From: Aedes albopictus
Lineage: Eukaryota > Arthropoda > Insecta > Diptera > Culicidae
DNA length: 64,000 nucleotides
Assembly (NCBI RefSeq): GCF_035046485.1
Contig: NC_085138.1
Span: 326,550,129-326,614,128, forward strand
Reading direction: 5' to 3'
The position numbers and the translations under genes are program-made. This document shows positions 1 to 64,000 of the stretch, piece by piece (position 1 is the first letter of the stretch; each line of letters starts with the position of its first letter). The notes below the pieces were generated by a model, which had not been told where the DNA came from, ran no database searches, and saw only the letters and a program-made list of their open reading frames with translations.

Positions 1-404
1 TTGAACCAAAAGAGATAACGACCATCTCAGCGCACGAAACGACACGTCTTCAAACGCTCAACAACTTTGATGAAAAATCGAAACTGAAAAAGTTGACGCC
101 AGAAAATCGGTTTTCCTTGAACCACCCTTAGCTTATTCAGAAAAAATACCTCTAGATCGATCAATTTTAAAGCTACATTATAAGTGTCTACAACTTTTCC
201 GAAGAATGTATATAGTTATTCTTGCAAATAAAAAAGTTTGGTTCCCAATTTCTTTGAAAATATGGACCACCCTAATTTTCATACACATTTTAAAGGGGGC
301 CTTATTATTAAGAACAACTTTGTAGAAGACCATATTTGCCTAAAAACTCATTTGAAGGCGTTGAATGCATCTTTCCTCGTGAATCTGGTTCGTGGACCAC
401 TGTG
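1..404. repeat. Interspersed repeat with a CACAGTG-type end
   Basis: No gene is seen. The stretch from about 310 to 404 matches 33915-34002 (shared blocks such as GCATCTTTCCTCGT followed by TGGACCACTGTG). Both copies stop matching just after CACTGTG, so this is probably the terminus of an interspersed DNA transposon. Read on the minus strand the end is CACAGTGGTCCA. The other end would lie outside the window. Confidence 0.35.
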
Positions 405-599
405 CACTGGCACCCCTTTTTATGCACCTGGCTGGGGGTGCATAAATTTAAAATGTGCATAAATTAAAATGAGGAAACTTAGTTCACGAGAACAGATCTT
501 TTGAGTGTTCCATGAAAAGATTTTCAGGGGCTCCCAGGTGAACTCTGGGGAGTTTCAAAGAGATGAGGTTTCAGGAGGTACCATAAGGTCTCTCGGGCT

Positions 600-1300
600 T
601 TTCGGGGGGTGTCAGGCAAGGATGCCACATATACAGATTTTTCAGTAATCATGCAGATTTTTTCGCAGAATTCTGTATAAAAATATTACAGATTTTTTTA
701 AATGATAGTGTAGCGAACCACTTGGGCAGCGGCCGGTATTTTGGGCACTCTTCGCTATAACTCAGTCAATTCCAAACCAATTGATTTGAAATTTTGTACA
801 CGGCTAGATACTATACGTCAATTGGCTCAGAATTGGCTGAGTTATAGCAGAAAAGTGTCCAAAATAGGACCCCTGCCGAGATGGTTCCACTTCCCTATCA
901 TACAGATTTTTTAGAAACTTACAGAATTTCATACAGATTTTCCGAGACATATTACAGATTTCATATAGATTTTTGGCAAAAACCGGTGATACAGATTGTT
1001 CAAATTTTTGAAAAGCGAAATACAGATTTCAATGTGGCAACACTGGTCTCAGGGTTGTTTCAGGGGGTTTCAGGGGCATGTTAGGAACTCTAAGGGGCAG
1101 GGATGCCATCTATACAGGTTTATCTGTATTATACAGACTATTCAGCATCAGTGCAGATTACGTTTTATATGAAATACAGATTTTTGAGCTTGAGGGGTTG
1201 TTATGTTTTTGTATGATATACACATTTTCCCTCCGAATTTTGTATGAAATACTAGATGGGATACATATTTTTGAAAAAAAAAAATTGGCATCCCTGCTCA
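600..1300. repeat. Degenerate ACAGATTTTT interspersed repeat
   Basis: The block (T)ACAGATTTTT recurs many times at irregular spacing, in three clusters (about 630-705, 900-1035 and 1110-1290). Each cluster is introduced or closed by a phrase like GCAAGGATGCCA or GGCATCCCTG. No open frame looks protein-like. The MITE at 708-895 interrupts it. Confidence 0.5.
708..895. mobile_element. TA-flanked MITE of the GCTATAACTCAGTCA family
   Basis: Imperfect inverted arms (GAACCACTTGGGCAG on the left, the complement of CTGCCGAGATGGTTC on the right; internal CTATAACTCAGTCA mirrored by TGGCTGAGTTATAG) are flanked by TA at 706-707 and 896-897. Related copies are at 11906-12118 and about 25250-25477. It has no coding capacity. 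Confidence 0.6.
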
Positions 1301-1399
1301 GGGTGTACCATGTTTCCTTGAGGATGCTTCGAAACGTCTTCGTGATTTCCAGGGAAGTAATAGAGGGCCTCAAGGTTGTTTCAGGGGATTTTCGGGGGT

Positions 1400-2000
1400 T
1401 CCAGTAGATCCAAACAGCCCTTGAGACCCTCTTGAAACACCCCTGAGATCTCCTTGTACGCCCCTGAAACCGTATGGGTTTCCTTTAAAACGTCCCTAAT
1501 CTCTTGACACCCTCTGAAACTTCCTGAAACGCTTCTGAGACGCATAGAAACGCCCCTGAGACCCTCTTGAACATTCTTAAAATCTCACGGTACTCTCTGA
1601 AATCCCCCGAGACCCCCTGAAACGCCCATAAGACGATCGTGATCTCCCTTGACACCTCTAAGAACTCTTGGTAACCACTGAAACCCCTTGAATCTCCCCA
1701 AAGATCTCCTGGTACCCCCTGAAATTCCCAGAAAATCTCCTGGGACCCCATGAGACTCCTTGAAGCACCTCTGAGACAATTGAAACTCCTCTGGGACGTC
1801 CTAAAACGCCACTGACAGCCCATCAGACCCCCTTGAAAGCCTCCGAAAACCCCCTGAAAGGTCCCTTAGACCTCTAGGTAACGCTCTGAAATCTGCTGAG
1901 ACCACCTGTAAAACCTCTGAGATCTCCTAGTAACCCCCTCTGAAACCCAAAGCGACCCTCTAAAACCTCCTTGGGCTTCCGTGAACCCCTTAAAAGCCCC
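1400..2000. repeat. Degenerate C-rich tandem repeat (CCCCTGAAAC-like)
   Basis: About 600 bp of a drifting short unit such as CCCCTGAAACG or CCTCTGAGAC with irregular spacing near 10-25 bp. Long minus-strand open frames here follow from the low stop-codon content of the repeat and are not coding. Similar decayed phrases recur near 24240-24320 and 54000-54080. Confidence 0.6.
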
Positions 2001-2689
2001 CTGGTCAGTGGCCACCGATGCACTAGTTACCAATACCATCATTACATTTTCTAATACACCATATTGGCTCTGAATAGCTCTTTATTTTTTTAGGCAGGGC
2101 ATTTTTTTCACGGGTCGTTTTTTGCTATAACTCTGTAAATTTTGAACCAATCGACTTTTTTGTGCATGGATACTACTAGTCGTGCCTACATGTGTACAGA
2201 ATTTCATGGAAATCTGATCTAAACTGACTGAGTTAAGGCAACAATCAGATCCGTACAAAAAAGAATCGAGTGTGTTTTCAGTAGAATATCATCAATATTT
2301 AAAAATCCCAACACCGGAGAGGAAAAAAACTAACTTTAGAAAGAGAAGCTGCATCATATTGTTCTGCCAATTGTAATCTAAATAGATATGAATATCTTTT
2401 TTTGAATTATGTTCCTTAGATTGTCTAAAACAACATATATTAAGTTAAACATTTCGGTTAACTATTCAACACACTCTGGTATGATAGTTTTTCTATAAAT
2501 CTTTAAAACATGCAGAAAGTCACCATACAATTATTCTATGCGTTTTTTTCATATCTCGTGAAAATCTATTGCTTTTTTTTTGTTTTTATTAATGTGTATT
2601 TTAACTTATAGCTAATTCTACACTTAAAATCTATTGCTAAAATAAACCTTTAAGAAACTCAAGGTGTCGCAGCTATATGTAAATAATTC
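2001..2689. other. Non-coding region, nothing recognised
   Basis: AT-rich sequence with no convincing reading frame or clear repeat ends. It lies directly upstream of the presumed first exon of the secreted Gly/Tyr-rich gene, so promoter elements may be here, but no TATA box or initiator could be chosen with confidence. Confidence 0.3.
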
Positions 2690-3329
2690 GCCTAAAACAC
2701 CAGTCATTTCCTCCTGCTCGGAATCCCATTCACGGTGAGAAGAAGATCGGTGCTACCCAAACTAATTGCATACAATTCGTAACCAGCGAAGAACAAACAA
2801 GTGCGACCGTCGCCGCCGTTGCCGCCGCCGCGAGGCACTCAAGTGGAAAGAAAGTCGCTGCTGCAGGCACGGCAGCAGCAGAATAGGAAATTGTCTTCAT
2901 TCGTCGTCGTCGTCATCATCTTCATTATTAGTTTCGTTTTTTGCAACAACCCAGAGTGCAGAGTGCGATCTTTCCCGTTTGGACATTCGTTTTTCTCATT
3001 TTTCTGATGCGAGTCGTAAATTTAAAAAACTGGAAAAGTGAATGCCAAATTTGGCATTGTTTGAACAGTAGTGTCATACCTTTCGCCCCGGGGGGTGGTG
3101 AAAGCGATGACTCTAGAAAAGTGAGAAGAATGCGTTGAAAAGTGCTTCAACAGTTTTCCCTTTCTTCGTCGTTTAGCGGTAACTGAGGGAAAAATAACAG
3201 TGTGCTTACGAAAGAATTCGCTAGAAGTATCACGAACAGCAAACCAACTGAACAAGAAGTGAAATTCCTAGAGAAAAACTTAGCGAAGAAGTTTTCCACA
3301 AACTTCATCCAGTTACGACAAGGAGTACA
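2690..3329 (+). promoter_or_regulatory. Presumed 5' UTR and promoter-proximal region of the secreted Gly/Tyr-rich gene
   Basis: Composition changes abruptly from AT-rich to a GC-rich trinucleotide stretch (repeated GCCGCC and CGTCGT units around 2805-2935), as is common in insect 5' UTRs. Several short upstream ATGs are present and none opens a frame that looks like protein. The true transcription start cannot be placed. The region is assigned to the gene because the first good ATG followed by a consensus splice donor is at 3330. Confidence 0.4.
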
Positions 3330-3359
3330 ATGAATCTACAACTGAATCGAGCAATGAAG
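3330..3359 (+). CDS. Coding exon 1 of the Gly/Tyr-rich gene (10 codons)
   Basis: It encodes MNLQLNRAMK and is followed directly by the donor GTAAGG at 3360. It was chosen because its phase-0 end, joined to exon 2, completes a hydrophobic signal peptide (MK then VQLVALALMV). There is no in-frame ATG close to exon 2 that would do this. The second ATG at 3354 could also serve as start. Being so short and so far from exon 2, it is the least certain exon. Confidence 0.65.
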
Positions 3360-6300
3360 GTAAGGCAGCACGTCTCAAGTGTCAAGCAATCGGATTGTTG
3401 TTTGTGTGACAGTTAATTATTCGTTCCTTTTTGTTTCGGTGGAAGACATTCCCGGAAGTGTACCATTGCACAATACTCATTAAGAGGATGGGCAAATTTT
3501 AATTGGCCTATTTTTGGTGTAGCAGAAGGAAAAGAAGCAACTCATTCTGGATGAGTGCGTTGACAAAATTGGATGGATTGAAGTTCTGGTTGGGTAAACT
3601 TTTCAGTACACTGCCAATGCGTCAACTAAAAGGTTAGTACATTTTGTAGAGTGCCTGTACCAGTTATCACACTACCTAAAGAAAACTAGTTCTACAAAAA
3701 TAAGAAGAAGACCGACGAATGTCATCGATATGTCAAACGATAGATTTGTTCTCATACTTAACAGGAAAAATATAAAATCTGAGCCAAACCCACTTTTACT
3801 ATTTATTACGCCGTGTGCCAATGATATGAACCCTGTACCAGTTATGGACATATTTGTTAATTTCGGTTCCACTTCGCACTATTTACATGCATTCCTTATG
3901 AAATTTGCCATAACTGGTACACTATGGCGAAATAGGGTGCAAGGAAGCCGAAATTTTAAGGAAAATTATTTTGGTGGTTAATCTGGTTTACCTGATTAAA
4001 AAATCTGCTTTCTAATAATTTAATTCACGATTTCAGAATGGATGGTGATGGCTTGTTTAATTAGAAACTCTATTGCGGATTTTGCCCCGTAATAGACTCA
4101 CACGCGAAAAATTTTGTCCCACCAAAATATTCTCCCACCGCTTTTCCCATAGATTGGGTTTTGTCACTGCTAACGAAAACAACATTGAACGCACGCTCTC
4201 GGTTGGTGCGATGAGTACATCACTGAAAATATATTTTGTTTCATTGTACGAAATCGCTCGTCATGTTTACAAATGCCATTCGTTGTTTTCTGCAACGAAA
4301 AGCTTCGTAATGTGCATGAGTTCTTTTCGTACAAAATTGCTCCGACACATTTATCTGTCTCTTTTTCTGTCGGAATGACATTAAACATGTTTAAAAAAAA
4401 TACCACACGTTCGTCCACTTGGATATCACAGGCTTTGAATCACGTATCTTCTGATCGATACCTACCAGTGCTAACCACCCATCTGTGGACGCTTGTTGAA
4501 TCCACCCGAAAACAACCAGAACGCTTTCCACTTTGGTTCTGTTTATAAATAACTTTTACTTTCAACCGAGAGCATGTTTCCTTTCCTCTTCTCGCACACG
4601 CACCGTCATATGCTCATGAAAACAGGTTGCTTTGTTTTCTCTGCGATCCAATCAATCGTCAGTGATGACTGCAAAACTTTGTTGCATTCTACGAAGCAAA
4701 ATTATCTTTTTACACATGGTTAGTAAAAAACGTTTGACATTTGTATGTCTTGTTTTATTCTACACAGCTGGAGCTAAAATCTACGAATGAGTAAGTTGAC
4801 CGCCTGTCGGATTCGTGATTTCATACATGATACTCAGTGCCGGATTTACAAATGTGGAGGCCCGGGGCCACAGTGTTGTGGGGGCCCCCAACATAGGTTT
4901 TTTTTTTCATTGTAGAAAAATCCAGAAAATTTGAAAAATTCTTCCAAAAATTAGGGTTGCTATTGGAGAAATTAATCTAGCTTATATAGCGTAACTAGAA
5001 AAAGGTAATCTAAGCATAACAGAGATCCAGATATGAAAATTTAGTCTGAAGACGATAGTAAAACAAATTTTATCAAGTAAATAACGCTTTATCCGAGAGT
5101 GATCATAGCATTAGATTCCATTGATCAAGTCGATTCATGAGAAAGTCCTTTAAGAAATTTATAAATAGATTTTAAAGGAGAAATTTTCGACAAATTTCAA
5201 ATAAAATTTATATCGCTACATACATATCTTTGGGGCCGTTATTGCAAAAGCTCTAAATAGAATTTCTTGCGGAATCATTGATGAAATCCATAGAGTTGCT
5301 AACCAATTATCAGGTTTCTTTTTTGTGGAACTTATGTGGTCGACAGGGTACCCGGGTACCCAGCGCCCATTTGAAAAGCATGGTGTACAAAAAAGCAAAA
5401 AAAAATTGTCGGACACATAACGGTTAAGCATAATCATTTCCAACGCGTCTTCGAGAGGAGTTTCTGGTGAACGCGCAAAATAATTGTTAAGAACTCTTTG
5501 TGAAACTTCAAGAGGCAAAAAATCCATAGTGGTATTTTAAGCGGAAATTCTACTAAAAGCTGCTGAAGAAATTTCATCCGAAATCCATAATGAGTTCCTG
5601 GTGGAATTTATGTTTTATTTTGAATAAAATTATAAGTAAAATTTCGTAATTATCTTTGGTGGACGAATGTTTAGCCAATTTAAACAAAAAGTAGTTGTAA
5701 AACTTCAAATATTTCAGGATCTTTCAAGAATTTCTCCCCAAATATCTACTGCAATTTTCATAAGGAATCTATGGATTTGTTAAGAGTTCGCCTTAAATTA
5801 CACATTCAAGCCAGGAAGAAAAAATCGTCATGAATTTAATCATATTAAAGAAAATCGGACCAGATCTTTGCAAAAAAAAATCCGCCTAAAATTCTTGCTA
5901 GTACTTTCAAAGAAATGTTTCAACAATTCTAGGAATCGATTTGAATAATTTATAAGTTTGGTAAGCGGAATCAAACCCTAAAACTCTGAGAATGTGTCTT
6001 GATTCTGATAGAAACACTTGGAAATATTCAAAGAACTATGTAGGAAATGTTTAAAAGCAATACCAATTATTTTCGACAGAAAATTACACGATTTTTCAGC
6101 AGACACTTTTTGACTGTCTATTCCACAGAGTTCAAGAATTCATCCAGAATTCAGGTGAAGATGATCATTCCGAACCATAAACATCTAAACAACTTTCAGA
6201 AGAAATTTGAAATTTTATAAAAAGGCAGATATATGCTTCTTTCTAATTTGAAGCACAATATTTCACACACATATCTTGAGAGTAGAAGTACTTGTGATAA

Positions 6301-9300
6301 AAATAAAATCATGATGTTTCTAGCACTACTTTTTTTTTCGCTCCCCATTTGAAGTTAGATTTTGTGGGGGCCCCTAAAATGTGGGGGCCCGGGGCCATGG
6401 CCCCCCTGGCCCCCCCTTAAATCCGGCTCTGATGATACTACTCCATTTGTATTGTTTCATTATGGTGGTACGAATGGACCGTACATTACTCAAATTGCTT
6501 TCAATTTACGAAAACTAGTTTTACGAAAGATATTCGTTGAGGTTTAACGAAAGAATATTCTGAGTGTGGTTCGTTCAGCTGCTAACTGTCATGCAAACTG
6601 TCGTGTGAGTATTTATTTTTTCTCTTCGAAGATTTGCTCGAAAGTCTATAAATGAATAAAGAATGCAATACTAATAGGCAACAATTTTGCAGATATTATC
6701 GCACCGCCATCTATCATAATGAATTGTCAACAGCGATGCGATGTTTTCCCATGCAGTTTTGTTGCAGGGCGATGTTTTCTGAATGTACATTGGCTGCATT
6801 CTGCAGCAACTGACAGTTCTTTGACGTCTGCCAGTTTTTTTTAAACTTAAACGTTCATTTTAGGCTCATGTGCCAACAAGCATAACGGAGCTGAATTCAG
6901 TTAATTTTTTTACAGTTTTATGTTTTTGACTTAAAAACTATGTTAGTTTTGGGAAACCGCAAAACTCGCAGTTTGGCCGAGGTTAGGGGGGCACAAAAAT
7001 ATGTGGGGAAAGGATAGGGTAATGGAGGCTTTTCGTTCACACATGACAGCAAGGTGTGGCGTATTGCTGCTGGTCAAACGTACACACCAAATTTTGTTTA
7101 CTGGTATTCAGCAAACTTTGCTGATTTTTGTTGTGCTGATTTCATTCAGCAATGCGAATTTACTGAATATCAGCAATTATTTTTCAACTTGCTGAATCAT
7201 CCAGCAATTTTGACAGTTGATCAGCAACGTTGTGCTGAAATTCAGCAAAAAAATTGCTGAAATTCAGCAATTTAATTTGCTGATTTTTTTTGTGCTGGAA
7301 GCGTTTCAAAAAATTTGGTGTGTAGATTGAACAAACAACCTGTAACGATACAAACAAACGATTTTCGAAGGGACACGAGGTGGACAAGCGGAGCAACAAG
7401 ACTGGGGTATCAAACGAAGACTTCAGCTTGTTTCATGAAGTCGTACACAAGCTTCATGTACTCAAGATCTAGTTTACCCAACACATCGATACTGTCTTCC
7501 TTTTTTGGTTTCCCTGTGCATCCCTCAGCATAAATCGGATCTGGCAATACCGTATTTGGGGCATTCGCACATAACCTGGTTGATATATTGATAGCCTGTG
7601 CCAAAGCTACACACTCAGAATATTCTTTCGTTAAACCTCAACGAATATCTTTCGTAAAACTAGTTTTCGTAAATTGAAAACAATTTGAGTATAATGTACG
7701 GTCCATTCGTACCACCATAATGAAACAATACAAAAGGAGTAGTATCATGTACGAAATCACGAATCCGACAGGCGGTCAACTTACTCATTCGTAGATTTTA
7801 GCTCCAGCTGTGTAGAATAAAACAAGACATACAAATGTCAAACGTTTTTTACTAACCATGTGTAAAAAGATAATTTTGCTTCGTAGAATGCAACAAAGTT
7901 TTGCAGTCATCACTGACGATTGATTGGATCGCAGAGAAAACAAAGCAACCTGTTTTCATGAGCATATGACGGTGCGTGTGCGAGAAGAGGAAAGGAAACA
8001 TGCTCTCGGTTGAAAGTAAAAGTTATTTATAAACAGAACCAAAGTGGAAAGCGTTCTGGTTGTTTTCGGGTGGTTTCAACAAGCGTCCACAGATGGGTGG
8101 TTAGCACTGGTAGGTATCGATCAGAAGATACGTGATTCAAAGCCTGTGATATCCAAGTGGACGAACGTGTGGTATTTTTTTTAAACATGTTTAATGTCAT
8201 TCCGACAGAAAAAAAAGACAGATAAATGTGTCGGAGCAATTTTGTACGAAAAGAACTCATGCACATTACGAAGCTTTTCGTTGCAGAAAACAACGAATGG
8301 CATTTGTAAACATGACGAGCGATTTCGTACAATGAAACAAAATATATTTTCAGTGCAGCAATTGCTATCTGTGAGCCCTATTCAATAGAAATGCGAGCCC
8401 AGACAGTAATGATTGGACATAAGTCGACACATTATCTTGATAAAATCTCGACCCATGTCCAACCCCTTGAACCACGCCGTCTTCGATATCTGTGGGAGAA
8501 TTGAATGTAGCCACCTGCCCATTTCCCCTGCATCCCATTTTTGTTGCCAACTGACCAAGGCATGCTGACGAGCAATCGAAAAAAAAATCATTAAAGGCGA
8601 TATGACGGTCATAAATATCGCCTGCATCAGTCAGTTGTTGCGGTTATCGAATTTCATTCGGTAACTGAAACGTAAACATGTTATCAAATGTCTACTGTAC
8701 TTGTTCCTTAACGAGTAAGATATAATTGGTACAAAAATGCGCTTGATTGGTTAAGTCTACACGAAATTATAGCGCTTCTATTAGAATACTTATGATATGA
8801 TTTCCGTTTATTAAATGACCATACCTAAAGATTACGTGAATCAAATTAAAATAAATTTTGAGACTTCATGACTAATATATTGGCCTTCATTTACCGTTGG
8901 GCTCGACTAAGTTGTGTCCAAAGGGGAAAAAAATGCAATTTATTGAAAGCTTTTCGAAAAGATCTAATCATTTGAATGTTTTTAATTTTGCAAATTTACT
9001 ACAACTTTTTAGAACATTTTGAAATTGTATAGAGAATAATCAATCAGCAGAGTTTTGGATAAGCCACTCAAGAGTGACCATACTCATATTACCGTAATGA
9101 AAAAAAAAAAAAAAAAAATGGCAGAACTTGGCAGCAACATTTTTGTCTTCGTATATACGACTCTAGAGTGTCTAGACCCATTGAGCGCTGATAAACCTGC
9201 ATCCAGCAGCGTGCTGTTTGCAAGTGGAAAACTCCTAGCCAACAATAGGACGTGAAGCTCAACAACGAAGCGAATGTTATTTTTAGACACAACCCGGTTC

Positions 9301-12300
9301 AACGGTGGGCGTAAAGTGGGTGGCCGCGTCTAATATGAGACTCGACTGTACGTTTTCACTCTCTTTCATTTTGCCAAACCAACTTCCCGTATGAATTGCA
9401 CACGAGTCTCATCGCTGATCAGCCTAGGGGTTGTGTGCTAGTAGTGGACCCTGCGCTTATAGTGGACCCCCTTTAGAAAAACTCAAATATAAATGCCCAA
9501 ATCAACTGTTTCCCAGCAACTTCCACCGGGGGAACATCAATTACATTGCTACACAGCAGTTCCTGGCAAACAAATGACCCAGTAGCTACAACAATCGGTT
9601 ATTTTAACTATTTAATGAATGTAAACACTCAAAAGGGTCCACTATACGCACACTCAGGGAGGGTCCACTATAGGCACCGTCGGCGGCGTGACAGCTTACA
9701 TGGAAATCAAATGGGGGGTCCACTATAGGCGCCAAGATATTTGTAAATAATCCTATAATGGACCCCGGTGGTGTCCATTATAGGCAACATCGATGCGTAT
9801 TTTCAAATGCGAATTTCACTGGAATAATATATTATTGTTGTACGTTTGACGGTCTTAACATAAAGAGGGGACGTGGAACTTGTTAAAAAAAATCTACTTT
9901 GGAACAGTCCACTGCCTTAACATAGCTAAAAAGCCGCAGAAGTAAATTTCGATGGCTTAGGGGGTCCACTACTAGTACCCAAACCCTATTCCCTTTCGTC
10001 GTTGAGCAGTTACCTTCCAGCTAAGCCTTTCTTTTCATTCCTTTCGATATGCCGATGAGTTTATTGCGAAGCATCGTTGGCAAGCAACTTTTATTGGTAT
10101 ATAGTGTCGGTGTATGTGAATCTCGTATCTGTGTGCGTGTCGAGCATTCGCGCCGTTGTCTCTACATACAACCAACGGTTTGGTTCGGCTGTTTGAGCGC
10201 GTGAGTAGCGGCACTGCAGATGTGTACATAATCGATTGCGAGTCAGGATCTTTCCGGGATTTCTTGTGTGATATCTCCCGGATTTCTCCCGCGATTCTCT
10301 TCAATATTTATTCTTTGTTTTTTCTCGGTATTTTTTTCTGAGGTAGAAGAGCATTCTTCGATAGAGTACAGAGGCATGTAGGGTATGTGTGCCATCAGTA
10401 ATCTCATGCTCCCATTTTCATCCTATTCGAAAACAAGCGATTACGGCACCGATTGATTCCGTTCTTTTTGTTTTCATGGGTGCTCACTTCTAACAAAAAA
10501 ACAGCGCTTCAATCCTTTGTTTTTCGTGGGATGAAAATGGGAGCCACATGCTTAATAAGGGAACCAATACCCTATTGGGTGAGGAAAAATGTATTTTAAG
10601 GGACCAGGAGAATCTCAACAATTTGTGAAAAAAAATTCTACTTTATTCATGGATTTGCCCCTTACGTAAGAAATTCTGGACCGATCGGGAACCGAATTTA
10701 GGCATTCCCTTAGCATGGTCTAACTCAGTGGTCACCAAACTGCGGCCCGCGGGCCGCATGTGGCCCTCGACCAGATTTTATGCGGCCCGCGAACTGATTT
10801 TGAAATGTATAATAAAGTGGCCCACGTAAAGATTCCATAATGAAAATCAGAAATTTCATCATATGTTAAAACTTTAATGAGAATGAATTTAGCCAATATC
10901 ATGGAGATTTTTTCTAAAGAAGTAAGATTTTTGAAAGTTTTCCAAGCTCTAACAGGCTACTTTTTCGAATATCGTTTCGAAAATATTCGAAACTGTTGTT
11001 GAGAACAATGTGTTTTGCTTAAATAATGAGTTTAGGCTAAATTTCACAGGCTCTCTACCATGGATTTTGTGCCTATAATTTCTTTTAAAAAAAGTGTTGC
11101 CCAAACTTTCGGAATTTCGCTTAAAACTTCAGGGATTCGGCAAGATACTCTCTCTTCTCCTAGTAATACTTTTGGGAATTCCTCTTAAAATATCTATTCT
11201 AAATCGTCTACAAATACTTGTTCACATTGCTCAGAAAATCATGTCTGCAGGTTTTTCTTCATTGGCTTCTAAAGAAATCATTCTGAAAAATCTCAAAATC
11301 CACGAGAAATCCCAAAAACCTCACAGTACCAAGATTTTTGTTTAAATACTTCTCAGGAAATCCTTAAGCTGCAGTAAGAAACTCGGAAATTTATCAAAAC
11401 TGGATCCAGAGGTTTTACAATAAATTTGTCCGTGTTCGTGTCTAGGACTTCCACAATTCTGCACTTATAATCTGCGCTATAAGTACGCTGTAAGTTTATC
11501 CACAATATTCTTAAAAAGGTCCATATTGTTCTAGCCAGCGTCATTATTGCCTATTTTTTGTGACTTAATGTAGCTTGTCTGAAATATTTTTTTCAACATT
11601 CTTCTTCTTCTTCTGTATGGCTCTACGTTCCAACTGGAGCTTGGCCTGCCAATCTTCAACTTCGTGTTCTTTGAGCACTTCCACAGTTATTAATTGAAGG
11701 GCTTTCTTTGCCTGCCATTGCATGAACTTGTAAATTGTGAAGCAAGGGCAATGATACACTATGCCCAGGGAGTCGAGAAAATTTTCCCGACCGGAACGGG
11801 AATCGAACCCGCCGTCTCCGGATTGGCGATCCATAGTCTTAACCAGTAGGCTAATTGGAGACCCCATGGCTCCAACATTATTAATACCAAAAACTGCAAA
11901 AACTAGGGTATTGTACCATTTGGGCAGGTGTACCTATTTTGGGCACTTGCCGCTATAACTAAGTCAATTTCAAACCGATTGATTTGAATGTTTGTTCAGA
12001 GTTAGATACTGTACGTGCCTAACTCTATACAAAATTTCAAATCAGTCGGTTTGAAATTGACTTAGTTATAGCGGCAAGTGCCCAAAATAGGTACACCTGC
12101 CCAAATGGTACAAGACCCTATTTTGTGTTTTTAATACCATACAATTTTCAATTTTTTTCCATGTAAAATAAAATCTCCTGATAACTCCAGGTTGTTTAGT
12201 TTTTTGCTCTTGTTCAATGTTAAAAATTGTTATTTGTAAAATTTAACTAATGCTTATTCTTTAAACTTTTCGAAAAATCAAACAAATATATAGTGTGTTA

Positions 12301-15300
12301 AATCCTTGGTTAAATCTTGAAAATTATTGAAAATAAACTCTTTAATGACTTGCGGCCCGCGGTCTCTTTTCAAAATTCAATTTTGGCCCGCAAAGACAGT
12401 TAGGCTGAGGATCACTGGTCTAACTGAATAAAAAGTTTTTTTTTTATTTTTCAACCTTAATTACCTACCTTACCGATCAGGCTAAGGCCGGGGTGGCCTC
12501 TGCTGTACATAGTAGCCGTCTCCATTCCACTCGGTCCATGGCTGTTTGTCTCCAGTTCCGCACAGTGCGTAGGGTCCACTGCGCACCACGTCTTCTTGTA
12601 CCGGTCAGATGACTCTCGAGAACCATTTTAGTCGGGTTTCTATCCGACATCCTGATTACGTGACCCACCCTCCCGATTTTCGCGGTATGGACGATGCACA
12701 GTGGCCGGAAGCCGGACAAAACCTCAAAAATCGACTTCAATATTTTATTTTTCTAATATTTTTCTTCCATTATAGATACTTTAACTAAGAAAACCCCAAA
12801 TTTTCAAGAGATTTGGTCGAAAATTAAGTCTTGTAGATTTTTTCAAAGTTGAAGTTTTATGCGCTACAATATTAGTATTTATTGTCTTTATTTTATGAGC
12901 TTCCTTCATGAGGTCATTGTAAAAGTTAGGAAGACTTGAATAATGTGACAATATGTTTTGTGTTTTTGGGTACAAATAACCATTACATTTCAGGGATTGT
13001 TTGGAATTCAATCAAAAAATTATTATGTTTTTACAATATGCAAACATATTGACTTTTATGAACTTTTGAAGAAAAACTTCGTATTAAAAAGATCCAGTAC
13101 TTGTTTAGGAAACATCAGAAAACGACGCCGTACCCCGGATCTGACGTGCAATTTTGACTAGTTTTTGGCTATATAGGTCACTGTTTGCGCATTTTTGCGC
13201 TAAGCGCGAAAAAAAAATTTTTTTTCTATCAGGTCACAATGGAGCCGCATGGTTGTGGAAGAAGTGATATTGTTTGAAGTTTAAATTTTATCTTCACATA
13301 GTTCAAATTGACTTCAGAATACTAACAATTTCGTGTAATTTTCATTCTTGTACGAGACTTTCACCAAGTCAGATGGTCATAAGAGGGGGGGGGGGGGTGG
13401 TATCTGAAAATGTAATAAATAATGTAATGGCCACGGCTTTGGCCTTTTTTTATTTTTTTTAAATATTATTTTATTTTTTGACAGAAAACCACAAGAAGGT
13501 GGGTGCTCCAGTTTAAAACAGTAAGCTGGAGAGGAAGGGAGTGATGACTAAGTATGAATAAGCCTTTATTTCCTTAGACACTACTCACATGTTGCTTCAC
13601 CAGATACAACTAACACTTTTAACCATCAAAATAAAAGAAAGGCAAAAACAACCGTGAAAACATGTAAAAATAACTACAAACCATTGCTCATTGATTCCCT
13701 TAAACTGGTTGTTTCTTCGATTTATCTTAATCGTTAGAATTGCTCAACAACCTTGGAAGCAATCTCTTCACGAACCTTCATCGAAGTTTCAATATATAGT
13801 GACACAAATTCGTTGACATCTACGTGTTTCTTTTCTACACGCACATCGCTACAGTTCAAAGCAACAATCATCTATAAAATATAAAAGGAATTCACTAAAC
13901 GGCGATAAACGCCACGTTAAATATTTTTCTGCGTAAACGTCGCGATCGCCAAGGCAATCTTTGAATATTTTAAAACCAATTTTATGAACCCAACATTTTA
14001 TGCTCTTTAGTAAAACCCCTTTTATTGGTTTTTTAAACTTGAAGTTTTATTGTATGCTGTGAAGAATTAGCATTAAGGTGAATATATGACGAAGCCACAA
14101 CTCGAATTTTCAAGAGCACAAATCTGAAGAACCGAATGTCGGTTTGCGCTGACAAGTTGATCGATTGGTCACCACCAGCGGGTAACCAATCGATCAACTT
14201 TTCAGTTCAAACCGACATTCGGTTCTTCAGATTTGTGCTCTCGAAAATTCGAGGTTTGGCTTCGTTATATATTCACCTTAAGTTAAAATTCACAAATGCA
14301 AAGAAATTAAAAAAAATAAATTATTGTATGTTATTCATGCAGTTTCGTTCAACACATTTCTACTGAACGACACAGATTTTGAAAATATTTGCTGGAACTC
14401 TACTGTTCATATATATGATTACCGATCTCTGAGGATCGTTTATCAAAAACTCCCTTCAATATTGCGAATATGAATTGCCAATTGTTTATAGATAGGGTTG
14501 TTTCGGTTGCTTCCACAAGTGATAGCAGGGATCGATGTACCTTAAAACCCAAACTCGGAAGAGCATATATGAAGTTGTTGAAACGAGATTGATAAAAAGC
14601 AGTTCAAATTTTACGCAGTTCACTATATTAGACTATCTGACTCCATAACGATTGAATTAATACACCTCCGTGCACCCACCGTAAAATGTCACGTGTTCTA
14701 TGGGCATTCCCTGAGAAAAGACCCCGTCTTGTCAGCCAACATTGGTGTGTATCTGAATTGATCCATTGAAAGAAAACGTAGGTAAACGATTTTTTTTTCT
14801 AATGATTTATGTATTTTTGAAGATTTTGGACCACCCTAACAGCAACAAATACACAATTTTAGTTTATTTCAATACCAATACATGATTTAAGAACCCTCAA
14901 ATAAAAAGGGTAATCAAAACCTACGTTCAGAAAGCACATCGTGATAGCTTATTATCGATTATTTTTACATGCTTGCCATTATCAGCAGATTTCAAAATTT
15001 TGAACCACCCTAATATAGTAAAATCAAAATATATGATGAGTTTCATATCAGAAATAGATTTAGGGAACTAAAATCATCATAACCTGTGAATTTTAGCAAT
15101 TTCGGTTAACATTTGAGGTTTTGTCCGACTTTTGTATGGAGGCCCGCCACTGTGCGATGGTTGGTTCTCTCAGCAGCTGATGCAGCTCGTGGTTCATTCG
15201 CCTTCTCCAAGTCCCGTCTTCCATCTGCACTCCGCCGTAGATGATACGCAACACCTTCCGTTCGAAAACTCCAAGGGCGCGTTGGTCCTCTGCACGTAGG

Positions 15301-18300
15301 GTCCATGTTTCGTGCCCATAGAGGACGACCGGTCTAATCAACGTTTTGTAGATGGTTAACTTCGTGTTACGGCGAACTTTATTCGAACGTAGAGTTCTGC
15401 GGAGTCCAAAGTAGGCACGATTTCCTGCCACAATGCGCCTCTGAATTTCTCTGCTGGTGTCGTTGTCGTCGGTCACCAGTGCGCCCAAGTACACGAATTC
15501 TTCAACCGCCTCGATTTCATCACCGTCGATATGAATTCGGGGTGGCGGGCGCGGTGATTCCTCCCTGGAGCCCTTTGCCATCATGTACTTTGTCTTCGAC
15601 ACATTAATGACTAATCCGATTCGCCTGGCTTCACTTTTTAGTCGGATGTACGTTTCCGCCATCGTCTCAAATTTACGAGCAATAATATCAATATCATCGG
15701 CGAAACCAAGCAGCTGAACGGACTTTGTGAAAATCGTCCCACTCGTGTTTATCCCCGCTCTCCTTATTACAACCTCTAACGCAATGTTAAGCAGCAAGCA
15801 CGAAAGACCATCACCTTGTCGTAACCCTCTGCGAGATTCCAAGGGACTCGAGAGTGTCCCTGGTACTCGAACTACGCACATCACTCGATCCATCGTCGCC
15901 TTGATTAATCGTATCAGTTTATCCGGGAATCCGTATTCGTGCATAATCTGCCATAGCTGGTCTCGATCGATTGTATCATACGCTGATTTGAAATCGATGA
16001 ACAAGTGATGTGTGGGCACGTCGTATTCGCGTCATTTCTACAACACCTGGCGGATGGCGAACATCTGCTCCGTTGTAACACGTTCACCCATGAATCCAGC
16101 CTGATATTGTCCCACGAATTCTCTTGTAATCGGTGATAAACTGTGGCATAAAATTTGAGGGAGTACCTTGTAGGTAGCGCTCAGTAGTGTGATCGCGCGA
16201 TAATTCCCGCAATCCAACTTGTTGCCCTTTTCCTTTTCCTCCTCCCAAATCTTGGTAATGACCCAGTGTAGTGCTCTCACCAGTGCTTCTCCACCGTATT
16301 TTAGAAGCTCGCTAGGTAGTTGATGTGCTCCAGCGGCTTCATTGTTTTTCAACCGGCCAACATCGTCCTCAGTCTCTTGGAGGTCAGGAGCCGGAAGTCT
16401 TTCGTCCTGTGTACTTACTCCTAGATCTGTTTCCATGCCAACTTCGGTACTTGCAACGTCGCTCGTGAGAATATTCCCGTGATTATCTCGGCACATGTCG
16501 GCTTGTGGCACAAAGCCTCTGCGCGAGCGATGCAGCTTCTCGTAGAACTTTTGTGTGTCCTAAGCGCGGTACAGCTCTTCCATAGCTTCGCGATCTTGTT
16601 CTTCCTGTTAGCGCTTCTTCATCCGGAAGACTGAGTTCTGCCTGTTCCGCGCCTGTTTGTAACGTGCCTCATTCGCTCTCGTACGGTGTTGCAGCATTCT
16701 CGCTCATGCTGCATTCTTCTCGTTTTTCAACTGTTCACATTCGCCGTCTGGTAACGACTGGTACGTTTTTGTGATTCGGAGTCGCGAAGCCTTGTGCTGT
16801 TGCCGAGGTACTACCTATGGCGGATCGGATGTCCCTCCAGCCATCTTCAAGCGTAGCTGCGCCAAGCTGCTCTTCCGTTGGTAGCGCCACATTCTAACTG
16901 CTCCGCGTAATCTTGAGCAACTTCTACGTTATGTAACTGCTCGATGGTGAGCCGCGGTGTTCGACTTCGACGCTTGGTAATAACTGTCGAAAGTTTTGAG
17001 CACATGCATACAACGACTATATTCTTCAACCATTTAACCTAATTTAGGTACAGCCCTTTTGTCCACTAGGGCACTGCGTGAGCGATTCCAATTGGCAGCT
17101 GCACTTACACTTTATACAGCGCCTAAATGTATTCTATTCTAATTCTACTATATCGAACTGGTTGCCTTTACGCTGCTGTCACTTTCTATCCTGCCAATTG
17201 TAGAATGATGAGCACGAGGATGTTAATGTGTGGCTCTCTTGTTCCTTTTCCAATCCGATCGAGGGTTCATTACGAGTTGCCATTCGCCGATGTCCAAGTA
17301 CATACCTGGGTCTGTTTGAGCCATGGGCTCAAAAGATGGTCAGTGACAGCTGCTCTCGGTGAAAAGAGCAACTGAAGAAAGTGCCGGGGCTGGGATCGAA
17401 CCCATGACCATCTACTTATGAAGCAAACGTGTAACCGCTTGCGCCTCGGGCCCCAGGCTATAAAAAAGGCTGAATTAGATCGAAAGAGAGTGCAGTGCAT
17501 GCACCCATAAAGGAAAAGATTATTTTTGGAAATAGATAGGCATTCTTGAAGTGAGTGGTAATAAACTGGTAGTTATTTTTGTATTCTTTCTGAGTAATTA
17601 TCATCTCTTACATCCATTCAGAAGAATTGTCTTAAATCTATTCGGATTTTAATGTTACGATTGTATGATCATTGTACTCAAATACAACTAGAGAAAATTA
17701 TCAGATGTTGGAGACCTACACTGAAGTTTTTTTTATGAACAACACTTCCAATTTTTTTTTTGTGAAATCATTTATTTTATTAGAACTTGGCGATCAATAA
17801 GAAATTTATTTGAAAATTTAAATTGTGGGACGCCATGGGCATTAACGGGTTTCATCAGCTAGATTTTTCGTTTTAGTCTCCCACCTTGGCATAGTTTCAT
17901 AGTGTCGTCCACAGCTGCTGCTCCACATAGATCTTAGTAACTGGACCATTAGCAGAACAAGCAATTAATAAGCTGCCTTCGAGTCGCCCCGCACAGAGAG
18001 AAACGCTCGCGAGACAATTTCTCACACTCCACAAAGCTTAAAAAAAAATCAACCACATCTGAGCCCATTGACTGTGGGAAACAATTGAACCCGGAAACCC
18101 ACAAGGATTCCACTGTTGAATCGCCAACTAACTATCAATACGGTGAAAAATACAAGAGTCAAATAAAGATGCCTTCCCGATCAGAAAGGCATAACAAAAT
18201 TATAACCGATTAAGTTATTTATTTCAAAGATTTTTCATAACAGTATGAGTTATAAAATTCGCCGGTTAGGTGTTAAAATAACAAAAATTATAACTAAAAT

Positions 18301-21300
18301 TGCTCTAGTCATAACATAATTATAACAGGTCTTGATACAATTATAACAAGTTTATAACAAAATGAGATATAAAAAATCAATCAAATTATATCACATGTTG
18401 TTATAAAGCAGTTATAAATATATTGGGTAAAAATTAATCCATTTTTGGGGTATCAATTTTTAGAGTGAAATTTTATTTTTTGTAAAAAGTTACTGGCATC
18501 AAAAAACTTCTCCACATAGTATACATAAAACCCAGGGATTCGAACCTACGACGGCTAGAACCTAGAACAGGAGCTCGTCGTTTTTACCAGTGAGGCCATC
18601 ACAGCACTTGAAGTGAGGGGCAATATATGCTGAAATGGTTCTTCATATTGGTAGCACCTCTATAAATAGACTCGCTGATTCAACATACCGGAGAGGGAAA
18701 GTATGACGTCACCATACCCAGTTATGACGTCACCATGCACGTTACTACAGCCCATTTAGTCCCTCAGCTTCAATGTCGTGTGCGCTCGTTGTGCACTAGA
18801 GCCAGCGTTCACTACTTCGGAACTGGAGCCCACATCGCTGTACCTACGAGAATTGACGTCACACGAAACTGGTTTTAATACAGTTGATAGCAATTATATC
18901 TTCGTGTTATTAACTAAGTTGAACAGATAGCTAATGACTTTCAAATAGTGAAAAGTGTGTAACTAATCACTAATTGCGCCAGCGTTTATTTAAATGTTTA
19001 AAGCGTTTTTTGGCATGTTTTATTTCATTATTATTAATTAATGATATTCCTTCTGCAAAGTTGTTCAGAAGAATTATGGCGCTTAAGTGGTGAATGTTTC
19101 GGTAGTAATATCCACTGCAAATTCTTGCAGGAATATTCCCTTCTATTTCGATCGGCAGATATGCATACACATATTATCTATGCGGAAAAAACTGTAGTAA
19201 ATTGTAGTGATATTTACAACAGAGACTGAGTGACCACATACTAAGAAATTTCTAAGAAATTGGAATTCGATTGAAAAGTTTAACTTTAAAACTAGAACTT
19301 ATTTAATTACTGAGATCCTTCAGAATTTCTGATGGATTTTCCCTGATGGAAAATCCTTTAAGGAATTTTTGATGCATAGGCTGAAGTAATTTGCTAAGAA
19401 TGTCTTAAAGAATCTTTCTTTTGGATTCTCTGAAGAAATTCTTAAGGGACGAAATGTATGTTGGATTTTAAACTTAAGTTAAACCTTGCGGGACATCCCT
19501 ATAACGAATGATCTGTATACTATACTCAATTAGTAGTTTAAGGACAGACTTGTTAAAATCCCAAAATGAACGCCACAATAGCCGACTTCGGCACCTACTC
19601 ACGATTTCGAGCGCACAAATCTCTTCGTAAACAAAACCAGCGCACCTGAGCTTCTTATTTTAAACTTATTACAAGTGAGCAAGAACAAAATAATAAAATG
19701 CACTGTTGTTTAATGCATGTTTCTTGAGAATTGTGCGTCTGAAGTTCTGATGCACTGTTGAAGCGGGAATTCAAGACGTTTGTCCTTTAGTTGAGAGCTC
19801 CGACAGGTCAAAGGTGACGTAATCTGGTCGGTAAAATATAATTGGTGAATTGGAATGTGTTTTCGTGTTCTATCATCAGAAATCATAGGAGTGGTTTACT
19901 TGGGATCTCAACATGTATATGAACTAATCTTCCAACAAATCCTTGGGGCAAAGTTCCTTGAAGAATTCAAAGAGGAGGTCATGGAAAAAGTCATGGAGGA
20001 ATTGTAGAAGAATTCCTCAGAGGATTACTCGGAAGAGTTTCTTATGGAAACTCTCGGAGAGATCTCTGGAAGAACTTCTAGTGAGCTCCATAGAGACCTA
20101 CAAGAGAAATACTTTTAATATCCCTAGAAATATTCCCTGAAAGTACTCCGTGGCCATCCATAATAAACATTCAACCTGTAAGACATGTACAAAATCCTGT
20201 AAACAAATGTTAACACCGCAGTTCAATTACATATGACCAATTGAGAGCCTAGGACTTCTCGGCAACTTCGCTGATGAGTGATGATCCGAACTTCCTAGGA
20301 CAGCAGAATAATGAGATTTATCATATCAAACAGCTCATAGTAGTGAAATTTTGCATACAATTTTACACCATTCGTGAATTTCAAGAATCATGAACAACTT
20401 TGCTGAACATACGAACTGTGCAGGTGATCTGGATCATGATAAGAAACATTTAAAATTACCCAATATCATCACGGAATGGTGGAGTTGCTTACCTCATTTT
20501 CCACCTTCCAAAGTCATAAGCTTTCTGTACAAATTTGATGAAGACATGAGCTTTTTTGGTAGTTCATATAATAAAGGATATCAACAATTGTGTATTTTCT
20601 AATCACAATGGCGCCATACAGCGGTTAATTTACGCACTAAACACTACCAAAAAATATTGATTAGTTACGCATTCGATTTTAAAAATTATTACTGAGTTTG
20701 TTATAATGTTGATGTAATGATGATCAAATCACATATTCATTTATTGTAACTGACTTTGTTAGAACCTTGAAATAATACAAACTAGTTTTCGTACCGATTC
20801 CAACAAATATATCTAAATATAACAAACCTTGATATAGATATCAACCGTTGATATAATTATGTTATGTTTTTGTTATGCCTTTCTGATCGGGTTTGCTCGT
20901 TGCGATGATCGGTTGGTCCATGGACGTAAAAAGAGGATGAAGTGTACCAACATAATTTGTGTGTTTATCCTAAGAACAAAAATGCACAATCACTTTCTAA
21001 AAGTATACGACTTTGCTTGGTAACCAATAATAGACATTTCCTTTTGGCATTTCGCTTCGTTTGCTTTTAATATAAAGTTGAATACACAGAGCTTTCAATA
21101 CGTACTCTATCCATTCAAAGTACTGTCCTTTCGCACCATGGCCAGCCACTCATTAACTTAAGTGCAGCAATGAAACAGAAGTCATGTCTCCAATTAATTA
21201 CAACTTATACTTTTGTCTCTTCTTCCGGCACGAACGGGACTTTCCTCGCAGGTTCAACTGGTGGCACTAGCGCTGATGGTGACCGTGAACGTGGTGAACT

Positions 21301-22638
21301 GCCAACAACAGAGCGGAAACCAGGTACGATTATTTCAGCCGGCTGCCAAGGCTTCCGGAGTGGCAGTGGACGACCGTGGTCCTGAACCGACGAACGAGGG
21401 ATCTCGAGCCGATGCAGCGAGGACGCTGAGAAGCAGCTACAATGCCGGTTCGTCCAACGAGCGATGTAAGTGTGAAGTTAATCCCCTTTGGGACCTGAGT
21501 GGTCATAAATGATCTGAAAAGAGAAATGGCTTTATAAGAGCACCCACTTGATTAAAATGAACTCAGCTTTTTCGGCAAACTTATTGAAAATCTACCCCTC
21601 TGTTAGGGAAAAATATAAGTAATTGGATTTGGGTTTTTATATCCTAGATCATTATGAAGACATTATAAATCATCCAAACTGACTTGGAGTTCAGAGCTTT
21701 ACTTATACACTTGTTGTATAATAAATAAACTTATAAGCTTATGCACATAAAGATTAGTAGATATTACTCTATACTGTTGAACCATTTGAGGTCATCCAAA
21801 CTGTCCAGGAGTTTTGTCCTTGATATCTACAGCCGTTATGTTTGCTATAAACTGATCAAACATTACTTATACTGATTTACATTTAATAGTTTTTGTTTAA
21901 TTTTTCGTTCCGTTTTTGCTTTCCAATTTATTAGATTTTAACGAGATTTTTAGCCCTAGGCTAGTTCATCTCGGGTTATTAGATTTTATTTTCGTAGACT
22001 TCACTCAATTTTTATAGTCCAGATCCATTCCTTCTTAAATGTGGCGATATTTTCTATGTTTATTCGACAGTATTTGACTTTGGACTGCTCGGACGTCCCT
22101 ATTACGGTAATCGAGGCTACTATCCCAGTGGAGGCTACTACCCACAAGGTGGCTATTACCCGCAGACTGGCGGTGGATACTACCCACAAGGAGGATACTA
22201 TCCGCAGGGTGGCTATTATCCCCAAGGTGGTTACTATCCGGTGAGTTAAAAGATACCCAGAAAATAATTTTCGAGCACTACTGCAGGTCAGATATTGCTT
22301 CTTTTCGCCGCGCTAAGTCCCTTTGATGGAAGCGAAGAAAATGAAATTTCCGCAGAAAAGACACACTTCATAAAAGCAATAACTCTTCGTTCATTTTTGA
22401 TTGATTGCAGCAGAACAACTACCCGGGATACGGAACGAACACGCTCGGTGGAGGTCCCTACGGTGGGTACGGCGGGTACGGCGGATTCGGAGGTAACGGA
22501 GGGCTGCAGTCCTATCTGGGCTACAACGGTGGCAATTATTTCGGTAGCCGGAATCTAGGCTTTGGCTACTATTCCGGCACCAACCCAGCCGGGATATCGA
22601 GTTCGAGCCTAGTGTCCGGTTACCGAGGTTATAACTGA
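3330..22638 (+). CDS. Secreted Gly/Tyr-rich repeat protein, four exons (213 aa)
   Basis: Exons 3330-3359, 21252-21465, 22071-22240 and 22411-22638 join to 642 nt. All junctions are GT/AG (donors GTAAGG, GTAAGT, GTGAGT; acceptors ending CAG) and the phases 0, 1, 0 keep one frame. Residues 1-28 form a good signal peptide (MKVQLVALALMVTVNVVNC from residue 9). Residues 29-81 are a polar linker without cysteine; 82-138 carry seven YYP units, mostly GGYYPQ; 139-213 are rich in Gly, Tyr, Asn and Ser and end at TGA. Repeats of this sort are typical of extracellular structural proteins of insects (low-complexity cuticle, chorion or silk-like matrix proteins); that role is inferred. No chitin-binding Rebers-Riddiford motif is seen. 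I do not recognise a named orthologue. Intron 1 is 17,892 bp and filled with transposons. Confidence 0.82.
3360..4219. other. 5' part of intron 1, nothing firmly recognised
   Basis: Contains a local repeated phrase ACCAGTTAT or CATAACTGGTAC (3659-3925) and, at about 3970-4060, a segment similar to 52975-53050 (TCTGCTTTCTAATAATTT). This is interspersed-repeat material. No gene is supported. Confidence 0.3.
4835..6431. mobile_element. Non-autonomous hAT element, 1597 bp
   Basis: It begins CAGTGCCGGATTTA and ends TAAATCCGGCTCTG (terminal inverted repeats), flanked by the perfect 8-bp duplication ATGATACT at 4827-4834 and 6432-6439. Inner ends are GGCCC-rich (GTGGGGGCCCCCAAC on the left; GTGGGGGCCCGGGGCC on the right). 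The other arm of the host foldback is uninterrupted, which confirms the insertion point. No hAT transposase (RNase H-like or hATC dimerisation) frame is seen. A 211-bp relative is at 46247-46457. Confidence 0.88.
7083..7322. mobile_element. TA-flanked MITE with repeated TTCAGCAA motifs
   Basis: Ends are CACACCAAATTTT and its complement, flanked by TA at 7081-7082 and 7323-7324. The interior carries about a dozen TTCAGCAA or TTGCTGAA words in both orientations. Length is 240 bp with no coding capacity; the Tc1/mariner-type target is inferred from the TA flank. Confidence 0.75.
7410..7630 (-). pseudogene. Protein-like open frame in the foldback loop, unknown
   Basis: A minus-strand frame of about 70 codons ends at TGA (7410-7412). 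It has a protein-like composition, including LCANAPNTVLPDPIYAEGCT and LDLEYMKLVYDFMKQAEVFV. It has no ATG and begins inside the right arm. It may be a captured host exon or the end of a transposase; I do not recognise the family. Confidence 0.3.
8358..8630 (-). pseudogene. LINE ORF2 C-terminal remnant
   Basis: The minus-strand frame reads WQQKWDAGEMGRWLHSILPQ, then WFKGLDMGRDF and RLMSNHYCLGSHFY, followed by a stop and IGLTDSNCC. The pattern W-x-x-G-R-W followed by R-L-x-S-N-H-Y is the post-RT C-terminal region of I/LOA/R1-type LINE proteins. The fragment is broken by an in-frame stop and ends where the foldback begins. Confidence 0.5.
8640..9310. repeat. Interspersed repeat, copy 1 (second copy 53290-54525)
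   Basis: Long shared blocks with the 53-54 kb region include GCAATTTATTGAAA, CTTTTCGAAAAG and the segment 9050-9300 ending TTTAGACACAACCCGGTTCAA. The poly-A run at about 9100-9118 creates long artificial frames. Family unknown; no terminal structure was resolved. Confidence 0.55.
9427..9986. mobile_element. TA-flanked GGG-ended element with GTGGACCC motifs
   Basis: Imperfect inverted ends (GGGGTTGTGTGCTAGTAGTG on the left; the complement of CACTACTAGTACCCAAACCC on the right) are flanked by TA. The words TAGTGGACCC and GGGTCCACTATA recur at least seven times in both orientations. It spans 560 bp and is non-coding. Confidence 0.6.
9990..10380. other. Intron 1 spacer, nothing recognised
   Basis: Mixed-composition sequence. 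Frames of 60-90 codons occur on both strands but none shows a domain, start context or repeat relation that would support a gene. Confidence 0.25.
10381..10572. mobile_element. TA-flanked MITE, GGGTAT ends
   Basis: Left end GGGTATGTGTGCC and right end complement of GGAACCAATACCC; inner arms ATGCTCCCATTTTCATCC and GGATGAAAATGGGAGC are inverted. TA flanks at 10379-10380 and 10573-10574. 192 bp, non-coding. Confidence 0.7.
11593..11868 (-). mobile_element. tRNA-derived SINE, Feilai type
   Basis: On the minus strand it starts GGGGTCTCCAATTAGCC with a pol III A-box-like TAGCCTACTGGTTAAG and a B box GGGTTCGATTCCC. A tRNA-unrelated body follows (CTCGACTCCCTGGGCATAG onward) and a GAAGAAGAA-type tail. 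This matches the architecture of the Aedes Feilai SINE as I remember it; the family name should be checked by alignment. Confidence 0.75.
11906..12118. mobile_element. TA-flanked hairpin MITE, 213 bp
   Basis: Nearly perfect inverted arms: GTACCATTTGGGCAGGTG and its complement, then TATTTTGGGCACTTGCCGC and its complement. TA flanks at 11904-11905 and 12119-12120. It is inserted in the hAT element at 10726-12417 and related to the element at 708-895. Confidence 0.8.
12470..12696 (-). pseudogene. RTE-clade LINE, C-terminal and 3' end fragment
   Basis: The minus-strand frame contains HTAKIGRVGHVIRMSDRNP, then KMVLESHLTGTRRRGAQ, the C-terminal signature of mosquito RTE ORF2 proteins also seen at 50032-50331. 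It is contiguous in family coordinates with the RT fragment at 15155-17032: the two halves meet at CGATG, where the Transib-like element is inserted. Confidence 0.8.
13551..13873 (-). pseudogene. Candidate terminal exon inside the Transib-like element
   Basis: On the minus strand a splice acceptor-like TTTTATAG is followed at once by ATG (13871-13869) and 45 codons to TAA at 13734. The peptide starts MIVALNCSDVRVEKK and ends REEIASKVVEQF. A canonical AATAAA lies about 165 nt past the stop (13570-13565). Acceptor, open frame and poly(A) signal together look like the 3' end of a real gene. It could be the last exon of a decayed element-encoded gene or a captured host fragment. I do not recognise the protein, and no upstream exon was found within the element. 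Confidence 0.4.
14077..14277. mobile_element. TTAA-flanked hairpin MITE, 201 bp
   Basis: Almost the whole element is a hairpin: arms run from GGTGAATATATGACGAAGCC through CCGAATGTCGGTTTG to CGATTGGT, with a loop of about 12 nt. TTAA occurs on both flanks (14073-14076, 14278-14281), as with piggyBac or Wuneng-type elements. It is nested in the Transib-like element. Confidence 0.8.
15155..17032 (-). pseudogene. RTE-clade LINE ORF2 fragment (RT domain), dead
   Basis: The minus-strand translation covers a linker (KRRSRTPRLTIEQLHNVE), the RT start (GNKLDCGNYRAITLLSATYK), YQAGFMGERVTTEQM, THHLFIDFKSAYDT, the catalytic LLGFADDIDII, and the thumb and C-terminal region to MNHELHQLL. It is inactivated by in-frame TAG and TGA codons between QVL and REYDVPTHH (about 16030), and by an internal deletion just before GNKLDCGNYR. 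The endonuclease half is absent. Its 3' end continues at 12470-12691. Confidence 0.85.
17033..17456 (-). mobile_element. tRNA-derived SINE, ~424 bp
   Basis: On the minus strand the head has an A-box-like GAGGCGCAAGCGGTTACACG and the B box GGGTTCGATCCC, then a long unrelated body, ending GCCCTAGTGGACAAAAG and TTAGGTTAAAT. A second copy of this family at 50599-51037 has a clean 13-bp duplication. It abuts the 5' broken end of the RTE fragment. Confidence 0.75.
17457..18175. other. Intron 1 spacer, nothing recognised
   Basis: AT-rich to 17860, then a more balanced stretch (17870-18060) without a supported frame. No inverted ends or SINE boxes were found. Confidence 0.25.
18530..18612 (-). mobile_element. 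tRNA-like SINE head fragment
   Basis: The minus strand carries ATGGCCTCACTGGTAAAAAC as a weak A box and GGTTCGAATCCC as a perfect B box. The acceptor stem does not pair, so it is not called a tRNA gene. Confidence 0.45.
18661..18861 (+). promoter_or_regulatory. TATA box and three perfect CRE palindromes
   Basis: TATAAATA lies at 18661-18668. TGACGTCA, the CREB/ATF site, occurs at 18704-18711, 18725-18732 and 18854-18861. No frame starts nearby, so any transcript would be non-coding or an alternative 5' exon of the Gly/Tyr-rich gene downstream. The arrangement is seen directly; function is inference. Confidence 0.4.
20892..21251. other. 3' end of intron 1
   Basis: Unique-looking intron sequence ending in a pyrimidine-rich run and the acceptor at 21250-21251. 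No repeat ends recognised. Confidence 0.4.
21252..21465 (+). CDS. Coding exon 2 (signal peptide core and polar linker)
   Basis: The acceptor is CTTTCCTCGCAG preceded by a pyrimidine-rich run; the donor is GTAAGT at 21466. The exon supplies the hydrophobic core VQLVALALMVTVNVVNC and then a hydrophilic segment beginning QQQSGNQ. It ends one base into a codon, which matches the phase of exon 3. Confidence 0.8.
21941..21975 (-). mobile_element. 35-bp hairpin-only retroposon insert in intron 2
   Basis: The 35 bp read on the minus strand as the 3' hairpin tail seen in the SINE at 34571-34625 (GAGATGAACTAGCC, then TAGGGCTAAAAATCTC). They are bounded by a perfect 13-bp duplication TTATTAGATTTTA at 21928-21940 and 21976-21988. 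The insert is essentially only the stem-loop; the A-rich tail merges into the duplication. It lies about 95 bp upstream of exon 3. Confidence 0.8.
22071..22240 (+). CDS. Coding exon 3 (GYYPQ repeats)
   Basis: The acceptor is TATTCGACAG and the donor GTGAGT at 22241. It starts mid-codon (phase 1) and encodes seven YYP units, most in the form GGYYPQ. Codons alternate TAC/TAT, GGT/GGA/GGC and CAA/CAG between units, so the repeats are old or under protein-level selection and not a recent DNA expansion. Confidence 0.85.
22411..22638 (+). CDS. Coding exon 4, C-terminal Gly/Tyr/Asn-rich tail
   Basis: The acceptor is TTGATTGCAG. The 75 codons start QNNYPGYG, pass through GGYGGYGGFGG, and end SGYRGYN before TGA at 22636-22638. 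The 3' UTR follows to roughly 22860; the only poly(A)-like hexamer noticed is a non-canonical AATAAG near 22837. Confidence 0.85.
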   Translation, partial: QNNYPGYGTNTLGGGPYGGYGGYGGFGGNGGLQSYLGYNGGNYFGSRNLGFGYYSGTNPAGISSSSLVSGYRGYN

Positions 22639-22934
22639 ACTGGGTGGCCGGCTTATTAGTGTTTTGTGATGTCCCGCTACTGCTGCTGCTGCTGCGGCTA
22701 TAGGGTTGTGCGTGTGTGCGCTTTTGTGCTCGTGCCAATAGACCTTTACAACTGTGTAACGTTACCGAGGTGAACGGATGTATGCCTAAATTGTGATAAT
22801 TCTTTACGTTTAACGAATCAAAGTACCAAAGTGCAGAATAAGCTAATCAGATAAATTTATTGTTTTGGATTTACTGCGAACTAATTTGAAAGAAATATTT
22901 TGTATTGGCTATTCTATATTGATAATCTACTTGA

Positions 22935-22993
22935 TTTGATTGATTGATTTATCTTTATTTGAGAGACTTTCAGCCCTTGGCTGGTTCGTCTCT
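22935..22993 (-). mobile_element. 59-bp hairpin-tail retroposon insert
   Basis: Minus strand: AGAGACGAACCAGCCAAGGG, then the CTGAAAGTCTCT half-stem and a TCAATCAATC-type tail. The 10-bp duplication ATCTACTTGA lies at 22925-22934 and 22994-23003. It sits just past the 3' UTR of the Gly/Tyr-rich gene and has no coding capacity. Confidence 0.8.
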
Positions 22994-23003
22994 ATCTACT
23001 TGA

Positions 23004-23803
23004 CCCTTCGATAAGATTTTTCAACACAATTTTCCTAGGTACTCAATTTCGCCTTTATTTGTTCATCTTTTCATAGCGGTGCCGATGCCGCTCAAACGTC
23101 AAATTATCTGTGAGAGTAAGTGAGCCAGCATAAATTCGCGCAGAAGTCTATACAACAATTTGTGTAGACCGTAGAATTTGGCCATACCTAACATTCCACA
23201 CCTTCAAAGAGTCAACAAAGTTTATGGAGCTGTGAGTTCACAGTAAGATGGTCTATCCATTCACAGTGGGGAAACAGACCCAGAAACTAATCATTCATCA
23301 ATTCAAAAAATATGAAATCCGTAAAAACTGTTTTACAATCTAGAGTAACAGTGCCTAAAGGTACAATGGGTACTCTCAGTAATTGACATACTAAGCAGTT
23401 AAATTTGTATTTCAACTAGTTAAAGGTGGTGTGTCCTAAATAGTTGAAATAAGTGCTTGTAGTCACCAAATAAGAATGAAATCTGTCTCATGAATTGCAC
23501 CGACCGATTTTGCACCACAGAGAAACAAGAACTTTAACTATCTTTGATTAGCAACAATCATTTGTTTTTCTTTTGAGTGAGTGATAAATGAACAAATTGA
23601 TGTGCGAATTTTTCGAAAAAGTTACTCGTCCTGCCAGTTAGCCTTGAACTCACGACTCTTATTCACTAGTTAGGTGCTTTATCACTACGTGAAGACTCGA
23701 GCAATTTAGAAACAGATACAGAGATTAACCTGAACTGGAGTTCAACTAAAATTCTAAGGTTTTATCTTTTTTATCAGATTATACTTCTTCTGGTCGTGAG
23801 TTC
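23004..23803. other. Intergenic, nothing firmly recognised
   Basis: Contains a weak tRNA-like stretch at about 23634-23700 (minus strand, GAGTTCAAGGC as a poor B box). It may be a SINE head but is too degenerate to call. Confidence 0.25.
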
Positions 23804-23805
23804 TA

Positions 23806-24100
23806 CACAGAAAAAAATATTCATGTAAAATTCAGCGAGGAATCATGCACATAAAGGGAATGCTAGTGTTAGTGCATATTTACATGAGATATCTTGTAAA
23901 ATTACGTTACAATCGTGAAAATTTCCGCTAATAGTCACGTAACCGGTTGGAGTCCATGATGGTTTACGCGATGGTTGGCGGAAATTTACACGATGGTAAT
24001 GTAATTTTACATTATATCTCATGTTAAAGTGCAATAACTCTAGCATTCCCTTTATGTGCATGATTTCTCGCTGAATTTTAATTACATATTTTTTTCTGTG
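23806..24100. mobile_element. TA-flanked MITE, CACAGAAAAAAAT ends
   Basis: Arms CACAGAAAAAAATAT and its complement; inner arms CATGCACATAAAGGGAATGC and the complement at 24043-24062. TA flanks at 23804-23805 and 24101-24102. 295 bp, non-coding. Confidence 0.75.
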
Positions 24101-24349
24101 TAGTCTCGCAGAGTTCACTTCAACGTTTACTCTTCCTATGGTGGCGCTGTTGTGTTTTAGTTGCTATCTGCAAAATTGATGCATTCAGTCGAGGATTACC
24201 ACTATTGCAATCAAACTCTTCGAATTTCCTGGGGTTTCTGGAGAGCCTAAAAGAAATCCCCTGAATCCTCCTGAGACCTCTTAGAAACGCCCTTGACCCA
24301 CCTCATGTGCCTCTGAACACCATCCACTTTCACAACACCCAAAAATAGT

Positions 24350-24425
24350 TGCATAATGTTCATAATGCAACTCATTTGGGTTGCATTATGAACATTATGC
24401 AACTCAAATGGGTTGCATTATGAAA
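24350..24425. repeat. Perfect hairpin of GTTGCATAATG units
   Basis: GTTGCATAATGTTCATAATG is mirrored by CATTATGAACATTATGCAAC around a short ATTTGG loop, and a third GTTGCATTATGA unit follows. Short palindromic repeat of unknown origin. Confidence 0.5.
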
Positions 24426-24439
24426 AAAACATTGCTTAA

Positions 24440-25249
24440 AATTTTGTATGCGACTCGTTGAAAAACTCGATTTTTTCAGCACTCGTAGTATTTATAAAAA
24501 TAATGTACAACTCGTGCTGAAAAATCATCTTTTTGCAACTCATTGCATAAATAATCATTAACTCCATCCATTCGCTGCATAAGTCGTTAGCACACTGACT
24601 TGCTGGTCGAGTGAATCAAACAGGCTTCTCGCGCAACGCTATAGGCTTGGACAATCTCGTCTGATTTGAAAAGCGAATTACCTAATGCGAATTTAAACAA
24701 AGTGTTATAATCCATCCAGAAGATATTCTGATATTTCCAGGATGCTTTTCAACACTGGCTGTGCAAGCACTAGAATAGAATAAAGAATAGAAATATTTAA
24801 AGGAATTACTGGAGAAATCGCTGGAGGCAGTCCTGAATTAAGCTCTGAAGAAAATCTTGATTGATTCTCTAGAGAAAATCCCAGATGAATTCTTGGAGAA
24901 TTCATAAGAGGAATTCTTCTATGCATCCCTAGAGTCATAAGAAAACAAACGTCCCTTTGCAGCTCATTACTATTACCACTGCACGCTTAGAGAGCTAAGG
25001 AAGCGTCCATAATTGACGTATCTTTTTAAGCGATTTTTAACACACCCCTCCCACTCGTAGCATTTCGTCACAAATTCGGATACCCCATCCTATAAATGAC
25101 GTATAAACCACCACCCCCCTCCTCTTCAACAAAATGTTCATGTCAAAAAGCAAATAACTCGAAGCTTAGCTCTGATTTCAATTTCAACTGATAAACGATC
25201 ATTCGAATGTTATGAAAAACCAACAATAGCAAGAAAACAGGCAAGAAAA
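24440..25249. other. Intergenic, degenerate repeats
   Basis: Decayed GGAATTC and TTCCAGG-type repeat at about 24700-24940; otherwise AT-rich sequence without a supported frame. Confidence 0.25.
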
Positions 25250-25477
25250 GGTATCGAGCCCAAAATATCAGCCTTTGCCCAAAAGGGCTGATATTTTGGG
25301 CATTTTTCTGCTATAACTCGGACAATTTAAAAGCAATTGACTTGAATTTTATACACGGCTAAATATTATGCGTGTTTCATTGTGTAGAAACAATCAAGTC
25401 AATTGGTTCAAAATTAACTGAAATATAGCGGAAAAGTACCCAAAGTAGAAGCCCTGCCGAGATGGTTCAACTTCCCT
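25250..25477. mobile_element. Degenerate copy of the GCTATAACTC MITE family
   Basis: Shares TTTGGGCATTTTTCTGCTAT on the left and CTGCCGAGATGGTTCAACTT on the right with 708-895. The left end is disturbed by a small palindrome (GCCCAAAATATCAGCC and its complement). Exact borders are uncertain. Confidence 0.5.
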
Positions 25478-25569
25478 AGCTATGCCGTTTCTTTCCACAC
25501 TTCGCTTGCAGATATTAGTTTGCTCAGTAATAAAACTGTTAAGAATATCAGATTGAATTGAATGACCAT

Positions 25570-26625
25570 GACATTTGGAGGACCCTGCAGAAGTTTTTTT
25601 TTTCTGAAATTATTCCAGTAGTTCATTCTGGGATTCCTCAAGGAGTTCCTTTTAAGATTCCCAATTATGAGAATTCCTCCCTTTTTGAATTCTTCTAGAA
25701 CTTCCTTCTGAGATTTTTCCAAGAATTCCCTTTAGGACTCCATTTGAGAATTCCTCCTTATATTCCTTCTGGAGTTTCTTCAGAGATCCCTCAAACAATT
25801 TCTTCTGAAGTTACTTCTCAGATTTCTCCAGGAGTTTTTTCTAAGGTTTTTCTATGAGTTAACCCATAGTTTCTTTCTGAAGTTCTTTCAAGGGTTTGTT
25901 CTCCTTTTTCCCCCTGGAGTTTCTTCGGACATCTCTCCAGGGATTTCAACCGGAATTTGTTTTAAGATACCATCAGAACTACTTTCTGGATTTCCTAAAG
26001 AAGTTTCTTTCTGGATTTCCTTCAGGATTTCCTTTTGGAATTCACTCAGATATTCTTTCTGAGATTTTTGCAAGAATTTCTTCTGGCACTCTTTCAAAAC
26101 TCCTCCTTTTGGGATTCCTCCAGGAGTTCTTTTTCAGATTCCTTCAGGAATTCCTTCCTGGATTCATCTAGGAGTTTTTTGGGGTTCATCCAGGATTTTT
26201 TCTAGGACTCCTCCAGGGACTTCTACCAGAATCCTCCATTCACTCCTACCAGGGTTCTTCCAGGATTTGCCGCAAGCAATCCCTCCCTCCCATAGTTCCA
26301 TCTGGGATTCATACAGGATTTTTTTTTCTTAGATTTCACCCAGATGTGTTAGCTGGATATATTCCGGGACTCCACAAAATTTATTTTCTGGGTACCTTTA
26401 GATATTCTTCCGGGATTCCTTTAAAAATTTCTTCCGAGTTTTCTTCAAAAATTGAAGCAGGAGTTTCTTCTAAGACTCTACAAGCTCCTTCTGAGATTTT
26501 TTCAGGATTATATTCTTGCTTTCTCTTAAAGTTCCATCTTGAATTGCTCCAGGAACTCCTCACTGCATTTCTTTTGGGATTTCTATATGATTTCCTTTCA
26601 AGATTCTTGCAGCGTATTCAAATTA
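25570..26625. repeat. Degenerate TTCCTCCAGGAATTCC-type tandem repeat
   Basis: About 1 kb of a drifting ~20-bp unit built from TTCCTTC, GGAATTCC and TTCAGGATT. Long frames on both strands follow from the repeat. The same material appears in small patches at 19920-20150, 36470-36690 and 40080-40275. Confidence 0.6.
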
Positions 26626-27071
26626 TTCTTCATTTTCATTGACTGACTTTTAACAAAACTTTCTCGTTTTTTCAACAATTCGCAATTTTTCATACAAGTT
26701 GTCAGTTCTCGACTAGCGTTCTTCCGTGAGCTTGCGGTGAAAGTTTCAGAATATTGTCAAAGTTGACAACCGAGAGTACCAGAGGCGATGAATTTAATAC
26801 AAATAGTGTCGCCACCGTGTCAACACCGAAATTTTTGATTTACCTACCATACAAAATTCCGATTGATCACGTATGATTTGTAAACAATCTCGCGCAGTAG
26901 TCGTCTACTATTTTAACGTTTTTCGTCGTGTAATACTTGTTAAAAAATTGTAACCGTTGTCGCGTCCGTTGTGTTGTGAATTAGTTAATCATTCTTGTGC
27001 TCTGGATAAATTGAATTCGATCCATTGGAAGCTGTTAATTGGGAATAAATTCACCCGATATACCAGTAGTC

Positions 27072-27917
27072 ATGGCGATGGAGAAGAAACAATGCAAAGA
27101 ATGCGCGCTGGAGATCAACGATATTGAGCCCGTGCGGTGTGGCTTCTGCGAGGCTTTTTTTCACATTAGCCAGCAGTGCTGCGGCTTCAATCACCGAGCA
27201 AATCGAGACATTCTCTCGCAGGGCAAAGCGATGTTTATTTGCAACGATTGCTGGGTCGAATTGAACGGTCGGAGTATAAAATGCTACCTGAACGATAAAC
27301 TAAATACCCAGTCATCGGCTCAAGTGGATGATACGTCGGATAATTTATCTTCACAAGTTCAACTGCTCGCCGATGCCGTTGGTAAATTGACCAAGAAGGT
27401 TGATGTGTTGTCGTCTGGTCAACTCGGTGGAAATCAAGTGAATCAATCGATTACGCCTTCATTTCGCAAGTGGCCAAAAATTGGAGTAAAACGTCCGCGT
27501 GTGGAAGCCGAGCAATATGACTCCACCGCTCTAAGTATCGATCGTGGTACCAGGGCCATTGATCTCAGCGATTTATCAATCGGCTCCATCATTCCTACCC
27601 CGACACCACCAAAATTCTGGCTGTATTTATCGGGTTTTCATCCACTCATTTCGCCCGATGATGTGCAGAAGATTGTGGCGCGTTGCTTAAATCTTTCATC
27701 GCCGTGCGACGTGATTCGTCTGGTACCAAAAGGGAAGGATGTTTCAAACATGTCGTTTGTCTCTTTCAAAATTGGTCTCGATCCGTCGCTGAAGGAACAA
27801 GCTTTGTTGGCGTCAACTTGGTTGGAAGGGCTCTCATTTAGGGAGTTCATGGAGCAACCAAAAAACTACCGCCGCTCGCTGACCAATCAAATGGACATCA
27901 ACCAGACTCCTATGTAA
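27072..27917 (+). CDS. CR1-type LINE ORF1, PHD-like zinc-finger protein (281 aa)
   Basis: Start chosen at ATG 27072 (a second ATG is at 27078). Residues 6-52 form a PHD/FYVE-like C4HC3 finger: CKECALEINDIEPVRCGFC, then CC and CNDCW. A coiled-coil-like stretch (about residues 95-115, VQLLADAVGKLTKKVDVLSS) follows, then a basic patch WPKIGVKRPRVE, then a C-terminal domain from about 180 with FWLYLSGFHPLISPDDVQ, compatible with the small RNA-binding fold of LINE ORF1s. In this family the product packages element RNA. It ends ATGTAA, overlapping the ORF2 frame by 76 nt. Confidence 0.75.
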   Translation: MAMEKKQCKECALEINDIEPVRCGFCEAFFHISQQCCGFNHRANRDILSQGKAMFICNDCWVELNGRSIKCYLNDKLNTQSSAQVDDTSDNLSSQVQLLADAVGKLTKKVDVLSSGQLGGNQVNQSITPSFRKWPKIGVKRPRVEAEQYDSTALSIDRGTRAIDLSDLSIGSIIPTPTPPKFWLYLSGFHPLISPDDVQKIVARCLNLSSPCDVIRLVPKGKDVSNMSFVSFKIGLDPSLKEQALLASTWLEGLSFREFMEQPKNYRRSLTNQMDINQTPM

Positions 27918-30900
27918 ATCGCCGCAACTCGGACGGATATTCTACCAGCTCACCTCACCCGCTACTGGGACGCACCGAAATTAGTCCATTGGAAGCCCTG
28001 AAGCCCCCCATCGCAGTCGAGCCATTCCAGCCAGCGTTCAGCAGTCGTCCCGGTCCTGCGTGTGGGAGTGGTGAAAGGGTCTTCCAAATCGAAATCGAAG
28101 GCAAGTACATCTCCTGTAATCATTCAGCAGTCCCTGATCCGTGCATCGCTTCTAGACAATTGACGACCGTGCCAGTAACGATTGCTTCACAAAATGATGA
28201 TGACGATGTTAATAGTGTGCATACTATCGAGATGATGCCACATATGATCAGAAATCCATCTTGGCCTCCTTCATCCAATCGATTGCATCCACCGGGATGC
28301 ACGCCTGCCAGCCTCATGGAAGCCCCTGAGCCCCTCGGAACGGTCGAGCCATTCCAGCCAGCGACCAACAGTCATCCCGGTCCCGTGTTCGAGTGTGGTG
28401 AAGGGGTCTTCCAATCCGTAAACGCAGGCAAGTACAACAGTTTTGAGAACAATTATCTGCCGTTAACGTCCATGCCTTGCAGTTGCCCTGCTGAATCGCT
28501 ATCACGTTCGGACCTAGGTGGCATTGCAGTTTCCTCCAGCAATCAACTAACGAATTCGTTTGTTCGATCAATGCCTCCGTCATTACCGGGATGCACGCCT
28601 GCCAGCCCAATGGAAGCCCTTAGTCCCCTCGGCACAGTCGAGCCATTCCTGCCAGCGACCAGCAGTCATCCCGGTCCTGTGTCCGAGTGTGGTGTCAGGG
28701 TCTTCCAACCCGCAAATGCAGGCAAGTACCATAGCATAAAGAACAATACTCTCCCGTCAACGTTGTCTGCTTCCAGCCATGATTCATCTGGCGATAGTAC
28801 ATACAATGCTATTTGGATGTATTACCAAAACGTCCGTGGCCTAAGGACGAGGATAGATAAACTGCTTCTAGCGACAAGCGATTGCCGCTTCGATGTGATA
28901 ATCCTGACGGAGACCGGATTGAACAACAGCATTACCTCGCAGCAGCTGTTCGGTTCTGGTTTTAATGTGTACCGCTGTGATCGGAGCCCCGCCAATAGCG
29001 ATAAATCTCGATTTGGAGGCGTTTTGATTGCTATTGCCCAGCGATATGCCAGCAGGGTTGTGCATACGGTATGTGGTCGAGGGTTGGAGCAAATCTGTGT
29101 GTCGTCGACAATCAAAGGTAGGAAAGTATTGATTTGTGGTATCTACATTCCACCGGATAAAAGCCAAAACGTGAGTATTATCAACGATCATCTCTCCTCG
29201 ATGAATGAGCTTTGCGAGAAATGCTCACCCGGTGATGCTGTATTGGTATGCGGCGATTATAATCAGCCCCACATGAGATGGTGTTTAGCTGAAAACTCTA
29301 TTCAATGCAGTGTTTCTCTACTACCGGTAGCTAGCAGCACTCTGTTGGATGGAATGGATTATTTGTGCCTCGTCCAAAGAAATGTTGTCCGCAATCAGCT
29401 TGATCGCACTCTCGACCTGGTTTTTTGTTCACCAGATTGTGAAGCTGTGGTGAACTGCTCCTTGGATCCGTTATTGCCCGTTGATTCTCACCATCCACCA
29501 CTCGAGTTTTCCATACCCGCATGCTTGGTACGTGATGATGGGACTGAACGACCTCCTGAAAACAGACCCTTGAACTTTCGTAAGCTAGATTTCATAGCCC
29601 TTTTGGAATATTTGCAAACTGTGGATTGGACCGCTGTTACTAACTGCTACGATGTCGACGATATGGCTGAAAGTTTTTGCACCGTCTTAAATAACTGGCT
29701 TGTTTCAAATGTCCCTCGAACCCGACCGCCAGTCTCGCCTGCCTGGAGCACTCCTTATTTGCGGAAATTGAGACGTGCACGCAATGCATGTCAACGGAAA
29801 CTTCGCCACCAACGAACACCTATCAGTATTCGAAACTTTCAACGAGCTAGCAATGCATACCGTTTCAAAATCGCCTCTCTGTACAAGTCGTACGTTTTGC
29901 GTATTCAAATGGGCCTGAGGAGAAATCCTCGTGGTTTTTGGCGTTTTGTTAACTCCAAACGGAAAAGTCATGCAATCCCAGCGAATGTCTATCTGAATGA
30001 AGTACATGCTGTTTCTGCGAAGGAGTCGTGTCAGTTATTTGCCAAGCATTTTTCATCTATATTCGCTACAGACCCCGCTTCAACGTTGGATATTGTAAAC
30101 GCAACCCGTGATGTACCCGTTGACGTCGTGGATATTGGAGTGTTCAATATTAATCCGGAGATGGTCAAACTGGCAGCGAAAAAACTTAAACGATCGTTTG
30201 TCCCAGGTCCCGACAATTTACCAGCAGTTGTAATTTGTCGCTGTATCTGCTCTCTCGCACAGCCTTTGTGTGATATTTTCAACCGTTCGCTACAGCAGGC
30301 CAAATTCCCGCGTATATGGAAGCAATCGTTCATGATACCCGTTTTCAAACGTGGCGATCGTCATGATGTTACGAACTACCGTGGCATCACTAGTCTATCA
30401 GCTGCTTCAAAACTGTTTGAAACTATAATGCGTGGAATACTTCTCGAAGCTACAAAAAGCTACATCTCTAATGATCAACACGGGTTCATGCCAAATCGGT
30501 CAGTCACTACCAATATGCTTATTTTTACGTCGAAATGTATTACGACTATGGAAGATAATGCACAAGTGGACGTAATCTACACAGATTTGAAGGCAGCGTT
30601 TGACAAAATTGACCATAGGATATTGTTGCACAAATTGTCCCGTCTCGGAGTCGCTACGCATTTAATTTCTTGGTTGGAGTCTTACCTTTCGGGGCGAGAG
30701 CTTCGGGTGGCAATTGATGGCTGTGTTTCATCATCGTTTTCCAATAAATCTGGAGTCCCTCAAGGAAGCAACCTCGGGCCACTACTGTTCATTCTGTTCT
30801 TCAACGATGCAGCTTTGGTTCTAGACGAAGGATTCAAGCTTGCCTATGCTGACGATATGAAATTGTATATTGTGGTTCGTACCGAAGATGATTGCAGGCG

Positions 30901-31672
30901 CCTGCAGAAATCTTTGACATTATTTGCAGACTGGTGCAATAGAAACAAATTGATTTTGAGCGTGGAGAAATGTCAAGTGATCACCTTTCATCGCTTGAAA
31001 ACCCCAGTTATGTTTGACTACCATATCAGTGGAAATGTTTTGAACAGAGTTACCAGTGTAACAGATTTGGGAATTCAGCTGGATGCGAAAATGACTTTCG
31101 ATCTGCATCGATCTGAAATTGTTTCTAAAGCGACCCGACAATTGGGCTTCATTTCCAAAGTAGCCAAGGATTTCTCGGACCCGCACTGCTGGAAATCGTT
31201 GTACTGTGCTCTTGTGCGCCCAATTTTGGAGAATGCTTCGATCGTATGGCATCCTTATCAAGTTACGTGGTGCATCAGGATTGAGCGGATACAGAAACGA
31301 TTCATTCGCTTGGCACTCAGGAACTTGCCATGGAGAGACCCCGACAATCTGCCACCATATCCTGATAGATGCCGCCTACTGGGACTGGATACGCTGGATC
31401 GACGACGAAAAGTACAGCAATCCTTGATGATTGCAAAGCTGTTGAATGGCGAAACTGATGCTCCTGACCTGCTATCTTTGCTGAATATTCGTGCGCCTCT
31501 CAGATCTCTTTGCGATACAACGTTGTTGCAACCGAATTTCCATCACACCGTGTATGGTTACTATGAACCTATGTCTGCGTGTATCCGTACGTTTACGGCA
31601 GTTGAGGAGCTTTTTGAGTTCAATGAGTCGTCAGGGCGTTTTGCTAATAGAATTAGGTCTGTGTTAAACTAG
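27842..31672 (+). CDS. CR1-type LINE ORF2, endonuclease and reverse transcriptase
   Basis: Open from just after TAG at 27839-27841; the first in-frame ATG comes well inside, so the start is undecided (-1 frame relative to ORF1). Order: an N-terminal region with three 40-codon repeats (27989-28729); APE endonuclease from YYQNVRGLRTRIDK with IILTETGLN, VCGDYNQPH, LDLVFC and SHHPPLEF; RT with NYRGITSLSAASKLFE, HGFMPNRSVTTNM, YTDLKAAFDKIDH, SGVPQGSNLGPLLF and catalytic LAYADDMKLY; thumb and C-terminal region. The repertoire (APE plus RT, no RNase H) performs target-primed reverse transcription. No internal stop or frameshift is seen. Confidence 0.85.
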   Translation, partial: GVHGATKKLPPLADQSNGHQPDSYVNRRNSDGYSTSSPHPLLGRTEISPLEALKPPIAVEPFQPAFSSRPGPACGSGERVFQIEIEGKYISCNHSAVPDPCIASRQLTTVPVTIASQNDDDDVNSVHTIEMMPHMIRNPSWPPSSNRLHPPGCTPASLMEAPEPLGTVEPFQPATNSHPGPVFECGEGVFQSVNAGKYNSFENNYLPLTSMPCSCPAESLSRSDLGGIAVSSSNQLTNSFVRSMPPSLPGCTPASPMEALSPLGTVEPFLPATSSHPGPVSECGVRVFQPANAGKYHSIKNNTLPSTLSASSHDSSGDSTYNAIWMYYQNVRGLRTRIDKLLLATSDCRFDVIILTETGLNNSITSQQLFGSGFNVYRCDRSPANSDKSRFGGVLIAIAQRYASRVVHTVCGRGLEQICVSSTIKGRKVLICGIYIPPDKSQNVSIINDHLSSMNELCEKCSPGDAVLVCGDYNQPHMRWCLAENSIQCSVSLLPVASSTLLDGMDYLCLVQRNVVRNQLDRTLDLVFCSPDCEAVVNCSLDPLLPVDSHHPPLEFSIPACLVRDDGTERPPENRPLNFRKLDFIALLEYLQTVDWTAVTNCYDVDDMAESFCTVLNNWLVSNVPRTRPPVSPAWSTPYLRKLRRARNACQRKLRHQRTPISIRNFQRASNAYRFKIASLYKSYVLRIQMGLRRNPRGFWRFVNSKRKSHAIPANVYLNEVHAVSAKESCQLFAKHFSSIFATDPASTLDIVNATRDVPVDVVDIGVFNINPEMVKLAAKKLKRSFVPGPDNLPAVVICRCICSLAQPLCDIFNRSLQQAKFPRIWKQSFMIPVFKRGDRHDVTNYRGITSLSAASKLFETIMRGILLEATKSYISNDQHGFMPNRSVTTNMLIFTSKCITTMEDNAQVDVIYTDLKAAFDKIDHRILLHKLSRLGVATHLISWLESYLSGRELRVAIDGCVSSSFSNKSGVPQGSNLGPLLFILFFNDAALVLDEGFKLAYADDMKLYIVVRTEDDCRRLQKSLTLFADWCNRNKLILSVEKCQVITFHRLKTPVMFDYHISGNVLNRVTSVTDLGIQLDAKMTFDLHRSEIVSKATRQLGFISKVAKDFSDPHCWKSLYCALVRPILENASIVWHPYQVTWCIRIERIQKRFIRLALRNLPWRDPDNLPPYPDRCRLLGLDTLDRRRKVQQSLMIAKLLNGETDAPDLLSLLNIRAPLRSLCDTTLLQPNFHHTVYGYYEPMSACIRTFTAVEELFEFNESSGRFANRIRSVLN
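27989..28729 (+). repeat. Three 40-codon repeats in the N-terminal part of CR1 ORF2
   Basis: Units at 27989-28108, 28316-28435 and 28610-28729 are each exactly 120 nt, with the core VEPFQPA, then HPGPV-ECG and VFQ, ending GKY. The last two are preceded by PGCTPAS. Spacers are 207 and 174 nt, so the underlying duplication unit is about 300 bp. All units keep the frame open. Confidence 0.9.
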
Positions 31673-31766
31673 ATTAGTATATTTTATTCATTAAGACAAC
31701 ATTGTCAGATGGATTATTTTAAATACAAATACAAATACAAATACAAAAAAAAGAAATGAAAATGTA

Positions 31767-32934
31767 CAGAGGATACTCAAAATTACAGGGACGGGTAAAA
31801 TTTTCACTTTTCAAAAAATGTTCGACTAGCTGTAACTTTTCGAAAAGGACATCAAATATTCTCAATTTTTTACTGTGAGTTTATCAACTAGTTATGTATC
31901 AGTGATCCAATTTTGGAAAAGAGCAGGTTTTTCTATATGAAGTAAGAAAGATTTTAGAAAAAGGTATACTTATCCGATAGCCAACTTTGAGCTGCTATAT
32001 CTCTGAATTCAACCAACCAAATGCAATACAATTTTGATAATTTATGACTAGTATAATGAACTATTAAAAACTTTTGACTAAACTTAAAAATCTTTACATG
32101 AAAGAAAATTAAAACGATTAGATTATTTTTCTAATATAACACCAATTTATCCGATACTTCAACATCGTTTCAAAATTATGGATAGTAATTACAGTTCATT
32201 TTAATTCCCTCTAGTTGATTTGAATATATTTATGTTTTGAAGGAAAGTAACCAAATTTCCGGCATTAAATTGAAAAAGTAATGGGATGCATACGAAAAAT
32301 AGATAAATTTACAAAAAAAAACAAAGAATAAATGATATCGTTTTAACATTTTTTCTTATATATAATTTTAAATTAAGTCAAATGTTTTTCAAAGTTCGTT
32401 ATATTAGTCATAAATGATCAAAATTTCATTGCATTCGGTTCATTAATTCTGGAGATACACTACCCGTCATAAGTACGGACTCACAAAAAGTATTGCAACA
32501 ATATTGCATCACCCTGACTCACCTCGATATCTCCAAAATCTGAGGGCTTACAAAGATGCTGTCTTCAGAAAAGTTATTCAGAAGACCGAAAGCAACAACT
32601 TTTCTGAAGGCGGCATTTTTGTAGGTGTTCTGGTTTTAGAGATATCGAGGTGAGTCAGGGTGATGCAATATTGTTGCAATACTTTTTGTGAGTCCGTACT
32701 TATGACGGGTAGTGTATAACAGCTCAAAGTTGGTAATCGAATAATTATACCTTTCTCTAGAATCTTTCTAACTTCATGTAGAAAAGCCCGATCTTTTCCA
32801 AGATTGGACCACTGAAACACAACACCACTGAAAATTTGAGAATATTTGACGCCCTTTTCGAAAAGTTACAGCTAGTTGAACTTTTTTTTTTAAGTGAAAA
32901 TTTTACCTGTCCCAGTTATTTTGAGTATCCCCTG
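31767..32934. mobile_element. TA-flanked element with ~230-bp inverted arms
   Basis: Ends CAGAGGATACTCAAAAT and complement of ATTTTGAGTATCCCCTG, continuing as an inverted repeat (GGTAAAATTTTCACTT and its complement, CTTTTCGAAAAG and its complement) for about 230 bp. TA flanks at 31765-31766 and 32935-32936. It is inserted right after the CR1 tail. Tc1/mariner-type target; no transposase is seen. It hosts the MITE at 32458-32714. Confidence 0.8.
32458..32714. mobile_element. Nested TA-flanked hairpin MITE, 257 bp
   Basis: Perfect arms of over 70 bp start CACTACCCGTCATAAGTACG, with TA at 32456-32457 and 32715-32716. It lies in the loop of the 31767-32934 element. The near-perfect arms suggest a recent insertion. 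Confidence 0.85.
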
Positions 32935-32936
32935 TA

Positions 32937-33904
32937 TCCCCTGCATTAATGATACACATTGAATTCAGCTGTTAACCCTCGATGTTTATACAAGGACTCC
33001 GAGTACATGGGGTCATTTTTTTGACAAGAAAAGAACTCAAGAGTGAACACCTGCTTGACAATAATGAAAATTCAATCGAGTGAAACCGGATGTTTGACCA
33101 TTGATTTATATTTGCTCAAATGTTTGACCCTGTGTTAGCATCGAAAAGTTTTGATTGAACGGAGTACTTAACTGTCCCTAGTGGGAAAACTTTATTTTCT
33201 TTCATAAAGATCTTTGTTCAATCATCTTCATTAATACATTTGCTTATGCTTTGTGTTCGTTCATTCGGCCTGGTATGTACTTTCCATGTTTTCTGCTATG
33301 TCCAAAGAAAAGAGCAAAACATTTTACTAAACTTCATAATCATATTACAGGAGTTCCATACTGAAGAGCCAATCAAATTTGTTGACATACGTACAAAGGA
33401 AAACATCGACATCAGCCCATCAAATCAATAAAACAAATTCCCCCACACTTGGTGAATTCAATCAGAAAGAAAATTCCCCCCATAACACAGACAGAATATC
33501 GATTCGGTTTGGCCGATGGTGTAATGGGTCACAGTGTCTCAAACCAGAAGAAATGTCAACAACTCATCTTTCAAAGTTTTAAAGAGGAAGTAAGAATTAA
33601 CATTTACATACAATCTACGAATTGAAGCAAGAAACTCGATGTATCATTTATCCGCCTGTGGCGAAGTTGGTTACACGTTTGCTTTATATACGGATTGTTA
33701 TGTTCATTTTTTGTTTTCCCCGAACGTGGCTGACACTGGTTCCTTTCGGACCAATGGCTCTAACGGACCCGGATTCAAGCCGCAGACTATCTTTAACCTG
33801 GGAATCTGCTTTATTTTCGTGATTTTGTTAGGGATGGGAAGCAATCCCAGGTCATCGACAGGAAAACCACGTGCAATGGCCATCTCGCCAGGGTCGTTCC
33901 TTTA
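32937..33904. other. Intergenic, nothing firmly recognised
   Basis: No protein-like frame. At about 33655-33790 a pair of pol III box-like words (GGCGAAGTTGGTTACACG and GGATTCAAGCC) may mark a decayed SINE; too weak to call. Confidence 0.25.
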
Positions 33905-34002
33905 GAATTAAACTTGTGAAAGCCATATTTGTCTACAAAACAGATTGATTTGAAGGCGCTAGCTGCATCTTTCCTCGTAAGTATGGTTATTGGACCACTG
34001 TG
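33905..34002. repeat. Interspersed repeat end with CACTGTG terminus
   Basis: Matches the 310-404 segment (GCATCTTTCCTCGT, TGGACCACTGTG) and ends at the same heptamer-like word. Probably the end of an old DNA transposon. Confidence 0.4.
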
Positions 34003-34263
34003 CAATGGTTCAATCTGTGTACCGACATACGATTTGAATAACCGACGTTAACCCTTATGGCATGCGTAATTATCATCATCATTGACAAACCGACCTGACA
34101 CCCTGGTTTTACGTTTTGATTTCAAAGCGATCATCTGTAAAGTCCATACAATTTCACGATCCACACGAACAGAAAACCTGTTGAGAAAAAAATATAATGC
34201 CACTCTTTCTTCATGTCGCACTAGTTTTTAGATCGTGATGTTTTGTAAGTTTCGACTGGAAAT

Positions 34264-34364
34264 TTGTTGATTATTTAAACTGGCTTTTTCAGTCTGGGGA
34301 AATTCAAAACGACTAAAAAAAAAGACGATACAAACTAGTACAAAGCCAGTTTAAATAATCAACT
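34264..34364. repeat. Short hairpin repeat TTGATTATTTAAACTGGC
   Basis: GTTGATTATTTAAACTGGCT and its complement bound a ~60-bp loop. A direct repeat ACTAGTTTTTAGAT lies at about 34225 and 34363. Small foldback of unknown class. Confidence 0.45.
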
Positions 34365-34464
34365 AGTTTTTAGATTATTTTTTTTTTTTTCAAGATTACG
34401 TAGATGTGTTTATTTTGAAAGTCAAGAAAAGTTGAGATTAAATAATCACTGAAACCACTCAGCA

Positions 34465-34625
34465 CTAAAAAGTGTAAGACCTTTTCACACCGACGACCTG
34501 GGATCGAATCCCACTCCCGACAAACTCGCAAAATGTGAGTTCTTCCTTCGGAAGGGAAGTAAAGCGTGGGTCCCGAGATGAACTAGCCTAGGGCTAAAAA
34601 TCTCGTTAATACAGATAAAAAAAAG
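34465..34625 (+). mobile_element. tRNA-derived SINE with the conserved 3' hairpin
   Basis: A B box GGGATCGAATCCC occurs at about 34500, followed by a short body and the 3' hairpin GAGATGAACTAGCC, TAGGGCT, AAAAATCTC, then GTTAATACAGATAAAAAAAA. The same hairpin alone forms the insert at 21941-21975, and a variant forms three other tiny inserts. The 5' end is uncertain. Confidence 0.65.
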
Positions 34626-34637
34626 TGCTTAATTTTC

Positions 34638-34812
34638 GGACCACACCAAAACAGTGTAAATAAAGTTACACATTGACAAAATCAGCTTGTCCCCAAAATT
34701 GTAAATTTTGCAAAAAATCAGTAGAAATATTGATGTAGTACATCTCCAAGAGTGCTAGCGCTGATTTTGCGAATGTATGTAACTGTTACAAATATCTAGT
34801 GTGGTATATAAT
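34638..34812. mobile_element. Imperfect hairpin MITE, ACCACAC ends
   Basis: ACCACACCAAAACAGTGT on the left and the complement of ATATCTAGTGTGGT on the right, with inner arms ACAAAATCAGC and GCTGATTTTG. Imperfect; flanking duplication not resolved. Confidence 0.4.
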
Positions 34813-35279
34813 TTACGCACTTATGAGTACTTCTTTCACATTTTAACGCAACGGTTTTAGTGTGCAAAGTGTACTGACGTAACAATTCAATGTCCACCCA
34901 CACTTAACCTCGTATACACATTTTCCCGACACGTTTGTCTGTGGTATCTCGGTCAGCCGATGGTCACGCCACCGTCCAATTCCCACATTAATAATCGATG
35001 AGCTAATACGATGCCACTCAAAAAAAGGGGTTCGATATCGAATGTTGTTCTTTTCTTTCATGTTTCACAATTATCGACCGTTCCGGTTGGAAAATGGAGC
35101 CACCTAGTGGAATGAGTTATGCAGAGATAGTTGAATGGTATGCTTTGATGGTGCGTGCCACGTTAGACTGGTTTAAATTTGAACAACTGTTTTCCATTTT
35201 TTGGACCGCATACGTTCTCTGCGCGGTTCGAATGCTTATCGAAGTGCTGCTTCACCTTTTTGAGTCACATCACGTCCCC
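34813..35279. other. Intergenic, nothing recognised
   Basis: No supported gene or repeat end. Confidence 0.25.
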
Positions 35280-35700
35280 TTGTCAAGAAGCTCACGTCCT
35301 GTGTGTTTCAGCTTGTAGCATGACGCCTTTCCGGGATGCGCTGTGATTCTGGAAGAATTACCTAGATTCTTGTGAACGGCACACCAGTTCCATTCCGCTT
35401 CTTCCTGGTGGCGTTTTTGTCCCGAAATAGGCGCGTTTGCAGCTTCCGCTTTTGTTTGTGACGTTCTACGTTTTGCCGAGTTCCATGCTGCAGCATTACC
35501 AGCAGGCCTCTCTCCATCCTCGACCGCGTCACACATTTGCCATATCGTTCTGCACCTGGCCCGCCCGCCTTGCACGCTGCCCTCCAGGTCTTCTTGTACC
35601 ATTCGGATCTCTTGAGAACACTAGTTTTGCAAGGTTGTTCTCCGGCATTCTCACAGGCTTCCCAGCTCATCGTATTCTACGAGCTTTTGCCATCTTATTG
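35280..35700 (-). pseudogene. RTE-clade LINE C-terminal remnant
   Basis: Minus strand near 35650-35560 reads VRMPENNLAKLVFSRDPNGT, then RRPGGQRARRAG, the same C-terminal signature (RM, K-x-x-F, GTRR, QRAR) as the RTE proteins at 12.5, 36.9 and 50.2 kb. Downstream it breaks into three frames with stops. Old fragment. Confidence 0.6.
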
Positions 35701-36714
35701 GTGCTAGATTTGCCGTAGAGTGCAACGAGCTTGTGGTTAACTCTTCGTCGCTAACAACCGTTCTCCTGCACACCACCAAAGGTAGTCCTAATCACTCCAC
35801 TCTTGAATCCTTGCATGTCCTCCTTGGCCATTGTTCAGATCTCGTTGTGAATCACAGGTCCTGGCAGCATGTTGTGCATGGTGAATCACTGGTAATGCGC
35901 CTTCGTATTTCAATGATAACGTTATCTGTCGTTCAAGGTTGCGAAATAACTGCACCTGATTTTATATGATACTTTATATGAAAAAAAAAATGAATATTAT
36001 TTCTTAAAAACGCTATATCTCAGGAACGACGCAAATTACCTAGGGGAGTTAAGCTTTTTCAATCGAAAAACGTCTGATAAACACGATGGAATCAAATTTT
36101 TTTAAATCAAAATATATGTATTTTGAGAAAAATCGATTTTTAGTTTTGAATTTGAAAAGTATGATATCTGGCAACACTGTATCAAAAATATAATATTTTT
36201 TCTGGATTCCCTGAACGATGTCCTTCAAAAAAAGGTCGAAAATGTGTATGTGCAATCGTTTCAATGATAAAAACAAAAGAAAGAGAGGATAATTTTCATA
36301 TCGGCCAAAACGAGGGGTGTTGCCACGGGCCGAGGGGTGATCCGATCGGCTCCATTTTTTTTCCATCTAAACAAATGTTTCAACCAAATTTGGTTCAAAT
36401 CGGTGATGGTCGTTTGCAAGTTTTCACATTTTCTCGGTCACTTCATATGGAATGACCCCTATAGCATTCAGAAAATGATCCAGAAGTTCCTGCAGTAGAT
36501 ACTTCCGAAATTTTTCGTAGGTTTTTAAAAGAAATTTTCCAAAGGAGTTCTTCTTACAAATTTCTCCAAAGATTTTTTAAGGAAGTAGCTAATTAAATCC
36601 TTCAGAAAATCATCCAGAAATTCGTTCAAAGAATCCTTTGGAAATTTATCTTCAAATTAAGATTTTTTTTAGAGATTCTGCCATCGATGCAAGAAATTCT
36701 TTTGTCAGCGAGCT
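35701..36714. other. Intergenic, degenerate repeats
   Basis: Patches of degenerate TTCCAGG/GGAATT-like repeat from 36470 to 36690. Nothing else recognised. Confidence 0.3.
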
Positions 36715-36788
36715 GCTGCCAACGTGATGCATGAGGAAGGCTAAGGTATTCATACCTACCTTGATACCTTGTTGGCTACAAAGTAACT

Positions 36789-39700
36789 TTACTCCAATGC
36801 CGAGCGTATAGTAGAGCACCATCTTCGTCGGTCTTGGGCGATGTTCCTCCAGTTTCCCCGAACGTGTAGGGATCGTAGATCTTCTTCAACCGCGTGCAGC
36901 CAGCGAGTTCGCGGCCGCCCACGAAGTCGCCTACCTCTACCGGGTTCTCTGCTGAATATTGTTTTCGCTATTCTTTCTTCCGACATTCGCACTACGTGTC
37001 CAGCCCACTGAAGTCTGCCGTATTTTATACGTTTCACAATATTCGCATCTTTGTACACTTGGTGCAACTCGTGATTCATGCGTCTGCGCCACACTCCATT
37101 TTCTTGTTTCCCACCGAGAATTATCCGCAGCACTTTGCGCTCAAAAACTCCAAAAGCTTTTCGGTCTACCTCCTTTAACGTCCACGCTTCGTGACCGTAG
37201 AGGGCAACCGGAAGAATCAGCGTCTTATACAGAGCGAATTTTGTTTGCGTTTGCAAGTTACGGGACCTAAGCTGGCTACGCAATCCGTAAAAGGCCCTAT
37301 TCGCAGCTGCAATACGCCTTTTCACTTCACGGGAAACGTCATTGTCACATGTCACAAGTGTTCCAAGATAAACAAATTCTTCAACAACTTCAAACACTTC
37401 CCCATCAATCACTACCTCAGCATTAACACCACTAGGCCTGCTTCTGTCTCTACCCGCTATCATGTACTTCGTCTTGGTAGAGTTAATCGTCAAGCCTATC
37501 CTCGCTGTCTCTCTCTTCAGAGGAGCATAAGCTTCCTCCACTGCCCTACGATCGATGCCGATGAGATCAATATCGTCCGCAAAACCGAGGAGCATGTGCG
37601 ACCGTGTGATGATAGAGCCATTCCTCTGCACGCCTGACCTCCTAATCGCTCCTTCGAGTGCAATGTTGAACAATAAATTTGAAAGAGCATCCCCCTGCTT
37701 CAATCCATCCAAGGTCACAAACGACGTAGACACTTCGTCCGCGATCCGAATACTTGATTTTGATCCATCCAGCGTTGCGCGTATCAGCCTAATTAGTTTC
37801 GCCGGAAAACCATGTTCTGACATTATCTGCCAAAGCTCATTTCTTTTCACTGAATCGTACGCTGCTTTAAAATCAATGAACAGATGGTGAGTCTGCAAGT
37901 TATATTCCCGAAATTTATCTAGGATCATCCGCAGGGTAAACATTTGATCCGTCGTTGATCGGCCCTCACGAAAACCAGCCTGGTATTCGCCGACGAAGGA
38001 CTCCTCAAGAGGTCGCAGTCTGTTGAACAGTACACGCGACAGTATCTTATACGCCGAATTTAAATGGGTAATCCCTCTGTAATTGGCACACTCCAGTCTG
38101 TGCCCTTTCTTGTAGATTGGGCATATGAGGCCATCCAACCAACTAGTGGGCAATTCTTCATCCTCCCAAATCTTTATAATAATCTGATGGATTGATTGAT
38201 GTAGCTGCTCGCTTCCGTGCTTAAGAAGTTCGACCGGGATCTCGTCCTTCCCAGCAGCCTTGCTGTTTTTCAGCTCCTTAAGGGCCTTTTTAACCTCATC
38301 CAGTGTTAGTGGTTCCACTGCTTGACTGTCATCCATTATGTTAATCCTGTTCCTGGGTGCTCCTTCGCTGCTACCATTCAACAAATCTTCGAAGTGCTCC
38401 TTCCACCTGGCTGCCACCATTGTTTTGTCTGTCAGCAAATTTCCTTCCCGGTCATTGCACATGGCGGGCACTGGCGCAGTCTTGTGCCGCGCGCCATTGA
38501 CAGTTGCATAAAATCTCCGCATATCGTTCCTGTCCATACTTTCCTGCGCTTCAGCAATAACACTCTCTTCGTGTTGCCGTTTTTTCCTGCGGTGGATTCG
38601 TTTCTCTTCTGCTCTTGCAACCCTGTACCGCTCTCTGTTCTGCCGGGTACCGGCCACTAGCATTCGACTTCTGGCGGCATTCTTTTCGTTCGTCGCTCGT
38701 TGGCAGTCCTCGTCAAACCAACCATTACGTTGGCGTCGCTGAGCGGTACCAATCACCTCTTGCGCTGTTGTTGTCACTGCTTCGTGGATACTTCCCCACA
38801 AGCTGTTGACATCTCCAGATCCGTTGGTCTCTCCTATCCTCTCGTCTATCTTCTGATGGTACTGTGCAGCAACACCTTCGGCTGACAAGCGCTGGATATT
38901 GAAACGCATCGTCCTGTTGTTTCTTGAACTCGTGACGCTGGATAATCGCGCCCAAATTTTAGCGGCTACAAGATAATGATCCGAGTCGATGTTCGGGCCT
39001 CTGTGGGACCTCACATCTATGACGTCCGAGAAATGTCGCCCGTCGACCAGCACGTGGTCTATCTGGGAGCAAGTGTCACCACTCGGGTGTCGCCAGGTGT
39101 GTTTTCGGATATTCTTACGTGCGAAGTAGGTACTGCTGATTGCCATCCCTCTAGTAGCAGCGAATGTCACAAGGCGCAGACCATTATCGTTGGTAACAGA
39201 ATGAAGGCTTTCCGTTCCAATGACAGGCCGAAAGAAACTTTCTCTGCCGATCTGCGCATTTGCATCTCCGATGACTATTTTGACATCTTGTTTTGGGCAC
39301 TCTCCGTAGGCCTTACCAAGGCTCTCATAGAACTCATCCTTCATGTCATGGGGTTTGTCGTTCGTTGGCGCATAGATGCTGATCAGGCTGTAGTTGAAGA
39401 ACTTGCCCTTCATCCTCAACACACAGATTCGGTCGCTTATCGGCTTCCACCGAATAACTCGCTTCATCTGCTTCCCGATCACTATAAAGCCAACTCCGCG
39501 TTCTGCCTTATCGCCGCCGCTGTAGTAGATGTGGTACTTGAATGAAGTGTTTTCGATGGGATCCACGGCTCGGAATTCGCGTTCTCCAGTTTTGGGCCAG
39601 CGTATCTCCTGGATAGCGGCCACATTAACGCCGACATTCCGCAGTTCACGAGCCAGGAGCCCAACACGTGCGGGTTCATTCAAAGTTCTCACGTTCCAAG

Positions 39701-39800
39701 ATCCGACTTTCCAATCGTTGTCCTTTATTCGTTGCCGGGTCTGTTGCCGTTGAATCAATCCGTTTACTCTACTATTGCTTTTCTGGGTGTTTGAAGGTTT
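36789..39800 (-). CDS. RTE ORF2 polyprotein: APE endonuclease and reverse transcriptase
   Basis: Open for 1003 codons from just after the UGA at 39803-39801; no ATG occurs near the start. APE motifs: GSWNVRTLNE, AIQEIRW, YSLISIYAPT, IVIGDANAQIG, IDHVLVDGRHF and DSDHYLVAAKI. A basic linker follows, then RT: CPIYKKGHRLECANYRGITH, YQAGFREGRSTTDQMF, THHLFIDFKAAYDSV, DGLKQGDALSNLLFN, the catalytic LLGFADDIDLI, GLTINSTKTKYM, and the RTE C-terminus RMSEERIAKTIF. Length and order are normal for the clade. It nicks target DNA and primes cDNA synthesis on it. Ends TAA at 36789-36791. Confidence 0.88.
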   Translation of the reverse strand, partial: KPSNTQKSNSRVNGLIQRQQTRQRIKDNDWKVGSWNVRTLNEPARVGLLARELRNVGVNVAAIQEIRWPKTGEREFRAVDPIENTSFKYHIYYSGGDKAERGVGFIVIGKQMKRVIRWKPISDRICVLRMKGKFFNYSLISIYAPTNDKPHDMKDEFYESLGKAYGECPKQDVKIVIGDANAQIGRESFFRPVIGTESLHSVTNDNGLRLVTFAATRGMAISSTYFARKNIRKHTWRHPSGDTCSQIDHVLVDGRHFSDVIDVRSHRGPNIDSDHYLVAAKIWARLSSVTSSRNNRTMRFNIQRLSAEGVAAQYHQKIDERIGETNGSGDVNSLWGSIHEAVTTTAQEVIGTAQRRQRNGWFDEDCQRATNEKNAARSRMLVAGTRQNRERYRVARAEEKRIHRRKKRQHEESVIAEAQESMDRNDMRRFYATVNGARHKTAPVPAMCNDREGNLLTDKTMVAARWKEHFEDLLNGSSEGAPRNRINIMDDSQAVEPLTLDEVKKALKELKNSKAAGKDEIPVELLKHGSEQLHQSIHQIIIKIWEDEELPTSWLDGLICPIYKKGHRLECANYRGITHLNSAYKILSRVLFNRLRPLEESFVGEYQAGFREGRSTTDQMFTLRMILDKFREYNLQTHHLFIDFKAAYDSVKRNELWQIMSEHGFPAKLIRLIRATLDGSKSSIRIADEVSTSFVTLDGLKQGDALSNLLFNIALEGAIRRSGVQRNGSIITRSHMLLGFADDIDLIGIDRRAVEEAYAPLKRETARIGLTINSTKTKYMIAGRDRSRPSGVNAEVVIDGEVFEVVEEFVYLGTLVTCDNDVSREVKRRIAAANRAFYGLRSQLRSRNLQTQTKFALYKTLILPVALYGHEAWTLKEVDRKAFGVFERKVLRIILGGKQENGVWRRRMNHELHQVYKDANIVKRIKYGRLQWAGHVVRMSEERIAKTIFSREPGRGRRLRGRPRTRWLHAVEEDLRSLHVRGNWRNIAQDRRRWCSTIRSALE

Positions 39801-40010
39801 TCAGCAGGCTACCTTACCGGGGCCGCGCTGCCTACATTGCGTTGAAGGGGCTGCCTTCTTAGGTATAGCTGACGCAATACAGCATTTCATACTCAGCCGC
39901 TGGATGCCAGAACAGACGCTGTTTGAGCCGCACCTCTTTGGTGAACAGACGCTCGGATCGTACCTCCTCAATCTAGCTGAAGTCAGAAGGACAACAGTGC
40001 CCAGGCTGCA
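39801..40010 (-). CDS. Leader open frame of the RTE element, ends UGA in frame with ORF2
   Basis: Seventy codons (69 aa plus stop) are open between TAG at 40013-40011 and TGA at 39803-39801. An ATG lies at 39890-39888, giving a 29-aa peptide that starts MKCCIASAIPKKAA and ends GKVAC. The frame is the same as ORF2 and only this one TGA separates them. RTE elements often have a very short first ORF, so a real peptide or a readthrough leader are both possible. Confidence 0.45.
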   Translation of the reverse strand, partial: CSLGTVVLLTSARLRRYDPSVCSPKRCGSNSVCSGIQRLSMKCCIASAIPKKAAPSTQCRQRGPGKVAC

Positions 40011-40474
40011 CTACCAGCTAAGCACACAACTCTTAGCTGGCGGTCTTTGTCATCGTTTCATACTGGTATTATATCACGAACACCTTCAGGAAATACTTCA
40101 TGATTTGAAGGATTCCATTGTAAATTTGCGAAGGCATACGAACATATCCGAAAATTTCTTCAGGATTTCCTCCAGAAATCCTTGCATGAGTTTTAACGGT
40201 GGTTCAAGTAAGAATTATGCAAAGAAATACAGTGGAATCTCATGCAGAGATTCCCTCATGAATTCCTTCTGAAAATCCTCTTTGATTTTTTCAAAAAAAA
40301 AAAAACCTTTACCCTCTAATCCATTTGGACCCCAGGCAACTTTGGATACATATTGACTTTATTTCAAACCTTCAAACTGGACCAAGTTCTATTATTTGAG
40401 CAAAAATAAAGTTGATTTCATGGCATACTTTGATTTTTATTCCATGTCAAAGTTGAACCGGCTGATTTTGAATA

Positions 40475-41763
40475 CCTGGGGTCCATTTGGACCCCAAACT
40501 GAATTCTCTATATCTTTTGATTCTGATGTTTTAGAATATTCATGTCTTCGGCAAATTTGTTCGGTAAGTCATGCGCCATCTGGTGGTGCATTGGTTAATT
40601 CGAAATTTCCTCACTAGATGGCGCTATTTGGCAAAAACATTTTAGTAATATAAAGTCTTCAAACGAAGTTATCGAAAGATCTAGAGCTTGTAGAAGCATC
40701 ACGTCTTCGGGAAAGTTTCTCAGTAAGTCGAGCGCTTACAAATAATGGACCGATTGATCCGAAATTCCACCACTATGTGGTGCTAGTGAGCATGTAAATT
40801 TTGTATCTCATATATCACTGGATCCTTATCACTAAGAAAGATGACGCATTCGAAAAAGTTGTTGTGTTTGTCAATTACTTCCAGATAATGGGCCGTTTGA
40901 TTTGAAACTCCACACATAGATGGCACTAGTGAGCATGCAAATTTTATATCTCATGTATCTCAAGATCCTGATCACATAGAAAGATGGTGTGTTCGGCAAT
41001 GTTGTTTCATAGGTCAAGAGCTTACAGATGATGCAAACTTTGTTTCGGAAATCCACACATAGGTGGCGCCACTAAGTATGCTAATTTTATACTTCAAATA
41101 TCCCACGGTCCTAATAACTCTCTTACCGTCTCTACTATCTTTAGCAAAGATGTTTGGTAAGTCAAGAATTTACAGATAATAGATTGTTTGATTCGAACCT
41201 CTGTCACTAGATGACACTAGTGAGCATACAAATTTTGAATCATTTTCAGATTATTTAGTAAAATTGAAGATTCTGCAAATAAGTTGCAAGAACTAATATA
41301 TGATGAGTCGCTTTACTCTGAATTTTGCTCATAGGTGGCGTCAGTAGGCATGAAATTTGTATATCTCATATAGCACAAAAGCCTGCAAGTCATAATCCCA
41401 GTGTACAATTTCTGCACGAACTCAGAAAAAAACACCACTCAGTGCACACGCACAGGAGGCTGTTCAAATATTTTGATGAATCAAACGCATACCAGAGGAT
41501 CCCAAAAAAAAAAGCTAAGAGACATCATGTGGGTTTGAATCACTTGGAGTGTTGGCGTGCTCGACAATACTGTTAAGCTGGTCGAGGACTAACAGTTGAT
41601 GGGCCGTTTAATTCGAAATTTCGCTAATAGGTGGCGCTAAAGAGCCTATATTTGGTTTTAATCTCAGGACGCTGGTTACTTAGAAAGATGGTTTCCACGG
41701 CAAATCTGTTTAGGAAGTAAAGAGCTTACAGTTTGATGATGCAAAATTTGCATGTGCTAGTTA
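40475..41763 (+). repeat. Forward array of ~147-bp units
   Basis: Each unit carries TAGGTGGCGCTA-like or AGATGGCACTAGTGAGCATG, then TATATCTCA, GATCCTGATCACATAGAAAG and a TTCGGCAA-TTTGTT phrase. Recurrences near 40618, 40775, 40918, 41062, 41210 and 41333 give the spacing. Confidence 0.7.
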
Positions 41764-42675
41764 GGGGAACTGGGGGTAAGACGCCCACGTTAAGGAAGAG
41801 TCCAATTTTAACCACGAAACACTTCACAATATGCACTTTTTTGGCACTAACATGAAGCACCAACATGTTTCCTCCCAAATGGAAAAAACCATAAACTAGT
41901 TTTACGTTTATCCACCAAAAAATTCAAATTTGAAAAAAAGTTTGATTTTCAGAATTTTAGTTTTGATGCGGGGTAAAACGCGCCACTAGCCACAGCTAAT
42001 GCCAGGATGCCAAATTGTGTACATATACTAGCGCGCCTGGTTTATTGTCAGCTGTTATTGTTCGTGAATGGTATACAGTCATTACATAATTATGGACCAC
42101 CTATAATTATGGGTCAATTCCATGTAAACGTCATAGTGAGCTGTTTTATCAATAATTACTACAAAATGACTGTGTGATTAGTGAACTTATTTATTGTAAA
42201 AATGTGCTGTTGCTTGGTTCCAACTTGTGTTCTACATAATTTGTGTCAGAATTTGGATCTAAATGGCTATTTTAATGTAAATAACTAGGGGTGGGCATTT
42301 TACCCCACACATGTCTCAGAAGTTTGGACCCTTGTAAAAAAGTTGTAAGGGTCAAATTCGATACTTTTTTCCGCTTGGTACACACGTAATGGGAGTGTGC
42401 AAAACAGTTTGTGGGGATAGCGAGAAAAAAATCTTTTAAATGATGTATAAAAGTGCAAACATTTGACAGGCTAAAATTACATCAAAAGTAATCAAAATCT
42501 TTTTTCGAAGTTTTTGTACATTTTTTTAGTAAAAATATGTAAACTCAAATGTAAAGAAACATTTTTGTTCTTATTTTAACGATTGCAATTGAAAAAAGTA
42601 CTGAAAATAACGTGGATTGCCTAAAACAAGGGTGGCGCAACTTGCCCCCTATGGGCGTTATGGCCGCAGTTCCCC
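41764..42675. mobile_element. TA-flanked GGGGAACT-ended element, 912 bp
   Basis: Ends GGGGAACTGGGGGTAAGACG and the complement of GGGCGTTATGGCCGCAGTTC (plus CCC), flanked by TA at 41762-41763 and 42676-42677. Internal phrases GGTAAAACGCGCC and GGGCATTTTACCCCAC echo the ends. Non-coding; inserted between the two arrays. Confidence 0.7.
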
Positions 42676-43039
42676 TACAAATTTAGTTACAAATAGGTTT
42701 ACAAATAATTATAATTTCTAAAAATGTATTCAACATTTTGTAACTTTTTTCTCTTCAGACAAATTTGAGTCAAGTGAAATGGTAAACAAAGACCAATTTA
42801 TTAGTTGTACATTTTCAAAATTTCATTAAATTTGGTTAACTTAACCCTAAGATAGTTTATTGGACTGCAGTGAAATTAAAAGAATTTTACTAGAAACACT
42901 TCAACTCCACGTAGAGTTAACCAATCAAGCCCAAATTTGTACCAATTATAGCTAACTAGTTGGGGATCCTACATTCAAAATTTGGTGCACTCAATAAGAA
43001 GTTATAGCTTGTTTAAAATTTCCTGGCTAATAATTAAAA

Positions 43040-44445
43040 TTTATATGTTTTTGTAAATTTGCTACTAGCGCCACCTAATGACAGAAACTCGAACCAAATA
43101 ATAATTCACGTAGATCTTCTTAACAGTTTAGCCGAAAATACCATATTTCTAGATAATCAGAATTGATGAGATTTGTAAAATTTAAAACTTGTTTTCACTC
43201 TAGCTACGCCTAATGGTAGAATTTCCAATCCCCTACGACTCCAGGGCTGCTCTCTCTTTTGCTCAAACAGTATGTCACACCATCGAGTATGTTTGACGAT
43301 GCTATCCACACGACCACAAGTTTTCCATGTAAGTAGAACAAACATATACCCACACATAAATTGTACTCATTGTCATTATTTGTACAGCGTGAGCCACGAC
43401 GCAAAAAGTAACTTGTTCAACAAAATGGGTAAACCTGAAAGTTATGGCAATGAATCCTGAGATAAATGAGATATTTAATTTGCATGCTCGGTACCGCCAT
43501 CTACATGTGGAGTTCCGAATTATACGGTCGATTAACTGTAAGTCGTTGATCTACCCAACAACTTTGCTGAAGACTCTATGTTTCTTCGAGCTCAGAATCC
43601 TGCCCATGGTCAGTAAGTACTTGGCCTACGCACTAACTTTTCCGAAGACTCCATCTTTCTAAGTGATCAAAATCCCGCGATATATGAGATATATAAAATA
43701 TGCGTGCTCAGTAACGCCACCTATACCTGGAGTTCCAAATCAAACGCTACATCACCTGTAAGTCCTTGACGTACACAACAACTATGCCGGAGATATCATC
43801 TTTGTAGGTGCTCAAGATCATGATAAAGGAAATATAAAATTTGCACGATTAGCTGCGCCATCTATGAAATTTTCAAACAAACGGTCCATCATTAGTATAC
43901 ACTTGACCCTATAAACTACTTTGCCAAAGACACCAAATTTCTATTTGGTCAGGATCTTGATATAAATGTGATCATATACTTAATACTTACACGCTCACTA
44001 GCGCCACCTATGTGTGAAGTTCCGAATCAATGGACCAGCATCTGTCAGTCCTTGAGCAACTCAACAACTTTGCCGAAGAAACCATTATTCTAGGTGATAA
44101 GGATCCTGAGATATATTAATATAAAATTTGCACGCTCAGTAGCGCCATCTATGTGTGAAGTTTTCAGAAGACGGTCCATCATTAGTAAACACTTTACCTA
44201 ATAAACAACTTTGCTGAAGACACCAAAATTCTATGTGGTCAGGATCTTGATATATATGTGCTCAAAAACTGAATACTTACATGATCATTAGTGCTACCTA
44301 TATATGAAATTCCGAATTAAACGGTCCAGCATCTGTAAGTACTTGACCAACCCACCAACTTTACTGAAGACACCGATGTTCTAATAAATCAAGATCATGC
44401 GATACAGAAGAACGAATTTGGGGTCCAAATGGACCCCAGGTTTCC
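43040..44445 (-). repeat. Inverted array of ~147-bp units
   Basis: Same unit as 40475-41763 in reverse orientation: AGCGCCACCTATGTGTGAAG, GACGGTCCATCATTAGT and GATCTTGATATA. Recurrences near 43068, 43715, 43855, 44003, 44143 and 44293. Confidence 0.7.
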
Positions 44446-44846
44446 GAAATGGACCATCATTTAAGGTTTCCTGTAGAGGGTTAAGGATTTTCTCCAAGGA
44501 TATCTTTAAGAATTTTATCTCGGATTCTTGCAGGAAGTAAATTGAAAATTTCTCCATAAATTTGCGAATGCCCATATATTTGACTCTCCAGCTATTTTTC
44601 CAGGGTTAATGAATTCTTCTAGATAATTTTTTGAAATTATTTTGCGAATTTCCCAATGAGTCGCTTCAGTTATTCCGGCATAGATATGTATCTCCGGAAA
44701 ACCCTCGTTTTATTTTTTCACTAATTTCCCTAAGTACCCTTCCGATTTTGCTGCGATCTTGCTTGAGTAAGTGTCACTTGACGGTGCTTTTTTTACTAAA
44801 TAATTGTCATCCTAATTACGAAAAATCATCCAAATAATGTTCTTAA

Positions 44847-45198
44847 GGCGAAACTGGAAGCATTTCCTGATTTTTTGGTTTTTGATTTTTTTATTAAATA
44901 ACGAAGCAATATTTTCAAAATCGGTTTTCGTGCACATGTAGAGTATGTATCAGGGTATCTTCTGATTTTTTTTACGCTGAAGAAAATGTTTTTCGTTTTT
45001 GCAGAAACCATTTTTTAGTGAAATTTTGTTCAAAAATGGTTTCTGCGAAAACGAAAAACATTTTCACTCGCGAAAAAAAATAAGAAGATACCCTGATCCA
45101 TACTCTACATGTGCACGAAAACCGATTTTGAAAATATCGCTTCGTTATTTAATAAAAAATCAAAAACCAAAAAGTGAGGAAATGGATCCAGTTTCGCC
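44847..45198. mobile_element. TTAA-flanked hairpin MITE, 352 bp
   Basis: Arms run GGCGAAACTGGAAGCATTTC and, on the right, the complement of TGGATCCAGTTTCGCC, continuing through TTATTAAATAACGAAGC, CGTGCACATGTAGAGTATG and AAAATGTTTTTCGTTTT to a loop of about 20 nt. TTAA at 44843-44846 and 45199-45202. Confidence 0.85.
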
Positions 45199-45347
45199 TT
45201 AAGACACGATACTAAAGCTATTGCAATTAAAGACGTCGAAATTTGAAAACCTGGAGTAATCAGCTCTGATTTTACCATGACAGCACCCACCTATCAGGCT
45301 GAGATAGATTCGTCCCAAGGTTATCTTCCCCCGAAAAGTATAACATA

Positions 45348-46515
45348 AAGCCTGTATCCGCAATAATCGGGACACAAAAGTACGGCAGTAACTCTGTACT
45401 GAATCAATAAAAATTGGCCAAAAATTAACTGAGAACTCTTTGATGTATGTTTATTATTCGTGCAAAATTTCATAGAAATCGATGCATTACTTTTAACTGT
45501 GGATGAGAATCAAACAGACGTGGTTTTTAAGATTTTGTACAATCAACACCAATTTTCATTCGCATACTAGATGGCTCTTTTCCGCTACAATTCAAAGTTC
45601 TGTGAAGATAATTATGAAACTTCGTGAGCAGTTATGATACTTATAGAGACACTTTCTTGCAAAATTTCATCAACTTTTATCGATTGGATTGAAAGTTACT
45701 GGTGTTGATAGGAGATAGTGTTAGTGAAAATGTTTCATGATTTTTCTGTGCGATGTTTGCCCATTCATAACTTTTGAATGTCTCTGACAATTTTCATAAA
45801 ATTTTCACAGAAGGTAGTTGATTATGTTTATACTATGCCTGCAAAATTTGATGATTATTGGTGTAGTACTTTCAACAATACAATCAAAACAATAAGGGGT
45901 ACTCACTAATTGTTGTCTGTGGGGCTAAAATCACGGTCAGCCCCAATATATGTTTCGACTATAAAATTGTTGATAGTGCATCGATTTTTTTTTTAAATTT
46001 TGCCTATGCAAGTAAAGTAGATTGAGAGGTTTGTGTTCAAAATTTCAGTCATTTTCTTTATCAAATTCAAAAGTAACAGCGCTGACAAGCTAAACCAGGG
46101 GCTGTACAAAATTCAATTGCTCGCATTCTACTGTTTCATTGCTACAACAAAAGGTACTTCACCGATTCACATGAAATTTTGCAGGTGAAATGAACACATC
46201 TTGAGATATTATCAGGCAAAATTTGAGCAATTTTAATGTATCTATTCAGGGCCGGATCTAAGGGGGGGCCGGGGGGGGCCGGGCCCCCACATTTTAGGGG
46301 CCCCCACAAAACCATTTTTTGGTTGCTAACATTAGCTTTATTTTTCATATTGCTCAAGTACTGTTCGAAAATAAGGAAAACTATTTTTGGTTATCTCTCC
46401 GAGGGGCCTCCACATCCGCTCGGGCCCCGGGCCACCACAATCCTTAATCCGGGCCTGTATCTATTGCAGAATTGCAGCCATATTTCTGTGTCCCGATTAT
46501 TGCGGATACAGGCTT
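45348..46515. mobile_element. TA-flanked mariner-like element, 1168 bp
   Basis: Ends AAGCCTGTATCCGCAATAAT and its perfect complement (29 bp identical to GGGACACA), flanked by TA at 45346-45347 and 46516-46517. No DDE transposase frame. It hosts the hAT MITE at 46247-46457. Confidence 0.8.
46247..46457. mobile_element. hAT MITE, 211 bp, nested
   Basis: Ends CAGGGCCGGATCTAAGG and complement of CCTTAATCCGGGCCTG with the perfect 8-bp duplication TATCTATT at 46239-46246 and 46458-46465. Same GGCCGGATT and GGGCCCCCACA-type ends as the larger hAT at 4835-6431, so they share a transposase source. Confidence 0.88.
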
Positions 46516-46517
46516 TA

Positions 46518-46894
46518 CTACTTACATCTTCACTAAAAGACCTTTGGTGGAAAAATGGTGCAAATGACGAAATAACGAGTTGCAAGTTATTTGAAAGAAG
46601 ACCAGTAGAAGTCAAAGAACTTCTGTGAAAGCTGTGAATGAATAGCTAGCCGCACGCGATACAAAAGAGCCTGAGAAAGTAAAAGATTACCGCCCAAGTT
46701 CACAAGAAAATATGTTTAGTTGGGTTGTTGTACGCCTGTCACAAAACAACATCAACAAATTTTCCCTAAACTAGCCCAATTTCCAGGTATAATATAAATA
46801 GAAAACCAATCAAGAACAAACTTTCCAATGCAGTTACACCCGCAAAGATACCGAACACTAAAATTGCCCGATGGCAGCACAAAAACTTTCAATA
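46518..46894. other. Intergenic, nothing recognised
   Basis: No supported frame or repeat ends. Confidence 0.25.
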
Positions 46895-47489
46895 GGGTAA
46901 ACAGGTATAATATGCCCCCCCCCCCCCTAAGCAGAAATGGCAATATATCTAAAACTGGTGCCTTATTCCATCTATTGTCCACTGCAAATCGTTGTTCCTA
47001 AAGTCAGTGAAGTGTTGCATGCAAACTATGCCTTTGGAGGGGTGGCTATGTAAGCTTTGAAACGTTTTTCGAAAACGTTAAAAAAATTGCCTTATCAAAA
47101 CAAATTGCCCCGTCCCACCAAAAGAAAAACGTCCAGCCCCGTGATAAAACTGTCCCAGGGAATAATCCCACTACATGCTTATCCTAGGAGGGTCTTTTAA
47201 CAAGTGTTTAACTGCATAAAAGTTGCAAAATAACACAAGTGAACAGAGCTAGCTTCTTTTACAATGAAGTCAGTTTCCAAGAGGTAAAATATTACGCCAA
47301 AAGCCTCGATTTCAGTCTTTTTGATATTTTCGTTGCTTTTCTGTACCAATTAACTAATGGATCAGCTTGATGGCAATTATTCTTCAATATTCAAGATTTC
47401 TAATCGATCACGCATGCGAAAAGCGCTTGAATCGCTAGAAAATGAAGGGGGCGTTTTGCCCCGGTGGGGCGCATTATACCCTTTTACCC
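46895..47489. mobile_element. TA-flanked GGGTAAA-ended element, 595 bp
   Basis: Left GGGTAAACAGGTATAATATG, right complement of GCATTATACCCTTTTACCC; TA flanks at 46893-46894 and 47490-47491. A C-run follows the left end (about 46914-46927) and GCCCC motifs recur internally. Non-coding. Confidence 0.75.
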
Positions 47490-47491
47490 TA

Positions 47492-48683
47492 CTCGTCGTA
47501 GGCGATAAGTTTCCTGTTTTTCCGGTCACATATAGAAAGCCAGGCAAGGATGGCAGAAAATCACTTCAAGCGATAAATGATACAAGATACGAATAATCCA
47601 AGATAGCCTTGTTCTTGCGGTAGCATGATGCCGACGCCTCACACCGTGCTCGTATCACAGAACAATTAAAGCATCTGATGCATGCTTTATCGCGTGATGA
47701 CCCGTTATCGGATCATGTTACAAGTCATGATAAATTGTATTCATCACATTGTTTGCCACTTATGCACCCGTAAGCCGCATTCATGATTCGAAATGATACG
47801 TTCATAAGCATAACTGGAAGTTAAATCACCAAGAATGCTCAAAAAGTGAATGAAATCACTAATTTATCATTTCGACTTCATGATAACGATCGCATCGCGC
47901 CCGCACATGCCGAGCGAATCATTCTTCTCGGACCGAAGCTTGTTATGATGCTTGACGACAAAATGTTATCGTTGTTGCTATGATGGCGCGATGCCGTTCG
48001 ACCGCGACACATTCGAAATCTGATCATGATCACTAGATTTCCATCCTTGCCCAGAAGTGGCTATTTTCATGCACCGATGCTGGTAGACAAAATATTTTTA
48101 CAGCTGACCTCAACCTTGGAAAAGGCATTCCTAGAAGGTTACCGTTTGTTGTTCCTTCGTCGCAAACTGATGTGCCGATCCTTTCTCTGTTTCCCTTTTT
48201 CCTACATTGATTTTTCAACAATCCATTTTTAAAAACCTTCGAGGAATATCTCTTTCCAGACGATTATCTTATCCTTTCGAAAGAAAAATAAAAACACAAC
48301 CCAACTTCTCATAGATAAGAACTCTAACGGAACGGTCTATCGTTCAACCCCAGACAATGAATTCGCGAGAATTGCTCCTGACAGAAAAAAAAGTTCTCCT
48401 ACAAGTGGAACTCAGTTTGTATCCACTTTGTATCGGAAGACCTCGATTAGGCCTAGTCCGTAAACCAACCCACAATTACCTACTGCCGGTGAGAAAAAAT
48501 CACCTGTTATCGTCCCCATCCACCATGTACGACAGCCAGCGGGACATTTTCCGACACCACCAGAGCAGTCTCAGTCCTGTTCGAGACGTTCGTGATGGTA
48601 CTTAACGTTCCGCGGAACGGAATAAACAGTTGAATAACATTCAATTTGGGAAATAATTTGGCACAGAATTGCGCTAGTAGGTC
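47492..48683 (+). promoter_or_regulatory. Upstream region of the fatty acyl-CoA reductase gene
   Basis: No transposon ends were found, in contrast with almost everything around it. Between 47640 and 48030 the palindrome TCATGA occurs four times (near 47727, 47782, 47880 and 48025) among many GATCATG or CATGATC words. A 5' UTR probably occupies the last ~100 bp. Promoter function is inferred from position. Confidence 0.35.
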
Positions 48684-48980
48684 ATGTCGAGCGACGACAC
48701 AAAACTACCACCGTCGTCGTCGTTTCCTGGAAACGCTTTCGCAAGTTGTGGCGCTCCACCACTACTGGCGGAATGTTGCCAACCGCGAAGCGAAGAAAGT
48801 CATATCCTGTCTATGTACAAAGACGCGACCATCTTGATTACCGGTGGAACGGGGTTTCTCGGAAAAATACTGCTCGAAAAGGTGCTTCGTTGCTTGGATG
48901 TGAAGAAAGTATTCCTGCTGATCCGCCGGAAGGACGATATGAGCGCCCAGGAGCGGCTGGTGAAGCTGCTGCAGGATACG
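48684..48980 (+). CDS. Fatty acyl-CoA reductase, first coding exon (partial)
   Basis: ATG at 48684 is preceded in frame by TAG TAG, fixing the start; the donor GTAGGT follows at 48981 after exactly 99 codons. After a 44-residue polar leader comes the Rossmann dinucleotide-binding start of the FAR (male-sterility/NAD_binding_4) family: MYKDATILITGGTGFLGKIL (the GxxGxxG motif TGGTGFLG at 53-60), then KVLRCLDVKKVFLLIRRK and AQERLVKLLQD. FARs reduce fatty acyl-CoA to fatty alcohol with NADPH at ER or peroxisomal membranes, feeding wax, pheromone and ether-lipid synthesis. The catalytic YxxxK and the C-terminal membrane part are in later exons outside the window. Confidence 0.9.
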
Positions 48981-49859
48981 GTAGGTACTAGACTAGGTGC
49001 TGCTGTTGGCTCTGGCTGCGATGCTGTCGTGGCTTTATTGGCATGGCACCGTTGGTGGTCTTCCATGTTGTGCTCATCGTGTGCGTTATGGTGCTGGTTG
49101 GTGTCGAAAAGTTTGAATCTACGTGATGGGTTGGAATTTGTGTGAAGGAAGAGAACTATTTGGACGGTGGATGCCAAAAGCTTTTGAATTATGGATGGAT
49201 AAAAGCGATGAATGTCGAATATATTGGTGCGCTACTGCAATAGTTAGTTATGATCCCCGCGGGATAGAAAGAATGAAGGAAATGGCAGTAAGATGGAATT
49301 TAAATGGGGAAAACTCAATTTATTTGGAGGAACGTGCTGTTGCCGCTGTGAGTATTGCTCAGGATTTTTTGTTCAACGTAGAATGAGATGAACATGCTTC
49401 TTAGACATGAAAGGAACCGCACTCGTTTATGTTCAGAATTTTAAATTCCTTGTACGATCAACGATTATCCTAATAACTAGGCCAGATATCGTCAATATGT
49501 TTCAACGAAGAGCAATTTTCGGATGTCTTTGAAGTTTTCAATTCTACACGTACTCACAAGAATTGCAACCTTCTAACACTGTGTTTTACTGAGTTACAAC
49601 AGTAGACATGTCTTGCCTGCTCTGCATGGGGCCATCCATAAACCACGTGGTCGTGATGGGGTTGGGGTAGGGGGTTGTTCGGGCAAAGACCATGGTCCAT
49701 ACACATATTTAAATTATTTTGTATGAACGATAGACCGGGTGGGGGGGGGGGGGGGGGTGGTGGATACGGAGTCTCCCAAAAAATGACCACAGCCACAGTA
49801 CTGGTATGCATATGCCAGATTTACTGATATTTCTGGAACACACTTGATTACTGTACCTT
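48981..49859 (+). other. Start of FAR intron 1
   Basis: Begins with the donor GTAGGT. An 86-codon frame at 49126-49386 has no family resemblance and is not called. A long G run with one break lies at about 49736-49760. The rest of the window is probably the same intron. Confidence 0.5.
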
Positions 49860-50026
49860 CCCAAGTAACACACATGTTATATAATAGTTACGACAGCGCA
49901 GGTTTTGGTTGTATAGAAGTTTAATTTACGTTATTTCAACACAATGTTAGAATTACGTAAAATAAACTTCTATACAACCAAAACTTGCGCTGTCGTAACT
50001 CTATTATAACATGTGTGTTGCTTGGG
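49860..50026. mobile_element. CCCAAG-ended hairpin MITE, 167 bp, TT flanks
   Basis: Arms CCCAAGTAACACACATGTTA and complement, then GTTACGACAGCGCA and GTTTTGGTTGTATAGAAGTT with complements, and a short loop. TT flanks at 49858-49859 and 50027-50028. Same terminal type as 57543-59222. Confidence 0.75.
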
Positions 50027-50028
50027 TT

Positions 50029-50598
50029 ACCTTACCGGTCAGACTGAGACCTGAGAGTTCTCTGTTGTACGTAGGAGTCTACTCGGTCTATGACTGTGTG
50101 TCCCAAGTTCCGCACTCTGCGAAGGGTCCGTAAATCGTCCTTCACTTGATCGACCCACCCAGCTCGATGCGCACCACGTCTTCTTGAGCCGGTCGGATGA
50201 CTCTCGAGAACCATTTTAGTCGGGCTGCTATCCGACATCCTGATTACGTGACCCGCCCACCGTAGCCTCCCGATTTTCGCGGTGTGCACGATGGTTGATT
50301 TTCTCAGCAGCTGATGTAGCTCGTGGTTCATTCGCCTTCTCTAAGTCCCGTATTCCATCTGCACTCCGCCGTAGATGCTACGCAACAGCTTTCGTTCGAA
50401 AACTCCAAGGGCGCGTTGGTCCTCAGCACGTAGGGTCCATGCTTCGTGCCCATAGAGGACTACCGGTCTAATCAGAGTTTTGTAGATGGTTAACTTCGTG
50501 TGACGACGAACTTCGTTCGATCGTAGAGTTCATCGGAGTTCAAAATAAGCTCGATTTCCTCCCACAATGCGTCTCTGAATTTCACTGCTGGTGTCGTT
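50029..50598 (-). pseudogene. RTE-clade LINE fragment, 3' part
   Basis: Minus strand: thumb and C-terminus, ALGVFERKLLRSIYGGVQM, an in-frame TAG after EYGT, then MNHELHQLLRKSTIVHTAKI and KMVLESHPTGSRRRGA, ending TLRSQSDR. Same family as the 12.5-17 kb copy. It continues at 51051-51195 on the other side of an inserted SINE. Confidence 0.85.
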
Positions 50599-51037
50599 TT
50601 TTTTTATTCTTAATTACTTAACCTAATTACAGCTCTGTTGTCCACTAGGGCACTACGTGAGCGATTTCAATTGACGGCTGCACTTACATTTTTGTACAGC
50701 GCCTGGATGTATATTCTATTCTACTTTATCGAACTAGTTGCCTTTCTTCTGCTTTCACTTTTCTACTCTATACATGGTAGAAGGATGAGCACAAGGATGA
50801 TGGATGGCCGTTGTTCCTGTCCAGTCCGATTGGGGGTCCATTATGAGTAGCAGTTCGCCGATGTCCAGGTATCCGGATCCGTTTGAGCCATGGAGCTCAG
50901 AAGAGAGTCAGTGCCAGCCGCTCTTGGGGGAAGAGCAACTGACGAAAAATTGCAAGTGCCGGGGCTGGGAATCAAACCCATGACCATCCGCATATAAAGC
51001 GAACGTATGACCAACTACGCCACGGGCCCCGGCAACA
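50599..51037 (-). mobile_element. tRNA-derived SINE with 13-bp target-site duplication
   Basis: Same family as 17033-17456. On the minus strand it starts GCCGGGGCCCGTGGCGTAG (A-box region), has the B box GGGTTTGATTCCC, and ends GGTTAAGTAATTAAGAAT plus an A tail. The duplication TGCTGGTGTCGTT lies at 50586-50598 and 51038-51050, so it was inserted into the RTE copy. Confidence 0.9.
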
Positions 51038-51050
51038 TGCTGGTGTCGTT

Positions 51051-51195
51051 GTCGACGGTCACCAGTGAGCCCAAGTACACGAATTCTTCAACCGCCTCGA
51101 TTTCATCACCGTCGATAGAAATTCGGGGTTGCGGGCGTGTTGATTCCTCCCTAGAGTCCTTTGCTATCATGTACTTTGTCTTCGACCCATCATAA
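51051..51195 (-). pseudogene. RTE-clade LINE fragment, 5' broken end
   Basis: Minus strand: SKTKYMIAKDSREESTRPQP, then IDGDEIEAVEEFVYLGSLVT and VDNDTS, joining the 50029-50598 piece through the SINE duplication. The copy is 5'-truncated just upstream of SKTKYM. Confidence 0.85.
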
Positions 51196-51480
51196 CCCCA
51201 GTAACCAAAACTTCCGCTTCTAATGGCAAAATGCACTTTCAAGTTCCGCGAAGTTCAGATAAAGCTCCGAATGGAACTTTCTGGCTGTTTAAGAGGCTAA
51301 CGATGAGCCTTGCTGGAGCTTCGGACACACGTTCCGTCAAGGCTAATTGTTAGAAAATTCCATTCGGAACTTAATCTGAACTTCACGGAATTTTAAAGCT
51401 GCTTAAGATGCTACTCGGAACTTTGTCGCAACTTTCAAGTTCATAGAAGTTCAGTTCAGTAGGATTGTGGTTCAATGAAG
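51196..51480. repeat. Hairpin repeat GAAGTTCAGAT
   Basis: Arms at 51240-51283 and 51351-51395 (GCGAAGTTCAGATAAAGCTC and imperfect complement; CCGAATGGAA and complement). Probable MITE; ends not resolved. Confidence 0.4.
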
Positions 51481-52449
51481 GTTGAAAGTTATTTTTTTAG
51501 GAGAAAATAACTGTTTAAACATACATAAACCTGCCGTAACTCGCGCGCTTGAGCACCTTCGTCAGCACTACGCCAATGCTGAATACAAAAACCTAGATTA
51601 ATCCACCTAGTGGTGATAGTGCCTTTCTAGTCGAATATGTACTCATGATCTTTACGTCGACATTAGCCGATCCTGAGAATAAGTGTATAACGCTTAATAC
51701 GATTCATGTAAAATTTGACCTCCTTATGGACCAAATTGTGCACAGTAATTTTAGACGCAAAAGGAGATTAGAAAAACTTTATTCAGTGTTGATGCGATCA
51801 AATTATAATTTTCCCATAACACGTTGATCCATCCTTTTTAGATTAACACCACAGGAATTTGAAATGGTGTGATTTGATGAGATTGCTTTGGTCACAATTT
51901 TATTCTCTTGCATATACGAAAACTTTGACCATTTCTTCACTTTTAATCTTACCCACCGTTTACCGGGCTTTTAAAAATGTCAAGATTTGATTTATCGATA
52001 ACATTGGTTTTGTTCACTTTCATAATTCCAATATTTGATGTACCACATGCATGGGTTTGGTTCAATTCCACTTTTGATCGGCGGATACCTGGAACCGATT
52101 CCATGACACTACTGGTTGTCCCAAATATTGTATGTGGTTATTTTCTTGTCAACTGGTTATCAGGCTGGCTTAAAGCCTCGAATTGATGTGTTCCATGCGG
52201 AGCATCCATTAGGTATGTCACGCTGAAATTAGGAATGTTCGAAGATCCCCCTGCCCCTTTTGTACGGGTTCCTCCTATACTTAATACATTGCTTGTGACA
52301 CTTTAACAACCCTCTCTCCCCTAGGATCGTGACGTATTCAATGGCCTCATGCATGATTTTGGTTTACTTCTATATTTTACCATTTCTGGCGGGGAACTTG
52401 TTACCAGTTCTTCAACACTACACGCAACCTGAGATTGGCAGATTCTAAT
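51481..52449. other. FAR intron 1 spacer, nothing firmly recognised
   Basis: No supported gene. Near 52055-52200 a few words (TGCATGGGTTTGGTT, GGAACCGATTCC, GGTTATCAGGCTGGCTTAAAG) resemble the 152-bp satellite at 54.7-59.4 kb and may be a decayed unit. Confidence 0.3.
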
Positions 52450-52559
52450 ACAGTTGGGTATGCAACATATACAAATATTGTATTAGGGCCTTGCAAATAC
52501 AAAAATTGGTAGGTGGCAGTACACCAAAAATTGTATTGGCTTCCTAGAATCTGGAAAAG

Positions 52560-52760
52560 GAAAATTTCGCATGTGTGCGTGTGCTCTGTCGCACTGGTTT
52601 CTCATTATTTGTTCTATTTTTGGACTGATCATGGCAGCAGCGGCGGCATCAAATACCAATACATATTTAAAAAGAAATACGGGCGGCGGCGGGAATCGAG
52701 CCGAGACACAATCATGGTGATACACAGTATCCTGCGCTCTAACCAGCACGGCTATAACTG
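52560..52760 (-). mobile_element. tRNA-like SINE head
   Basis: Minus strand: TAGCCGTGCTGGTTAGAGCG (A box) and GGCTCGATTCCCGCC (B box) at tRNA-like spacing. The acceptor ends do not pair, so it is treated as a SINE head. Confidence 0.5.
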
Positions 52761-52974
52761 CACATGAATAGACAAGAGGCTGAAAGCCATCATGATCAAC
52801 ACAAACGTGGCTTGGTGATGGAAGTGATACAGCCGCCACACTGCACAATGGGCCCAGAGCCGTATTTGCGAAGACAAAACTGTTTATGCTTCATCCTTAA
52901 GTTTTTAGACACATATTGTGTTTTAGAAAGTTTATTTTCAATTGTTGACCCTCTTCCCTATTATTGTTATGTTA

Positions 52975-53215
52975 GGGTGGTTCGTCTGGTTAAACTGATT
53001 CAAAAATCTGCTTTCTAATAATTTTATTTACGATGCCATGATGGATGGTGATGGATCGTTTAATTAGAAATTCTACCAATAAACGGCAAATTCTAAATTT
53101 CATATAACTCAGGACTCTCACCACTTAGAAAGTTGGTGTCTTCGACAACATTGTTAAGTGAGTCAAGGGCTTACAGTTAATGGTCCACTAGGCGGCGCTA
53201 GTTACACATTTGCAA
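52975..53215 (+). repeat. Solitary copy of the ~147-bp repeat unit and its flank
   Basis: TAGAAAGTTGGTGTCTTCGA, then AGGGCTTACAGTTAATGG and GGCGGCGCTAG match the array units at 40.5-41.7 kb. The 52975-53050 part matches 3970-4060. Confidence 0.55.
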
Positions 53216-53568
53216 AATCATTCAAATGATTAATATTTTTTCGTGAAGTAATAAACAAGTCAATAATTAGTCAAGTCAAAGGTTTTTCAAAGAGCTATGT
53301 ATTAGTCATAATTGTGCAATGTCGCATTTCATTCGGTTCACTTGATCCAGAGATGTAGCAATTAAACGAAGAACTAGTTTTTGACTTCCGTTTATCAAAT
53401 TACTGTACCGTAGGACTAAACGAACCGAATTAAATTAAATTTTGAAAGTTTGTGACTAATGTATTGGTCTTCATGTATCGTTGGACTCGACTAAAATATG
53501 ACCAAAGGCAAAAAAGTTGCAATTTATTGAAAACTTTTCGAAAAGTTCTAATGATTCGAATGTTTTAT

Positions 53569-53609
53569 CCAAGGGCTGAAAGTCTCTTGAATAAATCAAT
53601 CAAATCAAT
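53569..53609 (+). mobile_element. 41-bp retroposed tail insert
   Basis: CCAAGGGCTGAAAGTCTC followed by AATAAATCAATCAAATCAAT. Perfect 12-bp duplication CGAATGTTTTAT at 53557-53568 and 53610-53621. It keeps only the 3' half of the conserved hairpin plus the TCAA-type tail. Confidence 0.82.
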
Positions 53610-53660
53610 CGAATGTTTTATTTTTGAAAATTTGCTCTAACTTTGTAAGACATTCTGATA

Positions 53661-54254
53661 CACTCAAACCTCCATTTAGGTAGGATCCATTTAGGTAAAA
53701 TCTATTTAGGTCCCTCCATTTAGGTAACGTTACCTAAATAGAATTTGGTTGTGTTCAGAACAGTTGGAGTACTTAAGATTGATGACGTCATACCCGACAT
53801 TAACCTATCATTCACCTGTTTTTATTTTGGCCTCCAAACCCAACATAGACCCAACAGTTGTTCGATGTTGGTCCAACAGTGGCCCAACATACGATAAAAA
53901 TTTACCCGACATTGACCCGACATTCAACAATTTTTCAGTCTGGCGGAATTTTTCAGGGTTTTTTGTGTTCCGTGCCCAGCTAGTCATTTGCATGACAATT
54001 CTCACTTGAGACCCTCCAAAACCCCCTAAAACGCCCCTGAAGCCCCTCCCCTACATAAACTCCCTTATAAGTTCTCTGAAACTCCGCATGACCATCTTTA
54101 AATCTCCTATTCGAGTCACTCTCCCTAGTTAAATTTCTTTGCAACCTTGTACTCCATTTAGGTAATGAACTGAATCCATTTAGGTAATGATTCCATTTAG
54201 GTAAAAATTCTATTTAGGCAGTCCCGACCCATTACCTAAATGGAGGTTTTGGTG
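53661..54254. mobile_element. TA-flanked element with CCATTTAGGTA repeats, 594 bp
   Basis: Ends CACTCAAACCTCCATTTAGG and complement of CCTAAATGGAGGTTTTGGTG; TA flanks at 53659-53660 and 54255-54256. CATTTAGGTA recurs about eight times near the two ends. Non-coding. Confidence 0.75.
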
Positions 54255-55116
54255 TATTGTATAGAGAATAATTAATCAGCAGATTTTTGGATAAGCCACA
54301 CTTGATTGACCGTAATCATTTCACAATAATGAAAAAAAAAAGAAATGACAGAACCTGGCAGAAACATTTTTGTCTTCGTAAATACGACTCTAGACCCATT
54401 GTGCACTGAAAAGCCCGCATCCAGCAGGTTGCTGTTTGCAAGTGGAAAATTCCATGTAGACAATAGGACGCGAAGCTCAGCAGCGAAGCGAAAGTTATTT
54501 TTAGACGCAACCCGGTTCAACTTCTCGGGTTTGAATGGAGGTGTTTGTGTGTAGTGGTATGGAAGCTATGGAACCGTGTAGCGCATCTTAATACAACGAA
54601 TGGATTATGATTTATCTCATTTTCTGTACGTTTTTAATACATAAATTGGTAGAAAAGGCATATCTCAATTTTTGGTAGCTTTTCTTGTTTTGCGTGTACC
54701 GGTTCTCCCAAATGTGCGTCTGAGACTTTGTGCTGACAAACAGTTAATTAGGTTATTGAAAAAGCCGCGATTTGGTGTGTCGCATGCACAGGTTTGGGTC
54801 ACTTTTATATTTTACCACTTATGACGAGACACCCTACTGAGACTATTCTCTTGCTAACCGTTCATCAGGTTACCGAATAAATCATTTGACATGACACATG
54901 TATTGATACCCTTTTACATTTTATATTTCCGGCGGGACAGACGGAATCGGTTCCGTAGTGCAGATCTGAGACTTTTGTCTTGTCGATTGTTCATCATGTT
55001 ACCTAAAAGCCTTGATTTATGGTGTCGCATGCATGGGTTTGGTTCACTTTCAGATTTAGCCACTTCCGTCGGGACACCCGAAACCGGTTCTGGAAAACTA
55101 TTGATAGTATCTAATA

Positions 55117-56027
55117 CAAGGTGTTAGGTTCGTGAGTGCAAACCTTTGTTTTCTTGCACTGTGCATCGGCGGCGTTGTATTTATACTTCATACGCACAGC
55201 GGCTGTGGTTCGGCAGGTGATCAAGACTGTGTGCGTGGTGCAAAATGATATATTGAGTGGTGTGCTGAATGATACACAGCGCGGCCTTTGTAATGTTTTC
55301 AAACGCGCATTTGCACGAAATTCCACGCGGCAAGTCCTCTTGGAAAGGAACAGAATGGAGTTAAAGGGGAGCAAAAAAAACGCGGCTGTTCCTTTCCTCA
55401 GGGATTTGCTGCGTGTACTTTTGGGCAAATGTGCTAATATCAGCGTGCGCTAATTGATTGATTGATTTGTCTTTATTAGAGAGACTTTCAGCCCTTGGCT
55501 TCAGCGTGCGCTAGCTCCAGCGGCACAGTGTGCAAAAAAGTGCTTACCTTTACAGTTGCAAATTCATGATCTGAAATACGATGTTGAATTCGGAATAACA
55601 AGAACACGAGAGGAGCTAGACGTTTGAAGTCAAAGAACGAGTTGTAGAACGGAACAGTGGCCTCGAATTTTCTAAAAGAAATTTCAAATTTATTACGCAT
55701 TTTTAAAAGATAATTTACCAAAAGAAATAAATAACAATTCGTTCGAGCTTATTGGCTTTAGAAAACTAAGTTATTTAACTAAACCAATATGATTGAAAGT
55801 TCTTTGAAGTAGATAATTTAATGAACTTTCGAATGAGGGTTAAAAGCTGCAATAAGTTTAACCATTTTCAAGTTGTAGCCAGTTTGAGGCAAGCAAAGTC
55901 AAAAACATGTTAAGTTCTATTACTACGTAACGGTTGAAATTTGACCATATGGGTACACATTTTTTTTCACCATTTATGATCCTCTATCACTCCTTAAAAA
56001 GTTTGCATTCACGAACCTAACACCCTG
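55117..56027. mobile_element. DNA element with GGTGTTAGGTTCGTGA ends, 911 bp
   Basis: Left GGTGTTAGGTTCGTGAGTGC and right complement of TTCACGAACCTAACACC, about 28 bp of terminal inverted repeat starting CAAGG/CAGGG. The flanking duplication is not clean (TCTAATAC against TCTGAACC in aligned satellite positions). No transposase frame. It carries the 48-bp insert at 55453-55500. Confidence 0.65.
55453..55500 (-). mobile_element. 48-bp retroposed tail insert
   Basis: Minus strand: AGCCAAGGGCTGAAAGTCTC, then TAATAAAGACAAATC and ATCA repeats. Perfect 13-bp duplication TCAGCGTGCGCTA at 55440-55452 and 55501-55513. Confidence 0.85.
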
Positions 56028-56061
56028 TCTTGTCTGAACCTATTTGCTTGCTAACGTTCAT

Positions 56062-56495
56062 AATTTGAGTTTCAAGAGGGTTTCGACTGGATGTTTGATC
56101 GATCTTTTGGGTGGCTTTCTCAGTCTTTAAGTCGAGAACGAAATGTTTCCTACTCTCCCGACGTTTCGGCCGAAGGGTTTTGGCCTTTCTCAAGGGTCGT
56201 AGTGTCTATCGTCTCCCGTGTATATAGTTGCCTAACCATTTGTGTTTGGCCTGCCTTTTCATTACCTGTTGTTTTTTAAGTGTTTTTTAATCTATTTAGC
56301 TTTGATTGGACTTCACAGCACTGGTAACGGTAATGAAAAGGCAGGCCAAACACAAATGGTTAGGCAACTATATACACGGGAGACGATAGACACTACGACC
56401 CTTGAGAAAGGCCAAAACCCTTCGGCCGAAACGTCGGGAGAGTAGGAAACATTTCGTTCTCGACATAAAGACTGAAAAAGCCACCCAAAAGATCG
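56062..56495. mobile_element. Foldback element, ~175-bp arms, 8-bp duplication
   Basis: The near-perfect arms 56099-56275 and 56320-56496 include GATCTTTTGGGTGGCTTT and CCCGACGTTTCGGCCGAAGG. The duplication ACGTTCAT lies at 56054-56061 and 56496-56503. The left end extends ~37 bp beyond the arm, so it is asymmetric. The arms contain a hammerhead-like GGCCGAAACGTC context. Class unknown. Confidence 0.65.
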
Positions 56496-57542
56496 ACGTT
56501 CATAAGGTTATCAAAAAAGCCGCGCTTTGCTGTGTCGCATGCATAGGTTTGGTTCTCTTTTATATTTGACCACTGCCGTTGGGACCACCCGGAACCGGTT
56601 CCGGAACACCACCAGTTAAGGTGTGTTCTGATACTGTTTTCCTGCTAACCGTTCATCAGGTTATCGAAAATGCCGCTGTTTGATGTGTCGCATGCATAGG
56701 TTTGGTTCTCTTTAATATTTGACCACTTCCGGCGGGACATCCGGAACCGGTTCTGTAACACTTCCGGTTTAGATATGGTCTGATACTATTTCCCTGCTAA
56801 CCATTCATCATGTTACCGAAAATGCCGCTGTTTGATGTGTCGTATGAATGAGTTATGGTCAATTTTATATTTGGCCACTTCCGGCGGGACACCCAGAACC
56901 GGTTCCGGAACGCTACCACTTAGATATGGTCTGATGCTGTTTTCCTGCTAACCGTTGATCAGGTTATCGAAAATGCCGCTGTTTGATGTGGCACATGCAT
57001 GGGTTTGGTTCTCTTTTATATTTGACCACTTCCAGCGGCACATCCGGAACCGGTTCCAGAACACTACCAGTTCAGATATGGTCTGATACTATTTTCCAGC
57101 TAACTTTTCATCAGGTTAACGAAAATTCCGCTGTTTGATGTGTCGCATGCATAGGTTTGGTTCTCGTTTATATTTGGCCACTTACGGCGGGACATCCGGA
57201 ACCAGTTCTGGAACACTACTGGTTCAGATATGGTCTGATACTATTTCCCTGCTAACCGTTCATCAGGTTACTGAAAATGCCGCTGTTTGATGTGTCGCAT
57301 GAATGAGTTATGTTGAATTTTATATTTGGCCACTTCCGGCAGGACACCCAGAACCGGTTCCGGAACACTACCAGTTCAGATATGGTCTGATGCTGTTTTC
57401 CTGCTAATCGTTCATCAAGTTATCAAAAATGCCGCTGATTGATGTGTCGCATGCATGGATTTGGTTCTCTTTTATATTTGGCCACTTCCGGCGGGACATC
57501 CGGAACCGATTCCGAAACACTACCGGTTCAGATATGGTCTGA

Positions 57543-59222
57543 CCCAAGCAACACAACTTGTTATAATAATGTACATGTTACATGTTTCATACAAACGCCA
57601 ATGTTTTGTTCCAAATATCGAAAACGTATTTTCGTACACTTATATCACCGAAAAAGCGCAAAAAATGGCGGCTTATAAAACATCTTTGATGTTACTAAAG
57701 ATGTTTTTCAATACATTATTATAACATAAAATTAAGTCTTGAACATGTTTTCTGCGAACATCGTAAATACTTCCTTTTGCTTGCAGAGAAATCATAAATT
57801 ATCAAACACACACTATGTAAATAAATATGACACCTACTTTGGTGCTATTTTGTCATGGCTCAAAATAATTTTTAAGCCTCTCATTTCACTTGTAATTTAC
57901 CATCTAGATGTTTGGTTACTATGACCCAATTTTATGTGCCAATAAAAATTTATGGTTAAGTTAACATATTCACTTTTCATGAATTCATGCGCTTTCCATA
58001 GGATTTGAAACAAGTAGGGAGGTTTTTGTCATTCCTCTGGTTTTTTTGAGAATTTAAAACACATTTTCAAACATGGCTTCTTTACACAGTACCGTCGGGA
58101 AGTTTTGGAATGCTATTTTCATTTATGTTGTATTGATGTGTTTTTAGAATAAGAATTTTTAACCCCTCTCGATAACGAAAAACTATTATTTCAATCAACG
58201 TTTTAAATATCCCAGATAATACCAGATAATTAATAATTGGGAGAAAAAAATAAGATAAATCAACGGCTGAAGTGTTATAATGTGAAACTTTTTAGCAGGC
58301 ACTGTAATCCATGGCCTGATATAGAAAATACAAAATATTAGAAATATATTCAAATAACATCTTATGGACATCTCAATAACAAGTTTCTCGAATACCTTAA
58401 AAATACATTGAAAAAACATCGTTGCAACGAATTTTAAACATCCATTTGTCAATGGATGGGTTTTTTTGTTTTTTGATACCTATTTTGAACATGAGTATAA
58501 CAATAACAAACTCAGTGTGCAGTTTACGGTGCCAATTACAACGAATTGATTTCAAATATTTCGCGGGGGCAAATATTGTGTTGAAACTGGGCTTTTTAGT
58601 GCAATTAAGCCGCCACGTAAGTATCGAAAGTGATGTGATAGTAGGGCTGACATTGAAGTGAAGTTAAAAACGGTTGATTCCTTCTACGGATCCATTCACG
58701 CCTAAAGTGGTTTCCACAGTCGCCAACCATTGTAAAGAGTATTTCTATACCTACCTGTGTTTAGCTGTTAAGCAAATGGCAAGGTGAAAAATAAGTGTTG
58801 GATGCTATTATTGCTTAATTTTCGTGTATTCTATATGTAAAATATGTTTCATGTAATATTCAAGACAGTGACGTTCAAGAAGATACTGTGAACTTATTAA
58901 CTTGTACATTAACGTGTTTTATACTTAAAAATAACGTGTTGTTTACATATTTAAAACCAAAGGTTTTAACTATGTGCTGCTAATGTTTTAAAAAACATAT
59001 CTAATTGAAGCAGACGATGATTCAAAAATCTAGTATAATCAACGTTAAATTTACGTCATTCTAACTTGAGGAAATGTTGATAATTTATTTTCGAAACTTG
59101 TTTTTGTCAAACATAGATAAAACATGATTTCAACATAAGATGTGTTCAGATACGATTATAGTACTGTACTATAACATCTTTTTCAAAATCAATTTTCAAA
59201 GATGTTTTCTGTGTTACTTGGG
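57543..59222. mobile_element. CCCAAG-ended element, 1680 bp, 2-bp GA flanks
   Basis: Left CCCAAGCAACACA, right complement of TGTGTTACTTGGG; GA at 57541-57542 and 59223-59224. The uninterrupted satellite unit GTCTGATACTATTT confirms both the site and the 2-bp duplication. No transposase frame. Same terminal type as 49860-50026. Confidence 0.75.
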
Positions 59223-59576
59223 GATACTATTTTCCAGCTAACCGTTCATCAGGCTACCCAAAATGCCGCTGTTTGATTAGTCGCATGAATGAGTTATATT
59301 CAAATTTATATTTTACCACTTCCGGCGGGACTTGTGGAACCGGTTCCGGAACACTACTGGTTTGATGTGTCGCATGCATGGGTTTGTTAAATTTTTATGT
59401 CTGGCCCCTCCCAGGGGTACCGGTCCGGAACACCCAAATGGCCATAACTCCGGAACGGCTGGACCGATCCGAACCATTTTCAATAGGAAACAATGGGACT
59501 ATATGCCGCGTCGAATGAACCGTCGGTCATTAAAATCGGTTGAGGTTTACTGCCAAAAAGTGATGTGAATTTTTTG

Positions 59577-60967
<1,391 letters not shown>

Positions 60968-60971
<4 letters not shown>

Positions 60972-63961
60972 TGCAGATAACGCAAATTAATCTGAATCAT
61001 TGCGACATCGCACAGCAACTGTTGTGGCAGTCGACAACAGAGACGAAGTGCGATGTTGCGATCATCGCAGAGCCGTATCGGGTTCCTCCTGAGAACGGCA
61101 ATTGGGTAGCGGATATAGCAGGACTGGCAGCTATACAAGTTATGGGCAGATTCCCTATAGAGGAAGTGGTGGAAAACTCTTACGAAGGTTTCGTGATCGC
61201 CAAAGTTAACGGTGTCTTCGTATGTAGCTGCTATGCGCCTCCAAGATGGACCGAGGAGCAATACAACCGGATGTTGGATGCACTCACTGACACGCTGGTA
61301 GGACGTAAGCCAGTAGTCATCGGCGGCGATTTCAACGCCTGGGCCGTTGAGTGGGGCAGCCGGCAAACCAATGCAAGAGGATATAGTCTACTTGAAGCTC
61401 TGGCGAAGCTGGACGTAAAGCTGTGCAATGTAGGAACAGTCAGCACATTCCGCAAAGACGGTCGTGAATCCATCATCGACATTACATTTTGTAGTCCATC
61501 GTTGATGGAAGACATGGACTGGAGGGTGAGTGAGGAGTACTCCCACAGCGACCACCAGGCGATCCTCTACAAGATAGGCCAGAGAGCTCCTACGTCCATA
61601 CAGAGAACTAGAACTTATGAGCGGAAGTGGAAGACGAAGGACTTCGACAAGGAGACTTTTATCGAGGCACTTCGGCCAAATAGCGATGCGGCAAACCTCG
61701 ACCCAGGGTGGTTGACGGAAGCGCTAGCAACGGCATGTGATGCAGCAATGCCGAGGAAGATTGAACCTAGGAACGCTAGACGCCCAGCGTACTGGTGGAA
61801 TGCGACGCTCAGCACCCTTCGTGCGACTTGCCTCCGAGCTAGGAGACGAGTTCAGAGGGCAAGAACTGCGGCCGATAGAGAAGAGCGCAAGGTTGCGTTC
61901 CGTGAAGCTAGAGCTGCCTTCAAACGAGCTATCAAGCAGAGCAAGGCGAACTGTTACAAGGAGCTATGTCAGGAAGCCGACGCTAACCCCTCGGGAAATG
62001 CCTACCGCATCATAATGGCAAAGCTGAAGGGCCCAATGACGCCAGTCGAAATGTGCCCAGACAAACTGAAGGGTATCGTGGAGGGTTTGTTTCCAAAACA
62101 CGATACAACAACGTGGCCACCTACGCCGTACAGCGAGGGCGATGTGGAATTTGACGTAAACCGACTGGTCTCGAACGACGAGCTCGTTGCCGTGGCGAAA
62201 GCATTGAAGGTGAAGAAGGCTCCCGGTCCGGATGGAATCCCCAACGTGGCGTTGAAAGCAGCGATCCTGGAGTATCCCGATATGTTCAGGTCAGTGTTGC
62301 AGAAATGCCTGGAGGAAGGCATCTTTCCGGATATATGGAAGGTCCAAAAACTAGTGCTGCTGCCAAAACCAGGAAAGCAGCCGGGAGATCCAGCATCGTA
62401 CAGGCCGATCTGTCTGTTGGATACGCTCGGAAAACTCCTGGAGAGGATTATCCTTAACAGGCTGACCGAGTATACCGAAAGTGAGGGAGGGCTGTCCACG
62501 ATGCAGTTCGGCTTCCGCAAGGGAAAATCGACGGTTGACGCAATTCGGACCGTCGTTGAGATGGCGGAAAGGGCATCCTTACAAAAGCGGAGAGGAGATC
62601 GCTACTGCGCCATGGTAACGATAGACGTTAAAAACGCGTTTAACAGCGCCAGTTGGGAAGCTATCGCCGTAGCCCTGCATAATATGCGGGTCCCCGACTA
62701 TCTATGTAGGATTATAAGGAACTACTTCCAGAATAGAGTCCTTGTGTACGAAACCAACGTAGGGCAGAGGTCGTTTAGAGTGACAGCAGGTGTTCCACAA
62801 GGGTCAATACTTGGCCCTACGCTCTGGAACGCAATGTACAACGATGTGTTAACACTGAAGCTTCCGGCAGGTGTCATTATCGTGGGGTTCGCAGACGACG
62901 TTGTATTAGCGGTAACTGGCGAATCAATCGATGAAGTCGAAGTGCTGGTATCGGAGGCAATCGACACAGTGGAAAGATGGATGAATGGAGTGAAGCTGCA
63001 GATAGCCCATCACAAGACAGAAGTGCTCGTAGTCAGTAACCACAAAGCAGTGCAAAGGTTGGAGATCACGATCGGAGAGGAGAGAATTTCATCGCAGCGC
63101 GCGTTGAAGCACCTGGGCGTGATGGTCGACGACCGCTTAAACTTTAACGCGCACGTTGACTATGCCTGCGAAAAGGCGGCGAAGGCGGTTAACACAGTAG
63201 CGAGGATTATGCCAAACGCGGGCGGTCCAAGAAGCAGTAGGAGGCGCCTCTTGGCAAATGTTGCAACCTCAATACTTAGGTATGGAGTGCCAGCCTGGGC
63301 TCCGGCGCTAAAAACGAAGAGAAACCGTGGAAGGCTGGGCAGTGTGTTCCGGCTCATGGCTATGAGAGTCGCGAGTGCCTACAGAACAATCTCGTCGGAG
63401 GCTGTATGCGTTATCGCTGGGATGATGCCCATCTGCATCACCCTAGAGGAAGACGTCGAGTGCTATCGGCGGAGTAACGTAAGGAATGCGAGAGCAGCTG
63501 CTAGAATGGACTCGTTGGTGAAGTGGCAACAAGAGTGGGGCAATGCGGCGAACGGAAGGTGGACCCACCGACTGATTCCAAATGTGTCGGCGTGGGTGAA
63601 CAGGAAGCATGGGGAGGTGAACTTCCATCTGACGCAGTTTCTGTCCGGGCACGGCTGTTTCCGGAAGTACCTGTTTCGATTCGGTCACGCGTCTTCCCCT
63701 CTGTGTCCGGAGTGTGTGAACGTGGAGGAAACACCGGCGCACGTCGTCTTCGAATGCCCTAGGTTCTCGAAGATGCGCAGGGATATGCGCGGCCTGACAG
63801 TCGACAACATTGTCGAAGAAATGTGTCGCGACGAAGCTACGTGGAACGCTGTCGACAGAGCAGTAACGAGGATGCTGTCCGCGCTGCAAAGGAAGTGGCG
63901 CGAAGACCAGAGAGCGCCGGAACGCGATCGGAGTAGGCTTGATCCACCGCCGGGGACATGA
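60968..63961 (+). CDS. R1-clade LINE ORF2, endonuclease and reverse transcriptase (997 aa)
   Basis: Start taken at ATG 60968, whose ATGA overlaps the ORF1 stop, the usual R1-clade coupling; an upstream in-frame ATG at 60932 is possible. APE: QINLNHCDIAQQLL, IIAEPYR, SCYAPPRW, IGGDFNAWAVEWGS, IIDITFCSPSL and YSHSDHQAILY. RT: VLLPKPGKQPGDPASYRPIC, MQFGFRKGKSTVDAI, VTIDVKNAFNSASWE, AGVPQGSILGPTLWNAMYND and the catalytic VGFADDVVLAV. The C-terminal CCHC motif reads CPECVNVEETPAHVVFECPR. No internal stop or frameshift; ends TGA. An upstream CA target is expected of the endonuclease (inference). Confidence 0.88.
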
Positions 63962-64000
63962 CTGAGTCGTCCGTTGCGTAGTACCGGTTTTTGGTCGTCG

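Follow-up and report, generated by a model that had tools for sequence, protein, structure and literature searches.

A Transib-type transposon family of Aedes albopictus with fixed unequal ends spaced at 12 and 23 bp

The 12/23 rule orders the assembly of antigen receptor genes. The recombinase of these genes descends from transposons of the Transib kind, and transposon ends bear on where the rule came from; most Transibs and RAG-like transposons have been reported with equal ends or with an asymmetry that is unrelated. A transposon of the mosquito Aedes albopictus, here e1, raises this question at a single locus, as its two ends read as a 12-RSS and a 23-RSS; it must be asked whether the asymmetry is a property of a family or of one copy, and what it implies for the pairing of transposon ends. 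e1 occupies positions 12697-15154 of the 64,000 nucleotide stretch of DNA that was analysed (the window), with CGATG directly on either side (12692-12696 and 15155-15159). The left or short end, read on the forward strand, consists of the heptamer CACAGTG (12697-12703), a 12-bp spacer (12704-12715) and the nonamer-like ACAAAACCT (12716-12724), which agrees with ACAAAAACC at 7 of 9 positions. The right or long end, read on the reverse strand, has the same heptamer (15148-15154) and the same nonamer-like ACAAAACCT (15116-15124), separated in e1 and in its sibling copies by a 23-bp spacer (15125-15147). On recomputation the element's coordinates, both heptamers, the two spacers, the 7/9 nonamers and the CGATG duplication were all as given in a preliminary description of the window.

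The two ends of e1 match at 29 of 31 positions with one 11-bp gap opened, as against 20 of 31 ungapped. The additional 11 bp, CCTCCATACAA (15132-15142, reverse strand), form a module of the long end only, and a detail absent from the first reading is that this module creates a second nonamer-like motif, ACAAAAGTC (15127-15135, reverse strand; 7/9), at 12-bp spacing from the long-end heptamer; the right end can thus be read both as a 12 and as a 23. Nonamer matches of 7/9 occur at ~0.3% of positions window-wide and at 0.4-0.7% within e1. The exact consensus heptamer and the 12- and 23-bp spacers are shared with the 12-RSS and 23-RSS of V(D)J recombination, with the nonamer of e1 at 7/9; unlike V(D)J signals, the ends of e1 are those of an insect transposon and flank no antigen receptor gene.

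e1 is inserted in a non-LTR retrotransposon whose reverse transcriptase is recognised at 15160-16019 on the reverse strand (RVT_1, E 1.3e-18) and which is called RTE-like here after the clade label of the preliminary description. That description placed an empty target site near 50290 in a related retrotransposon copy, and a single CGATG is indeed present there at 50289-50293; the joined flanks of e1 align across it over 431 columns with 89.8% identity. Chance origin of the end pair is ruled out by simulation: the whole window was scanned for CACNNTG...CANNGTG pairs with 150-8000 bp between them and a perfect 5-bp target-site duplication (TSD), and two such pairs were found, with end-alignment scores of 21 for e1 and 33 for an element at 52844-54403, while 100 first-order Markov simulations gave a mean of 0.42 pairs, a top score of 14 and in no case the same CACARTG at both ends.

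A search of the genome (1.344 Gb, 1494 contigs) with e1 gave 90 matches, with 40 of 4480 first-look candidates scored, and these resolve into e1 and at least 39 further copies. Within the stretches examined, the 39 further copies hold a left end in 38 cases (all except L012), a right end in 33 (all except L019, L024, L030, L043, L045 and L050) and both ends in 32. With e1 included, the nonamer stands at 12 bp in 39/39 left ends and at 23 bp in 34/34 right ends examined (38/38 and 33/33 when e1 is excluded), and the interval from heptamer to nonamer is free of insertions and deletions in every end; a small deletion in L031 lies just internal to the left nonamer. Heptamer and nonamer together are letter-perfect in 37/39 left and 29/34 right ends, the rest differing by substitutions only, and the heptamer itself has no mismatch among the left ends and two single substitutions among the right ends. 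The second motif of the long end is exact, together with the heptamer, in 31/34 right ends. Among the 33 complete copies, identity to the majority consensus ranges from 93 to 98%, and the longest stop-to-stop frames reach 70-117 aa. It was asked at the outset whether the 12/23 asymmetry is fixed in the family, and in the copies examined it is.

The TSDs of the family are equally regular: they are identical over 5 bp in 32/32 complete sibling copies and extend to 6 bp in none. With e1 added, their consensus is CRNYG, with C at position 1 in 32/33 and G at position 5 in 31/33. The family thus has the 5-bp GC-rich duplication and the CAC-starting ends with an RSS-like heptamer by which the Transib superfamily is recognised, and one spacer of 12 (+/-1) and one of 23 (+/-1) bp, fixed in the copies examined, as is characteristic of asymmetric 12/23 Transibs. 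The Transib-like reading that was first proposed for e1 is supported by these fixed ends and identical duplications.

An 11-bp loss from one end of e1 alone, in a family otherwise symmetric, would explain the 11-bp gap between ends that match at 29/31, and such indels do happen, as a 9-bp spacer insertion in a decayed relative of the window's other Transib-like element attests, but its probability is next to nil and it is refuted by the end counts, with equal spacers, foreseen as a possible majority state, in none of the 39 left or 34 right ends and with the 11-bp module present in 0/39 left ends and unchanged in 33/34 right ends, the last of which (L037) carries one substitution. Assignment of e1 to a different superfamily, one that has GCACAGTG...CACTGTGC ends and duplicates 3 bp, is very improbable. 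For a single copy such a reading is feasible, since the duplications so regularly start with C and end with G; however, CGGCC, CGTCC and TGTTG are TSDs whose two sides agree in all 5 bp but which do not fit the C...G frame on which the reading depends. The preliminary description had named a 3-bp duplication with such ends as a case against itself, and this fails on the 32 complete copies with identical 5-bp TSDs. The long end of e1 moreover resembles that of a family with an HzTransib-matching transposase, as set out below. A transposase of another superfamily, the remaining case that the preliminary description named against itself, is answered indirectly, through this family with its similar asymmetric ends.

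No transposase was recognised in e1 itself, nor a gene of any other kind. Its six frames, with stops rendered as X, gave no RAG1 or Transib match against Pfam (top unrelated match E 0.033) or against solved structures (top unrelated match E 0.062), and a decayed transposase within e1 was rejected on this basis. e1 is consequently classed as a complete non-autonomous element of Transib type (12697-15154) by its ends and duplications only. It contains a nested fold-back MITE (14073-14281) that has arms of ~101 bp and carries TTAA at its termini, and that is present also in L012; many sibling matches break near query position 1365-1386 and restart near 1587-1630, so these siblings seem to be without it.

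The transposase was sought elsewhere in the genome. The Pfam RAG1 profile (PF12940) gave one sub-threshold match over the mosquito's own genome, which led to a broken Transib gene at L052, whose transposase pieces match HzTransib with E 6.5e-18; L052 has no similarity to e1 or to the second element of the window and no convincing end pair. A protein search with the in-frame pieces of L052 returned 60 relatives, one of them, P0132, named for A. albopictus. The broken gene spans 1851-5140 of L052, with 49% identity to P0132 over its later portion. When P0129, the longest among the ten best relatives, was compared with the genome, at least 93 matches were obtained (64 of 312 candidates scored), which group into at least 39 transposase places, and 14 of these (L052-L065) were examined. 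The autonomous partner that was expected to lie between ends like those of e1 did not emerge, e1's ends being found on none of the 14; at L057 and L058 a convincing end pair was not found. Beyond the mosquito, end patterns gave two matches in viral contigs (L001 and L002, IMG/VR; 501 bases of each were inspected, with one shared GC-rich stretch unlike e1), no match in further end-pattern searches of viral contigs, and one match in bacterial genomes (L003, titled an alphaproteobacterial MAG); none of these led further.

Four of the transposase loci, L053-L056, belong to one family, with pieces 95-97% identical and with nested repeats in L055. Short ends of the form CACTATG-13-CCAAAAATC (7/9) are found at the 3/3 loci that hold one (L053, L054 and L055), and long ends of the form CACTATG-24-CCAAAAATA (6/9) at 2/2 (L055 and L056). 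The 13/24 reading hence rests on three short and two long ends, with the pair in L055 only (TSD CAACC), as L053 and L054 yield the short end only and L056 the long end only. The transposase piece of L055 matches HzTransib with E 1e-27 and RAG1L weakly (0.083). The nonamer reading is weaker in this family than in e1, and a further 7/9 match, CGAAAAACC, lies at 21 bp in its short end.

The likeness of the two families is seen mainly in their long ends. Aligned to each other with one gap, the long and short ends of the 13/24 family again agree best when that gap is 11 bp (25/33; 0/1000 tail shuffles as good). The 13/24 long end matches the e1 long end at 24/39 positions ungapped, with 0-1 of 1000 tail shuffles aligning as well, and CCATACAA stands at the same place in both; the extra nonamer at 12 bp of the e1 long end is not conserved in the 13/24 long end (4/9). 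The likeness of the two short ends is weaker (13-16 of 1000 shuffles), and the 13/24 long end also resembles the e1 short end (5 of 1000 shuffles). To judge from these alignments, an 11-bp asymmetry, equal to one extra helical turn, is common to the e1 family and the diverged 13/24 family of the same genome.

Symmetric Transibs are present alongside. L059-L062 and L064 carry near-identical CACAATG-23-ACAAAATTA on both sides, a 23/23 arrangement, with perfect 5-bp TSDs (CAATC, CATTG, CAATG, CAGTG and CAATG), and L063 shows one end of this family only. The second Transib-like element of the window (52844-54403) is likewise symmetric, with CACAATG-23-ACAAAA(C/A)TG on both sides and TSD CACTG; its ends match those of the 23/23 family at 28 and 26 of 39 positions (0/1000 shuffles), and over 43 bp its left end shares 74% identity with those of this transposase-bearing family. 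Its own six frames gave no transposase against Pfam (top unrelated match E 0.34). With CACAATG, ACAAAA at 23 bp and a 5-bp TSD, these elements are of the same general build as e1, unlike which they have two long ends. The 13/24 long end gives a gapped score of 13.5 against the 23/23 family, as compared with 14.1 against e1, but only 15/39 ungapped, and the e1 long end is not notably similar to the 23/23 family (18/39; 292 of 1000 shuffles). L065 (682-4968) is a Transib with an uninterrupted transposase frame of 631 aa; it has symmetric CACAGTG/CACGGTG ends and TSD CGATG, and its ends hold no nonamer-like motif, with at most 3/9 at 11-13 and 22-24 bp. The symmetric families of the same genome show that unequal ends are an option for Transibs and not a need.

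e1 is probably a copy of a non-autonomous, cut-and-paste family of Transib type, whose short and long ends would be paired by a Transib transposase supplied in trans. That elements with a 12 and a 23 end have moved is shown by the 32 complete insertions besides e1, each with a perfect TSD. The family has spread with a short end made of heptamer, 12 bp and nonamer-like motif, and a long end made of the same with the 11-bp module added to give 23; a transposase acting in trans, which may come from the 13/24 lineage, would pair one short with one long end. This would set the two sites for its nonamer-binding domain a helical turn from each other, in the same rotational register. HzTransib and RAG are known to nick 5' of CAC, turn the flanking DNA into a hairpin and insert at cuts staggered by 5 bp, and by analogy e1 would be mobilised in the same manner.

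As the two ends are inherited together, they can be fixed by descent; fixation therefore shows that a 12 and 23 pair can transpose, and a requirement for that pair does not follow. A homogeneous family would have fixed ends under neutrality as well, so that obligatory pairing of a short with a long end by one transposase dimer is inferred. An alternative, to which we give somewhat less than an even chance, is that the family is a real one of Transib type with fixed unequal ends in which the asymmetry is passive, the 11-bp module being neutral baggage carried along by descent. The transposase would then read mainly the heptamer and the bases adjacent to it, or would utilize the 12-bp motif at both ends, which would make the element functionally 12/12. 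Such passivity is consistent with the presence of the motif ACAAAAGTC at 12-bp spacing on the long side and its conservation there, with the homogeneity of the copies, and with the coexistence in the genome of symmetric 23/23 Transibs and of one Transib that has no nonamer-like motif. It also agrees with a proposal, taken from part of PMC7204232, that in invertebrate RAG-like complexes recognition depends on the outermost 15-17 bp, with rather little sensitivity to asymmetry. However, the 11-bp difference and CCATACAA are common to a diverged family whose long ends otherwise agree with those of e1 at only 24/39, which together with the similar Anopheles Transibs described in sections of PMC8355894 suggests a longer retention of the asymmetry; and ProtoRAG prefers its unequal end pair, according to the portion of PMC8289069 available.

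Of the known systems, the closest to the trans-mobilised e1 family favoured here are Transib5 of D. melanogaster and Transib2, N1, N2 and N3 of An. gambiae, for which 12/23 asymmetric ends are given in the text seen of PMC8355894 (after Kapitonov and Jurka 2005), where a hypothesis is built on these ends. By that partial account they share with e1 the heptamer, the nonamer-like motif, the 12 and 23 (+/-1) spacers and the 5-bp TSD; e1 provides another mosquito family, with the asymmetry counted copy by copy. The e1 family could be orthologous to An. gambiae TransibN1-N3. Extracts of PMC8289069 describe most Transib families as symmetric and a GC bias of TSDs as common to Transib and RAG, and an excerpt of PMC6941560 notes that spacers vary. 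HzTransib of Helicoverpa zea (structures 6pqn and others), which is matched by transposase pieces of two families of this genome (in L051 with E 6.5e-18 and in L055 with 1e-27), has symmetric ends with little or no nonamer similarity in the same extracts of PMC8289069, unlike e1. ProtoRAG of amphioxus resembles e1 in its unequal 5' and 3' ends and 5-bp TSD; it differs in its 27/31 bp, its RAG1L and RAG2L proteins and its lack of an RSS-type nonamer, as far as the relevant parts of PMC8289069 and PMC8355894 go.

The 12/23 asymmetry is therefore of a kind already known in Transibs, on the partial evidence of PMC8355894. A literature search confined to open-licence papers found no description of the A. 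albopictus e1 family, and as far as searched the new points are the copy-by-copy fixation, the long end with two motifs, and the 11-bp difference shared with a transposase-bearing family beside symmetric relatives. A bolder reading, which we consider rather unlikely, is that a 12/23-type pairing rule independent of RAG2 works in a mosquito Transib lineage that comprises the e1 and 13/24 families, that one of the two ends arose from the other by gain or loss of a module of one helical turn, and that the double-motif long end of e1 is an intermediate. If that were true, nonamer-like motifs at both 12 and 23 bp would mark the transitional stage by which unequal ends could evolve with function retained throughout. 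An exact-heptamer 12/23 family, a transposase-bearing 13/24 family and symmetric families form a natural comparison set within one genome, with which it can be asked biochemically whether preference for an unequal pair predates RAG2.

Several other features of the window were observed. An apparent MITE, with CCATTTAGGTA repeats, is nested within the second Transib-like element at ~53660-54257. Positions 8722-9177 hold the degraded relative of that element, with the same right end and right flank, the 9-bp spacer insertion and the heptamer CTCAATG, and repeats of ~75-130 bp at 56498-57501 are akin to the right flank of the second element. An open reading frame at 48684-49145 resembles, as judged by eye, part of a fatty-acyl-CoA reductase.
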